56,643 nucleotides of DNA, taken from positions 1 to 56,643 of the forward strand of contig NZ_ATHO01000146.1 in the NCBI RefSeq assembly GCF_000445065.1, given 5' to 3'. Within the stretch, counting starts at the first letter, position 1. Each line of letters begins with the position of its first letter. A program made the position numbers and the translations under genes. The stretch comes from Sphingobium quisquiliarum P25 (GTDB lineage Bacteria; Pseudomonadota; Alphaproteobacteria; Sphingomonadales; Sphingomonadaceae). Below the pieces are notes generated by a model, which worked only from the letters and a program-made list of their open reading frames with translations, searched no databases and was not told where the DNA came from. Of this stretch, positions 1 to 56,643 are shown one piece after another.

Positions 1-368
1 GCGTTCGTCATGCTTTCCATGCCGCCCGCGACGATGATCCCGGCCCCGCCCGCGGCAATCGCTTCGGCCGCCATGATCGCCGCCTGCATGCCCGATCCGC
101 ACATCTTGTTGACCGTGGTGGCTTCGACCGACCGGGGAAGGCCAGCGCCCAGCGCCGCCTGCCGTGCGGGCGCCTGACCAAGCCCGGCGGGAAGCACGCA
201 GCCCATATAGATGCGGTCCACAGCGTCCGGCTGCACGCCCGCGCGCTCGACAGCGGCCTTGACCGCCACCGTGCCGAGTTCAGTGGCCTTGAGCGCCGAA
301 AGCGCGCCCTGGAAACCCCCCATCGGGGTGCGGGCATAGCCAGCGATAACGACAGGATCGTCCTGCAT
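1..368 (-). CDS. Acetyl-CoA acetyltransferase (thiolase), N-terminal part, cut by window edge
   Basis: About 122 N-terminal residues of a thiolase are visible; the gene runs off the left edge. It starts [19 protein letters not shown], the usual thiolase opening, and carries the nucleophilic cysteine near residue 90 in [11 protein letters not shown]. Thiolases of this family make or cleave acetoacetyl-CoA and other 3-ketoacyl-CoAs in the cytoplasm. The ATG is preceded by GGAGAG at a good distance. The gene follows the acyl-CoA dehydrogenase by 10 bases in the same direction, so the two are probably one operon for beta-oxidation or branched-chain acyl-CoA breakdown. The substrate cannot be told from this fragment. 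Confidence 0.9.
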
Positions 369-378
369 CCTTGCTCTC

Positions 379-1506
379 CTACAATGCGCGAGCTATAACC
401 ATGCGCTGAATGTCTGATGTGCCTTCGTAAATCTGGCAGACGCGGACATCGCGGTAGATTTTCGCCACGCCGAACTCTTCGAGATAACCGTAGCCGCCCA
501 GTGTCTGGATCGCCGAAGATACCACAGTTTCAGCCGTTTCGGAGGCGACCAGCTTCGCCATCGACGCTTCCTTGAGGCACGGTTCGCCCGCATCCTTCAT
601 CACGGCCGCATGCAGGACGAGCTGGCGTGCCGCCTCCAGCCGGGCGGCCTGATCGGCCAGGCGGAAACCGACCGCCTGATGGTCGATAATGGGCTTGCCG
701 AAGCTTTTGCGCTCTTTGGCATAGGTGATCGCGATGTCCAGCGCCGCTTGCGCCATGCCGATGCACTGCGCCGCGATCCCGATGCGCCCCGCCTCCAGGT
801 TCGAAAGAGCGATGCCATAGCCCGCGCCTTCGGCGCCCAGACGAAGCGCATCGGGAACGAACAGGTCATTGAAGCGGATCGCGCAGGTGTCGGAGGCCGC
901 CTGCCCGAGCTTGTGTTCGACCTTGTCCACGGCATAGCCTTCGCTGTCGGTCGGGACGATGAACCCCGTTATCCCACGCTTGCCAGCTTCGGGATCAGTG
1001 ACGGCATAGACGATAGCGATACCTGCGATCCTGCCCGAGGAGATGAACTGCTTGGCGCCTGACAAGCGATAGCCGCCGTCGACTTTCACTGCGCGCGTTC
1101 GGATCGCCGAAGCGTCTGATCCGGCATCCGTCTCCGTAAGGGCGAAAGCGCCGATCAATTCCCCCGCGATCAAATCAGGCAGGAAGCGCGCCTGCTGCTC
1201 GGGCGAACCGTCCTTTAGAAGCCCCGAAACGATGAGGCTGTTCTGAATGCTGACGATTGTGGAGAGCGCACCGTCCGCCGCCGCCAATTCCATAAGAGCG
1301 AGCGCATAGGAAACATAATCTGCCCCCGCGCCACCTACCGCCTCCGGTGCCGTCATCCCCATTAGACCAAATGCTGCCATCTGGCTGAACAGTTCGGGCG
1401 GATACCCCTTTGCCGCCTCGAAGGCGAAGCTGCGGGGTTTGATCTCTTCCTGAGCAAAGGCGCGAACGGTGTCGCGGATGGCTGATTGTGTATCAGAAAG
1501 AATCAT
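379..1506 (-). CDS. Acyl-CoA dehydrogenase
   Basis: A full-length FAD-dependent acyl-CoA dehydrogenase of about 375 residues. It has the N-terminal helical domain, the middle beta domain with [11 protein letters not shown] (FAD/substrate contact), and the C-terminal helical domain with RKSFGKPI and the catalytic glutamate in [10 protein letters not shown]. It oxidises an acyl-CoA to the 2-enoyl-CoA and passes electrons to ETF. The start chosen is the ATG at 1506 (MILSDTQ); a TTG at 1524 in the same frame is less likely. It is followed closely by the thiolase and faces a TetR regulator, so the pair is probably induced by an acyl-CoA. It resembles short/branched-chain enzymes, but the substrate class is an inference. 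Confidence 0.93.
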
Positions 1507-1520
1507 GATCACTGATCCGA

Positions 1521-1546
1521 ACAATATGCACTTGCGAGTGTATTGT
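1521..1546. promoter_or_regulatory. Probable TetR operator between acyl-CoA dehydrogenase and its regulator
   Basis: The 26 bases form an interrupted palindrome, ACAATA-N2-CACT-N4-AGTG-TATTGT. It lies in the AT-rich divergent gap, 15 bases ahead of the dehydrogenase start and about 55 ahead of the regulator start. The size and position fit a TetR-family operator controlling both directions. Binding by the neighbouring regulator is inferred. Confidence 0.5.
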
Positions 1547-1601
1547 ATGCGAATAAGTTTTATGTCAATAGGGGGCGGTCACATCAGTCGGGCTTTTCAA
1601 G

Positions 1602-2216
1602 ATGCAAGATATTTCGCCATTCAGAAGCGCGTCTCAGCGGGAAGCGGATAGAATTGCAAAACGCGAGGCGGTTTTGCGAGCGGCAGTGCGGATGTTCAAC
1701 GATCGAGGATTTCACGCGACGTCGCTGGATGATGTAGCGGCAAGTCTAGGCGTGTCCAAACGGACGATCTATCACTATCTTGCGAGCAAGGACCAAGTAC
1801 TCTTGGAGTGCGTGACCATCGGCTTACAGCAATTGCTCCAGGCTGCCGAACAGGCGAGGGCAGAAGCGGGAACGGGACGTGAGCGCCTCATTAAGTTCCT
1901 TCGGCGGTACGCCGAAATCAATATGGAAGATTTCGGCAGGTGCGTTATCCGTACAGGCGAAGAAGCACTCTCAAAGGAAAGCCTGCCCCAATACAGGGCG
2001 CTGAAGAAGGAGATCGATGCCGCCATGCGGCAGATGTTGAACGAAGCAATTGAAGATGGTTCTATCGCGCAAAGGGACGTCAAAATAACTGCTTTTACCT
2101 TGGCAGGCGCCCTCAACTGGCCTGCACGTTGGCATGTGCCCGATGGTGGGCAGACGGCGCAACAGATTGCTGCGTCGATGGTAGAGGTGCTGATGCATGG
2201 GATCGACCCGCGCTAA
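1602..2216 (+). CDS. TetR/AcrR-family transcriptional regulator
   Basis: A 204-residue regulator. Residues about 18-65 form the TetR DNA-binding domain, with the helix-turn-helix in TSLDDVAASLGVSKRTIYHY followed by the usual FxSKxxL-like segment (LASKDQVLLECV). The rest is an all-helical ligand and dimer domain typical of the family. It is divergent from the acyl-CoA dehydrogenase and thiolase genes, so it most likely represses them and is released by an acyl-CoA, as known fatty-acid TetR regulators are; the ligand is inference. No strong Shine-Dalgarno precedes the ATG. The gene ends at TAA, just before a stretch of decayed mobile DNA. Confidence 0.9.
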   Translation: MQDISPFRSASQREADRIAKREAVLRAAVRMFNDRGFHATSLDDVAASLGVSKRTIYHYLASKDQVLLECVTIGLQQLLQAAEQARAEAGTGRERLIKFLRRYAEINMEDFGRCVIRTGEEALSKESLPQYRALKKEIDAAMRQMLNEAIEDGSIAQRDVKITAFTLAGALNWPARWHVPDGGQTAQQIAASMVEVLMHGIDPR

Positions 2217-2419
2217 CATTGTTATGTCGGATGTATTGACGGGCGAGATCAGCAGGATGCGCGGGCACCCGGCGGTCTCGGTCAGTCCGTGGATTTTGCT
2301 GGTTCCGCCGTGTGATCGACCAAAAGCCTGCGCACGAACCCCCCTTTATGGATGGCCCGCCCCTTAACCGAACCGTTGTTGTTTAACCGGCATTGGATCG
2401 TTTGAGGAAGGAGAAGGTC

Positions 2420-2665
2420 ATGGATGGTTCGGTTCTGGGGATCAACCTCGGCAAGAACAGCTGTAGCGTGGTAGGTCTCGGCGGCGCCGGTAAGGTTGTC
2501 GTTCGCAGGCGTATGCAACGTGAGACGGTCATCAGCTTCGCAGCATCGCTTGCGCCATGCGTTGTGGCGATGGAAGGCCTGTTGCGGTGCCCATCATATG
2601 GGCCGTGCGCTAGCAGCGCATGGACATACCGTCCGGTTGATGTCGCGGAATATGTCCGTCTGTGA
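2420..2665 (+). pseudogene. IS110-family transposase remnant (frameshifted N-terminal fragment)
   Basis: The frame from the ATG at 2420 reads MDGSVLGINLGKNSCSVVGL, the DEDD-type start of IS110 transposases, and continues to CVVAME. After that an extra G (near 2575-2578) shifts the frame: the homologous reading CCGAHHMGRALAAHGHTVRL continues in the next frame. A base lost near 2642-2645 returns to the first frame (EYVR), which then hits TGA at 2663. Only the first quarter or so of the roughly 340-residue enzyme remains, so it is inactive. No terminal repeats were found, as expected for IS110. It sits with a recombinase remnant in a roughly 1-kb decayed stretch beside tRNA-Asn. Confidence 0.8.
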
Positions 2666-2770
2666 ATAAATCTGCAATGTTGACCCCGGTTCTGAGGTGA
2701 TAGGCGTCCAAAGTTGCCCCCCTGAACGATTGCGGTTCACGCTCTTGCACTTTGCTGCGAGAGCCGTGCT

Positions 2771-3137
2771 AACGAGATTCGCGAACGCGACGAACGGGTG
2801 GTCAAGGTTCGAGCAGAAGCTGACCGCCTCCGACACCGGCTCGATACGCTCTACTTCGACAAGATCGAGGGGGAGCGACAAGCGAGTTTCACGATCGCGT
2901 GGTGGCGACGTGGAAGGAGGAAAGAGACAGGTGCGTCCGCGATCTCGAGAGCCTGGCCTTGGCTGAGGATGACGTGATCGACGACGGTGTCGCGTTGGTT
3001 GATTTCGCCCGAACGGCGCATAACCGGTTTGAAACGCTGCCTATTTCCAGCAAGCGTAGGCTCTGAATCTTGTGCCATCGAACTGCTCGTTCGCCAACGG
3101 GGAGCTAGTAACAACCTGCCGCAAGCCGTCCGATTAG
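2771..3137 (+). pseudogene. Large serine recombinase remnant (C-terminal part, frameshifted)
   Basis: Reading across three frames gives a decayed C-terminal region of a resolvase/invertase-type serine recombinase. Frame one gives ADRLRHRLDTLYFDKIEGER. After a one-base deletion near 2884 comes EFHDRVVATWKEERDR and later DDGVALVDFARTAHNRFE. After another deletion at about 3064 comes NLVPSNCSFANGELV, then a stop at 3135. The coiled-coil segment followed by LxxLVxSNCxxxxGEL is typical of these recombinases in sphingomonads. The catalytic N-terminal domain is absent. The fragment ends 74 bases from the 3' end of tRNA-Asn, which fits an old, eroded integrated element. Confidence 0.72.
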
Positions 3138-3211
3138 CGCGAAAAGATTGGATCCCCCAATGGGGCGATACCCCACTGAAAGGGGGTCTGCACCCGAAAG
3201 TGCGAAAATGG

Positions 3212-3283
3212 CTCCCCGAGTAGGATTCGAACCTACGGCCATTCGATTAACAGTCGAATGCTCTACCGCTGAGCTATCGGGGA
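3212..3283 (-). tRNA. tRNA-Asn (anticodon GTT)
   Basis: The minus strand folds into a complete 72-base cloverleaf. The acceptor stem is TCCCCGA/TCGGGGA, the D arm is GCTCAGCGGTAGAGC, the anticodon arm is TTCGA-CTGTTAA-TCGAA with GTT, and the T arm is GTAGG-TTCGAAT-CCTAC, with discriminator G. CCA is not encoded. Its 3' end faces the mobile-element remnants. Confidence 0.95.
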
Positions 3284-3362
3284 GCAGCCCGGCTCTCGCT
3301 GGGCAGGCCGCGCCTATAGCAGCGGGATTCTTCGGATGGCAAGGGCTGAGTTGCAGATTTTT

Positions 3363-4139
3363 TCAGGCGATGAACTGTTCCGCCGCGATGCGGTCGTCCA
3401 GCGTATGTTCCGGGTCGAAAAGCAGGGTCAGCGGCGTGGCGCGGTCGATGCGCACTTCCACCTGGGCGACGTCGCGCACTTCCCTTTGGTCGGCCACGGC
3501 GCTGACCGGGCGTTTCACCGGGTCGAGGACGGTGAAGCGGATCGTCGTGCTTTCCGGCAGGATCGCGCCGCGCCAGCGGCGGGGGCGGAAGGGGCTGATC
3601 GGGGTCAGCGCCACCAGGCTGGAACCCAGCGGCAATATGGGCCCATGCGCCGACAGGTTGTAGGCGGTCGATCCCGCCGGGGTCGCCACCAGCACGCCGT
3701 CGCACACCAGTTCGGGCAGCACCGACCGGTCATTGACCTGCACCTCCAGCTTCGCGGTCTGACGGGTTTCGCGCAGCAATGACACTTCATTGATGGCAGG
3801 GATGGAGAAACGCTCGCCATCGACCGTATCCACCGTCATGCGCAGCGGGTTGACCTTGAACGACTTTGCGGCATTCAGCCTCTGCTCCAGCCGTTCCAGC
3901 CGCCATTCGTTCATCAGGAAGCCGACCGTGCCCAGATTCATGCCGAACACGGGCAGGATGTGGCGGCCCTCCAGCATCGAATGCAGCGTCTGGAGCATGA
4001 AGCCGTCACCGCCCAGGGCTATGAGCATATTGGCTTCGTTGACCGGCACGAAGTCATAGGCCGCGCGCAGCCTTTCTTCCGCGGCCTTGGCCGCCTGAGT
4101 CGGGGACGCGACCAGCGCGCGCCGCGGTTCGGTGATCAT
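3363..4139 (-). CDS. nadK: NAD kinase
   Basis: A 258-residue ATP-NAD kinase, which phosphorylates NAD to NADP in the cytoplasm. The hallmark GGDG lies at residues 43-46 (LIALGGDGFML), followed by FGMNLGTVGFLMN, the INEVS segment and the nucleotide-binding stretch TPAGSTAYNLSAHGPI. The length is normal for the short alphaproteobacterial form. The start codon overlaps the stop of moaA (ATGA), so the two are translationally coupled. No defect is visible. Confidence 0.95.
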   Translation of the reverse strand: MITEPRRALVASPTQAAKAAEERLRAAYDFVPVNEANMLIALGGDGFMLQTLHSMLEGRHILPVFGMNLGTVGFLMNEWRLERLEQRLNAAKSFKVNPLRMTVDTVDGERFSIPAINEVSLLRETRQTAKLEVQVNDRSVLPELVCDGVLVATPAGSTAYNLSAHGPILPLGSSLVALTPISPFRPRRWRGAILPESTTIRFTVLDPVKRPVSAVADQREVRDVAQVEVRIDRATPLTLLFDPEHTLDDRIAAEQFIA

Positions 4140-5149
4140 CCGCCGGTCACGCTCATATGCCGCTGTACCGCCGCGGGGGGAGCGCCAGCGCCGATGCGGA
4201 AATCATGCCGGGCAGGCTTGAGCCGCAAGGCGCGGTCGATCAGAGGTTCGACGGCCGCGACGCCGCCGGTGCGGAAGGCGCTTTTCAGGTCGACATGATC
4301 GTCATGGCCCAGGCACATGAAGATCTTGCCCTCGCACGTCATGCGCATGCGGTTGCAATCAGCGCAGAAATTATTGCTGAGCGGCGTGATGAGGCCCAGG
4401 CGGGCGGCCATGCCTTCGACCGCATGATAGCGCGACGGGCCCCCCGTGCGATGCGCGATGGGGGTAAGCTCGACATGCTTACGAAGCTGCTTCGCCACCT
4501 CCGTCAGCGGCAGATAATGGTCCGTCCTGTCCTCGCCAGTCTCGCCAAGCGGCATGGTTTCGATCAGGGTGAGGTCGAAGCCCTGATCGCCGCACCAGCG
4601 CAGCATCGGCAATATCTCGTCTTCATTGACGCCCTTGAGCGCTACCATGTTGATCTTGACGGCAAGGCCTGCCGCACGCGCCGCCGCCAGCCCGTCCATC
4701 ACCGGCTGGATATTCCCGCGCCGGGTGATGTGCGCGAACCTGTCCGGGTTCAGGCTGTCCAGGCTGACGTTGATGCGCCGGACGCCCGCATCGAACAGCG
4801 CATCGGCATGGTCCGCCAGCCTTGTGCCGTTGGTGGTCAGCGTCAGTTCGTCCAGCCCCTCACCCACATGCCGCCCGATCCGGCGCACCAGGTCGATAAT
4901 GTCCCGCCTGACCAGCGGCTCCCCGCCCGTCAGCCGGATTTTCCGCACCCCTCGCGCGATGAACAGGTCGGCGAGCAGCGCGATCTCTTCCAATGTCAGC
5001 AACTGGTCGCGGGGCAGGAATGTCATCCGCTCCGCCATGCAGTAACGGCAACGCAGGTCGCACCGGTCCGTCACCGAAATCCGCAGATAGCTGATCCGGC
5101 GACCAAGCGCGTCAATCAACGCCGCGCGCGGTAGATCGACCATGTCCAT
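4136..5149 (-). CDS. moaA: GTP 3',8-cyclase MoaA (molybdenum cofactor synthesis)
   Basis: A 337-residue radical SAM enzyme that, with MoaC, turns GTP into cyclic pyranopterin monophosphate, the first step of molybdopterin synthesis. The SAM cluster cysteines are C30, C34 and C37 (CDLRCRYC). The second 4Fe-4S cluster is seen in CADCNRMRMTCEGK, and the protein ends in GG as active MoaA does. Start options are the ATG at 5149 or the third codon ATG at 5143, which is better spaced from AGGG. It overlaps nadK downstream by four bases. No other moa genes are in the window. Confidence 0.95.
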   Translation of the reverse strand: MDMVDLPRAALIDALGRRISYLRISVTDRCDLRCRYCMAERMTFLPRDQLLTLEEIALLADLFIARGVRKIRLTGGEPLVRRDIIDLVRRIGRHVGEGLDELTLTTNGTRLADHADALFDAGVRRINVSLDSLNPDRFAHITRRGNIQPVMDGLAAARAAGLAVKINMVALKGVNEDEILPMLRWCGDQGFDLTLIETMPLGETGEDRTDHYLPLTEVAKQLRKHVELTPIAHRTGGPSRYHAVEGMAARLGLITPLSNNFCADCNRMRMTCEGKIFMCLGHDDHVDLKSAFRTGGVAAVEPLIDRALRLKPARHDFRIGAGAPPAAVQRHMSVTGG

Positions 5150-5271
5150 GCCCTGTTAGCTAGGGCATGGACTTGCCGCGCGCAAGCGGGCAGCGGTTGC
5201 GGCGAGGCCAGCAGGTGAGTATCGATGCGCCAGGGCAATGTGGCGGCGTGCCGCTCCAGGGAGTATCATGT

Positions 5272-7290
5272 GTGAGCGGCCATAGTGCAGCCGATGGGCA
5301 GCGCAGTCTCTTCATCCTTTCTCCCGGCGATCGTGACGGCCTGTCCCTTGCGGTGAGGCAGGCGGGCTGGCGCGTCATTGCCGCGCGGCGGGCAAGCGAC
5401 GCCGCCCGCCGCCTGATGCACAGCGATGCGCAGGTCGCGCTGGTGGACATGCGCGGACCCGCCGATGGGGACGGCGCGGCTCTTGCGCCCATCGTTCCCT
5501 CCGTGAATGCGGGGGGAGGCGCGTTGATCGTGCTGGTCGATCGCAACCAGATCGGCGGCGTGCCCGCTCTGCTGGAGGCGGGGGCGACCCATTATCTCGC
5601 CGCGCCATTTTCGGCGGAGGAGCTTCGCGCGGTCCTCGCCTCGGCGCAGCGGCTGGTCGAGCGCCTGGGGGGCGGAGCATCGTCCAGCCAGCGCGCCCAG
5701 CGCATCCGCCGCGGCGACGCCCTGTTCTGGGAAATGGATGCGAACGGGCGTGAGATCAAGCTCAGCGACAATCTGGCGCGCCATCTTGGCCTCGACCGGC
5801 AGATGATCAGCCCAGCCGCCTTCATCCGCTGCCTGCCCCGGCCGGAACGCCGGTCGATCATGGCCGCGCTCCGGGCGATGATGCGCAGCGGCCGCGTCGA
5901 ATCCTTCGCCCATGCCGCGCCGGGCGGAGGCGAGGACCGGCTGGTCCATCATCTGCGCAAGTCCGATGGCATCGTGGCCGCTGACGTCGAATGGCTGACC
6001 GGCGCGCATGCGCCCGACACGGTCGAGCGGGATGAACTGACCGGGCTGCGATCCCGTCAGGCGGCGGTCGATTGGCTGGAGCAGCGCACGGGCATGGCGA
6101 CCACGGTGCTGCTGCTGTCCATCAGCCAGTTCGACAGGATGAATGCGGCCTATGGCCCGCTGGTCGGCGACGCATTGCTGGGCCGTATCGCCCGCCGGAT
6201 AGAGCGGATCGCAGCCGAGGTCGCCGAAGGGGCGATCGTCGCGCGGATCGCGGGAACCGAATTCCTGATCGGCCTGACCGGGGAGGCTGCGGCCAGCGAC
6301 CGCGCTACCTTCCTCGCGCGCCAGTTGATCGGCGCGGTGGGCCGTCCTTTCAGCGCGGGCGACCATCTCATCCGGCTCACGGCGCGCTGCGGCATCGCCC
6401 AGTCACGCGCGCAGGACGACGCCACTCAACTGCTGCGCCGGGCCGGAACTGCGCTGGCCGACGCGCGTCAGGGCGGCGGGGAGGGCATCCGCATCTTTTC
6501 CGCCGAAAAGCGCAGCCGTCAGGTGGATGCGGAGCAGTTGGAAACCGACCTGCGGCTGGCGCTGCACCGGGGGGAGATCGCCATCCTCTTTCAGCCGCAA
6601 TATCCCGTCGCCGGGGACGCGATGGTGGGGGTCGAGGCGCTGGCGCGCTGGAACCATCCGCAATATGGGCCGCTCGGCGCGGGCATGCTATTCGCGGCGG
6701 CGGAGCGGTCCGACTACATGCTCCCGCTGTCGGCCCATATCCAGGCGGAGGCGCTACGGCTGGCATCGGCCTGGCCGCCCGCGCTCGGCGCCCTTCGCCT
6801 GTCCATCAACGTCACGGCGGAGGACATCGCACAGCCCGGCTTCATGGCGCGTTTCCTCAGCCTGGTGGACAGCAGCGGCTTTCCCCGGTCCCGCCTGACG
6901 GTGGAGATCACCGAAAGCGGGTTGATCGAGGATGTGGAGGCGGCCACGACGCTGCTGACCGCGCTCCGTGCCGAAGGACTGGCGGTTGCCGTGGACGATT
7001 TCGGCACCGGCTATTCCAGCCTTGCGTATCTCAAGAGCCTGCCGCTCGATTATCTGAAAATCGACAGTGGCCTTGCGCAGGACATTGCGGGCACTTCCCG
7101 CGACCGCATCATCGTGCGGGGCGTCATCCATATGGCAAAGTCGCTGGGCCTGCATGTGATAGCGGAAGGGGTGGAAACCCAGCAGCAGCTGGAACTGCTC
7201 GCCCGCGAAGGCTGCGATTATTATCAGGGTTTCCTGCGTTCGGCCGGAGTGTCGTCGGACGAGTTGGTCAGGCTCGCGTCGCAGTCGTGA
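5272..7290 (+). CDS. Receiver-like / PAS-like / degenerate GGDEF / EAL protein, probable c-di-GMP phosphodiesterase
   Basis: About 672 residues. Residues ~10-125 resemble a response-regulator fold: VALVDMRG holds an aspartate at the phospho-acceptor place, but the usual KPF is APF, so it may not be phosphorylated. Residues ~145-235 look PAS-like (FWEMDANGREIKLSDNLARH). The GGDEF domain has AGTEF at 327-331 instead of GGDEF, so it should not make c-di-GMP. The EAL domain is intact (VEALARW near 454, DDFGTGYSSL, AEGVET), so hydrolysis of c-di-GMP is likely. The start chosen is the GTG at 5272, preceded by GGGAG; an in-frame GTG at 5215 is possible. No membrane segment is seen. It is divergent from moaA. 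Confidence 0.88.
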   Translation: MSGHSAADGQRSLFILSPGDRDGLSLAVRQAGWRVIAARRASDAARRLMHSDAQVALVDMRGPADGDGAALAPIVPSVNAGGGALIVLVDRNQIGGVPALLEAGATHYLAAPFSAEELRAVLASAQRLVERLGGGASSSQRAQRIRRGDALFWEMDANGREIKLSDNLARHLGLDRQMISPAAFIRCLPRPERRSIMAALRAMMRSGRVESFAHAAPGGGEDRLVHHLRKSDGIVAADVEWLTGAHAPDTVERDELTGLRSRQAAVDWLEQRTGMATTVLLLSISQFDRMNAAYGPLVGDALLGRIARRIERIAAEVAEGAIVARIAGTEFLIGLTGEAAASDRATFLARQLIGAVGRPFSAGDHLIRLTARCGIAQSRAQDDATQLLRRAGTALADARQGGGEGIRIFSAEKRSRQVDAEQLETDLRLALHRGEIAILFQPQYPVAGDAMVGVEALARWNHPQYGPLGAGMLFAAAERSDYMLPLSAHIQAEALRLASAWPPALGALRLSINVTAEDIAQPGFMARFLSLVDSSGFPRSRLTVEITESGLIEDVEAATTLLTALRAEGLAVAVDDFGTGYSSLAYLKSLPLDYLKIDSGLAQDIAGTSRDRIIVRGVIHMAKSLGLHVIAEGVETQQQLELLAREGCDYYQGFLRSAGVSSDELVRLASQS

Positions 7291-7354
7291 AGATCATGCG
7301 ATGAGCGGAAATCGCCCATCCCGTGGAAAATCCCGCAGCTTTCGAAAAACCAGT

Positions 7355-7475
7355 CCGTTCGTAAAACCCGTCCGTTCGTAAATCCCATCCGTTCGGAAAT
7401 CCCCCCCACCGTTCGGGCTGAGCTTGTCGAAGCCCTATCCTGAGCGCCTGCTGCAAGCAGGCAGCCGAAGGGTTT
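7355..7475. repeat. Tandem CCGTTCG units and palindromic sphingomonad repeat
   Basis: CCGTTCG occurs at 7355, 7372, 7389 and 7409, the first three with a 17-base period and variable tails. The last opens a longer palindromic unit (GGGCTGAGCTTGTCGAAGCC) that continues to AGCCGAAGGG. It fills the 210-base gap between the convergent EAL gene and the porin gene, and no gene is visible there. Confidence 0.7.
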
Positions 7476-7500
7476 TGAAGTCCCGCCGCTCGACCCAACG

Positions 7501-8247
7501 TCAAAGGTTCAGCGCCAGCCGTCCGATCAGGCTGGGGCCAGCATGGCGGCTGCCCGGACCTTCTATGCCGCTGTCGGCGTAACGCAGGCCCGCCGACCAG
7601 CGTCCCTGGAGGTAATCGACCCCGAAACCATAGTCCCAATAAGCGCCCTCAGGGCGCAGGCGCGCCGCTCGCGATGCGTCGCGGACATCGCCTGACGATC
7701 GTCCCACGCGCGCCGAAACGGTGAATGGCGTGCCCGGCACCCCGGCCATGGCGGAAGCGGAGAGATAGAGGTTGTCGCCGCCGATCGCCGATTGGCGCGG
7801 GGCGTAGCTGGCGAACAGGTCGACGCTCGCCGGGCCAAGCAGGAAGCCGGCGCCGCCGCCAATCTCGCCATAGCCCTGGTCCGATGCGCCGGGGAACAGA
7901 TGATAGCGCGCCTCGGCAGACAGCCGCCAGCCGCCAAGCTGCCGTACATAGCTTGGCCCAAGATCGATTACCGCATCGGCGCCGCCATGCCGGTCGCTGC
8001 CCCAGAGCGAGACCGCCGTGCCATCAAGGCTCAGCCCTTCGCTCACGGGAACGGAAACGGACCCGCGCAGCACCGGGTCGCCCTCGCTCCAGCTCAGGCC
8101 CCGCCGCCGCTCATCGGTCGCAACTTCGATCGATCCGGAAACGCCCCCGGCATATTGCGCGAGGGCAGGGGAGGCGCTGGCGGCCAAGGTCATCCCGGCC
8201 GCCAGCGCAAGGCGCAACTCAGTTCGAGGCAAGATTTCGGACAGCAT
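7501..8247 (-). CDS. TorF-like outer-membrane porin family protein
   Basis: A 248-residue exported protein. The start ATG at 8247 gives a signal peptide (MLSEILPRTELRLALAAGM) with a cleavage site after SPALA. The mature part alternates short beta strands and turns (WRLSAEARYHLFPG, VDLFASYAPRQS, YWDYGFGVDYLQGRWSAGLRY) and ends in LALNL. This is the pattern of the Gcw_chp/TorF group of putative porins common in alphaproteobacteria. A longer start at 8286 would give no better signal peptide. Its start overlaps the end of the upstream gene by 29 bases. The substrate is unknown. Confidence 0.72.
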   Translation of the reverse strand: MLSEILPRTELRLALAAGMTLAASASPALAQYAGGVSGSIEVATDERRRGLSWSEGDPVLRGSVSVPVSEGLSLDGTAVSLWGSDRHGGADAVIDLGPSYVRQLGGWRLSAEARYHLFPGASDQGYGEIGGGAGFLLGPASVDLFASYAPRQSAIGGDNLYLSASAMAGVPGTPFTVSARVGRSSGDVRDASRAARLRPEGAYWDYGFGVDYLQGRWSAGLRYADSGIEGPGSRHAGPSLIGRLALNL

Positions 8248-8629
8248 CGAGTTCGGCCAATAGCGGACCGCGATCCCGTTCGGCAACCGCGATCACATGG
8301 TCGCGGATTTCCGCCTGATGCTGCGCCATATGGCGTTCGGCCGCGCGGCTGCCGCCGATGCAGGCGCCATGCTCGCTGCCCGAATAGCGCTTGTCGCTGG
8401 AAACCGTGCGCGCCAGCGCCGGGCCCTGGTTGAGCGAACGGTCCACCATGACCTTCGCGGTCCACTGGCACCGCTGGGTGCTCATGCGGTTGGGCGTTTT
8501 CGCGCCCACGGTCTTCGTGACATATTCCGTCCGAGCGGAGTAGGTCACCTGCACCGGCTTACCGCCATGGTCGATCTGCACATTATGGGTGGCAGCCGCG
8601 GCCGCCATCGCGATGAGGGTTACACTCAT
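8219..8629 (-). CDS. Small secreted protein of unknown function
   Basis: A 136-residue protein with a short signal-like N-terminus (MSVTLIAMAAAAATHN) followed by a soluble region containing VQIDHGGKPVQVTYSARTEY and two cysteines, in RCQW and GACIGG. The C-terminal part is helical and charged. I do not recognise a named domain. It lies directly upstream of the porin-like gene, with overlapping ends, so the two are likely co-transcribed and the protein probably acts in the periplasm. The codon pattern fits a real gene. Confidence 0.7.
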   Translation of the reverse strand: MSVTLIAMAAAAATHNVQIDHGGKPVQVTYSARTEYVTKTVGAKTPNRMSTQRCQWTAKVMVDRSLNQGPALARTVSSDKRYSGSEHGACIGGSRAAERHMAQHQAEIRDHVIAVAERDRGPLLAELDAVRNLASN

Positions 8630-8746
8630 GTCATTCTCCTGCTCGATGCCGGGCTTTCATGTCCGGTCATCGGCATGGAATTTAGATAGCGACTGTTGCT
8701 GCTACTTTGCTGACAGGCGACAAAGGGTGCTGCCTTTGGAAATCCT

Positions 8747-11700
8747 TCAGGCGTTCTCCTGACCAGCGGCCTTTGCCAGCCCCTTCGACAATTGCAGGGC
8801 GCCGTTCAGCCGCGCGGCGGGATCGGCCCAGGCGCGGTTCACCACGACCTTGCTGTCCGGGCGCAGCCGCGCCACGCCGTTCAGCCGCTGGATATAGGCG
8901 ATCAGCCCCTCCGGCGCGGGGAAACGGTCCTCGAAAAAACTGACTAGCGCGCCCTTGGGCCCCACATCGATCTTGGAGATGTTGGCCTTCACGCAATTCT
9001 GCTTGATTTCGATCACCTTGAACAGGTTCTGCGTCGGCGCGGGCAGCTTGCCGAAACGGTCGATCAGTTCGGCGGCAAAGGCTTCCAGCCCCTGCCGGTC
9101 CTCGACCTCGTTCAGGCGGCGATAAAGCCCCATGCGCAGGTCGAGATCGGGCACATAATCTTCCGGGATCAGGATCGGCGCATCCACGCTGATCTGCGGA
9201 GAGAAGCTTTCCCGCTTTTCCAGCCCCGCGCCGCCAGCCTTGGCTTCCAGTATCGCGTCCTCCAGCATCGACTGATACAGTTCGAAGCCGACTTCCTTGA
9301 TATGGCCCGATTGCTCGTCGCCCACCAGATTGCCCGCGCCGCGAATATCCAGGTCATGGCTCGCAAGCTGAAAGCCAGCGCCCAGCGTATCCAGATCGGA
9401 CAGCACTTTGAGCCGCTTTTCCGCCGTTTCGGTGATCACCCGGTTGGCGGGCGTGGTGAAATAGGCATAGGCTCGTGTCTTCGACCGGCCGACGCGCCCC
9501 CGAAGCTGGTAAAGCTGCGCCAGTCCGAAACGGTCTGCGCGATGGATGATCAGCGTGTTGGCCGATGGGATATCGAGCCCGCTTTCAACGATCGTAGTCG
9601 ATAGCAGCACGTCATAGCGCTTGTCGTAAAAGGCCGACATGCGTTCCTCGACCTCGGTAGCGCTCATCTGGCCATGGGCGACGATCGGCTTCACCTCCGG
9701 CACTTCGGTGCGCAGATATTCCTCGACCTCGGTCAGGTCGGCGATGCGCGGCACGACGAAGAAGCTCTGCCCGCCGCGATAATGTTCGCGCAGCAGCGCC
9801 TCGCGGATCACCACCCCGTCCCATGGCATGATGTAGGTCCGCACCGCCAGACGATCGACCGGAGGCGTCTGAATGACCGACAGTTCGCGCAGCCCTGACA
9901 TCGCCATCTGCAAGGTGCGCGGGATCGGCGTCGCCGTCAGCGTCAGCACATGCACATCGGTCTTGAGAGATTTCAGCCGCTCCTTGTGTGTCACCCCGAA
10001 CCGCTGTTCCTCGTCCACGATGACGAGCCCCAGCCGCTTGAACTCAAGGCCCTTTGCCAGCAGCGCATGGGTCCCCACCACGATATCGATGGTGCCATCG
10101 GCCAGCCCTGCCTTTACGGCTTTGGCCTCCTTGTCCGGCACCAGCCGCGACAGGCGGCCGATATTCACCGGAAAGCCGCGGAACCGCTCCTCGAAATTCA
10201 TATGATGCTGCCGGGCGAGCAGGGTAGTCGGGCAGATCACGACCACCTGCATCCCCGCCATCGCCGCCACGAAAGCGGCGCGCAAAGCCACCTCGGTCTT
10301 GCCGAAGCCGACATCGCCGCACACCAGCCGGTCCATCGGCCGCCCCGCGCCCAGATCCTCGATCACGTCTGTGATGGCGCGGTCCTGATCCTCGGTCTCC
10401 TGATAGGGGAAGCGATCCACGAACGCCGGATAGCCCGCGCTGTCCGGCTCCGCGACAGTAGCCGCCCGCAGCGCGCGTTCCGCCGCCGTCTTGAGCAACT
10501 CACCCGCAATCTCGCGGATGCGCTCCTTCATCCGCGCCTTGCGCCGCTGCCACGCCTCGCCGCCCAGCTTGTCGAGGCTCACGCCTTCGCTATCGGACCC
10601 GTAGCGGGAAAGAACCTCCAGATTCTCCACCGGCACATAGAGCTTGTCGCCGCCCGCATATTCCAGCGCCACGCAATCATGCGCCGCCTTGGCGACGGGT
10701 ATTTGCGTCAGCCCCTCATAACGGCCGATGCCATGGTCCATATGCACGACCAGATCGCCCGGCGAGAGGGTCGCCAGTTCGGCAAGGAAAGCATCCGAAC
10801 TCTTCTTGCGCTTGGCCCGGCGCACCAGCCGGTCGCCCAGCATGTCCTGCTCGGTCAGCACCGCCACATCGGGCGCGGTGAAGCCATGATCCAGCGGCAA
10901 CACAGTCAGCACGGTGCTGCCTCCCGCAGCGATCCCCAGCGCCTCCTGCCAGCTATCCGCCGCCGCGACCCGCTTCAGCCCATGGTCGATCAGCAGTCCC
11001 GATAGCCGCTCCCGCGCACCGCCGGAGTAACTGGCGATGACCACCTTCTTCTTTGCCCGCTGGAGCGCGGCGATATGCTTGCTCACCGCCTCATAGACAT
11101 TGGCGTTCTGCGCCCGCTCCGGCGCGAAATCGCGCGGCCCATCGACTTCGAAATCAAGGACGGTGGCGCTTTCCGGCTCATGAAAGGGCGTGGTCGCGTG
11201 CATCGGCCATGCGCGCACCGCCGCGTCCCATTCCTCCGCGTCCAGATAGAGCGCCCTGGGCTCCAGGGGCCGATAAGCCCCCGGATCGGACGATTTCGCC
11301 TGCACCCGGTTGGCATGATAGTCGCGGATCGCTTCGAACCGCGCCTCGGCCGCGCCCGCCACGCCATGATCCAGCACGACCACGGTGTCATCGCCCAGAT
11401 GCTCGGTCATCGGCACCAGCCGTTCCTCGAACAGCGGCAGCCAATGCTCCATCCCCGCCAGCCGCCGCCCGTCGCTCACCGCCTGATAAAGCGGATCGCC
11501 CGTCGCCGTCGCCCCGAACGTCTCGCGATAGCGGCCCCGGAAACGCTTGATCGTCTCCTCATCCAGCAGCGCCTCGGAAGCCGGGAGCAGCGTGAACCCC
11601 TCGACGCTCCCGCTGGTCCGCTGGTCGGCCGGATCGAACCGCCGCACCGTCTCAATCTCATCCCCGAAGAAATCAAGCCGCAGCGGCTGTTCCTCGCCGC

Positions 11701-12241
11701 CGGGAAACAGGTCGACAATGCCCCCGCGAATGGCGAATTCGCCCCGGTCATGCACGGTATCGGTCCGCACATAGCCATTTGCCTGCAACATCTCCGCCAG
11801 CCGCGAGATCGCGATCCGCTCCTTGGGCGCGAGCTTCGCCACCAATTGCCGCACGCGGAACGGCGTCAGCGTCCGTTGCGTCAGCGCGTTGATGGTGGTG
11901 AGGACAAGCTGCGGCCCCTTGGGCTTCCCTTGCAGCGCATAAAGCCCCGCCAGCCGCGCCGAAGCCGTCCGCAGCGAAGGACTGGCCCGGTCATAGGGCA
12001 GGCAGTCCCAGGCGGGAATCTCGACAATCTCGATCTCCGGCGCGAAATAATGCGCCGTATCCGCCACCGCCCGCATAAGCTGCTCGTCCGGCGCGACGAA
12101 GAGGGCGCGCGAAGGCGCCGCGCGTGCGATGTCCGCCAGCAGCCAGGGCTGGAACCCCGCTGGCACGCCCGACAGGGTGACGGGGGCGGAAGCATTGAGG
12201 ATTTTCTGAAGGTCGGTCAAACTAACAACATCCGTTCGCAC
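8747..12241 (-). CDS. mfd: Transcription-repair coupling factor Mfd
   Basis: A 1164-residue Mfd, the translocase that removes RNA polymerase stalled at DNA damage and recruits UvrA. Residues 1-330 hold the UvrB-like module. Residues ~495-550 are the RNA polymerase interaction domain (GDLVVHMDHGIGRYEGL). The helicase core has Walker A GDVGFGKTEV near 643-650 and DEEQ in VIVDEEQRFGV. The C-terminal TRCF domain follows. The first codon is uncertain: the GTG at 12241 lies in a CCGTTCG repeat, while a TTG at 12220 (LTDLQKIL) matches the usual family start better. Neither has a clear Shine-Dalgarno. sdhE lies just upstream in the same direction. Confidence 0.95.
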   Translation of the reverse strand: MRTDVVSLTDLQKILNASAPVTLSGVPAGFQPWLLADIARAAPSRALFVAPDEQLMRAVADTAHYFAPEIEIVEIPAWDCLPYDRASPSLRTASARLAGLYALQGKPKGPQLVLTTINALTQRTLTPFRVRQLVAKLAPKERIAISRLAEMLQANGYVRTDTVHDRGEFAIRGGIVDLFPGGEEQPLRLDFFGDEIETVRRFDPADQRTSGSVEGFTLLPASEALLDEETIKRFRGRYRETFGATATGDPLYQAVSDGRRLAGMEHWLPLFEERLVPMTEHLGDDTVVVLDHGVAGAAEARFEAIRDYHANRVQAKSSDPGAYRPLEPRALYLDAEEWDAAVRAWPMHATTPFHEPESATVLDFEVDGPRDFAPERAQNANVYEAVSKHIAALQRAKKKVVIASYSGGARERLSGLLIDHGLKRVAAADSWQEALGIAAGGSTVLTVLPLDHGFTAPDVAVLTEQDMLGDRLVRRAKRKKSSDAFLAELATLSPGDLVVHMDHGIGRYEGLTQIPVAKAAHDCVALEYAGGDKLYVPVENLEVLSRYGSDSEGVSLDKLGGEAWQRRKARMKERIREIAGELLKTAAERALRAATVAEPDSAGYPAFVDRFPYQETEDQDRAITDVIEDLGAGRPMDRLVCGDVGFGKTEVALRAAFVAAMAGMQVVVICPTTLLARQHHMNFEERFRGFPVNIGRLSRLVPDKEAKAVKAGLADGTIDIVVGTHALLAKGLEFKRLGLVIVDEEQRFGVTHKERLKSLKTDVHVLTLTATPIPRTLQMAMSGLRELSVIQTPPVDRLAVRTYIMPWDGVVIREALLREHYRGGQSFFVVPRIADLTEVEEYLRTEVPEVKPIVAHGQMSATEVEERMSAFYDKRYDVLLSTTIVESGLDIPSANTLIIHRADRFGLAQLYQLRGRVGRSKTRAYAYFTTPANRVITETAEKRLKVLSDLDTLGAGFQLASHDLDIRGAGNLVGDEQSGHIKEVGFELYQSMLEDAILEAKAGGAGLEKRESFSPQISVDAPILIPEDYVPDLDLRMGLYRRLNEVEDRQGLEAFAAELIDRFGKLPAPTQNLFKVIEIKQNCVKANISKIDVGPKGALVSFFEDRFPAPEGLIAYIQRLNGVARLRPDSKVVVNRAWADPAARLNGALQLSKGLAKAAGQENA

Positions 12242-12287
12242 TAGCTTGTCGAAGTGCCCGCCTGAGCGTAGGCGAAGGCAAGCGGGA
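12231..12287. repeat. CCGTTCG-type palindromic repeat at the 5' end of mfd
   Basis: Begins ATCCGTTCGCACTAGCTTG and continues through TCGAAGTGCCCGCCTGAGCG to AGCGGG, the same repeat family seen at 12575 and 7409. It fills the space between sdhE and mfd and overlaps the first possible codons of mfd. Confidence 0.6.
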
Positions 12288-12292
12288 TGGTC

Positions 12293-12562
12293 TCACTTCC
12301 TCCCGATCTCCACGAAATCCATCTTCACGAACCTGTCCCACATCGGCCCGCGCCATTCGTCCGGCAATGGCAGCGTGCCCAGCGCCCAGGCCATGATGTC
12401 GGCATCCTGCTCCTCGATAAACCGCTCGAACCAGTCGATCTCCTCTTGCCCCCATTCGGCATGATAGCGGTCGAAAAAGCCCCCCACGGCCAGATCCGCT
12501 TCCTTGATGCCGCGATGCCATGCCCGGAATTGCAGGCGGCGGATGCGAGGATCTTCGTTCAT
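12293..12562 (-). CDS. sdhE: Succinate dehydrogenase assembly factor SdhE
   Basis: An 89-residue protein of the SdhE/Sdh5 (DUF339) family, which promotes FAD attachment to the flavoprotein of succinate dehydrogenase. The start ATG at 12562 gives MNEDPRIRRLQFRAWHRGIKEAD read in one stretch, containing the conserved RGxxE (RGIKE). The rest is the compact helical bundle with WFERFIEEQD and a tryptophan-rich end. A longer reading frame upstream runs into a repeat and is not used. It is followed by mfd in the same direction and is divergent from recG. The length is normal. Confidence 0.93.
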   Translation of the reverse strand: MNEDPRIRRLQFRAWHRGIKEADLAVGGFFDRYHAEWGQEEIDWFERFIEEQDADIMAWALGTLPLPDEWRGPMWDRFVKMDFVEIGRK

Positions 12563-12574
12563 CTTCACTACTCT

Positions 12575-12692
12575 CCGTTCGTCCTGAGTAGCCACTGAGC
12601 CTGCCGAAGTGGCGTATCGAAGGAACATGAGCGCCCATTGCTTCGATACGGGACTCCGGCTTCGCTCAGCCCCTACTCAGCACGAAGGGCGG
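12575..12692. repeat. Long imperfect inverted repeat (REPIN-like)
   Basis: Two arms of about 45 bases, 12578-12622 and 12641-12686, are inverted copies of each other with several mismatches: TTCGTCCTGAGTAG pairs with CTACTCAGCACGAA, and CGTATCGAAG with CTTCGATACG. They flank an 18-base loop. It lies between the divergent sdhE and recG genes and must be part of their leader regions. Confidence 0.75.
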
Positions 12693-12769
12693 TAGAGGAC
12701 GGGCACAGGAATTTAGCCGATCGGATGTTTGCGCATCGTCCCGGCTGGGCTAGACACCGCCAGATAGAC

Positions 12770-14833
12770 ATGCGCCCGGATATCCTCAACCCACTCTTCG
12801 CCGAAATCGAAGCGCTCAAGGGCGTTGGCCCCGCGCTGGCCAAGCCGTTGGAGCGCCTCGGCCTTGCCCGCGCCATCGATGTCGCCTTCCATTTGCCGGT
12901 CAGCTTCATCGACCGCCATATGGTGGATGATCTTGCCCAGAGCGACTCCGGCCGCGTCATCGGCATCACCCTGACACCCACCGACTATCGCGCCTCCGGC
13001 AGCGCCCGCGCGCCCTTCCGCGTGATCGCGCAGGACAGGCATGGCAACACAGTCACCCTTGTTTATTTCGGCAAGAACAGCGCCTGGCCCCGCAAGCTGC
13101 TGCCGCTGAACGAGCCCAAATTCATCTCCGGCAAGCTGGAGGCCTATGGCGACGCGCTTCAGATCGTCCACCCGGACTATGTTCTCCCGCCGGAGGAAGC
13201 CGCCACCATCCCCGCGCGCGAGCCGGTCTATGGACTGTCGGAGGGCCTGACCAACAACCGCCTGCGCGATCTGGTCAGCCAGTCGCTGGCCCGTGCCCCC
13301 GACCTACCTGAATGGATCGAACCCAGCCTGCTCGGCCGCAAGGGCTGGCCAGCATGGCGGGAGGCGCTTGCCCGCATCCATGCCGATCCCAGCGACGCGA
13401 AGGCGCGCGAGCGGCTTGCCTATGATGAAATTTTCGCCGGTCAACTTGCCCTGATGCTGGTCCGCCAATCCTCCCGCAAGCGCCGGGGCGTCCCCATCGC
13501 CGGAGATGGCCGCCTTCGCGCCATGCTCAAACTCCCCTTCGCTCCCACCGGGGCCCAGCGCCGCGCCTTCGGAGAGATTGAAGGCGACATGGCCCAGCCC
13601 GTCCCGATGCTCCGCCTGCTGCAAGGCGATGTCGGATCGGGTAAGACGCTGGTCGCGCTCATGGCGCTGCTCAACACGGTCGAGGCAGGCGCTCAGGGCG
13701 CGCTCCTCGCCCCCACTGAAATCCTCGCTCGCCAGCATTATGAAACGCTGCGCAAGATGGCGTCGGGCCTGCCGGTCTCCATCGCTATCCTGACCGGCCG
13801 GGAAAAGGGCAGGACGCGCGAATCCACCCTCATGGGGCTGGCGGACGGCAGCATCGACATACTCGTCGGCACCCACGCCATCTTTCAGGAAGCCGTTCGC
13901 TACAAGAATCTCGCCCTCGCGGTGATCGACGAACAGCATCGCTTCGGGGTCGCCCAGCGCATGATGCTCGCCGCCAAGGCCGAACGCACGCCGCACCTGC
14001 TGGTGATGACCGCCACGCCTATCCCGCGCACGCTGACGCTGACCTATTATGGCGAGATGGACGTCTCGCGCCTCGACGAGATGCCGCCCGGCCGCCAGCC
14101 GATCCAGACCGTGGTCATGTCCGCCAACCGCCTCGACGAAGTGGTCGAAGCGCTCGCCCGCCATGTCGAAGGCGGCGGACAGGCCTATTGGGTCTGCCCG
14201 CTGGTGGAGGAAAGCGAAACCAGTGATCAGGCCGCCGCCGAAGCCCGCGCCGAAATGCTGCGCATGCGCTTTGGCGAACGCGTCGGCCTTGTCCACGGCC
14301 GCATGAAGGGCCCGGAAAAGGACGCCGCGATGGAGGCCTTTGCCTCCGCCCGCACGAAAATCCTCGTAGCCACCACGGTGATCGAGGTCGGCGTCGATGT
14401 GCCCAACAGCAACCTCATCATCATCGAAGGCGCCGACCGCTTTGGCCTGGCGCAGCTTCACCAGCTACGGGGCCGGGTGGGGCGGGGGCAGAACCATAGC
14501 GTCTGCATCCTCCTTCGCGGCGGCGCGCTCAGCGAAACCAGCCGCGCCCGTCTGGCCCTGATGCGGGAAACCAATGACGGCTTCCGCATAGCCGAGGAAG
14601 ATCTGCGGCTGCGCGGGGCGGGCGAGATATTGGGCACGAAGCAATCGGGCGAGCAGCAGTTGAAGATCGCCACGCCCGAACATCTCTCCGCCTTGCTCGA
14701 CCCGGCGCGCGACGACGCGCATCTCCTGATCGACCGCGACGGTGGCCTCAGCGAGGCGAGGGGACAGGCGGCGCGCATCTGCCTCTATCTGTTCGAACGG
14801 GACGCCGCCGTCGGCCTGCTCCGCAGCGGCTAG
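12770..14833 (+). CDS. recG: ATP-dependent DNA helicase RecG
   Basis: A 687-residue RecG, which remodels stalled replication forks and Holliday junctions. The N-terminal wedge/OB domain (residues ~1-150) begins with the helix-hairpin segment LKGVGPALAKPLERLG. Walker A is GDVGSGKTL near 286-294, the DExH box reads DEQHRFG, and the C-terminal helicase domain contains TTVIEVGVDVPN and LRGRVGRG. The ATG at 12770 is chosen because the family starts here; an upstream extension is repeat-derived. The gene is monocistronic or first in a unit with the channel gene downstream. Confidence 0.96.
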   Translation: MRPDILNPLFAEIEALKGVGPALAKPLERLGLARAIDVAFHLPVSFIDRHMVDDLAQSDSGRVIGITLTPTDYRASGSARAPFRVIAQDRHGNTVTLVYFGKNSAWPRKLLPLNEPKFISGKLEAYGDALQIVHPDYVLPPEEAATIPAREPVYGLSEGLTNNRLRDLVSQSLARAPDLPEWIEPSLLGRKGWPAWREALARIHADPSDAKARERLAYDEIFAGQLALMLVRQSSRKRRGVPIAGDGRLRAMLKLPFAPTGAQRRAFGEIEGDMAQPVPMLRLLQGDVGSGKTLVALMALLNTVEAGAQGALLAPTEILARQHYETLRKMASGLPVSIAILTGREKGRTRESTLMGLADGSIDILVGTHAIFQEAVRYKNLALAVIDEQHRFGVAQRMMLAAKAERTPHLLVMTATPIPRTLTLTYYGEMDVSRLDEMPPGRQPIQTVVMSANRLDEVVEALARHVEGGGQAYWVCPLVEESETSDQAAAEARAEMLRMRFGERVGLVHGRMKGPEKDAAMEAFASARTKILVATTVIEVGVDVPNSNLIIIEGADRFGLAQLHQLRGRVGRGQNHSVCILLRGGALSETSRARLALMRETNDGFRIAEEDLRLRGAGEILGTKQSGEQQLKIATPEHLSALLDPARDDAHLLIDRDGGLSEARGQAARICLYLFERDAAVGLLRSG

Positions 14834-14988
14834 TACGCCGTCATCCCGCGAAGGCAGGAACCCAATCCGAACGGCAGCATATCTATGGAACGGCAGAAAC
14901 CGGGTCCTCGCCTACGCAGCAACACGGCTTATCTCACCCTCATGCTGCAACCGCGAAACAATCCCGCCGCCCTGTCGTTGCCCATCAC

Positions 14989-16068
14989 ATGCAATCCGAC
15001 ATCAGCCTGCACCATATCACGCCCATGGCGGCGATCTCGATCGGCATATCGGTCGCCGCCGCCTTCCTGCTGCACTGGCTTGCCTATTGGATAGCCAGCC
15101 GGATCGCGCGGCGGATGAAGCTCGATCCGGTGATCCTGCCCGCCATCTATCACCCGACCCGCTGGCTCGTCGTGCTGATGGCGCTCGCCGCCGGGGTCCA
15201 GCCGCTGAAATTCAGCGACCGCGTCGAATCCATCTGGACGATCGGTTCGGGGATGGTCTTCATCCTGCTGATGGGCTGGCTCATCTTCGCCCTGATGCGC
15301 GCCTTTCGCGTCCTGCTCGAACGGCGCAGCGACATCAGCGTCGAGGATAATCTGAAGGCCCGCCGCCAGCATACCCGCATCCGCATCCTCTATCGCGTGG
15401 CGCAATTCATCATCGGCTTCCTCATCGTCTCCTTGATGCTGATCATGATTCCGGGCGTACGCACGGTGGGCGTCACGCTGATGGCGTCGGCGGGTCTTGC
15501 AGGGCTTGCGGTCGGCGCGGCGGCCCAGCCCGCGCTCAAGAATCTGATCGCGGGTATCCAGATGGCCTTTTCAGAGCCGATCCGCCTGGATGACGTTGTG
15601 ATCGTGGAAGGGGAATGGGGCCGGATAGAGGATATCAAGCTCACCTATGTGGTGGTGCGCATCTGGGACGACCGGCGCATGGTCGTGCCTGTCTCCTATT
15701 TCCTCGAAAAGCCGTTCCAGAACTGGACCACGAAGACGTCCGACCTGCTCGGCACCGTCTTCCTCTATGTCGATCCTTCGGCCGATGTCGAACGCATCCG
15801 CGCCCGCTTCGTCGAAGCGGTGAAGGCCAATGCGCGCTGGGACGGGCGCGTCGCCATATTGCAGGTGACCGATCATCGCGCCGACGCGCTGGAACTGCGC
15901 GGGCTGCTGAGCGCGCGCAATGCAGGCATCGCCTTCGACCTGCGCTGCGAGGTGCGGGAGGAGATGCTGCAATTCCTGCGCACGGAAATGCCCGAGGCGC
16001 TGGTCAGGTCGCGTCAGCGGATCGAGGCCGCCGATGGCTTCACCACGCCGTCTGCCGTGGCGGGATGA
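14989..16068 (+). CDS. MscS-family mechanosensitive channel
   Basis: A 359-residue inner-membrane protein. Hydrophobic segments lie at about 13-35, 53-70, 82-104 and 138-158. Then comes the pore-lining helix region rich in Gly and Ala (MASAGLAGLAVGAAAQPALK), and the beta domain with DDVVIVEGEWGRIEDI and PFQNWTTKTSDLLG. It should open under membrane tension to release solutes at osmotic downshock. The 155 bases upstream hold a GTCATCCCGCGAAGGC repeat. Its 3' end overlaps the convergent PilZ gene by 29 bases. The ion preference is unknown. Confidence 0.9.
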   Translation: MQSDISLHHITPMAAISIGISVAAAFLLHWLAYWIASRIARRMKLDPVILPAIYHPTRWLVVLMALAAGVQPLKFSDRVESIWTIGSGMVFILLMGWLIFALMRAFRVLLERRSDISVEDNLKARRQHTRIRILYRVAQFIIGFLIVSLMLIMIPGVRTVGVTLMASAGLAGLAVGAAAQPALKNLIAGIQMAFSEPIRLDDVVIVEGEWGRIEDIKLTYVVVRIWDDRRMVVPVSYFLEKPFQNWTTKTSDLLGTVFLYVDPSADVERIRARFVEAVKANARWDGRVAILQVTDHRADALELRGLLSARNAGIAFDLRCEVREEMLQFLRTEMPEALVRSRQRIEAADGFTTPSAVAG

Positions 16069-16393
16069 GCGACAGCATGGCGTCGTACAGGCGCGGCTCG
16101 ATGGGCTGGCGGAACTCCATGCCGACTCGCTTGTCCTCGGCCCAGCGGACCTCGGCCTGCATATCCCTGACGATCGGCAGCCACACGGACACATGCTGCC
16201 CGATCAGCAGTTCCCCCTCGGTCCTGCACATCAGGCCCAGCGGCGATATGTTGATGATCCGCGCTCCATAAGAGCGGCCGTTGAAGTTTATATGGCTGAC
16301 CATGTCGACCAGGACGCGGGGCACGCGCCGTTGATCGATGGAAGGATCGCGGGATTTAGCGACATGGGCCAGGTTTGCGAGCACCGAGGACAT
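16040..16393 (-). CDS. PilZ-domain protein, probable c-di-GMP receptor
   Basis: A 117-residue single-domain PilZ protein. The c-di-GMP binding signature is present as an arginine-rich start (DQRRVPRV, an RxxxR-like motif) and an (N/D)xSxxG motif (NISPLGL). A beta-barrel ending in VGMEFRQPI follows. No membrane segment is seen. Binding c-di-GMP is expected from the motifs; the target is unknown. The gene is convergent with, and overlaps, the mechanosensitive channel gene, and is preceded in its own direction by tyrS at 75 bases. Confidence 0.87.
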   Translation of the reverse strand: MSSVLANLAHVAKSRDPSIDQRRVPRVLVDMVSHINFNGRSYGARIINISPLGLMCRTEGELLIGQHVSVWLPIVRDMQAEVRWAEDKRVGMEFRQPIEPRLYDAMLSLIPPRQTAW

Positions 16394-16468
16394 GGGCGCA
16401 GCTTATGGTAAGGAAGATCATCCCTTTCTTACCCGCCATGGTTGATCGCTGATTAACCCCTTTATTTT

Positions 16469-17686
16469 TCAGGCGGTTACCAACCCATGTTTCTTTGCGC
16501 CAAAGCTCAGCTTGTCGCCGGGCTTCAACGCCATTGCAGGATCGCTCACCACCTCGCCATTCACGCGGATCGCGCCCTCGGCCAGCTTGCGCCGCACTTC
16601 CTTGTTGGACGCGGCAAAGCCCAGCGCCATCGTGCCCTGAACGACGTTCAGCCCGTCCGTGCCGATGCTGACCGTGGGCAGGTTGGCGTCCGACGCGCCT
16701 TCCTCGAACGTCCTGCGCGCCGTCTCGGATGCGGCGGCCGCCGCTTCGGTGCCCCGGCACAGGGCCGTCGCCTCATTGGCGAGGATCTTCTTCGCCTCGT
16801 TGATCTCCGCGCCTTGAAGCGCGGCCAGACGCTCGACCTCATCCATGGGCAGGTCGGTGAACAGCCGCAGCCTGTTCGCCACATCGGCATCCGCCGTGTT
16901 CCGCCAGAATTGCCAATAGTCGTAGCTGGAAAGCTGATCCTCGTTCAGCCACACCGCGCCGCCCACGGTCTTGCCCATCTTCGTGCCGTCCGCATTGGTC
17001 AGCAGCGGCGTGGTCAGGCCGAACACCTGCATGCCGTCCACGCGCCGGGCGAGTTCGACGCCGTTCACGATATTGCCCCACTGGTCCGATCCGCCCATCT
17101 GCAACCGGCATCCCGACCGGCGCGACAGCTCCAGGAAATCATAGGCCTGGAGGATCATATAGTTGAACTCAAGGAAGCTCAGCGACTGTTCCCGGTCCAG
17201 CCGCAGCTTCACGGAGTCGAAGCTCAGCATCCGGTTGACCGAGAAATGCTGGCCGATATCCCGCAGGAACGGGATATATTCCAAACGGTCCAGCCATTCG
17301 GCATTGTCCAGCATGATGGCGTCGGTAGGACCGTCGCCAAAGGTCAGGAATCGTTCGAACACGCGCTTGATGCTCGCCACATTCTGCGCGATCAGATCGG
17401 TCGTCAGCAGCTTGCGCGCTTCATCCTTGAAGCTCGGATCGCCAATCTTGCCGGTTCCCCCGCCCATCAGGACGATCGGCTTGTGCCCGGCCTTCTGCAA
17501 CTGGCGCAGCATCATGATCGACACCAGATGCCCGACATGCAGCGACGGTGCGGTCGGGTCGAAGCCGATATAGCCCGGCACGATCTGCCTGGCGGCCAGG
17601 GCATCTAGCCCCTCCGCGTCGGTCAACTGGTGGATATAGCCGCGCGTCTCAAGCAGGCGGAGCAGGTCGGATTGATAGCTGGTCAT
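16469..17686 (-). CDS. tyrS: Tyrosyl-tRNA synthetase
   Basis: A 405-residue class I synthetase that charges tRNA-Tyr. The HIGH motif is HVGH at residues 50-53, the tyrosine site includes GGSDQWGNI, and the KMSKS loop reads KMGKT. The C-terminal S4-like RNA-binding domain ends in [14 protein letters not shown]...[10 protein letters not shown]. The ATG at 17686 (MTSYQSDLL) is preferred over an in-frame codon 39 bases upstream because the family begins here. It is divergent from anmK. Confidence 0.96.
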
Positions 17687-17723
17687 AACGCCGCGCCCTC
17701 TAGCATTGTCATCTTTACCCGTC

Positions 17724-17744
17724 ATCCTGAACTTGTTTCAGGAT
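17724..17744. repeat. Short palindrome ATCCTGAA/TTCAGGAT (GTCATCCTGAAC family)
   Basis: An 8-bp perfect inverted repeat with a CTTGT spacer in the tyrS-anmK gap. A related copy with the same CTGAACTTGTTT core lies at 51178-51200 on the other strand. This is a common sphingomonad intergenic repeat. Confidence 0.6.
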
Positions 17745-17787
17745 CCATTCCGCCCCACAGAGCAGGAGTGAGCGGAAGGACGAAACC

Positions 17788-18894
17788 TTGACCAACAGCC
17801 AATCCATGCTGGCAATCGGCCTCATGTCGGGCACATCGCGCGACGGCATCGACGCGGCGCTGATCGAGACGGACGGCCAGGGGCGGGTCACGCCCGCCGC
17901 CTTTCATGCAAAGGCCTATGGTGACGGCTTCCGCCTGCGCCTGACCGAAGCGTGCCAGCGCGCCATGGCCATGGAAAAGCCGGGGTTCGAGCCGCTGATC
18001 CATGCGGTGGAGGAGGAGTTGACGGCGTTGCATGTCGATGCCGTGGCGGACCTGCTCGGCCGCAGCGGGCATGTGGCGCAGGACATCTCCGTCATCGGCT
18101 TTCATGGACATACCGTCGCCCACCGCCCGGAATGGGGATGGACGTGGCAGATCGGCGATGGCCCGGCGCTGGCTGGCGCGTTCGGCATCCCGGTCGTCGG
18201 CGACCTGCGCAGCGCCGATGTGCGGGCAGGGGGGCAGGGCGCGCCCTTGCTGCCGGTCTATCACCGCGCGCTTGCCCAAGCCCTGCCCAAGCCCGTTGCC
18301 ATCCTGAACCTTGGCGGCGTCGCCAATGTGACGGCGGTCGGGCCGGGCGGATCGCTGATCGCCTTCGACACCGGCATGGCGAGCGGCCTTATCGACAATT
18401 GGATGCAGACGCATAGCGCCGCCGCCTTCGACACTGGCGGCCAGATCGCGGCGCGCGGGCAGGTGGACGAAGCCCTGCTTGGCGAGATGCTGGCCGACCC
18501 CTGGTTCGCTCTCGCCCCGCCCAAGAGCATCGACCGGGAGGCCTTTTCCGTCGACGCCGTGCGCGGCCTGGGTCTGGAGGACGGCGCGGCCACGCTCACC
18601 GCCTTTTCCGCCGCCGCCGTGGCGCGCGGGCTGGAGCATCTGCCCGAAAAGCCCCGGCGCATCTATGTCGCGGGGGGAGGGCGCCATAACGCCACCCTCA
18701 TGGCGATGCTCGGCGAACGGACCGGCGTGGACGTGCGGCCGGTGGACGATCTTGGCTGGGACGGCGACGCGCTGGAGGCGCAGGGCTTTGCCTATATGGC
18801 GGTACGGCACCTCAAGGGCCTGCCGATCAGCTTTCCCGGCACCACCGGAGCGCCGCGCGAGATGGCAGGCGGCGTGCTCTTTCCCCCCGCCTGA
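17788..18894 (+). CDS. anmK: Anhydro-N-acetylmuramic acid kinase
   Basis: A 368-residue kinase that opens and phosphorylates 1,6-anhydro-MurNAc released in cell-wall turnover, giving MurNAc-6-phosphate for recycling. Typical motifs are GLMSGTSRDGID at the start, VIGFHGHTVAHRPE, the NLGGVANVT loop and FDTGMASGLIDNW, with a closing VAGGGRHN segment. The start is TTG at 17788, well placed after GGAAGGA; an in-frame ATG at 17806 is the alternative. The length is normal. It is convergent with the CoxE-like gene, separated by 3 bases. Confidence 0.93.
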   Translation: MTNSQSMLAIGLMSGTSRDGIDAALIETDGQGRVTPAAFHAKAYGDGFRLRLTEACQRAMAMEKPGFEPLIHAVEEELTALHVDAVADLLGRSGHVAQDISVIGFHGHTVAHRPEWGWTWQIGDGPALAGAFGIPVVGDLRSADVRAGGQGAPLLPVYHRALAQALPKPVAILNLGGVANVTAVGPGGSLIAFDTGMASGLIDNWMQTHSAAAFDTGGQIAARGQVDEALLGEMLADPWFALAPPKSIDREAFSVDAVRGLGLEDGAATLTAFSAAAVARGLEHLPEKPRRIYVAGGGRHNATLMAMLGERTGVDVRPVDDLGWDGDALEAQGFAYMAVRHLKGLPISFPGTTGAPREMAGGVLFPPA

Positions 18895-18897
18895 CGA

Positions 18898-20073
18898 TCA
18901 GCGCTTACGGGTCAGTTCCCGCATGGCGGCATCGATGCCCTCGATGGTCAGCGGATACATGCGGTCGCTCATGATCTCGCGGATCATCCGGGTCGACTGG
19001 CTATAGTCCCAGTGCGCGCGAGGCAGCGGATTGAGCCACACGGCGGCGGGATAGGTATGCAGCAGCCGGCTCATCCACACGGAGCCCGCCTCATCGTTCA
19101 TATGTTCGACCGATCCGCCCGGATGCGCGATCTCATAGGGGCTCATGCTCGCGTCGCCGACCAGTATGACCTTATAGTCATGCCCATATTTGTGCAGTAT
19201 GTCCCAGGTCGGAATACGCTCTGAAAAGCGGCGCCGATTGTCCTTCCACACGCCTTCGTACAGGCAATTGTGGAAGTAGAAGAATTCCATATTCTTGAAT
19301 TCGCTGGTCGCGGCGGAAAACAGTTCCTCACACAGGCTGATGAACGGGTCCATCGATCCGCCGACGTCGAAGAACAGCAGCAGCTTCACCGCATTATGCC
19401 GCTCCGGCCGCATGCGGATGTCGAGCCAGCCCTGCCGTGCCGTGCCGCGGATGGTTTCGTCCAGGTCCAGTTCGCTCGCCGCGCCCTCCCTGGCGAAGCG
19501 GCGCAGGCGGCGCAGCGCCACCTTGATGTTGCGCGTGCCCAGTTCCTTGTCATTGTCCAGATTCTGGAACTCGCGCTTTTCCCACACCTTGATCGCGCGC
19601 TTGTGCCGGCTTTCCCCGCCGATCCGCACGCCTTCCGGGTTGTAGCCGCCATGGCCGAAGGGTGATGTGCCGCCGGTGCCGATCCACTTGCTGCCGCCCT
19701 GATGGCGTTCCTTCTGCTCCTCAAGCCGCTTCTTGAGCGTCTCCATGATCTCGTTCCAGGACCCCAGCGACTGGATCTTCTCCATTTCCTCAGGACTGAG
19801 ATATTTTTCCGCGACCAGCCGCAGCCATTCTTCCGGTATGTCCGCTTTGACCTCTTCGCCGCCCAGAACGCCTTTGAACACGCGGGCGAAGACCTGATCA
19901 AAGCGGTCCAGCAGCCCTTCATCCTTCACATAGGTGGCGCGGGCGAGATAATAGAATTCCTCCGGCTTCCACGCGATCACGTCGCGGTCAAGCGCCTCCA
20001 GCAGGAGCAGATGCTCCTTGATCCCGGCAGGGATACCGGCGGTGCGGAGCGCGTCTAGGAAGTTGAGCATCAT
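18898..20073 (-). CDS. CoxE-like VWA-domain protein (MoxR partner)
   Basis: A 391-residue protein. The N-terminal half is helical (MLNFLDALRTAGIPAGIKEH, then a charged linker with HQGGSKWIGTGGTSPFGHGG). The C-terminal half is a von Willebrand A domain with the metal-site motif in FFDVGGSM. CoxE-type proteins work with MoxR AAA+ ATPases in metal insertion or complex maturation. A MoxR gene lies 3 kb away on the same strand (23127-23972), with three unrelated genes between. Two adjacent ATGs (20073 and 20070) are possible starts. What this pair matures is unknown. Confidence 0.88.
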   Translation of the reverse strand: MMLNFLDALRTAGIPAGIKEHLLLLEALDRDVIAWKPEEFYYLARATYVKDEGLLDRFDQVFARVFKGVLGGEEVKADIPEEWLRLVAEKYLSPEEMEKIQSLGSWNEIMETLKKRLEEQKERHQGGSKWIGTGGTSPFGHGGYNPEGVRIGGESRHKRAIKVWEKREFQNLDNDKELGTRNIKVALRRLRRFAREGAASELDLDETIRGTARQGWLDIRMRPERHNAVKLLLFFDVGGSMDPFISLCEELFSAATSEFKNMEFFYFHNCLYEGVWKDNRRRFSERIPTWDILHKYGHDYKVILVGDASMSPYEIAHPGGSVEHMNDEAGSVWMSRLLHTYPAAVWLNPLPRAHWDYSQSTRMIREIMSDRMYPLTIEGIDAAMRELTRKR

Positions 20074-20199
20074 GACGCGGCCCTTGTCCGACAGGCGGAG
20101 GCAGGATGCAAGCATGGCCGGGAGGACACATTGTGTAAAAAATATTGCATTGCATCGTAAAGGCGGCACTATCCATCCAGTTAATGGGGACAACGTTCA

Positions 20200-21579
20200 T
20201 TGGGTAACGATGATTTGCTGGTCGGGCTGGGGGAACGGTCTGGCGACCTCGCGTTGCAATGCAGCGAAACGGCAGGGTTCCTCGGTGAGCTGACCGTGCG
20301 CATCCGGGAAGACTCGGCCCGCCTGTCCCAACTGCAATCCACCATGGAAACGCTTGCGGCCAGCCAGAATGAAAGCGTCGCGGCGGCGCAGGAACTCGGC
20401 CTGACGGCACGGCGCGCCGGGCACATCATCGCCGACGGGCATGAAGCCGTCACGACCGCACTGACGGAACTCAGCGGCCTTGTCGAGCATGTGACGGGCC
20501 TTGAAGGCCATCTGCGCCAGTTCCTGGACGTGATCGAGGCCGTGGGCGGCATATCCGAACAGCTTGCGGGCATCGCGCGGCAGACCCGCCTGCTGGGCGT
20601 CAACGCCGCGATCGAAGCGGCGCGCGGGGGCGAAGCGACCCAGGGCTTTGCCGTCGTCGCGGAGGAAATCCGCCGCCTCGCCGGGCAGGCGGGCGATGCG
20701 GCCGCGACGGTCGGCGACAAGCTCGGCCAGCTCGACCGCGATGCCCGCAGCCTGATCAGCGGGGTGGAGGCGAACATCGTGCGCGGCCGTGGCGTCAGCA
20801 CCCATATCGATATGTTGAGCGAGGCGGTGGTGGAGATCGCGTCCCTTGTCGCGCAATTTGGCGAACGGTCGGACGCGATCATGTCCTGCACCGATGCGGC
20901 CGACGCCGATGTCGCGGCGTTGCGTCAGGGCCTCGCGACCTTCAGCGGATCGGCGATCGAAAGCGCCTCTCGCGTGGAAACGGCGCGCGGACAGCTTGAA
21001 ACGCTGGAAGGCATGGCCAACGACATGCTGAACGCTGCGGCCCATGCCGGGCGGCCCACCCGCAACAGCCGCTACATCGCCTTCGCGGAAGAGGGGGCGG
21101 AGGAGGTTCAGCGGCTGATCGCGCAGGCGCTGGAGACCGGGGAACTGACCGCCGCCGCCCTGTTCGACACGGAATACCGCCCCATTGCCGGGTCCGATCC
21201 CGCGCAATATGAAAATGGCTTCTGCGCCTTTGCCGACCGGGTGATTCAGCCGATCCTTGACCGCAGAACGGCGCAGGACGATGCGATCGTGGGGTGCTGC
21301 CTCATCGACATCAATGGCTATCTGCCCACCCATATCAGCGTGCGCAGCCTGCCGCAGCGGCCGGGCCAGCCCCGCTGGAACATCGAACATTCGCGCAACC
21401 GCCAGATTTTCATGGACAGCCAGACCCGCCGGGCGCTGAACGGAGAGGGCGACTTCTTCCTCTTCACCTACCGGCAGGATCTGGGCGAGGGGCGCTACCG
21501 GGCGCTGCGCAGCGTCTTCGTGCCGCTCAGCTTTCGCGGCAGGCGCTGGGGCCTTTACGAGGTCGGCTATCTGATCTGA
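20200..21579 (+). CDS. Soluble MCP-like chemoreceptor protein with C-terminal sensor region
   Basis: A 459-residue protein without signal peptide or membrane segment. Residues ~10-280 form a long coiled coil containing the receptor hairpin tip (LLGVNAAIEAARGGEATQGF, then AVVAEEIRRLAGQAGD) around 132-166, the CheA/CheW-contacting region of methyl-accepting proteins. Residues ~285-459 form a globular region (FDTEYRPIAGSDP, VGCCLIDINGYLPTH, RSVFVPLSFRGRRWG) that looks like a Cache/PAS-like sensor placed after the signalling domain. The start is TTG at 20200, with GGGGA about 10 bases upstream. It is divergent from the CoxE-like gene. A cytoplasmic signal is inferred. Confidence 0.82.
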   Translation: MGNDDLLVGLGERSGDLALQCSETAGFLGELTVRIREDSARLSQLQSTMETLAASQNESVAAAQELGLTARRAGHIIADGHEAVTTALTELSGLVEHVTGLEGHLRQFLDVIEAVGGISEQLAGIARQTRLLGVNAAIEAARGGEATQGFAVVAEEIRRLAGQAGDAAATVGDKLGQLDRDARSLISGVEANIVRGRGVSTHIDMLSEAVVEIASLVAQFGERSDAIMSCTDAADADVAALRQGLATFSGSAIESASRVETARGQLETLEGMANDMLNAAAHAGRPTRNSRYIAFAEEGAEEVQRLIAQALETGELTAAALFDTEYRPIAGSDPAQYENGFCAFADRVIQPILDRRTAQDDAIVGCCLIDINGYLPTHISVRSLPQRPGQPRWNIEHSRNRQIFMDSQTRRALNGEGDFFLFTYRQDLGEGRYRALRSVFVPLSFRGRRWGLYEVGYLI

Positions 21580-21597
21580 CGCGCGGGCCTGCCGCGA

Positions 21598-22620
21598 TCA
21601 GTTCGCCTTGTCCTGCGCATGGCGCACCGTGACCTTGCCGTTGGCGGCATAATCGGCGGTGCTGCTGGCCTGTGCGATTTGCGGGTCCTTGCCGTTCAGC
21701 ATGGCGGCAATCTGCTGCGCGCCGGGCAGCCGTGCGTAGGTGCCGTAGAAATCGGTGCGGCCAACCGAATGGATCGACAGCCGGTAACCCCGGCCGCTGG
21801 CCGTCCGGTCAAAGGCCAGCACTGTGCCCATGTCATCGGCCGGGATGATGACGGGGCCATCCTTGACGCCCTGCGCCTGCAACATCTCGTAGGAACCGTC
21901 CGCCGTTTCGATGCGGCTGCGAACGCACAGGGCCGCGCCGCCTTCCGGCTTCAACGCCAGATCGTCCGCGCCCGCCGCCCGTGCGGATGCGCTGTCGGCG
22001 CAATCGGCATAGCTCACCGCCCTGGTCGAATGGATCGACGCCGCATCGTCAAAGCGCAGGGAGGACAACATGCCGTCAAGCCCGGCCAGCACCTCGCGCT
22101 GGCGCTCCGCCGGGCCCGTCACGCGAATCTTCGCCAGCCAGCGGCCCGCATGCACGAAAGCCGCAGCCGTGGTCAGCGCGCCATCGGCCGCATCTTCATA
22201 TACCGCCCTGATCGCTCCGCCATCGCGCCCGCCAACGCGCACCGTGTCATAGGCCGTGCGGCGCGTCTTCGCACCGAAACGGCTCATGATCGCCTTGTCG
22301 GTCATGTAGGCCGCCAGCGAAGCGTCGGCATAGCTTGGCAGATAGATGTAGAGCGTCGCCTGGATCGCGCCGTCCTGCGAGAGATATTGGGCATAATTGT
22401 CGATGCCGCTGCCGCCGTTGGACGCTTCCCCGCTCTTGGAGAGCGAAAGGCCGCCCGCCTGTTGAGGCGCGCTGATCCCCGCCGCGCCCGCGCGCAGCAT
22501 ATCGCCGGTGGCGGTCCACGCCTCCTGAACAGGCGCAGTTTCGTCCGCGCGCGCAGCGGCGGGCAGGGTCAAGGCCAGAACGGCCGAGATCATGGGCAAT
22601 GCATGGAGTCGCACTGGCAT
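21598..22620 (-). CDS. Secreted protein of unknown function
   Basis: A 340-residue protein with a clear signal peptide (MPVRLHALPMISAVLALTLP) and a cleavage site near ARADE. The mature part holds a region with WLAKIRVTGPAERQREVLAGL that recalls proteins assessing stress or lipoprotein assembly, but I cannot name a family. It contains paired cysteines (DCADS, LCVRSR). It probably sits in the periplasm or outer envelope. It is convergent with the MCP-like gene (18-base gap) and lies 82 bases downstream of the GFA gene. Base composition matches its neighbours. Confidence 0.7.
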   Translation of the reverse strand: MPVRLHALPMISAVLALTLPAAARADETAPVQEAWTATGDMLRAGAAGISAPQQAGGLSLSKSGEASNGGSGIDNYAQYLSQDGAIQATLYIYLPSYADASLAAYMTDKAIMSRFGAKTRRTAYDTVRVGGRDGGAIRAVYEDAADGALTTAAAFVHAGRWLAKIRVTGPAERQREVLAGLDGMLSSLRFDDAASIHSTRAVSYADCADSASARAAGADDLALKPEGGAALCVRSRIETADGSYEMLQAQGVKDGPVIIPADDMGTVLAFDRTASGRGYRLSIHSVGRTDFYGTYARLPGAQQIAAMLNGKDPQIAQASSTADYAANGKVTVRHAQDKAN

Positions 22621-22702
22621 CCTTCCTGATCCAGACCGTCTTCGCGCGGCCTTGAATGGAAAAGGCAGGATGACGCGGATTCAGCGCCACCGCAAGGGCT
22701 TG

Positions 22703-23116
22703 TCAGGATACCGGAGGAATTTGGGCCGGATAATGGGGCAGATCAGGATCGATATGCGCCCAATCGGGGGCCGTACTGGTCCAGATCACCGCTTGCGGGC
22801 CGATCAGCCCCGGATCGTCCAGCGCCCCGGCCCGGATGAACAGCAGATGCGGCCGCGATTCGGCAAGGCTGAACAGCGGGGTTCCGCATTGCGGGCAAAA
22901 TCCGCGCCGCATCCTGTTGCCGCTGTCCGCCACGCTCTCATGCCAGCGGACCTCGCCCTGCGTTTCGACCTTGTCCGCCGGGAAGCAGACGTTGACGGTT
23001 CCCGTTCCGCCGCCCAGATATTGGCACAGGCGGCACCAGCACATGCGCGCCGCCATCGGTTCCGCATCGATGCTGATGCGGACCGCACCGCATAAGCAAC
23101 CCGCTCCATGCGCCAT
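22703..23116 (-). CDS. GFA-family zinc protein (glutathione-dependent formaldehyde-activating-like)
   Basis: A 137-residue protein with the GFA zinc ligands: CLCGAV near the start, CWCRLC, and CPQCGTPLF. Family members bind zinc and some act on S-hydroxymethyl-glutathione, but most are uncharacterised, so the activity here is open. It begins 10 bases after the MoxR gene on the same strand, so the two are likely one transcript. No membrane segment or signal peptide is present. Confidence 0.88.
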   Translation of the reverse strand: MAHGAGCLCGAVRISIDAEPMAARMCWCRLCQYLGGGTGTVNVCFPADKVETQGEVRWHESVADSGNRMRRGFCPQCGTPLFSLAESRPHLLFIRAGALDDPGLIGPQAVIWTSTAPDWAHIDPDLPHYPAQIPPVS

Positions 23117-23126
23117 CAGCCGTCTC

Positions 23127-23972
23127 CTATCTGCCCTGCCGCCGCGCCATGAAGGCCAGCCGCTCGAACATCATGATATCCTGCTCATTCTTCAACAGCG
23201 CGCCGTGCAGCGGCGGGATCGCTTTGGCTGGATCACGATCCTGCAACACCTCCAGCGGCATATCCTCGGCCAGGATCAGTTTCAGCCAGTCGAGCAATTC
23301 GCTGGTGGAAGGCTTTTTCTTGAGGCCCGGCACCTCGCGTATCTCGTAGAAAATCTCCAGCGCGCGGCTGACCAATATCTTCTGAATGCCGGGAAAGTGG
23401 ACGTCGATGATCGCCTGCATCGTCTCGCGATCGGGAAATTTGATATAGTGGAAGAAGCAGCGGCGCAGGAAGGCGTCGGGCAGTTCCTTTTCATTGTTGG
23501 ACGTGATGACGACAACCGGCCGCTCCTTCGCCGCGACGGTCTCACCCGTCTCATAGACGTGGAACGCCATGCGATCGAGTTCCTGCAACAGGTCATTGGG
23601 AAACTCGATGTCCGCCTTGTCGATCTCGTCGATCAGCAGCACGGGCAGGGTGGGGGAGGTGAAGGCCTCCCACAGCTTGCCCTTGCGGATATAATTGCTG
23701 ATGTCATGGACGCGCGGATCGCCCAGCTGTCCATCGCGCAGGCGGGCCACGGCGTCATATTCATACAGGCCCTGATGCGCCTTGGTCGTGGACTTGACGT
23801 TCCATTCGATCAGCGGAGCGTTCAGCGCCTTGGCGATTTCCTGCGCCAGCACCGTCTTGCCCGTGCCCGGTTCGCCTTTCACCAGCAGGGGGCGGCGCAG
23901 CAGCACCGCTGCATTGACGGCGACCTTCAGATCATCGGTCGCGACATAATCTTCCGTACCTTCAAATCGCAT
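23127..23972 (-). CDS. MoxR-family AAA+ ATPase
   Basis: A 281-residue chaperone-type ATPase. Walker A is GEPGTGKTVLAQE near residues 38-50, Walker B is VLLIDEIDKAD, sensor 1 is VVITSNNEKELPDAFLRRC, and the start MRFEGTEDYVATDDL is typical. MoxR proteins work with a VWA-domain partner; the matching CoxE-like gene lies at 18898-20073. In related genomes the two are often neighbours, so the intervening genes may be later additions or an accepted arrangement here. The substrate complex is unknown. Confidence 0.92.
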   Translation of the reverse strand: MRFEGTEDYVATDDLKVAVNAAVLLRRPLLVKGEPGTGKTVLAQEIAKALNAPLIEWNVKSTTKAHQGLYEYDAVARLRDGQLGDPRVHDISNYIRKGKLWEAFTSPTLPVLLIDEIDKADIEFPNDLLQELDRMAFHVYETGETVAAKERPVVVITSNNEKELPDAFLRRCFFHYIKFPDRETMQAIIDVHFPGIQKILVSRALEIFYEIREVPGLKKKPSTSELLDWLKLILAEDMPLEVLQDRDPAKAIPPLHGALLKNEQDIMMFERLAFMARRQGR

Positions 23973-24320
23973 CGGCTCGTCCGCTTTTCCTGTTCGCTAC
24001 CGACCTAGGGAAAGCGGCTCGCGCCTGCAATGCGTTTGTCCCGGACCTCCTCTGGAATGGGCCGCGGGCCGTCTTCTGGCCCGTGCCCGGCCGGCGCTTG
24101 GCGCACGTCCGGCTCATGCCTCGGCTTAGGAACGATCGATGTTCAGGAGGCGGCTATCCGAGCCGAAAGCCCAGCGCAGCTAAAATGGTGGTTTTTCATG
24201 GCCCGGCGCGCATCCTGCTCTATTATGTGAGGACCGGAGGCGCGAAGAGCCGCCATTTGCAGGCTGCGAAACTGAATGCCCGTTGGTCCTGGTATGACGG
24301 GGCAGGCGGGGAGGGGAGGG
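23973..24320. other. Intergenic stretch without a recognisable gene
   Basis: 348 bases between the MoxR start and the end of the next minus-strand gene. Short open frames exist but have no family features or ribosome sites I trust. It contains a palindrome-like GGCCGCGGGCC near 24060 and a TCCTGGTATGACGG repeat fragment near 24287. It must hold the MoxR promoter; nothing more can be supported. Confidence 0.5.
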
Positions 24321-25001
24321 TCAGCGCCTCTGCTGGCGGATTTCGGCCCGCGCCTGCAACAGGTCCCACAGGCCCCGCTGCTGCGCCAGCAACTGCCGCG
24401 CGCCGAACTGTATCGCCCGGTCCGCCGCGTCATTGCCGCCAATGGCGCGGGCGACGGCCAGCGTCTCCGCCCGGTCCGGCAGGTCGCAGGCATGCGGCTC
24501 CAACCCGACGCGGATCGCCGCCATGTCCAGCCCGTGACGCACGGCGCGCCAGTCGAGCACCAGCGCGATCGCCGCCCCCATGGCGCAGCCGCGCCGGTCG
24601 GACTGGGCGAGCATGTCCAGGGCATGGCGTTGCTGGCTGACCACGGTTTCGCAATCGCTCTGCCCGGCGGTACTTGGGGCCGGACCTGCCGCCACCGTCA
24701 CCTGCGTCAGATAGGCCCGCTCCCGCGCAAAGGCTTCGGCTGACTGGACCAGCCAGGCGCGCGCCGCATTGTCGGCCGATCGCGTCGCGGCATGATCGAT
24801 CACGCCCGGATGGCGGCCATGCAGCAGGCATAGATAATGCGCCGCATCCGCCAGGTCGGCGAGCGTCAGCACCGCGTCCCGCCCGATCCCCGACCGGACA
24901 TTGGCGGCATGCGCATGGCCCGCGGTTCCGTCGGCTGCGACCAGCGCTTCCACGACCTGAGAAATGCCGCCCTGCGAATGGCGCGCTGCTGCTTGGCTCA
25001 T
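24321..25001 (-). CDS. Uncharacterised alpha-helical protein (sphingomonad type)
   Basis: A 226-residue soluble, alanine-rich helical protein (MSQAAARHSQGGISQVVEAL start) with histidines in DLADAAHYLCLLHGRHPG and HALDMLAQSDRRGCAMGAA. There is no signal peptide or membrane segment. I do not recognise a functional domain. Similar proteins near rpoD in sphingomonads are, to my memory, grouped as a DUF, but I cannot confirm which. It lies downstream of rpoD on the same strand, separated by the rpoD terminator. Confidence 0.65.
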   Translation of the reverse strand: MSQAAARHSQGGISQVVEALVAADGTAGHAHAANVRSGIGRDAVLTLADLADAAHYLCLLHGRHPGVIDHAATRSADNAARAWLVQSAEAFARERAYLTQVTVAAGPAPSTAGQSDCETVVSQQRHALDMLAQSDRRGCAMGAAIALVLDWRAVRHGLDMAAIRVGLEPHACDLPDRAETLAVARAIGGNDAADRAIQFGARQLLAQQRGLWDLLQARAEIRQQRR

Positions 25002-25082
25002 TGAAATTTCCCTATGCGGCGCAACCCGTTGCCGCTGAACCGGAAAGATAGGATGACGGGGTAAAAGAGCCGTTTACGGGGC

Positions 25083-25112
25083 AAAAAAAGAGCGGCCCGG
25101 AAGCCGCCCTTT
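25083..25112 (-). terminator. Rho-independent terminator of rpoD
   Basis: On the minus strand GGGCGGC-TTCCGG-GCCGCTC (one G-T pair) is followed by seven T. It lies 27 bases after the rpoD stop. Confidence 0.85.
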
Positions 25113-25138
25113 TCCTTCATTTCGCCGCGCCTGCGCCT

Positions 25139-27184
<2,046 letters not shown>

Positions 27185-27227
27185 TTATTCGCCTTAACTC
27201 CGCCGCCCCGGTGTCGGGACGATCAAA

Positions 27228-29105
27228 TCACATAATATCTTCGGACTGCGCCAGTTCCGCCAAGCGCTGGTCGTGATCCATCTTCAACCGATGGATACGC
27301 TGCTGCTCGGCAAAGGTCTCCTCATTGAGGTCTTCCCTTGCTCGTCTGGTGGCTTCCGCCAGCGCCGTCTCTAACTCCGGTCCTTGCGCCATCACCCGGA
27401 TAGCCTCCTCCAGATCGCGCGAAACGCGACTTGAATCGGTCTTCATCCTGTTGGGGGTGAATGTGAACGTGTCGGCCCGGAGCATTCCCTTCGCCATATT
27501 ATACACTTCACCTTGGCCCAATATGGTAAGGAGGCCCTCTGTTTCAACTGTTTCTTGCGTGAAGGACGCGGCCACCATCGCGCGCAGCAGTCCGGCCAGC
27601 GCCGAATCGCCGATATGCAGCGCCGAAAGCATCTCCCGGTGCAGCGCGATCTGCTCTGGATGGCGCAGCAGGCTGGCCAGCACCGCGCGCAGCAGCCGCT
27701 GCTCCATGCCGCTCATCCCGATGGCCCGCGCCTCGCTGCCGACCGGGGGCAGGGGGGGCTTCCAATTGCCCCGCCGGTCCCGCTGCCAGCCCTGGCGAGC
27801 GCCGCCGCCCCGCTGGTGCCGGGGGGCGCCCCCCTGTTCAGGCCGCGCGAAGAACAGCGCATCATAACGCTGCCGGAAAATCTGCACATAATGCGCCCGC
27901 ACATCGGGATGCGCGATGGCGCCGGTGATGGCGTTCAGCCGCTGCTTCAACGCCGCCCGCTGCTCCGGCGTGTCGAGCGGCGCGGCATTCTGCTCATGCT
28001 TCCACAGCCGCTCGACCAGCGGTTCCGCCGCGTCCAGCACCTGCTCCATCGCCGCAGGTCCCTCTGCCCGGATCAGGTCGTCGGGGTCCTGGCCCGCAGG
28101 CAGGGTCGCAAAGGCCAGGCTCATCCCCGGCCGCAACAACGGCAGCGCCCGCGCCGCCGCCCGGATCGCCGCCTTCTGCCCCGCCGCATCGCCATCGAAG
28201 CAGAGCACCGGCACATCCACCATCTTCCACAGCCGCTCGATCTGATGCTCGGTCAGCGCCGTGCCCAGCGGCGCGACCGCCTCGCCGAAACCGGCCTGGG
28301 CAAGGGCGATCACATCCATATAGCCCTCGACCACGATCACCCGCCCGCTCTGGCGGCTGGCGGGGGAGGCGCGATCGATATTGTAGAGCGTCCGCCCCTT
28401 GTCGAACAGCGGCGTATCCGGCGAATTCAGATATTTGGGCTCACCCTGGCCCAGGATGCGCCCGCCAAAAGCGATCACCCGCCCGCGAATATCCCGGATC
28501 GGCAGCATCAGCCGTCCCCGGAAACGGTCATAGCTCTCCCGCTCGCCATCAGGATCGATCAGCAACCCTGCCTCGATCAGCATCGCCTCGCCAAACTCCC
28601 CCAGCGCGCCTTTCAGCTTGCCCTTGGAGTCCGCCGAAAACCCAAAGCCGAAAGCCCGCTGCGTGGCCTCGCCAATCCCGCGCCGTTTCAGATACTCCCG
28701 CGCCTCGGCCCCTTCGATCCCGCCAAGCTGCTCCTCGAACAAGGCCTGCGCCGCCGCCATGACGTCATGCAGCCCCTTCGCCTTTTCCGCGCGCTTGGCC
28801 ATGCGTGGATCGGGCGCGGGCACATCCATCCCCGCCGCCGCCGCCAGTTCCTTCACCGCCTCTATGAAGGGCAGGCCGCGCTGATCCGTCATCCACCGGA
28901 TCGCATCCCCATGCGCCCCGCACCCGAAGCAATGGTAGAAGCCCTTCTCGTCATTGATGGTGAAGCTGGGCGTCTTCTCGTTATGAAAGGGGCAGCAGGC
29001 CTTATACTCGCGCCCCGCCTTCTGCACCTTCACCGTCCGCCCGATCAGCGTGGACAGCGACGTACGCATGCGCAGTTCGTCAAGGAAGGCGGGCGAGAGG
29101 CTCAC
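27228..29105 (-). CDS. dnaG: DNA primase DnaG
   Basis: A 625-residue primase that makes RNA primers at the fork. The CHC2 zinc finger spans residues ~37-63 (CCPFHNEKTPSF and HCFGCGAHGD). The Toprim domain holds VVEGYMDVIAL near 258-268, DGDAAG near 304 and DPDD near 341, all acidic metal ligands intact. The C-terminal DnaB-binding region follows. The start is GTG at 29105, with GGAGGGG eight bases upstream. That ribosome site is one arm of a perfect palindrome, so it could be masked. The gene begins two bases after the GIY-YIG stop and precedes rpoD by 43 bases. Confidence 0.96.
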   Translation of the reverse strand: MSLSPAFLDELRMRTSLSTLIGRTVKVQKAGREYKACCPFHNEKTPSFTINDEKGFYHCFGCGAHGDAIRWMTDQRGLPFIEAVKELAAAAGMDVPAPDPRMAKRAEKAKGLHDVMAAAQALFEEQLGGIEGAEAREYLKRRGIGEATQRAFGFGFSADSKGKLKGALGEFGEAMLIEAGLLIDPDGERESYDRFRGRLMLPIRDIRGRVIAFGGRILGQGEPKYLNSPDTPLFDKGRTLYNIDRASPASRQSGRVIVVEGYMDVIALAQAGFGEAVAPLGTALTEHQIERLWKMVDVPVLCFDGDAAGQKAAIRAAARALPLLRPGMSLAFATLPAGQDPDDLIRAEGPAAMEQVLDAAEPLVERLWKHEQNAAPLDTPEQRAALKQRLNAITGAIAHPDVRAHYVQIFRQRYDALFFARPEQGGAPRHQRGGGARQGWQRDRRGNWKPPLPPVGSEARAIGMSGMEQRLLRAVLASLLRHPEQIALHREMLSALHIGDSALAGLLRAMVAASFTQETVETEGLLTILGQGEVYNMAKGMLRADTFTFTPNRMKTDSSRVSRDLEEAIRVMAQGPELETALAEATRRAREDLNEETFAEQQRIHRLKMDHDQRLAELAQSEDIM

Positions 29106-29107
29106 TA

Positions 29108-29536
29108 TTAAAGCCCCTCCCTTTCAAGGGAGGGGTCGGGGGAGGGCATGTCAACTCCCCGGTTTTCGTCCAGAGGCGGCTCACATTCCCCCCCTCCGTT
29201 CGTTTCGAGCGAAGTCGAGAAACCAGTCCCCGGCGATTCCGCCGAAGCCGGACGCTCCCGCGGCGGCCGGGCTAGAAACGACAGCAAAGGCCAGTTGCCG
29301 GAAATCATCGCTTCCTTCTTCGCGCGCGACCAGCCGCCAACGATCCGCTCAGCTTCCAGCGCTTCGATCCTCGAAGAAAATGCCTCGCTCCACATCAGCG
29401 TCACGGGCAGCCGCCTCCGCGTGAACTGGCTGCCTTGCCCCGATTGATGCTGGCCGATCCGATGCTCCAGATCGTCCGTGTGGCCGGTATAATAGCGCCC
29501 GTCGGAGCATTTCAGCATGTAGGTCCAGAACGCCAT
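29108..29536 (-). CDS. GIY-YIG domain protein with repeat-derived C-terminal tail
   Basis: A 142-residue protein. Residues 1-85 are a GIY-YIG domain of the short UPF0213 type: FWTYMLKCSDGRYYTGHTDD (the GIY/YIG pair appears as TYML and YYTG), then HQSGQGSQFTRRRLPVTLMW and the EALEAERIVGGWSRAKKEAMI segment with the metal-binding glutamate. Such proteins are probable nucleases of unknown role. From about residue 100 the sequence is repeat DNA read as protein: GFSTSLETNGG from the 29-bp element and DPSLEREGL from the palindrome before dnaG. The tail is therefore probably not part of the fold. The ATG at 29536 is chosen; a longer frame upstream is also repeat-derived. Confidence 0.82.
   Translation of the reverse strand: MAFWTYMLKCSDGRYYTGHTDDLEHRIGQHQSGQGSQFTRRRLPVTLMWSEAFSSRIEALEAERIVGGWSRAKKEAMISGNWPLLSFLARPPRERPASAESPGTGFSTSLETNGGGECEPPLDENRGVDMPSPDPSLEREGL
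29114..29135 (-). promoter_or_regulatory. Palindrome carrying the dnaG ribosome binding site
   Basis: A perfect 10-bp inverted repeat, CCCCTCCCTT and AAGGGAGGGG with two bases between. On the minus strand the second arm supplies GGAGGGG eight bases ahead of the dnaG GTG, so hairpin formation would hide it. It also encodes the last residues of the GIY-YIG protein. Confidence 0.6.
29196..29224. repeat. 29-bp CCGTTCGTTTCGAGCG repeat inside the GIY-YIG gene
   Basis: Identical over all 29 bases to the copy inside carA (30971-30999). Read on the minus strand it gives GFSTSLETNG in the frame of the GIY-YIG protein (residues ~105-114). Confidence 0.85.
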
Positions 29537-29584
29537 CCATACACTATGCGCAAAGCTTCGCCCATGTCGAGCGGTGACCCACCT

Positions 29585-29708
29585 CCGTTCGTTTCGAGCG
29601 CTCCTCCATCCGTTCGTTTCGAGCGCTCCTCCATCCGTTCGTTTCGAGCGAAGTCGAGAAACGGAAAGCGCGCGCATATCGTTTCTCGACTACGCTCGAA
29701 ACGAACGG
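29585..29708. repeat. Tandem and inverted cluster of the CCGTTCGTTTCGAGCG element
   Basis: Two perfect 25-base tandem units (29585-29609 and 29610-29634, each CCGTTCGTTTCGAGCG plus CTCCTCCAT) lead into a nearly full copy at 29635-29662. An 18-base spacer follows, then an inverted copy at 29681-29708 that matches in 27 of 28 positions. It fills the yqeY to GIY-YIG gap. The inverted pair has the layout of a REPIN. Confidence 0.9.
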
Positions 29709-29763
29709 AGGTGGGAAAGAGCAAGAAAGGAGGGCAGGGGAACCCAAAACTCCCCCAATCGCC

Positions 29764-30216
29764 TCACCCCAAAGCCGCCTTAACCAGCCCACTGGCCTTG
29801 CTCATATCAATCACCGACCCATGCCGCTCTTTCAGCACCGCCATCACCTTGCCCATATCCTTGACGCTGCTTGCGCCCACCTCAGCCTTGATCCCCTCGA
29901 TCGCAGCCCGCGTCTCATCCTCGCTCAACTGCTGCGGCAGGAAGCTCTCGATCACCCCAAGCTCCGCCTGCTCCTTCGCGGCCAGCTCATCACGCCCGCC
30001 GCTCTTGAACATCTCGATCGACTCGCGCCGCTGCTTCGCCATCTTCTGCAACACCTCGACGACGATGGTATCGTCATCAGGCACGCTCGAAGCCGTCCGC
30101 AATTCGATGTCCCGGTCCTTCAGCTTGGCGAGGATCAGCCGCACGGCGGCCAACCGTTCCTTGTCCCCGGCCTTCATGGCTTCGACCTGGGCGCTTTTTA
30201 CCTTCTCGCGAATCAT
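29764..30216 (-). CDS. GatB/YqeY-domain protein
   Basis: A 150-residue YqeY-type protein, related to the tail of GatB in the tRNA amidotransferase, helical throughout. Typical stretches are MIREKVKSAQVEAMKAGDKE at the start, VLQKMAKQRRESIEMFKSGG in the middle and ESFLPQQLSEDE near the C-terminal domain. The family's role is not firmly known; tRNA-linked functions have been suggested. It is divergent from carA and heads the minus-strand series to dnaG and rpoD, but a 227-base repeat cluster separates it from the next gene. Confidence 0.93.
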   Translation of the reverse strand: MIREKVKSAQVEAMKAGDKERLAAVRLILAKLKDRDIELRTASSVPDDDTIVVEVLQKMAKQRRESIEMFKSGGRDELAAKEQAELGVIESFLPQQLSEDETRAAIEGIKAEVGASSVKDMGKVMAVLKERHGSVIDMSKASGLVKAALG

Positions 30217-30370
30217 GGCGACACGAATCCTGTGCTACGGGAAAAGACCAGATATAATGCCAAAAGAGATTTTTAACAGCGGTTGACCGCAGGGCTTCAC
30301 AGGCATAGGTGACCGGCCGTTTAACCCGCTGAAGACGGGTTCCCGCAAAAGCATGAAGGACACCGATACC

Positions 30371-31564
30371 ATGGCTGATGCCAAGACCCTCACCGTGCCC
30401 AAAGGAGCGACAGGGGTATTGGTTTTCGCCGATGGCAGCGCGGTGTTTGGCCGCGGTTTCGGCGCGGTTGGCGATGCGGTGGGCGAACTCTGCTTCAACA
30501 CCGCCATGACCGGCTATCAGGAAGTGATGACCGACCCCAGCTATGCCGGGCAGATCGTCACCTTCACCTTTCCCCATATTGGCAATGTCGGCACCAACCT
30601 TGACGACGTGGAGGCGGACAATCCCTTCGCCCTCGGCTGCGTCGTTCGCCAGGACGTCACCGAGCCAAGCAACTTCCGCAATGTCGAGCCTTTCGACCAG
30701 TGGATGAAGGAAAACGGCCGCATCGGCCTCTCCGGCGTCGACACGCGCGCGCTCACCCGCATGATCCGGTTGAAGGGCGCGCCCAATGTCGTGATCGCCC
30801 ACGATCCTGAGGGCCGTTTCGATATCGCCGCCCTCGCCGACAAAGCGGCCAACTGGCCCGGCCTTGAAGGCATGGACCTCGCCATCGAAGTGACCGGCAA
30901 GGAAAGCCGCCTCTGGAAAGACGGCGTCTGGAAGCTTGGCGATGGCTATGGCCTCGATGAAACTGAAACCCCGTTCGTTTCGAGCGAAGTCGAGAAACCA
31001 CGCCCCCACGTCGTCGCGATCGACTATGGCGCGAAGAACAACATCTTCCGCAACCTCGTAAAGGCGGGCGCGCGCGTCACCGTACTCCCCGCCACCGCCA
31101 CCTATGATCAGGTGATGGAGCAGAAGCCGGACGGCCTCTTCCTCTCCAACGGCCCCGGCGACCCTGCCGCGACCGGCGAATATGCCGTGCCGGTCATCAG
31201 GCAGGCGCTGGACGCGGACCTGCCCGTCTTTGGCATCTGCCTCGGCCACCAGATGCTCGCCCTCGCGGCAGGTGCCAAGACGGTGAAGATGCACCAGGGC
31301 CATCGCGGCGCCAATCACCCGGTCAAGCGGCTGGAGGATGGCCTTGTCGAAATCACCTCGATGAACCACGGCTTCGCTGTGGATAGCGACACGCTCCCCG
31401 CCAACGTGAAGCCGACCCATGTGTCGCTCTTTGACGGTAGCAACTGCGGGATAGAACTTACTGATAAGAAAGCGTTTTCTGTTCAGTACCACCCGGAAGC
31501 CTCACCCGGCCCGCAGGATAGCTTCTACCTTTTCAAGCGCTTCGTCGACAGCCTCTCGAAGTGA
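30371..31564 (+). CDS. carA: Carbamoyl-phosphate synthase small subunit, with in-frame repeat insertion
   Basis: A 397-residue glutaminase subunit that feeds ammonia to CarB for arginine and pyrimidine synthesis. The N-terminal domain (residues ~8-180) is followed by the class I glutamine amidotransferase domain, with the nucleophile in FGICLGHQ (near 291) and the His/Glu pair in YHPEASPGP. Between them, residues 201-210 (PFVSSEVEKP) are encoded by an exact copy of the 29-bp repeat found in nearby intergenic DNA. The insertion lies in the interdomain linker just before HVVAIDYGAK, where length varies in the family, so the enzyme is probably active. The ATG at 30371 follows AAGGA; an in-frame ATG at 30353 is possible. 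Confidence 0.95.
   Translation: MADAKTLTVPKGATGVLVFADGSAVFGRGFGAVGDAVGELCFNTAMTGYQEVMTDPSYAGQIVTFTFPHIGNVGTNLDDVEADNPFALGCVVRQDVTEPSNFRNVEPFDQWMKENGRIGLSGVDTRALTRMIRLKGAPNVVIAHDPEGRFDIAALADKAANWPGLEGMDLAIEVTGKESRLWKDGVWKLGDGYGLDETETPFVSSEVEKPRPHVVAIDYGAKNNIFRNLVKAGARVTVLPATATYDQVMEQKPDGLFLSNGPGDPAATGEYAVPVIRQALDADLPVFGICLGHQMLALAAGAKTVKMHQGHRGANHPVKRLEDGLVEITSMNHGFAVDSDTLPANVKPTHVSLFDGSNCGIELTDKKAFSVQYHPEASPGPQDSFYLFKRFVDSLSK
30971..30999. repeat. 29-bp CCGTTCGTTTCGAGCG repeat inserted in frame in carA
   Basis: Starts exactly at a codon boundary (base 601 of the gene from 30371) and is identical to 29196-29224. It reads PFVSSEVEK plus the first two bases of the next proline codon, without a stop. 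Confidence 0.92.
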
Positions 31565-31616
31565 CTTTCAAAAACCCGTTCAGCCTTCGAGTTCATTCTT
31601 TAGTTAGAGAGCAATA

Positions 31617-34600
31617 ATGCCCAAACGCACCGACATCTCCTCCATCCTCATCATCGGCGCCGGCCCGATCATCATCGGCCAGGCGTGCGAGTTCGACTAT
31701 TCGGGCACCCAGGCGGTGAAGGCGCTCAAGGAAGAGGGCTATCGCATCATTCTCGTGAATTCCAACCCGGCCACCATCATGACCGACCCGGAATTTGCCG
31801 ACGCCACCTATGTCGAACCGATCACGCCCGAAATCGTGGCGAAGATCATCGAAAAGGAACGGCCTGACGCGGTGCTGCCCACCATGGGCGGCCAGACGGC
31901 GCTCAACACCGCGCTCGCCCTGTTCAATGACGGCACGCTGGAGAAGTTCGGGGTCAAGATGATCGGCGCCGACGCCGAAGCCATCGACAAGGCTGAGGAT
32001 CGCCTGAAGTTCCGCGATGCGATGGACAAGATCGGTCTTGAGTCAGCTCGCTCGCGCATCGCCCACACGATGGAAGAAGCGCTGGAGGCTCTGGAGTTCA
32101 CCGGCTTGCCCTCCATCATCCGCCCCAGTTTCACGCTCGGCGGCACCGGCGGCGGCGTCGCCTATAACAAGGAAGAATTCAAGCGGATCGTCGCCGAAGG
32201 GCTCGACGCTTCCCCCACGACCGAAGTGCTGATCGAGGAATCGCTGCTCGGCTGGAAAGAATATGAGATGGAGGTCGTGCGCGATCGCAACGACAACGCC
32301 ATCATCATCTGCTCGATCGAAAATGTCGATCCGATGGGCGTCCACACCGGCGACTCCATCACCGTCGCGCCCGCGCTGACGCTGACCGACAAGGAATATC
32401 AGATCATGCGCAACGCGAGCATCGCGGTGCTGCGTGAGATCGGCGTGGAAACGGGCGGCTCCAATGTCCAGTTCGCGGTCAATCCGAAGGACGGCCGCCT
32501 GATCGTGATCGAGATGAACCCGCGCGTCAGCCGCTCCTCGGCGCTGGCGTCGAAGGCGACCGGCTTCCCGATCGCCAAGGTCGCGGCGAAACTCGCCGTC
32601 GGCTACACGCTGGACGAGATAGAGAACGACATCACGGGTGCGACTCCGGCCAGCTTCGAACCGACCATCGACTATGTCGTGACGAAGATCCCCCGTTTCG
32701 CCTTTGAAAAGTTCAAGGGCTCCGAACCGTTGCTCGGCACCGCCATGAAATCGGTGGGCGAGGTGATGGCGATCGGCCGCAACATCCATGAATCCATGCA
32801 GAAGGCGCTGCGTGGCCTAGAAACGGGCCTGTGCGGCTTCAACAACGTCACCCATCTGGAAGGCGCGTCGCGGGATGATATCGTTGCGGCGCTGTCCCAG
32901 CCGACGCCCGACCGGCTGCTCGTCGCCGCACAGGCGCTGCGCGAAGGGCTGACCGTCTCGGAAATCCATAACATCGCCAAGTTCGACCCCTGGTTCCTGG
33001 AGCGGATCAAGGAGATTGTGGACGCCGAAGCGGAGGTGCTGGAAAACGGCCTGCCGCAGGATGCCGATGGCATGCGGCGGCTCAAGTCCATGGGCTTTTC
33101 GGATCAGCGCCTTGCCTGGCTGGCGCTCAAGTCCGCCAACCTGCGCGGCATGGAACGGGGCATCGCGCGCGGTTCCGGCCTGATCCACGAAGCGGTCAAG
33201 GCAATGACCGGCGGCGTCACCGAAGCCGAAGTGCGCGCGCTGCGCCACAAGCTGGGCGTACGCCCCGTCTTCAAGCGCATCGATACTTGCGCGGCCGAGT
33301 TCGAGGCGAAGACGCCCTATATGTATTCGACCTATGAAGCCCCGCTCTTTGGCGAGGCGGAGAATGAGGCGCAGCCCAGCGACCGGAAAAAGGTCGTCAT
33401 CCTGGGCGGCGGACCCAACCGCATCGGGCAGGGAATCGAGTTCGACTATTGCTGCGTCCACGCCTGCTTCGCGCTCAGCGAGGCGGGCTATGAGACCATC
33501 ATGGTCAACTGTAACCCGGAGACCGTGTCCACCGACTATGACACGTCCGACCGCCTCTATTTCGAGCCGCTGACCGCAGAGGACGTGCTGGAAATCCTGA
33601 GCGTCGAAATGTCGAACGGCACGCTTGCGGGCGTCATCGTCCAGTTTGGCGGCCAGACTCCGCTCAAGCTGGCGCAGGCGCTGGAGGATGCGGGCATCCC
33701 GATCCTTGGCACTTCGCCCGACGCCATCGACCTTGCCGAAGACCGCGAACGGTTTGCCGCGCTGATCGACAAGCTCAAGCTCAAGCAGCCCGCCAACGGC
33801 ATCGCCCGCAGCCGGGAGGAAGCGATCGCCGTCGCCAACCGGATCGGCTATCCCGTCCTCATGCGCCCATCCTATGTCCTGGGCGGCCGCGCCATGGAGA
33901 TCGTCGATGGTCAGGCCCAACTGGAGGAATATATCGCCACCGCCGTTCAGGTGTCGGGCGACTCCCCCGTCCTGATCGACCAATATTTGCGCGACGCGAC
34001 CGAGGTGGACGTGGACGCGCTCTGCGATGGCGACGATGTGGTGGTGGCTGGCGTGCTCCAGCATATTGAGGAAGCGGGCGTTCACTCCGGCGACTCCGCC
34101 TGCTCGCTGCCGCCCTACAGCCTGTCGGACGAGGTGATCGCGGAAATTGAGCGTCAGGCCGATGTCCTTGCCCGTGCGCTCTCCGTGCGCGGCCTCATGA
34201 ACATCCAGTTCGCGGTCAAGGATGGAACGGTCTACCTCATCGAGGTCAATCCGCGCGCCAGCCGCACTGTGCCCTTCGTCGCCAAGGCGATCGGCACGCC
34301 GATCGCCAAAATCGCCAGCCGGGTCATGGCGGGCGAGAAGCTGAAAGACCTGCCGAAGATCGACCGCAACGCGATCAGCCATATCGCGGTCAAGGAAGCC
34401 GTCTTTCCCTTCGCGCGCTTCCCCGGCGTCGACCCGGTCCTCTCGCCAGAAATGAAAAGCACCGGCGAAGTCATGGGCATCGACAGCGATTTCGCGACCG
34501 CCTTCGCCAAGTCGCAGCTCGGCGGCGGCACCATGCTGCCGACCAGCGGCACGGTGTTCGTGTCGGTCAAGGATAGCGACAAGCCCGTCATCCTGCCCGC

Positions 34601-34952
34601 GGTGCAGAAGATGGCGGCGCTCGGCTTCACCATCATCGCGACCGGCGGCACCGCCCGCTATCTGGAAGAACAGGGCATCGAAGTGCAGCCGGTGAACAAA
34701 GTGGCTGAAGGCCGCCCGCATATCGTGGACAAGATCACCGATGGCGACGTCGACCTGATCTTCAACACGACGGAAGGGTGGCAGTCGCTCAAGGACAGCA
34801 AGGCGATCCGCACGAGCGCGCTGCGCGCCAAGGTGGCGAGCTTCACCACGGCGGCCGCCAGCCTTGCTGCGGCGGACGCGATCGAGGCGCTGCGCGGCCA
34901 TGCCCTTGAAGTGCGTTCCCTACAGTCCTATTATCCAAAGCCGCAAGCCTGA
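31617..34952 (+). CDS. carB: Carbamoyl-phosphate synthase large subunit
   Basis: A 1111-residue CarB. It has two homologous ATP-grasp halves (the first starting [20 protein letters not shown], the second [20 protein letters not shown]), an oligomerisation region between them, and a C-terminal MGS-like allosteric domain ([20 protein letters not shown]). It forms carbamoyl phosphate from bicarbonate, two ATP and CarA-derived ammonia. It follows carA by 52 bases on the same strand, so they form one operon. The length is normal and, unlike carA, no repeat copy is visible inside it. Confidence 0.97.
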
Positions 34953-34978
34953 CCCCCTGCATCAGGAACCATGCTGCG

Positions 34979-35002
34979 GGCGGCCTCGACGAAGGGGCCG
35001 CC
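34979..35002 (+). terminator. Hairpin in the carB-greA gap (possible weak terminator)
   Basis: GGCGGCC and GGCCGCC form a perfect 7-bp stem around a 10-base loop. No proper T run follows, so it may be an attenuating or processing hairpin rather than a strong terminator. Confidence 0.35.
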
Positions 35003-35033
35003 AAAGGGAAGTTTTGACAAAGGATCTTCGATA

Positions 35034-35510
35034 ATGGCGACCGTCGAAAAGATGCCGATGCTGCAGGCGGGCTATGACAAGCTGACTGCGCAGCTCCGCG
35101 AACTCAAGGCCGAACGGCCCTTGATCGTGGACGCCATCGAAGAAGCGCGCGCTCATGGCGACCTGTCGGAAAATGCCGAATATCATGCCGCGAAGGAACG
35201 GCAGGGTCAGGTCGAAGCGACCATAGCCGATCTGGAAGACAAGCTGTCGCGCGCGCAGATCATCGATCCGGCCACCCTGTCGGGTGACAAGGTGATCTTC
35301 GGCGCGACCGTCACCTTGCTCGATGAGGATGACAAGCCGGTGAAATATCAGATTGTGGGTCAGGCCGAAGCCGACGCGAAGCTGGGCATGATCAGCTACA
35401 ACAGTCCGCTCGGACGGGCGTTGATCGGGCGTCAGGTCGGCGAAGAGGTCGAAGTCTCCGTTCCATCGGGTGACAAATTCTACCTGGTCGACAAGATCGA
35501 ATTCATCTGA
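35034..35510 (+). CDS. greA: Transcription elongation factor GreA
   Basis: A 158-residue GreA that rescues backtracked RNA polymerase by stimulating transcript cleavage. The N-terminal coiled coil (residues ~8-75) carries the conserved tip with [16 protein letters not shown], including the acidic pair near 42-45. The C-terminal FKBP-like domain contains [20 protein letters not shown] and [16 protein letters not shown]. The ATG at 35034 follows AAAGGATC. The rhomboid gene begins 5 bases after the stop. Confidence 0.97.
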
Positions 35511-35515
35511 GCGAA

Positions 35516-36175
35516 GTGAAACTGCCCGTAGGCCGCATGACCAGTTCGATCGCGGCGATCACCTTTGCCGCGTTCGTGATCCTGTTGCTGACCGGGCAGA
35601 TCGACAATGCTGCCCTGCTCGGCGGCTTCATCCCCGCGCGCATAGCCGATCCCGGCCTGTTCGATGGCGTGCTGGCGGTGCCCGAATGGCTGACGCCGCT
35701 CAGTTGTACGCTGATTCATGCGGGCTGGCTGCATCTGGGCTTCAATCTGCTGATGCTGGTTTTTTGCGGGCGGCAGGTGGAGCAGGTGCTTCATAAGGGC
35801 GCCTTCCTGGTCCTGTACGTGGCTGGCGCCTATGCCGCCTGCGCATTGCAATGGGCCATTCAGCCTGCCTCCGCCAACCCGATGGTGGGGGCGAGCGGCG
35901 CGATTTCCGCTGTCATTGCCACTTATGCGCTGCTCTACAGCCAGCAGCCCATTCGCCGGATGGGGCCCTTTTCCGCCAATGTCCTGCGAGTGCTCTGGCT
36001 TGCGGCCGGGTGGATCGTCATTCAATTGATGATCGGCGTGGCGACCGCAGGCGGTATGGGCGACCTGGGGCAGATCGCCGTTGCCGCGCATATCGGCGGC
36101 TTCCTCGCTGGCCTGCTGCTAACCCGGCCGCTGCTATGGTGGCGATTTCGAAAGGGGCCGCGTTCGCTGGTATGA
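35516..36175 (+). CDS. Rhomboid-family intramembrane serine protease
   Basis: A 219-residue membrane protein with about six hydrophobic helices. The catalytic serine is in GASGAIS and the catalytic histidine in AAHIGGFLAG, and the loop before helix 2 has the family HAGWLHLGFNLLML pattern. It should cleave membrane proteins within the bilayer; substrates are unknown. The start is GTG at 35516, five bases after greA (MKLPVGR), with an in-frame ATG at 35537 as alternative. It is likely co-transcribed with greA. Confidence 0.9.
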   Translation: MKLPVGRMTSSIAAITFAAFVILLLTGQIDNAALLGGFIPARIADPGLFDGVLAVPEWLTPLSCTLIHAGWLHLGFNLLMLVFCGRQVEQVLHKGAFLVLYVAGAYAACALQWAIQPASANPMVGASGAISAVIATYALLYSQQPIRRMGPFSANVLRVLWLAAGWIVIQLMIGVATAGGMGDLGQIAVAAHIGGFLAGLLLTRPLLWWRFRKGPRSLV

Positions 36176-36193
36176 CGGCCACGGCCCAATGGT

Positions 36194-36418
36194 TTATGCG
36201 CCTTGTGGAAGATCGGGCTCCAGCAGCCGGTGCAGATGGACGATCACATAGCGCATCTCGGCATCGTCGACGGTCCGCTGCGCTGCTCCCCGCCATGCAT
36301 TTTCCGCAGACGCATAGTCGGGAAAGACGCCCACTATGTCGATCGAACCAAGATCTTCAAACTCAAGGGTTTGAGGGTCCTTGACGCGCCCGCCCATGAC
36401 CAGGTGGAGTTTGCTCAT
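36194..36418 (-). CDS. DUF4170 protein
   Basis: A 74-residue small soluble protein that matches the DUF4170 pattern known in alphaproteobacteria: MSKLHLVMGGRVKDPQTLEF, VGVFPDYASAENAWRGAAQR and MRYVIVHLHRLLEP. The function is unknown. The start ATG at 36418 is chosen because the family begins with MSKLHLV; the longer open frame has no family match. It is convergent with the rhomboid gene (18-base gap). Confidence 0.88.
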   Translation of the reverse strand: MSKLHLVMGGRVKDPQTLEFEDLGSIDIVGVFPDYASAENAWRGAAQRTVDDAEMRYVIVHLHRLLEPDLPQGA

Positions 36419-36496
36419 ATGTTTCGTAATCTCCCTTGGAAGCTGCGGGCAACCTAGCAGCCGGGCCGCCCGCATCCAAGAGGAGGATTGAAGCGA

Positions 36497-37084
36497 TCAG
36501 CGTTTCGGCAGGCGCGCTTTCAGCACTTCGCTTGCCGCGTCGATCTTGCTGCTGACCAGAGCGACAAGATCGTCGGCCATTCGCGATGCCGTGCCGGTGA
36601 TGTCAGCCGACGCGGCGGTTTCGCGCGCGGATGCTGCGGCATGGTTTGCGCTTTCGCGGGCCTGGTGCAGCGCGTCGCTGGCGCTGGCCTTGACATTCTC
36701 CGCTCCCTCCGCAGCAGCGGCACGCGCCGCGATTGCGGCTTCCACCACCTTGCTGCCCGCCGTGGTCGCAAGAGCGGGCAAGGCCTTGAGCGCAGCGCGG
36801 CTCTTGGGGAACATCCATGCGATGACAGCGCCAGCGGCGACCGCTCCGGCAACTGCGGCGATGGGATGCTCCTGCACGATTTCATTGGCGCGCGTCGCGA
36901 TCCGCTGGGTGCGGTCCTTGGCCTCGCTATAGGCGTCTCCGGCGCGTTCGCGGCCGCTGTGGATCAGGTCGCTGGCATTGTCGCGCGCCTTTTCAGTCGT
37001 GTCGCGCAACTTGCCCGTCGCCGTTCCTGCAATGTCGTTCGCGGCATCGCGAACGCGGGTGATCTGAGCGCGGATATCAGCCAT
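36497..37084 (-). CDS. Membrane-anchored alanine-rich protein (YqjD/ElaB-like)
   Basis: A 195-residue protein. The N-terminal half is a charged amphipathic helix (MADIRAQITRVRDAANDIAG). A single hydrophobic segment (HPIAAVAGAVAAGAVIAWMF, ~70-90) precedes an alanine-rich tail. The HPxAAVAGA membrane anchor is seen in DUF883/YqjD-type proteins; in E. coli YqjD binds ribosomes in stationary phase, but that role here is inference. Three ATGs lie in a row; the one at 37084 is best placed after GGAGA. It overlaps the previous gene's stop by eight bases and is the last of a four-gene operon. Confidence 0.75.
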   Translation of the reverse strand: MADIRAQITRVRDAANDIAGTATGKLRDTTEKARDNASDLIHSGRERAGDAYSEAKDRTQRIATRANEIVQEHPIAAVAGAVAAGAVIAWMFPKSRAALKALPALATTAGSKVVEAAIAARAAAAEGAENVKASASDALHQARESANHAAASARETAASADITGTASRMADDLVALVSSKIDAASEVLKARLPKR

Positions 37085-37400
37085 CATCATTCTCCGATTG
37101 ATCCGGTGTGCGATTGGAAAGGCGAACGTATGTCCGCCGGAAAAGTGCCGCCAGGGGGCGGCGGAACAGATACAGGACGAACGCCCCGGCGCCCGCGGCG
37201 GTGGCGACCGGATGCTCATTGGCCTTCGCCATTGCCTGCGCGCTCGCATTGTGCAGGCTTTCGCCCGCCTTCTGCTTTACGTCCTGCTTGATCCGGGCAG
37301 GCGAAACGCGCGCCTTCGCCTCCGCCGCGCTGGACAGGAAGGCGGCCTTCTTCCGCTCCGCTTCGGCTGTCGCCAGCCGGTATCTCTCCTCTGCCGTCAT
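37077..37400 (-). CDS. Small membrane-anchored protein (DUF3618-like)
   Basis: A 107-residue protein. It begins MTAEERYRLATAEAERKKAAFL, then has a helical stretch, then a hydrophobic anchor with the same HP motif as its neighbour (HPVATAAGAGAFVLYLF) and a basic end (RRPLAALFRR). The resemblance to DUF3618 is loose. It sits between the holin-like gene (four-base ATGA overlap) and the YqjD-like gene (overlapping). The function is unknown. Confidence 0.7.
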   Translation of the reverse strand: MTAEERYRLATAEAERKKAAFLSSAAEAKARVSPARIKQDVKQKAGESLHNASAQAMAKANEHPVATAAGAGAFVLYLFRRPLAALFRRTYVRLSNRTPDQSENDDG

Positions 37401-37768
37401 GACCGCAGCGCCTTTCTCATGCGCGTGATCCGCGACTTGGCTATCAGCAGCAGCGCCAGCGCAATGATCAGCGATCCGCCGAAGACCGCAGCCGTCGCCC
37501 AGCCGGGCCCGATATGCGGAGCGAGTGTCATGATCAGCCCCACCAGCAGGGCGATCAGCGCCGAAAGGACCAGCAGGAACCCGGCCGTGCCGAAGATCGC
37601 CGCATCCCTGACGCCTGATCCAGCGATGCCTGCACGCAGCTTCTGCCGCTCGATTTCCGCATCGGCATAGGCGCGCCCATCGGAATAAAGGCGTGCGAAC
37701 GCCGCGCGGACGGTGTCGCCTTCTGCTTCCGTATCCGGTTCCGGCACTAGGCTAGAATCTTCAGTCAA
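37397..37768 (-). CDS. Phage-holin-family (holin superfamily 6-like) membrane protein
   Basis: A 123-residue protein with two close hydrophobic segments (DAAIFGTAGFLLVLSALIAL, then ATAAVFGGSLIIALALLLIA) and a basic tail (RITRMRKALRS). The soluble N-terminal part has FARLYSDGRAYADAEIERQK. This is the layout of chromosomal 'phage holin family' proteins (Phage_holin_3_6), which are not phage-borne. The start is TTG at 37768, after GGAGGGG; a longer ATG start at 37852 would overlap the upstream gene. Its last codon overlaps the next gene (ATGA). Confidence 0.78.
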   Translation of the reverse strand: MTEDSSLVPEPDTEAEGDTVRAAFARLYSDGRAYADAEIERQKLRAGIAGSGVRDAAIFGTAGFLLVLSALIALLVGLIMTLAPHIGPGWATAAVFGGSLIIALALLLIAKSRITRMRKALRS

Positions 37769-37820
37769 ACGCCCCTCCGCCCCGGCCCGGGGTCTGTTTT
37801 GATCGGCATGGATTACCGGC

Positions 37821-39897
<2,077 letters not shown>

Positions 39898-39914
39898 GTT
39901 CTTGCGACGAACCG

Positions 39915-39944
39915 GCCGCAGGTGAACAAGATTTCACTTGCGGC
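39915..39944. terminator. Strong hairpin downstream of eno
   Basis: GCCGCAGGTGA and TCACTTGCGGC form an 11-bp stem (one G-T pair) with an 8-base loop, 17 bases after the eno stop. No T run follows, so it could be an mRNA-stabilising end or an intrinsic terminator variant. Confidence 0.5.
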
Positions 39945-39972
39945 TGACCTCCGGCTGTGATTCAACTTGTCC

Positions 39973-40284
39973 ATGGCGCATATCGCTAAACTTCGCATGT
40001 TGTTGTTTTCGGCTATTGGGCCGGCGATTGCGATGCTTCTTCTGCTGTTCTTCGCTGGTTATGTCGTGCTCGGTTCCAACGGGGTGCTGGCATGGGGTGA
40101 TTACACGCGGCAGTTGCACCATGCCAAGGCGGAGTTGAAGCAGGTTGAGGCGCACAGGAATGAACTGCGCAATCGTGTCGACCTGCTCAATCCGCGCAGG
40201 GTTGACCCAGACCTCAGTGATGAGTTGATCCGGCGCCAGTTGGGCGTCATCCATCATGACGAAGTCGTTGTTCCGCTGAACTGA
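39973..40284 (+). CDS. ftsB: Cell-division protein FtsB-like (septum formation initiator)
   Basis: A 103-residue bitopic protein. A single membrane helix (IGPAIAMLLLLFFAGYVVLG, near 15-35) is followed by a coiled coil (YTRQLHHAKAELKQVEAHRN) and a short conserved tail (DLSDELIRRQLGVIH). FtsB bridges FtsL and FtsQ in the divisome. Its place between eno and pdhA is typical of alphaproteobacteria. The ATG at 39973 is chosen; a TTG two codons earlier is possible. Confidence 0.9.
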   Translation: MAHIAKLRMLLFSAIGPAIAMLLLLFFAGYVVLGSNGVLAWGDYTRQLHHAKAELKQVEAHRNELRNRVDLLNPRRVDPDLSDELIRRQLGVIHHDEVVVPLN

Positions 40285-40289
40285 CCTGA

Positions 40290-40310
40290 GGGGCGGCGGA
40301 CGCCTTTTTC
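40290..40310 (+). terminator. Short hairpin with T run after ftsB
   Basis: GGGCG-GCGGA-CGCC followed by TTTTT, immediately after the ftsB stop. The stem is only 4-5 bp. Confidence 0.4.
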
Positions 40311-40394
40311 CGGCTCCTTAACGTTGCAATCGGCGGACTTCTGCCGCTATACGGGCGTTCCTTCCATCCCTGTCCACGCAAAAGGATAAGAACC

Positions 40395-41468
40395 TTGGCG
40401 AAACCAACGACGCCGCGTCCTTCGCGCGCCAAAGCAAAGGCCCCCAGCCCTGCAAGCGCCGACCATAACCGGCCTCGCCCTGAAGCGCCCACTGATTACA
40501 AGGCGTCCAAGGAAGAGTTGATGGAATTTTACCGGCAGATGGTTCTCATTCGCCGGTTTGAGGAAAAGGCGGGCCAGCTTTATGGGCTGGGGCTGATTGG
40601 CGGATTTTGCCACCTTTATATTGGGCAGGAAGCTGTTGCCGTTGGCATCCAGTCGGCGCTTGAGCCTGGCAAGGACAGCGTGATTACCGGCTATCGCGAT
40701 CACGGCCACATGCTTGCTTACGGCATCGATCCCAAGCTGATCATGGCGGAATTGACCGGGCGTGAAGCCGGTATTTCGAGGGGCAAGGGCGGTTCGATGC
40801 ATATGTTCAGCGTCGAACATAAATTTTTCGGCGGTCACGGCATCGTCGGCGCTCAGGTGTCGTTGGGGACGGGGCTTGGCTTTGCGCACAAATACAGGGG
40901 CGATGGCGGCGTGTGCGTCGCTTATTTCGGCGATGGCGCGGCGAACCAGGGCCAGGTGTATGAGAGCTTCAACATGGCTGAGCTTTGGAAGCTGCCGATC
41001 ATCTTCGTGATCGAGAATAACCAATATGCCATGGGAACCAGCGTCAATCGCTCCTCGGCCGAGGACCAGCTCTACCGGCGCGGCGAAAGCTTCCGTATTC
41101 CGGGCTTGCAGGTCGACGGCATGGACGTTCTGGCCGTGCGCGGCGCGACCGAAGAGGCGCTGAAATGGGTGCAGGACGGTAATGGCCCCATCCTGCTGGA
41201 AATGAAGACCTATCGCTATCGCGGCCACTCCATGTCCGACCCGGCCAAATACCGCTCGCGCGAAGAAGTGCAGGCGATGCGCGAAAAGTCGGATCCCATC
41301 GAAGGCGCCAAAAAATATCTGGCCGAGATGGGCGTCAGCGAGGACGAGTTGAAGAAGATCGATCAGGATATCCGCAAGATCGTGAGCGACGCTGCGGACT
41401 TCGCTGAAACATCCCCCGAGCCGGAGCTGTCCGAACTTTATACTGACGTGCTGGTGGAGCAGTATTAA
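40395..41468 (+). CDS. pdhA: Pyruvate dehydrogenase E1 component, alpha subunit
   Basis: A 357-residue E1-alpha of the alphaproteobacterial and mitochondrial type, which decarboxylates pyruvate with thiamine diphosphate. The ThDP motif is [17 protein letters not shown] through [11 protein letters not shown], and the conserved phosphorylation-loop region [19 protein letters not shown] is present. The start is TTG at 40395, after AAAGGATAAG. The stop overlaps the pdhB start by one base (TAATG). It is co-transcribed with pdhB. Confidence 0.96.
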
Positions 41469-42856
41469 TGGGTATCGAAATCAAGATGCCGGCGCTTTCG
41501 CCGACCATGGAGGAAGGCACGCTCGCCAAATGGCTGGTGAAGGAAGGCGATGAAGTGCGGTCCGGCGACATATTGGCCGAGATCGAAACGGACAAGGCCA
41601 CGATGGAGTTCGAGGCTGTCGATGAAGGCAAGATCGGAGCAATCGTTGTGCCCGAAGGCACCGAAGGCGTGAAGGTCGGCACCGTCATCGCTACCATGGC
41701 CGGAGAAGGCGATAAGACAGCGGCGGCAGCCCCCAAGGCCGAAGAGAGCGCGCCTCCTGCCAAGCCCGAAGCTGCGCCGGAAGCGCCCAAGAAGGCTGAA
41801 AGCGGCACGTCCAAACTGGGCTCTGAAACAAAGGCCAGCATCGCCGACCCGGACCTGCCCGAAGGCACGGAGATGGTGAAGACCACCGTTCGCGAAGCCC
41901 TTCGCGATGCCATGGCGGAAGAAATGCGCCGCGACGAGCGTGTCTTCGTGATGGGCGAGGAGGTCGCCGAGTATCAGGGCGCCTATAAGGTCACGCAGGG
42001 ACTGCTGGAGGAATTCGGGGCAAAGCGCGTCATCGACACGCCGATCACCGAACATGGCTTTGCGGGCGTCGGCGCTGGCGCTGCGATGGGCGGGCTGCGT
42101 CCGGTCATCGAGTTCATGACGTTCAACTTCGCCATGCAGGCGATTGATCACATCATCAATTCGGCGGCCAAGACCAACTATATGTCAGGCGGCCAGATGC
42201 GCTGCCCGATCGTGTTCCGTGGCCCAAACGGCGCCGCCAGCCGCGTAGCCGCTCAGCACAGCCAGAATTACGGACCATGGTATGCGGCGGTCCCTGGCCT
42301 GATCGTCATCGCACCCTATGACGCGGCGGATGCGAAGGGACTGCTCAAGGCGGCGATCCGGTCCGAGGACCCGGTCGTGTTCCTGGAAAATGAGCTTGTC
42401 TACGGCCGCAGCTTCGATGTTCCTAAGGTCGATGACTATGTGCTGCCGATCGGCAAGGCCCGCATCGTCCGCGAAGGCAAGGATGTGACGCTGGTCAGCT
42501 ACTCGATCGGCGTCGGCGTCGCGCTCGACGCCGCCGAAACGCTTGCGGGGGAGGGCATCGATGCCGAAGTCATCGACCTGCGCACCCTGCGCCCGCTCGA
42601 TACCGCCACGGTGCTGCAAAGCCTGAAAAAGACCAACCGGCTTGTGGTTGTCGAGGAAGGCTGGCCCGTCTGCTCCATCTCATCGGAAATCGCGGCGGTG
42701 GTCATGGAGCAAGGCTTCGACGATCTCGACGCCCCGGTCCTGCGCGTGACCAACGAAGATGTCCCGCTCCCATATGCGGCCAATCTGGAAAAGGCCGCCC
42801 TGATCGATGCAGATCGGGTCGTCACTGCAGCGAAGAAGGTGTGCTATAAAGGTTAA
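41468..42856 (+). CDS. pdhB: Pyruvate dehydrogenase E1 component, beta subunit, with N-terminal lipoyl domain
   Basis: A 462-residue protein. Residues 1-80 are a lipoyl domain with the modified lysine at 43 ([10 protein letters not shown]). Residues ~80-125 are an Ala/Pro/Lys-rich linker. Residues ~138-462 are E1-beta ([57 protein letters not shown]). A lipoyl domain fused to E1-beta is a known alphaproteobacterial trait. With pdhA it forms the E1 heterotetramer. The E2 and E3 genes are not in the window: the next genes downstream are low-GC tad-like genes on the other strand. Confidence 0.96.
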
Positions 42857-42871
42857 GCGTATGAATCAAAG

Positions 42872-42891
42872 CCCCTCCTGATCGGGAGGGG
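42872..42891. terminator. Hairpin between convergent pdhB and TadE-like gene
   Basis: CCCCTCC and GGAGGGG form a 7-bp stem around TGATCG, 15 bases after pdhB and 16 before the end of the minus-strand gene. It may serve both directions. It belongs to the CCCCTCC repeat family seen also at 29114, 51233 and 53421. Confidence 0.55.
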
Positions 42892-42907
42892 TCATTTGCT
42901 AGCCTGC

Positions 42908-43627
42908 TCATGTGGCGGTATATTGGGCGCAAAGCGATCGCGTTGCATTTTCGGCATTGTAAATCCCGCTGGTTCCGCCTGTATAATCGCGATTGTCACG
43001 TACAGTGAGCGCCGCGCTATCATTTATTGTCTGATTGATGCTCGGCAGAAATTGCAGGCTGACCAGCGGTTGATAGGTATAGCTGATTTCCACAAACATT
43101 ACCGCTCCTTTAGATGGAGGAGTGACCAAGTGGTTTTTGACCGTGATGCCATCTATGTCGCCGGTGACGGGAAGGTTCAGGTTGGTCGTGTTGGTGGCAG
43201 TGTAATAGCTGGACGTCACTTGTTGCATTCCTCGGCAGCGCTGCCATTTAACCACGAATTTGTTTTCCGTTGCCGACGGTTGTAGGCTGGCCAAAATGAC
43301 GCGGCCGTTCTGGAACAGATTGAGCCGCCCTGATTGCAGACCTGCGCCTGTCAGAAGATCGTTGATCTGCGTTTCGCTAATCGTTTTGGCGTTCATGGAG
43401 CCCGATCCGATGCGGGAGGCGTTATCTGCCACCAGCAGTGCAAGTTGGCTGATCCGCATTTTTGTCGTCGTATAGTTCGCCAATTCTGCCCCCGCCATTG
43501 TCACGGTGATGACAAAAGGAAGGCAAATGGCGAATTCGACCATTGCCATGCCGCACGTATTCTGCCGGAGGCAACACAGCTGACGCGCCATAAGTCTAAC
43601 CACGGGAGGCAAATATCTCGCGCTCAT
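42908..43627 (-). CDS. TadE/TadF-like pilus assembly protein (third gene of the tad-like triad)
   Basis: A 239-residue protein with a short basic N-terminus, then a prepilin-like hydrophobic segment (CGMAMVEFAICLPFVITVTM) containing the conserved MVEFAI of TadE-like minor pilins. A large extracytoplasmic region with a few cysteines (QRCRGMQ, SLCAQY) follows. It is expected to be inserted in the inner membrane and processed or displayed with Flp pili. It overlaps the previous gene by four bases (ATGA). Lower GC and freer codon use than the flanking genes suggest a different history. No tadA, tadB, cpaF or flp gene is nearby. Confidence 0.82.
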   Translation of the reverse strand: MSARYLPPVVRLMARQLCCLRQNTCGMAMVEFAICLPFVITVTMAGAELANYTTTKMRISQLALLVADNASRIGSGSMNAKTISETQINDLLTGAGLQSGRLNLFQNGRVILASLQPSATENKFVVKWQRCRGMQQVTSSYYTATNTTNLNLPVTGDIDGITVKNHLVTPPSKGAVMFVEISYTYQPLVSLQFLPSINQTINDSAALTVRDNRDYTGGTSGIYNAENATRSLCAQYTAT

Positions 43628-44223
43628 AAGCAGTTCCCTTTCGCGATAGCTTTTTGCTCGCCATAGGGCTGGTTTACCAGAACGGTGCTTGCATTCATCG
43701 TGACGTTGGCCGGTAGTCCCGCAAGGGTCGCCATCGGGAAAAGGCGCGGGTAGGAGATGTCGGCTGAAAGCAAGATTGTATCCTTCGCTCCGCCCGCACT
43801 GTTTTGGCCGTTATCTACATCCCATGACTTGCTGTTGTTAAGATCGTCATAAGGTTCGCCGGCATCGCAGGTGCCGTTATGGTTCGTATCGGTAAATGGT
43901 TCCTTAGAACGGTTGGCGGCTCTCCCATAATCGCGGAAGGCCGTACGAGTGATCTTTACAGTAGCATTATTGGCCAAATTCTTGATCTGTTGTTCGACTG
44001 CACCGTCTATCAAGGTGCGCTGCGTTGCCTCCGACGCGCTTTCCAGTGTGCTGTCGCGAGCAGCTTTTTGCAATGCTCCTTGCAAGACACTCTGCATATA
44101 AAGCGAATGTCCCAGATCCAGCACGCCCATCAGAAGAAGGCAGAAGACCGGCGCCACTAGTCCGAATTCTACGATCGTCGCGCCTTGATCTTGCCTGCAC
44201 AGGCAATGAAGATGTCCCTTCAT
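43624..44223 (-). CDS. TadE-like minor pilin with calcium-loop-like insert
   Basis: A 199-residue protein. It begins MKGHLHCLCRQDQGATIVEF, the TadE pattern with GATIVEFGLVAPVFCLLLMG as the hydrophobic segment and conserved glutamate. In the extracytoplasmic part lies TDTNHNGTCDAGEPYDD, spaced like D-x-N-x-N-G-x-x-D-x-G-E calcium loops of dockerin or thrombospondin-3 type repeats. It overlaps both neighbours by four bases, so the three proteins are made together. The calcium role is inference. Confidence 0.82.
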   Translation of the reverse strand: MKGHLHCLCRQDQGATIVEFGLVAPVFCLLLMGVLDLGHSLYMQSVLQGALQKAARDSTLESASEATQRTLIDGAVEQQIKNLANNATVKITRTAFRDYGRAANRSKEPFTDTNHNGTCDAGEPYDDLNNSKSWDVDNGQNSAGGAKDTILLSADISYPRLFPMATLAGLPANVTMNASTVLVNQPYGEQKAIAKGNCL

Positions 44224-46022
44224 TGCGTCAACCTCAATTGTGAAATGTTATCGGCAATGTCCTGAAAGTTGCTGATCAGGGTGGCGGAGTCCGCTGCTGT
44301 AAAAGCGTGATGGTCATCTGACGCGCAATTTTTCAGCCGCGCAGCAGTGTCCTTAACGTTCTGGGAGGAACTAGTCGTGACTTTCACGCCGAAGTAAATC
44401 GTCCACACGGTAAAACCTTTGTTTTTTATCGCCGTGCAAAGAGCCGAGAAGCGGGCGTTGACCTGCGCGTTAGTATCATTGCTCGACGGTGCAGACGACA
44501 AAGAGGTTTGTCGACGGTCCCACCAGGGCACTCCGTAGGCGTTGTAATTTGTAACCGCCGTCTGAGTATCACCGTCTGTCATAAAAACGATATGTCGTTC
44601 GATCTGCCCGCCTGTAGAGGTTGCTGCATTCTCCTGCGCGAAAATACCTGTGGGCGATGCAAGGCGCGCGCCCCACAGCAGGCCGATGTCATGATAGGTG
44701 TTCCCGGTCGGCGAAAGGGAATTTACATAGGCCTCAAAAGTTTCCGTATTCGCTGCCGAAGGCCAAACCTGCAATTTTCTAGCCTCAGCGGGGCAAGAGG
44801 AACTTATATTGCGAGAAAGATCGCCGGTTGTCACAGCATCATAGGAATTGCTCCCGTTTTCGCTTACGCGTCCCCACACGGCATTAGGCAGTAACGGTCC
44901 CCATTGCGTTGTGCTATCGCCTGTGTAGGGGACCATGTCGATGTCGAGATCCTTTGCACCCGACGGAATCGGATCGTAAGTTGAAGCCCGTACCGTTGGT
45001 CGCTCCTCGATACATCCATCCCAACTGACACTAACATTCGCATTATCGGCATCGAGCGGTAATGTGACAGATGAATTCCAAGCGTTGCCTCCTCCCTTCA
45101 ATCCACTGACATTCAGGCTAATAGGCTTATAGGTGTAAACAGCGCCGTATGTCCGCTTTTCGTACCAGCATTTTTGATTGCCATTGCCACTCACCTTGTT
45201 CCGATATTGCTCGGTATTGGTGTCGTTGATCAATGAGCAGCTTATATCAGCTGATCCTGACCGCCAATAGCTCCAGTCCTGTCCGGCGTAGACGCGGCTT
45301 TGATATGTCCAATTGTCCGCTATCCAGTCGTTCTTCAACAGTCTGCCTACATTGACGTTGACGCTATATGGTACAAAACCAAAGCGTATCTGCGCTGTAG
45401 AACTATTTTTGCCTGTCGGCGTTGACCCACAGTCTGCGCTAGTGTTTATTTTTGCAAGTGCTTCGTAGAAGCACTTTACTGCCTTCTTTAGGCCTTCAAT
45501 CTTAGTGAGGCTGTCGTTATTGTTAGCTTTGGAAGCCATAGACCCTGTGACGTCGAGCACGAACATGACGTCTGTATTGGGAATTCGCATTTCTGCTTCA
45601 CAGGTGGTTTGCAAGACCTTGGATGACTGGCCCAAGGCACGCATGACTGTCATAGGCACTGTGACCGATGCTGTTCCGGTGACTTTCCTGTTGTTTTCGG
45701 CAAAGCTTCGGGTCGTGCCGGTGGTGCCATACGGATCTGTGCCAAAATTGGCATCGAACAATTGAAGGGCGACCTGATTGGCCTTGCCATTGTCTGCCGA
45801 CCATGCACCCGGACCCATCTGTTTCCGGCCTGCGAGCGCTCCCGCGTCGCATGCTTGTTGCAACCGAGCTTTGGTGAGATAGAGGCGGCTCATATCGATG
45901 GCGCCGCCAACCAATCCCAGCAACGGAATGACCGCAGCAGCTACGATCATCAGCGTATTGCCCGCCTGATTGTGATATAGCCGCATCAAAATGAACAGCG
46001 TGCGCTTGATCCTGTCGCTCAT
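44220..46022 (-). CDS. TadG-like protein with von Willebrand A domain
   Basis: A 600-residue protein. A short cytoplasmic start leads to a membrane segment (GNTLMIVAAAVIPLLGLVGG) followed by AIDMSRLYLTKARLQQACDA, the TadG signature. Residues ~150-590 form a VWA domain with the metal motif DVTGSM at 157-162, interrupted by a roughly 250-residue insert with paired cysteines, and HIVFMTDGDTQTAV as the later VWA strand. It is first in the triad. The region is visibly richer in A+T than pdhB or trmFO. Tad/Flp pilus assembly or adhesion is the likely setting, but no motor genes are present in this window. Confidence 0.85.
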   Translation of the reverse strand: MSDRIKRTLFILMRLYHNQAGNTLMIVAAAVIPLLGLVGGAIDMSRLYLTKARLQQACDAGALAGRKQMGPGAWSADNGKANQVALQLFDANFGTDPYGTTGTTRSFAENNRKVTGTASVTVPMTVMRALGQSSKVLQTTCEAEMRIPNTDVMFVLDVTGSMASKANNNDSLTKIEGLKKAVKCFYEALAKINTSADCGSTPTGKNSSTAQIRFGFVPYSVNVNVGRLLKNDWIADNWTYQSRVYAGQDWSYWRSGSADISCSLINDTNTEQYRNKVSGNGNQKCWYEKRTYGAVYTYKPISLNVSGLKGGGNAWNSSVTLPLDADNANVSVSWDGCIEERPTVRASTYDPIPSGAKDLDIDMVPYTGDSTTQWGPLLPNAVWGRVSENGSNSYDAVTTGDLSRNISSSCPAEARKLQVWPSAANTETFEAYVNSLSPTGNTYHDIGLLWGARLASPTGIFAQENAATSTGGQIERHIVFMTDGDTQTAVTNYNAYGVPWWDRRQTSLSSAPSSNDTNAQVNARFSALCTAIKNKGFTVWTIYFGVKVTTSSSQNVKDTAARLKNCASDDHHAFTAADSATLISNFQDIADNISQLRLTQ

Positions 46023-46071
46023 TTTTGCTTACACCCGTACTCGTCCCGACCCCATGCAGGCAGGGCAGCCA

Positions 46072-46089
46072 CTGTTCCATAATGGACAG
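46072..46089. promoter_or_regulatory. Palindrome in the tadG-like/squalene-synthase-like divergent gap
   Basis: CTGT-T-CCAT-A-ATGG-ACAG, an interrupted 8+8 inverted repeat 50 bases ahead of the TadG-like gene. It is a possible regulator site; the binder is unknown. Confidence 0.35.
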
Positions 46090-46134
46090 TTGTTATGATC
46101 ATTATTCGGGACATAGTTAAAATGACGCTAATCT

Positions 46135-46148
46135 ATACCTGCCGGTAT
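46135..46148. promoter_or_regulatory. Palindrome just before the squalene-synthase-like gene
   Basis: ATACC-TGCC-GGTAT ends seven bases before the ATG at 46156, where a ribosome site would be expected; none is visible. It could be an operator or an mRNA hairpin. Confidence 0.3.
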
Positions 46149-46155
46149 ATGCGTC

Positions 46156-46800
46156 ATGACTGATCTGGTGGATACGGAACCTTCCGGGCTGGCAGCATTG
46201 CTCAGCGCTTATGCTGGCGAAAGCATGCCGCGCCATCGGCTTCTTTGGGCCCTGGATGCGCGCTTCGCCAAGTTGGCGGCAACGACAAGCGAACCGATGA
46301 TCGGACAAATTCGTCTGGCCTGGTGGCATGAAGCCTTGAGTGATGAGGAAGGGGTGAAGGGAAGGGGCGAACCCCTTATCGATGCCTTGCGAGAAATCGG
46401 AACGATCCCGCCTGCGGGGCTTTCCGCATGGCTCGACGGCTGGGAAGCGATGATCGGAGACATCGATCTGGACGTCTATGCAGATGGTCGTGGGGGAGGA
46501 TTCTTTCATTCGCTTGCGGGAGAGGCTGAGGCGCCGCCATGGCTGATCCAGGCTGGCGCCGTTTGGGCATTGTGGGACTTGTCAGGCCATGTGAGCGACC
46601 GCGCCCTCGCCGCTGACGCGATCGAGCGCGCCAGGGTGAAGCTCCTTTCCGGGCCACTCCCTTGGCCAGCGGCATGGCGGCCGATGCGGATTGCCTATGG
46701 TCTGGCGCGGCAGGACATCATAAAGGGCCGGGCAGCGCCTGGGCGACTGACGCCGCGTCTTTATCTGCGGTTGCTGCGCGTTGCATTGAGCACAGGCTGA
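46156..46800 (+). CDS. Squalene/phytoene synthase-like protein, probably non-catalytic
   Basis: A 214-residue helical protein of the squalene/phytoene synthase superfamily, shown by LWALDARFAKLA, EPMIGQIRLAWWHEAL and RMRIAY-like segments (WRPMRIAYGLARQDI). The aspartate-rich DxxxD motifs needed for prenyl transfer are missing, and the protein is shorter than true synthases (about 280-350). It resembles the group related to the mitochondrial complex I assembly factor NDUFAF6; that role is inference. It is divergent from the tad-like triad. The EF-hand gene starts 11 bases after the stop. Confidence 0.78.
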   Translation: MTDLVDTEPSGLAALLSAYAGESMPRHRLLWALDARFAKLAATTSEPMIGQIRLAWWHEALSDEEGVKGRGEPLIDALREIGTIPPAGLSAWLDGWEAMIGDIDLDVYADGRGGGFFHSLAGEAEAPPWLIQAGAVWALWDLSGHVSDRALAADAIERARVKLLSGPLPWPAAWRPMRIAYGLARQDIIKGRAAPGRLTPRLYLRLLRVALSTG

Positions 46801-46811
46801 CGGAGGACCTT

Positions 46812-47276
46812 GTGGGGCGGATCATGGCAGGTGCGGGCGCCGCGTTGCTCCTGGTAGCGGCGGGCCTTTTCTGGTGGCAGGGACGCGCGACCAGCGAACT
46901 CGTGCCACAGGCGATGGTGGCCCCGCCGCCGCCTCCGGCCATTGAGGACCTGCCCAAGGGCAACCCCGCAGCAGTGGGCAAGCCGTTGCCGACGCCTGCC
47001 GAAGCCAGTCCGCAAAGCCGCGAGCAGAAGCGCTTTGCCCGCTATGACCGCAACCGCGATGGAGTGATCACCCGCATCGAGATGATGGGCAGCCGGGTCA
47101 AGGCCTTCAAGGCGCTCGATAAAGACAAGGACAATCTTCTGTCGTTCGAGGAATGGGCGGTCGCCACATCGGATCGCTTTGGCAAGGCGGATGCGAATGC
47201 GGACGGCAAGCTGACGCCAGCCGAGTTTGCTACTACCGCGCCCAAGCGCAGCGCAGCGCCCAAATGCAAATGCTGA
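46812..47276 (+). CDS. EF-hand calcium-binding protein
   Basis: A 154-residue protein with an N-terminal hydrophobic anchor or signal (GAGAALLLVAAGLFWWQG), a proline-rich linker (VAPPPPPAIEDLP) and three EF-hand loops: DRNRDGVITRIE, DKDKDNLLSFEE and DANADGKLTPAE. It probably sits in the periplasm or is anchored in the inner membrane and senses or buffers calcium. The start is GTG at 46812, after GGAGG; ATG at 46824 is the alternative. It is likely co-transcribed with the squalene-synthase-like gene and convergent with trmFO (4-base gap). Confidence 0.85.
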   Translation: MGRIMAGAGAALLLVAAGLFWWQGRATSELVPQAMVAPPPPPAIEDLPKGNPAAVGKPLPTPAEASPQSREQKRFARYDRNRDGVITRIEMMGSRVKAFKALDKDKDNLLSFEEWAVATSDRFGKADANADGKLTPAEFATTAPKRSAAPKCKC

Positions 47277-47280
47277 TGGC

Positions 47281-48645
47281 TCAGGCGGGCTGAAGCTCGC
47301 CCAGCCATTCTCCCAGTGCGGCGCGTGCGCGGGAGGTCATGGCTTCCTTCCGCTGCTTTTTCTTCACGTCCTCCAGTGGTGGGAAGAGGCCGAAATTGAC
47401 GTTCATGGGCTGATAGTCCGCGGTCGCGTCATTGCCGGTGACGTGGCCCAGCAATGCTCCTAGCGCGGTTTCCGGCGGCGGCGGCGTCATTTGCAGCCCC
47501 AGCAGTTCGGCCGCCGCGAACCGTCCCGCCAGCAGGCCGATCGCCGCGCTTTCGACATAGCCTTCGCACCCGGTCATCTGCCCGGCGAAACGGATGTGCG
47601 GAGCGCTCCTGAGGCGGAGCGTGGCGTCGAGCAGCTTGGGACTCTGGATGAAGGTGTTGCGGTGCAGGCCGCCCAGCCGCGCGAACTCCGCCTTCTCCAG
47701 TCCAGGGATGGTGCGGAACAGCTCAACCTGGGCGCCATGCTTGAGCTTGGTCTGGAAACCGACCATGTTCCACAGCGTGCCCGATGCATTGTCCTGCCGT
47801 AACTGGACCACGGCATAGGGCCAGCGCCCGGTGCGCGGATCGTCCAGACCCATTGGCTTCATCGGTCCATGCCGCAATGTTTCGGGGCCGCGCGACGCCA
47901 TTACCTCGATCGGCATGCAACCTTCGAAATAGGGCGTGTTCGTCTCCCACTCCTTGAACTCGGTCTTTTCCCCGTCCAGCAGTCCCTGGACAAAGGCCTC
48001 ATATTGCTCCCGGTTCATGGGGCAGTTGATATAGTCCTTGCCCTCGCCACCGCCTGGCCCGATCTTGTCCCAGCGATTGGCCATCCAGCATTTGTCCATG
48101 TCGATACTGTCGAAATGGACGACCGGCGCGATCGCGTCGAAAAAGGCGAGGTGATCCATGCCCGCTGCTGCCCCGATGCTTTCGGCCAGCGCAGGAGCAG
48201 TCAGCGGCCCGGTGGCGACGATGGTCATTCCCGCGGCAGGCAACTGGTCGATACGCTCCCGCACGATTTCGACGTTGGGATGCGCGGCCAAGGCGCGGGT
48301 GACGCCATCGGAAAACATATGACGGTCGACCGCCAGCGCCGATCCGGCGGGCACCTTGGCGGGCTCCGCCTGAGCCATGATGAGCGAGCCCAGGCGCCGC
48401 ATTTCCTGATGCAGCAGGCCAACGGCATTCTTGTCCGCATCATCTGAACGAAAGCTGTTGGAGCAGACCAACTCCGCCAGCCCATCGGTTTGATGCGCTG
48501 GTGTCATGTCTCCCGCGCCACGCATTTCGGATAGACGGACCTTCACGCCAGCCTGCGCCAGTTGCCAGGCCGCCTCTGACCCAGCCAGCCCGCCGCCGAT
48601 GATATGCACCTGATGATCTGTCGCTTCGCCCATTTTCCCGTCCAT
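47281..48645 (-). CDS. trmFO: Methylenetetrahydrofolate-tRNA-(uracil-5-)-methyltransferase TrmFO
   Basis: A flavoprotein of about 454 residues that makes ribothymidine at position 54 in tRNA T loops, using methylene-THF. The FAD fold is [17 protein letters not shown]. Further family blocks are [35 protein letters not shown] and [20 protein letters not shown]. The ATG at 48645 or 48633 is the likely start; an upstream in-frame start at 48681 gives a nonhomologous extension. TrmFO replaces TrmA in many alphaproteobacteria and Gram-positives. It is divergent from the VOC gene. Confidence 0.95.
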
Positions 48646-48695
48646 GCGTTGGTGCGTGGCGTTTAGGTCAATCGGCGGCAAAAGGAGAGCGCAAA

Positions 48696-49112
48696 ATGAT
48701 CGATCATATCGGCATCGCGGTCAGTAACGCGGCGCGGTCACGCGACTTCTACGATGAACTGCTGGGCGCCATCGGGCTGCAACGGCTGATGACCATCCCG
48801 GCGGCCGATAATCTCAGCGGCGGCGAAACCCATGGCTATGGCCGGGATGATGATCCATTTTTCTGGATCGGCGATAATGAGGCGGTGGGGGAGGGTACGC
48901 ACATCGCCTTCCGCGTCGAAAACCGTGCGCAGGTACACGCCTTCCATGCGGCGGGCCTTCGCGCGGGCGGCCGGGATCATGGCGCACCGGGCCTAAGGCC
49001 ACATTATGGGCCGAGCTATTACGCCGCCTTCATCCTGGACCCGGACGGCATCAATGTGGAAGCCGTCTGCCATGCGGAAGTCGACTTGAGCGCGCCTGAC
49101 GAAGCGCCCTGA
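48696..49112 (+). CDS. VOC-family (glyoxalase/bleomycin-resistance fold) protein
   Basis: A 138-residue protein with two beta-alpha-beta-beta-beta units: [20 protein letters not shown] opens the first, and [20 protein letters not shown] plus [19 protein letters not shown] form the second. H4 and the later histidine/glutamate could bind a metal. Substrates of VOC proteins vary widely, so none is assigned. It is divergent from trmFO by about 50 bases and convergent with leuA. Confidence 0.88.
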
Positions 49113-49188
49113 TCGTTCCGGCTAACCCAAGTTCATGTTCCTGTGCGGGCAGGGACAGGTCCTGCCGCTCGAACCAGGCTGCTGAGGC

Positions 49189-49216
49189 GCGGATGCCGTT
49201 TTTCACCGGCATCCGC
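49189..49216. terminator. Perfect 10-bp hairpin between VOC gene and leuA
   Basis: GCGGATGCCG and CGGCATCCGC flank an 8-base loop (TTTTTCAC), 11 bases after the leuA stop. A second bulged palindrome (GGCAGGGAC/GTCCTGCC) lies at about 49147-49165. Neither has a T run, yet together they probably end both convergent transcripts. Confidence 0.5.
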
Positions 49217-49226
49217 CCCGTGCTGA

Positions 49227-50897
49227 TCACCCCACAGCGACGCTATTGGCGGCGGAAAGCACTGCCTGAACCGAGGCGGTCGCCACGTCCGTGTCGGTGC
49301 CGATGCCAAAGACCGTCCGGCCATCGGGTGTGCGGCATTCGACATAAGCCGCCGCGGCCACATCCGTACCGACGCCGATCGCATGCTCGCTATAATCCGC
49401 CACCTCCAGATCGACGCCCAGATCATCGCGCAGCGCCGCCAGCACCGATGAGATCAGGCCGTTGCCACGCCCGGAAATGCTCCGCTCGCCGCCCTTGTGC
49501 GCGATCTTGCCGGTAAAGATGCGGTCGCCCGCATGGCTGGTCTCATTATAGTCGATCAGCTTGTAGGGCTGGTCACCCGTCAAGCGGTAGTGATCTTCGA
49601 ACGCGACCCAGATGTCGGCCGCGTTCAGTTCCCGGCTGCTCTGGTCGGCCAGCGCCTGCACGACCTTCGAGAAATCGGCCTGCATCCGCTTGGGCAGCTT
49701 CAGCCCCTTGTCCTGCTGCAACACCCAGGCGACGCCGCCCTTGCCGGACTGAGAATTGACGCGGATCACCGCCTCATAGTCACGGCCCAGATCCTTGGGA
49801 TCGATCGGCAGATAGGGGACATCCCAAATCTGGTCGTTGCGCGCTTCCTGAGCGGCGAAACCCTTCTTGATCGCATCCTGATGCGAGCCGGAGAAGGCGG
49901 TGAAGACCAGTTCGCCCGCATAGGGATGGCGCGGGTGGACTGGCAGCTGGTTGCAATATTCGACGGTCTGGATGACCTCATCAATGTCGGAGAAGTCCAG
50001 CCCCGGATTGATGCCCTGCGTGTACATGTTGAGCGCGACAGTCACCAGGTCGCAATTGCCGGTGCGCTCGCCATTGCCGAACAGACAGCCTTCGACCCGA
50101 TCCGCGCCCGCCATCAGACCCAGCTCCGCCGCCGCGACGCCGGTGCCACGGTCATTATGGGTGTGCAGCGAAATGACGACGCTGTCTCTCTTGGAGATGT
50201 TGCGGCACATCCATTCGATCTGGTCGGCATAGATGTTGGGCGTCGCCGCCTCCACCGTTGCGGGCAAGTTCAGGATCAGCGGCTTTTCGGGCGTTGGCTG
50301 GAGGATCTCCATCACCGCTTCACAGCATTCCAGGCTGAAATCCAGCTCGGCGGTGGAGAAGGTTTCCGGCGAATATTCGAAATGCCAATCGGTGTCCGGC
50401 TGCTTGGCGGCATTGTCGCGCAGCAGCTTCGCCGCATTGATGGCGATCTCCTTGATCTGCGGACGGTCCATGTGGAACACGATGTTGCGCCAGGCGGGCG
50501 ACACGGCGTTATAAACGTGGACGATGGCCTTCTTCGCGCCGCGCAGGCTTTCGAAGGTGGTGGCGATCAGGTCCTCGCGCGCTTGGGTCAGCACTTGCGG
50601 GAATACATCGTCGGGGATCGCGCCATCGCGGACCAGGCCGGAAATGAAGTCGAACTCGGTCGCGCCAGCGCTGGGAAATCCGACTTCGATTTCCTTGACA
50701 CCGACCTTGAGCAGCAGGTCGAAGAAGCGGCGCTTCTTTTCCGCGTTCATCGGATCGATCAGCGACTGGTTGCCATCGCGCATGTCGGTCGAGAGCCAGC
50801 GCGGGGGCGAGGTGATGACGGCGCCCGGCCACTGGCGATTGGGCAGGTCCACCTGAGGGAAAGGGCGATATTTCTGCGAAGGATCGGTCAGCATCAT
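49227..50897 (-). CDS. leuA: 2-isopropylmalate synthase (class II)
   Basis: A 556-residue enzyme, the first step of leucine synthesis, joining 2-ketoisovalerate and acetyl-CoA. It is the longer class II type (compare Mycobacterium LeuA), shown by [20 protein letters not shown]. The TIM barrel has [28 protein letters not shown] and [10 protein letters not shown], and a C-terminal LeuA regulatory domain starts near 430 with [13 protein letters not shown] at the end, consistent with leucine feedback. Two ATGs (50897, 50894) are adjacent. A leucine-rich leader peptide and attenuator precede it. It lies downstream of yceI and the ilv genes on the same strand. Confidence 0.95.
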
Positions 50898-50967
50898 GGG
50901 AAAGCTACTTCTTTACGCAAACGGGCAGCGCGGCGCTGGCCCAGTGAATGACTATCTGCTTGAAAAT

Positions 50968-51029
50968 GCCCTTAGGCGTATCGCTGCGTCATTCAAGCGA
51001 AGAGCAGCACAAAAGCCACGCCTAAGGGC
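50968..51029 (-). promoter_or_regulatory. Attenuator hairpins ahead of leuA
   Basis: GCCCTTAGGCGT (minus strand 51029-51018, overlapping the leader stop) is exactly complementary to ACGCCTAAGGGC (50979-50968), which is followed by ATTTTC. Each half can also fold on itself (ACGCC-CTTA-GGCGT). Alternative pairing set by ribosome position would switch transcription into leuA. Confidence 0.75.
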
Positions 51030-51066
51030 GTGTAAGTCGTAGCAGGGGAAGAAGCACGCGCTGCAT
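51022..51066 (-). CDS. leuA leader peptide MQRVLLPLLRLTRP
   Basis: A 14-residue open frame with five leucine codons (CTT, CTT, CTG, CTA, CTT) in residues 5-11, ending at TAG inside the first attenuator arm. It lies 125 bases before leuA. Ribosome stalling at these codons when charged tRNA-Leu is short would free the downstream arm and permit leuA transcription, as in known leucine leaders. The ribosome site is weak (AAGG about 13 bases upstream). The remaining leader DNA to 51264 contains a GTCATGCTGAAC-type repeat at 51178-51200 and a CCCCC palindrome at 51233, but no other gene. Confidence 0.72.
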   Translation of the reverse strand: MQRVLLPLLRLTRP

Positions 51067-51177
51067 GATGGATCGGCCTTAACCCTTTTTGGGGCGGCGC
51101 GTCCAGTGTTTCTTGATAGAATGGCTTTTCGGCTGCGCTTGAAGCGAACGGGGCGGATTTGAAGCAGCTACGTTGGT

Positions 51178-51200
51178 CATGCTCAAACAAGTTCAGCATG
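51178..51200. repeat. CATGCT/AGCATG palindrome (CTGAACTTGTTT family)
   Basis: On the minus strand it reads CATGCTGAACTTGTTTGAGC then ATG, sharing the CTGAACTTGTTT core with 17724-17744. It lies upstream of the leuA leader. Confidence 0.55.
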
Positions 51201-51264
51201 ACGTTAAGGTGTTCGATCTTGTGGCGCTTACCCCCCCTCCCTGATGGGAGAGGGGGAGGATGGC

Positions 51265-51891
51265 TTACTTCTGGAACGCCGCGACGATCTTCAATTCGAC
51301 GGCGTCGCCGACCATGGGGACGGCGTAGCCCATGTTGAAGTCGCTGCGCTTGATCGTCGTCGTCGCCACGAAGCCGACATTCTCCTTACCGCCCGCCATC
51401 GCCGGAGCCTTGCCCGCGCCATAGAAATCGGCGTCGAGCGTCACCGGCTTCGTCACGCCCTTGATGGTGAGATTGCCGGTGATCTCGGCGCTGGTCGCGC
51501 CGTCAGGCTTCACGCTGGTCGAAACGAACGTCGCCTTGGGGAATTTGGCGGAATCGAAAAAGTCCGCCTTCATCAGATGCTCGTCCAGCGCCGGGATGCC
51601 GGTGCGCAGATTGGCGATCGGCACGTCGATCGACACTTTGGATGCAGCGACATTCTTGGGGTCCAGCGTCAGCGTGCCGGTCGGCTGGGAGATGAGGCCG
51701 AAATTGTTCGAAAAGCCCATATGATCATAGGCGAAGGCGACCTGGGTGTGGCCGGGATCGACCTGATAGGTGCCGCCGGTCACGCGCGATGGATCTTTCG
51801 CGCCCGGAACGCCCGGCGTCTGCTGGGCTATGACGGCGGTGCCTCCCGCGATGGCGGCGATGGCGGCGGCGGAAATCAGGAACGTGCGCAT
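51265..51891 (-). CDS. YceI-family periplasmic lipid-binding-like protein
   Basis: A 208-residue protein with a signal peptide (MRTFLISAAAIAAIAGGTAV, cleaved after QQTPGV or earlier) and the YceI lipocalin-like barrel: GGTYQVDPGHTQVAFAYDHM, DVPIANLRTGIPALDEHLMK, ADFFDSAKFPKATFVSTSV and GVTKPVTLDADF. YceI proteins bind polyisoprenoids in the periplasm; the function here is not established. It sits between ilvC and leuA on the same strand but is separated from both by more than 350 bases of repeat-bearing DNA, so it probably has its own promoter. Confidence 0.92.
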   Translation of the reverse strand: MRTFLISAAAIAAIAGGTAVIAQQTPGVPGAKDPSRVTGGTYQVDPGHTQVAFAYDHMGFSNNFGLISQPTGTLTLDPKNVAASKVSIDVPIANLRTGIPALDEHLMKADFFDSAKFPKATFVSTSVKPDGATSAEITGNLTIKGVTKPVTLDADFYGAGKAPAMAGGKENVGFVATTTIKRSDFNMGYAVPMVGDAVELKIVAAFQK

Positions 51892-52247
51892 GGATGGGTT
51901 CTCCAGAAGCAGTCAAGGGACGCGCTACCATAGCGGCGTCGTTCGATTGTTCCAGAGGTGTAACCGGAAACGAAGGGTTACGGGAAGAGGGTGATTGTCC
52001 ACCCGGCGGGCGGAGTGAGCCGGAGGCTTCGGCAAGCTCAGCGAACGGCGGTGGCGGCGCACGCCCTCCTCCGCGACCTGGCGCGAACGTCATTCTAGTG
52101 AGTGTTCTATGTGATTTAATCGCGCGGCGGCGCAGAGGACGCGGGAGAAAATTCCCTTACGTTCTCTGCGCCTTTTCGCAAATTGATGATGGGTGGAACC
52201 CAGCATCTGGAGGAGGGGCAGCGGAAGGGCGCCCCGGCCCAGGGGCC
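51892..52247. other. Gap between ilvC and yceI with two repeat elements
   Basis: No gene is visible. Around 52000-52050 lies a fragment of the CCGTTCG/GGCTTCGGCAAGCTCAGC repeat type. At 52129-52172 two 13-base arms (GGCGCAGAGGACG and CGTTCTCTGCGCC, one mismatch) form a long hairpin, followed on the plus strand by TTTT. The rest must contain the yceI promoter. Confidence 0.6.
52129..52172. repeat. Long hairpin GGCGCAGAGGACG ... CGTTCTCTGCGCC
   Basis: 13-bp arms with 12 matches and an inner GGGA/TCCC stem. The TTTT lies on the plus strand, although no plus-strand gene ends here, so it looks like an inserted repeat that may also act at the end of ilvC. Confidence 0.6.
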
Positions 52248-53456
<1,209 letters not shown>

Positions 53457-53972
53457 TCAATTCGGCTCCTTGCCGCGGATCAGGCCGACGACGCCGGTGC
53501 GGCCCACTTCGACCAGCCCGATCTGCCGCATCAGGGCGACGAAATTGTCGATCTTGTCGGTCGTGCCGGTGATTTCGAAGATGAAGCTTTCGATCGTCGT
53601 GTCCACCACCTTGGCGCGGAAGACATCGGCAAGGCGCAGCGCCTCTATCCGGTCCTCGCCCGTGCCGGACACCTTGACCAGCGCCAGTTCGCGCTCGACG
53701 AAGGGGCCGTTGGCGGTGAGGTCCGTGACCTTGTGCACCGGCACCAGCCGGTCGAGCTGCGCAATGATCTGGTCGATCACCTTGGGCGGGCCGTTGGTGA
53801 CGATGGTGATGCGGCTGATCGCATGATCGGGCGTGATGTCCGCCACGGTCAGGCTGTCGATATTATAGCCGCGCGCGGTGAACAGGCCCGCGATGCGCGC
53901 CAATATGCCCGCTTCATTGGTGACCATCAGCGACAGGACGTGCCGCTCGCTATATTCTTCCTGGATATGCAT
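53457..53972 (-). CDS. ilvH: Acetolactate synthase small (regulatory) subunit
   Basis: A 171-residue regulatory subunit. The N-terminal ACT domain (residues ~10-85) starts SERHVLSLMVTNEAGILARI and GLFTARGYNIDSLTVA, and a second ACT-like domain follows from about residue 85 (RELALVKVSGTGEDRIEALR). It gives IlvB full activity and valine feedback. The ATG at 53972 shares one base with the stop of the preceding gene (TGATG), so translation is coupled. The longer upstream open frame is rejected because it overlaps that gene. Confidence 0.95.
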   Translation of the reverse strand: MHIQEEYSERHVLSLMVTNEAGILARIAGLFTARGYNIDSLTVADITPDHAISRITIVTNGPPKVIDQIIAQLDRLVPVHKVTDLTANGPFVERELALVKVSGTGEDRIEALRLADVFRAKVVDTTIESFIFEITGTTDKIDNFVALMRQIGLVEVGRTGVVGLIRGKEPN

Positions 53973-54322
53973 CAGATGCTTGTCCCGTTTTCCGGTTCTT
54001 TTTCGCGCTCGTGGCGCTCGGAAATCATGCCGGTGAAGGCATATTGCCAACTGCCGTCGTCGCGATGGGCGATGCGGACCGGAAATCCGGCGATGGCATC
54101 GAACATGCGGGCCAGATGCTCGCCCACATAGCGCGGGCTGACGAGCAGGCGGCCGATCCGGCGTCCATGAAAATCGAAGCCTTCATCCAGATGCACTTCC
54201 CAATCCTCATTCTCCGCATCGGCATGGTCCACGGTCCAGCCTTTCAGCTCGGCCGTGCCCGCATGCCGTTCGAAGTCGAAGGGTTCGCTCACATGGATGC
54301 GGAGCTTCAGATGCTGCGTCAC
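53972..54322 (-). CDS. Unknown protein encoded between ilvB and ilvH
   Basis: A 116-residue soluble protein. It begins with GTG at 54322 (MTQHLKLRIHVSEPFDFERH) and has conserved-looking blocks ELKGWTVDHADAENEDWEVH, FHGRRIGRLLVSPRYVGEHL and FPVRIAHRDDGSWQYAFTGM, the last two compatible with a small beta-rich fold. There is no signal or membrane segment. It starts 10 bases after ilvB and overlaps ilvH by one base, so it is made with acetolactate synthase. I do not recognise the family; a role linked to the enzyme is inferred only from position. Confidence 0.78.
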   Translation of the reverse strand: MTQHLKLRIHVSEPFDFERHAGTAELKGWTVDHADAENEDWEVHLDEGFDFHGRRIGRLLVSPRYVGEHLARMFDAIAGFPVRIAHRDDGSWQYAFTGMISERHEREKEPENGTSI

Positions 54323-54332
54323 GCCCCCATCC

Positions 54333-56081
54333 TTACACCAGAGCCTTCGCCTCATCCGACATGATGCCCGCAATCTGGTTGGGGTCGAGCAGCATGTCGG
54401 TATGCGCCGCGCCCGAAGGGATCATCGGGAAGCAGTTGGAAAGCTTCGCCACGCGGCAGTCCACGATCACCGGGCCAGGCGTGTCGATCATCTGGGCAAT
54501 GCCCGCCGCCAGTTCCTGCGGTCCTTCGATGCGGATGCCGGTCCAGCCATAGGCCTCCGCCATCTTCACGAAGTCGGGCAGGCTGTCGGAATAGCTGTTG
54601 GAATAGCGGCTTTCATAGGTCAGTTCCTGCCACTGGCGGACCATGCCCATATATTCATTGTTGAGGATGAGCACCTTGACCGGCAGGCGATACTGCGTGG
54701 CGGTGCCCATTTCCTGAATATTCATCTGGATCGACGCATCGCCAGCGACGCACACGACCAGGCTGTCCGGGTTGCCGACCTGCGCGCCAATCGCGGCGGG
54801 AAAGCCGTAGCCCATCGTGCCCAGGCCGCCGGAGGTCAGCCATTTGTTGGGCGCTTCGAAACCGAAATGCTGGGCGGCCCACATCTGATGCTGGCCGACT
54901 TCGGTGGTGATGATGACGTCCTTCGCCGCCTTCGAGGCGCGGTAGAGTTCGGCGATCGCCTCCTGCGGCATGATCTCTTCGCGGCTTTCGGGATAGGCGA
55001 GGCTGTTGCGCGCGCGCCAGCCTTCGATCCGCGCCCACCATTCGGAAAGATCGGCCGCCTTGTGGCCGTGCGTCTTCCATGCGGTGATCATGTCGGTCAG
55101 CGCATTGCCGACATCCGCGACGATGGGCAGGTCGACCTCCACCGTCTTGTTGATCGAGCTGCGATCGATGTCGATGTGGATCTTCTTGCTATTGGGCGAG
55201 AAGGCGTCGAGGCGGCCGGTGACACGGTCGTCGAAGCGGGCGCCGATGCAGACGATCAGGTCCGCCTTGTTCATCGCCCAATTGGCTTCATAGGTGCCGT
55301 GCATGCCCAGCATCCCCAGCCATTGCGGTGAGGAAGCGGGGAAAGCGCCAAGGCCCATGAGGGTCGAGGTGACGGGCGCGCCGGTCAGTTCCGCCAGTTC
55401 GCGCAGCAGCAGCGACGCCTTGGGACCGGAGTTGATGACGCCGCCGCCGGTGTAGAAGACCGGGCGTTCCGCTTTGGCCAGCATCTCAACGGCGGTCGCG
55501 ATGGCGGAGGCGTCGGCCTGGGTCTGCGGCTTGTAGCTTGCATGTTCGAAGCTTAGCGGCGGGGCATAGGGCGCGGTCGCGATCTGGACATTCTTGGGAA
55601 TGTCGATGACGACCGGGCCGGGGCGGCCGGTGGTGGCGATGTGAAACGCCTCATGGACGACGCTGGCGAGCTTCGCCGGGTCCTTGACCAGATAATTATG
55701 CTTCGAACAATGGCGCGTGATGCCGACCGTGTCGGCTTCCTGGAACGCGTCGGTGCCGATCAGCTGTGTCGGGACCTGTCCGGTGATGACGATCATCGGA
55801 ATCGAGTCCATCAGCGCGTCGGTGATGCCGGTGACGGCATTGGTCGCGCCGGGGCCGGAGGTGACGAGGACGACGCCGGGCTTTCCGGTCGAGCGCGCAT
55901 AGCCTTCCGCCATATGGGTCGCGCCCTGTTCGTGGCGGACGAGGACGTGGCGGATCTTCGGATGGTCGAAAAGCGCGTCATAGATGGGCAGCACCGCCCC
56001 GCCCGGATAGCCGAACACGACCTCGACCCCCAGGTCGATCAGGCACTCAACCAAAATGTCCGCGCCGCTCTTTTCGGCCAC
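54333..56081 (-). CDS. ilvB: Acetolactate synthase large (catalytic) subunit
   Basis: A 582-residue ThDP enzyme, the first common step of valine, leucine and isoleucine synthesis. It has EKSGADILVECLIDLGVEVV and FGYPGGAVLPIYD with the catalytic glutamate in RHEQGATHMAEGYAR. The ThDP/Mg site is VAGDASIQMNIQEM through LILNNEYMGMVRQW, and the central FAD-binding domain includes VCIGARFDDRVTGR. The start is GTG at 56081, with GGAAGGA eight bases upstream. It is first of the ilvB, unknown, ilvH series. Confidence 0.96.
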   Translation of the reverse strand: MAEKSGADILVECLIDLGVEVVFGYPGGAVLPIYDALFDHPKIRHVLVRHEQGATHMAEGYARSTGKPGVVLVTSGPGATNAVTGITDALMDSIPMIVITGQVPTQLIGTDAFQEADTVGITRHCSKHNYLVKDPAKLASVVHEAFHIATTGRPGPVVIDIPKNVQIATAPYAPPLSFEHASYKPQTQADASAIATAVEMLAKAERPVFYTGGGVINSGPKASLLLRELAELTGAPVTSTLMGLGAFPASSPQWLGMLGMHGTYEANWAMNKADLIVCIGARFDDRVTGRLDAFSPNSKKIHIDIDRSSINKTVEVDLPIVADVGNALTDMITAWKTHGHKAADLSEWWARIEGWRARNSLAYPESREEIMPQEAIAELYRASKAAKDVIITTEVGQHQMWAAQHFGFEAPNKWLTSGGLGTMGYGFPAAIGAQVGNPDSLVVCVAGDASIQMNIQEMGTATQYRLPVKVLILNNEYMGMVRQWQELTYESRYSNSYSDSLPDFVKMAEAYGWTGIRIEGPQELAAGIAQMIDTPGPVIVDCRVAKLSNCFPMIPSGAAHTDMLLDPNQIAGIMSDEAKALV

Positions 56082-56182
56082 GATGAAATCCTTCCACTGG
56101 ATGCAGGTTGCGCCCTCTGCTCCAGATGCGGAACGAAGGCAAGGTGGGTGCCTCTATTAGACATAAAATGCCACGTCAACCG

Positions 56183-56643
56183 CTAATCAAGAAATTTAGT
56201 TACAATGTCTTCGATGCTTTTGTCATCAATTTGCCCCATTTCCCGGCGCCAGGCGGCGGGCGGCTGGTGGGAGAACCAGGTATATTGGCGTTTGGCATAT
56301 TGCCGGGTGGCGATCCGCCCGCGTTCGATCATCGCCGCGTGATCGATCCGGCCGCTGAGCCATGCGGCGATTTCCGGCACGCCGATGGCGCGCATCACCG
56401 GAAGGCTGGGCGAAAGGCCGCGCGCGATCAGCCGTTCGGCTTCCGCTATCCCGCCGCCCGTCACCATCTGTTCGAAACGGCGGTCGCACCGTTCGAACAG
56501 CCACGGGCGGGGCGGCCGCAGGATGAGCGGAGCAAGGCTGATCTGCGCTGCTATGCCGCCGCTCTTATGCTGCTGCCACAGGGCGAGCGTGCGCCCGGTG
56601 GAGCGCACCACCTCCAGCGCGCGGGCGACGCGGGCCGTGTCGG
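56183..56643 (-). CDS. miaA: tRNA dimethylallyltransferase MiaA, C-terminal part, cut by window edge
   Basis: About 153 C-terminal residues of MiaA, which adds a dimethylallyl group to A37 in tRNAs reading UNN codons. Visible blocks are DTARVARALEVVRSTGRTLA near the edge (the family's R-V-x-RALEV stretch), LPVMRAIGVPEIAAWLSG and IATRQYAKRQYTWF, all typical. The gene starts beyond the right edge. It ends about 100 bases before the ilvB start on the same strand, a gap rich in A+T (TTGACG, TCTAATAG) that probably holds the ilvB promoter. Confidence 0.93.
   Translation of the reverse strand, partial: DTARVARALEVVRSTGRTLALWQQHKSGGIAAQISLAPLILRPPRPWLFERCDRRFEQMVTGGGIAEAERLIARGLSPSLPVMRAIGVPEIAAWLSGRIDHAAMIERGRIATRQYAKRQYTWFSHQPPAAWRREMGQIDDKSIEDIVTKFLD

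Follow-up and report, generated by a model that had tools for sequence, protein, structure and literature searches.

Palindromic repeats in the reading frame of carA and a putative recurrent landing site for them in the CarA linker of Sphingomonadales

The class A unit of carA and its neighbourhood

The window, by which we mean the whole 56,643-nucleotide stretch of Sphingobium quisquiliarum P25 DNA that was analysed, carries carA and carB together with several copies of a short palindromic repeat, referred to as class A. The features concerned are as follows.

30353..31564, plus strand: carA, encoding the small chain of carbamoyl-phosphate synthase (403 aa)
30956..31006, plus strand: CarA interdomain linker with the insert (residues 202-218; AlphaFold2 model)
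30971..30999, plus strand: in-frame class A unit encoding PFVSSEVEKP (residues 207-216), without counterpart in the insert-free CarA of relatives
31617..34952, plus strand: carB, the control without inserts
29108..29677, minus strand: ORF for a GIY-YIG nuclease-like protein (PF01541 at ORF residues 50-121), its C-terminal tail consisting partly of repeats
29114..29147, no strand assigned: tailed palindrome that resembles classes B and C in being of the CCCCTCCC...GGGAGGGG kind, identified by eye
29196..29224, plus strand: class A unit identical to that in carA, running antisense to the GIY-YIG ORF within its C-terminal tail
29584..29633, plus strand: two tandem 25-base copies with only the first (head) half of the class A unit
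29635..29662, plus strand: head-to-head doublet, first arm, located upstream of YqeY where the GIY-YIG ORF starts
29681..29708, minus strand: second arm of this doublet

The earlier note on this DNA had described a 29-base element within carA as identical to the stretch at 29196-29224 and nearly identical to those at 29635-29662 and 29681-29708. Direct comparison bore out both statements, the copy at 29681-29708, on the minus strand, having one mismatch in the 27-base core. Its placement at a codon boundary also held, as codon 207 of the carA ORF starts at 30971 and the stretch is translated into PFVSSEVEKP. The source had been called an intergenic repeat; it is indeed a dispersed repeat, but 'intergenic' does not plainly apply to the copy at 29196-29224, which lies antisense in the tail of the GIY-YIG ORF. 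The CarA linker is located between the small-chain and glutaminase domains, and in the AlphaFold2 model its pLDDT is below 50 at residues 203-213, flanked by strands at 198-201 and 219-224. A dispersed repeat lies inside an ORF, keeps the frame and is missing from homologues, and as judged from sequence CarA of this strain would count as a REP-tagged protein. A hairpin was looked for in the single CarA unit, and this unit folded no better than shuffles (z 0.12).

Allowing up to 3 mismatches, we counted 4 copies of the 27-base core in the window, whereas none of 100 dinucleotide shuffles contained one; the genome of 4.17 Mb has 42 copies, and the reversed pattern gave 0 matches. A degenerate class A pattern matched 32 of 61 genomes, which all belong to the genus of the window, and its control gave no match. 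Class A appears to be a REP-like mobile repeat, an imperfect palindrome CCGTTC-GTTTCGAG-CGAAGT-CGAGAAAC with a covarying stem. The first stem pair is G-C and the second T-A or C-G, mismatches occupy stem positions 6-7, and the loop is of 6 bases. Among the 42 units of this genome, pair 7-26 is TA in 31 and CG in 11, and pair 8-25 is TA in 35, GC in 5 and CG in 2, neither pair ever being broken; the tandem mismatch G.A/A.G is kept in 41 and 40 units. On inspection, the unit proved to be open in each of its six frames. Units often form inverted pairs, and head-to-head pairs recur throughout the genome, yet both dimer orders occur in CarA. Folded as single-stranded DNA, the doublet at 29627-29716 reached −38.8 kcal/mol (z −9.3).

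The tail of the GIY-YIG ORF consists in part of a class A unit, and its end is the CCCCTCCC palindrome. The two repeats may have extended this protein. Relatives of the palindrome kind at 29114..29147 occur in CarA linkers.

Inserts in the CarA linker of relatives

Alignment of CarA from relatives revealed a short linker at the insert site, including the nearest CarA sequences (L034 and L033), and insert-free relatives have about 8 residues between the conserved GY and RPHVV (for instance GLNEAGEE). Repeat-free short linkers in relatives and other inserts in other lineages altogether support insertion rather than ancestral presence, as the earlier note had supposed. The opposite view, that a PFVSSEVEK-like linker is ancestral in CarA and the dispersed repeats were derived from it or are alike by chance, has nothing found in its favour beyond the sequence identity itself; set against a 42-copy dispersed family with 0 reversed controls, insert-free near relatives and unrelated inserts at the same place further out, it is exceedingly improbable. 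One other genome (G027) has the insert and its flank DETET in common with this genome, and both carry class A units no more than 1600 bases upstream of a CarA landmark, which nine compared relatives do not. In a CarA tree built without the linker these two genomes are not sisters despite the common insert, so that recombination or losses must be added; the insert probably goes back to one event, with such changes later on.

CarA was present in 379 of 397 family genomes, and rows were inspected for 338 (150 + 28 + 80 + 80), with 41 left out. An inserted or long linker was observed in 48 of these 338 (24 with single-piece matches, 23 with two-piece matches, and this genome). Insert-free linkers are mostly 45-47 residues long between landmarks, against 56 in CarA of this genome and 63-78 in the 24 further single-piece matches. 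All 24 two-piece matches break between query residues 197 and 217, and a long linker was confirmed in 23 of them, 22 measuring 74-96 residues and one (G263) judged by eye. The remaining genome (G099) has ambiguous bases in its assembly; its carA region (L193) also shows a stretch duplicated around a class D repeat, at which the assembly seems to have a gap. When all loci are taken together, a linker of at least 55 residues is found in 62 of the 182 non-redundant CarA rows; the 182 rows are no random sample, since part of the stretches was chosen mainly for long matches.

Motifs of five palindromic classes were detected in 50 of the 62 long-linker rows and in 0 of 120 shorter rows:

class A: CGAGCGNAGTCGAG, 21 rows
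class B: CCCTCCCGCNNGCGGGAGGG, 15 rows
class C: CCCTCCCCTTCAGGGGAGGG or near, 7 rows
class D: CTGAGCNTGTCGAAG, 5 rows
class E: CGTC kind, 2 rows

The shuffle control gave 19 matches in 1240 shuffles (A 16, D 2, E 1). Two rows that failed the motif scan, L173 and L220, were assigned by eye to classes C and E, respectively. Two or more units are present in 45 of the 50 motif-bearing inserts, and the inverted arms exceed all 50 shuffles in most repeat-bearing inserts. Classes A and D have the head CCGTTCG in common, as B and C have CCCCTCCC...GGGAGGGG, so that the repeat groups unrelated to one another number at least three. Class B is likewise dispersed genome-wide, found in 18 of 20 genomes searched at up to 59 sites, with one match to the reversed control (G312). 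These observations point to the CarA interdomain linker as a recurrent landing site for repeats in Sphingomonadales.

In the motif scan, 12 of the 62 long linkers gave no motif of the five classes. Five rows of one Sphingobium group (L056, L057, L058, L068 and L169) share an insert ETVAAGYPA...PTPAP of constant length, in which neither a class motif nor an inverted repeat above shuffles was detected. L186 also has a long linker of no obvious class. For old inserts outside the five classes, pN/pS was 0.51 as compared with 0.05 in the flanks (5 sequences), a weak constraint as expected of a tolerated loop. Target-site duplication was considered as well, and none was seen by eye at the insert junctions examined.

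Reading frame, tree and other genes

Parsimony on a one-gene FastTree tree, in which gains, losses and replacements are counted together, gave 17 changes for class A, 13 for B, 7 for C, 5 for D, 3 for E and 6 for the label 'undetermined', with 48 for all states together. As 20 label shuffles gave 52-59 changes, the insert labels cluster weakly and are scattered almost as if at random. The tree counts therefore say that insertions were many, not how many. For these counts L135 and L162 were labelled 'undetermined' (the motif scan later gave class C and class A, respectively), and L076, L211 and L221, of 56-57 residues and among the 62 long rows, were labelled insert-free; L167 and L196 (short), identical rows with the same label, and L170, L186, L193 and L195 were left out.

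The class A inserts of CarA are read almost always in one frame, whichever the doublet order: 20 of 21 forward arms and all 18 reverse arms share it, and the sole exception is L162. The class A doublets of uvrA follow the same frame (3 of 3). In glyS both forward arms examined (2 of 2) stand in a frame other than that of CarA, and the MtaB-like inserts also use another frame. The near-fixed class A frame hints either at selection acting on the peptide or at an entry point that is fixed; simple tolerance fails to explain it unless basic peptides are selected against. The CarA inserts of class E, however, seem to be basic when judged by eye.

CarB, 2.8 times longer than CarA, served as the control; 136 of 139 genomes have it. 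Among the matches listed, 110 full-length rows span 3,306-3,351 bases (3,333 in this genome), with no net gain above about 10 residues. The listed split CarB pairs abut within about 9 bases, and no CarA-like insert was seen among the rows listed.

As judged from open frames and GC by codon position for the other copies, 6 of the 42 class A units in this genome are internal and in frame, and the only genes concerned are carA, uvrA, glyS and an MtaB-like radical SAM gene; a further unit lies in the GIY-YIG tail. Two are in uvrA (L030, C97), two in the MtaB-like gene (L024, C51) and one, by motif, in glyS (L232, C150), where a second, degenerate insert was recognized by eye. An excess of the element in coding regions, raised in the earlier note as bearing on the insertion, was not seen in this genome; its absence does not speak against insertion. 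Among the best 30 loci of the 59 genomes matching uvrA, 12 have a long linker (67-87 residues as against 57-61); these linkers hold several repeat kinds, and the motif scan was positive for 6 of the 12. A second hot spot in same-genus genomes is the segment that directly follows the UvrA interaction domain (L237-L248). For glyS, a motif is present in 8 of 26 ORFs read; in some of them it stands close to where the ORF begins (L272, L289), and some of the ORFs are truncated (L289, L293).

Known repeat systems and the origin of the CarA inserts

REPINs are dispersed inverted doublets of a short palindrome, and occur with RAYT transposases. Class A resembles them in forming inverted doublets of a short dispersed palindrome; the GTAG tag of GTAG REPs and REPINs is however lacking at either end of the window units. 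A search for RAYT (PF01797) gave 0 matches in this genome. PF01797 was matched in 19 of 61 genomes. Of the 12 genomes with at least 20 units, this one included, 4 have a match, in one case only a 30-residue fragment. RAYT was rejected as the mobiliser of class A, a PF01797 match being absent from this genome and from 7 of the other 11.

S. alaskensis and E. litoralis, two sphingomonads, are among the species with REPs inside genes. Di Nocera et al. (2013) describe CGTC and GTAG REPs inside genes, namely tRNA synthetase and truB genes of these two species and uvrA of others (PMC3733652). According to the same authors, REPs are mostly head-to-head dimers, the CGTC kind has no dedicated transposase, over half of the intragenic inserts are dimers or groups encoding 20-30 aa, and linkers and loops are proposed as neutral places for REPs (PMC3733652). 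The L190 class E insert agrees with the published CGTC REPs in its CGTC tag, its 8-bp stem starting with ATT, its 4-base loop and its CCA tail. In contrast, class A lacks the unpaired CGTC (or TGTC, CCTC) tag, the window copies having CCGTTC before the stem; CGTC REPs have a stem of 8-9 bp with A-T as the first two pairs and a loop of 4-5 bases, whereas the class A stem starts with G-C and its loop is of 6 bases. The tandem mismatch G.A/A.G further sets class A apart.

Rickettsia palindromic elements (RPEs) are reported to comprise ten families of about 150 bp (PMC10969869). They too are palindromic repeats standing in frame in unrelated metabolic genes, but by description they differ from the 27-30-base units, alone or in doublets, of Sphingomonadales. 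A literature search for palindromic repeats in sphingomonads, Alphaproteobacteria and carA gave nothing relevant to carA, and the terms 'carA' and 'carbamoyl' are absent from the main text of PMC3733652. The earlier note had regarded an in-frame sphingomonad REP in an essential enzyme as notable. In-frame REPs as such are already on record for sphingomonad proteins (PMC3733652), while their recurrence at one linker is unusual. A single instance in which different REPs occupy roughly one position has been published, in recB of two Xanthomonas species (PMC3733652); CarA has five classes in one linker over many lineages. Beyond recB, no repeated use of one linker by several classes was met in the literature searched. 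REP-tagged proteins are accordingly known already (PMC3733652; Rickettsia RPEs), and what is new is one linker repeatedly occupied by unrelated classes.

We consider that the disordered and tolerant CarA loop probably acts as a survival filter for repeat insertion that is largely unselective. A class A copy would have entered the carA linker in a lineage common to this genome and G027, of the same genus. Insertion would be largely unselective as to gene, and most insertions within genes would be lost with damage to the protein. The disordered CarA linker may tolerate roughly 10-60 extra residues, and insertions would survive there because of this tolerance, the linker recording whichever repeats were active in each lineage. 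A preference of the mobilising enzyme or enzymes for the carA linker DNA would fit the many strikes at the same short segment, the fixed frame of class A and the strikes at one linker in uvrA; but this reading appears unlikely in the face of at least three unrelated repeat groups at one site, a forward core position of class A that varies from base 94 to 193 from the GMDLA landmark, and junctions in which neither target duplication nor a shared motif was seen by eye.

Retention for function is another possibility, the RNA hairpin slowing ribosomes or tuning carA-carB, or the longer linker altering glutaminase coupling. The predominance of inserts with two or more units (45 of 50), the strong single-strand folding of the tested doublets, the site between two domains and the conserved class A frame are consistent with it. 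We regard it nevertheless as quite unlikely, since most inspected family genomes do without an insert, the single unit of this genome folds no better than shuffles (z 0.12), and L056-L058, L068 and L169 keep their length with no inverted repeat above shuffles. That the linker is a docking place, where a hairpin or peptide adjusts co-translational folding or CarA-CarB coupling and for which unrelated selfish repeats were convergently recruited dozens of times, we likewise hold to be improbable.

The CarA linker represents a replicated natural experiment on selfish repeats becoming protein: at a single site in an essential enzyme, repeats of at least three unrelated groups can be compared over many lineages that have inserts or lack them. 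How tolerance relates to the length, frame and age of an insert can be measured, and the inserts form a linker-scanning data set made by nature. For these bacteria, linker length in CarA, UvrA and GlyS is a poor family trait.
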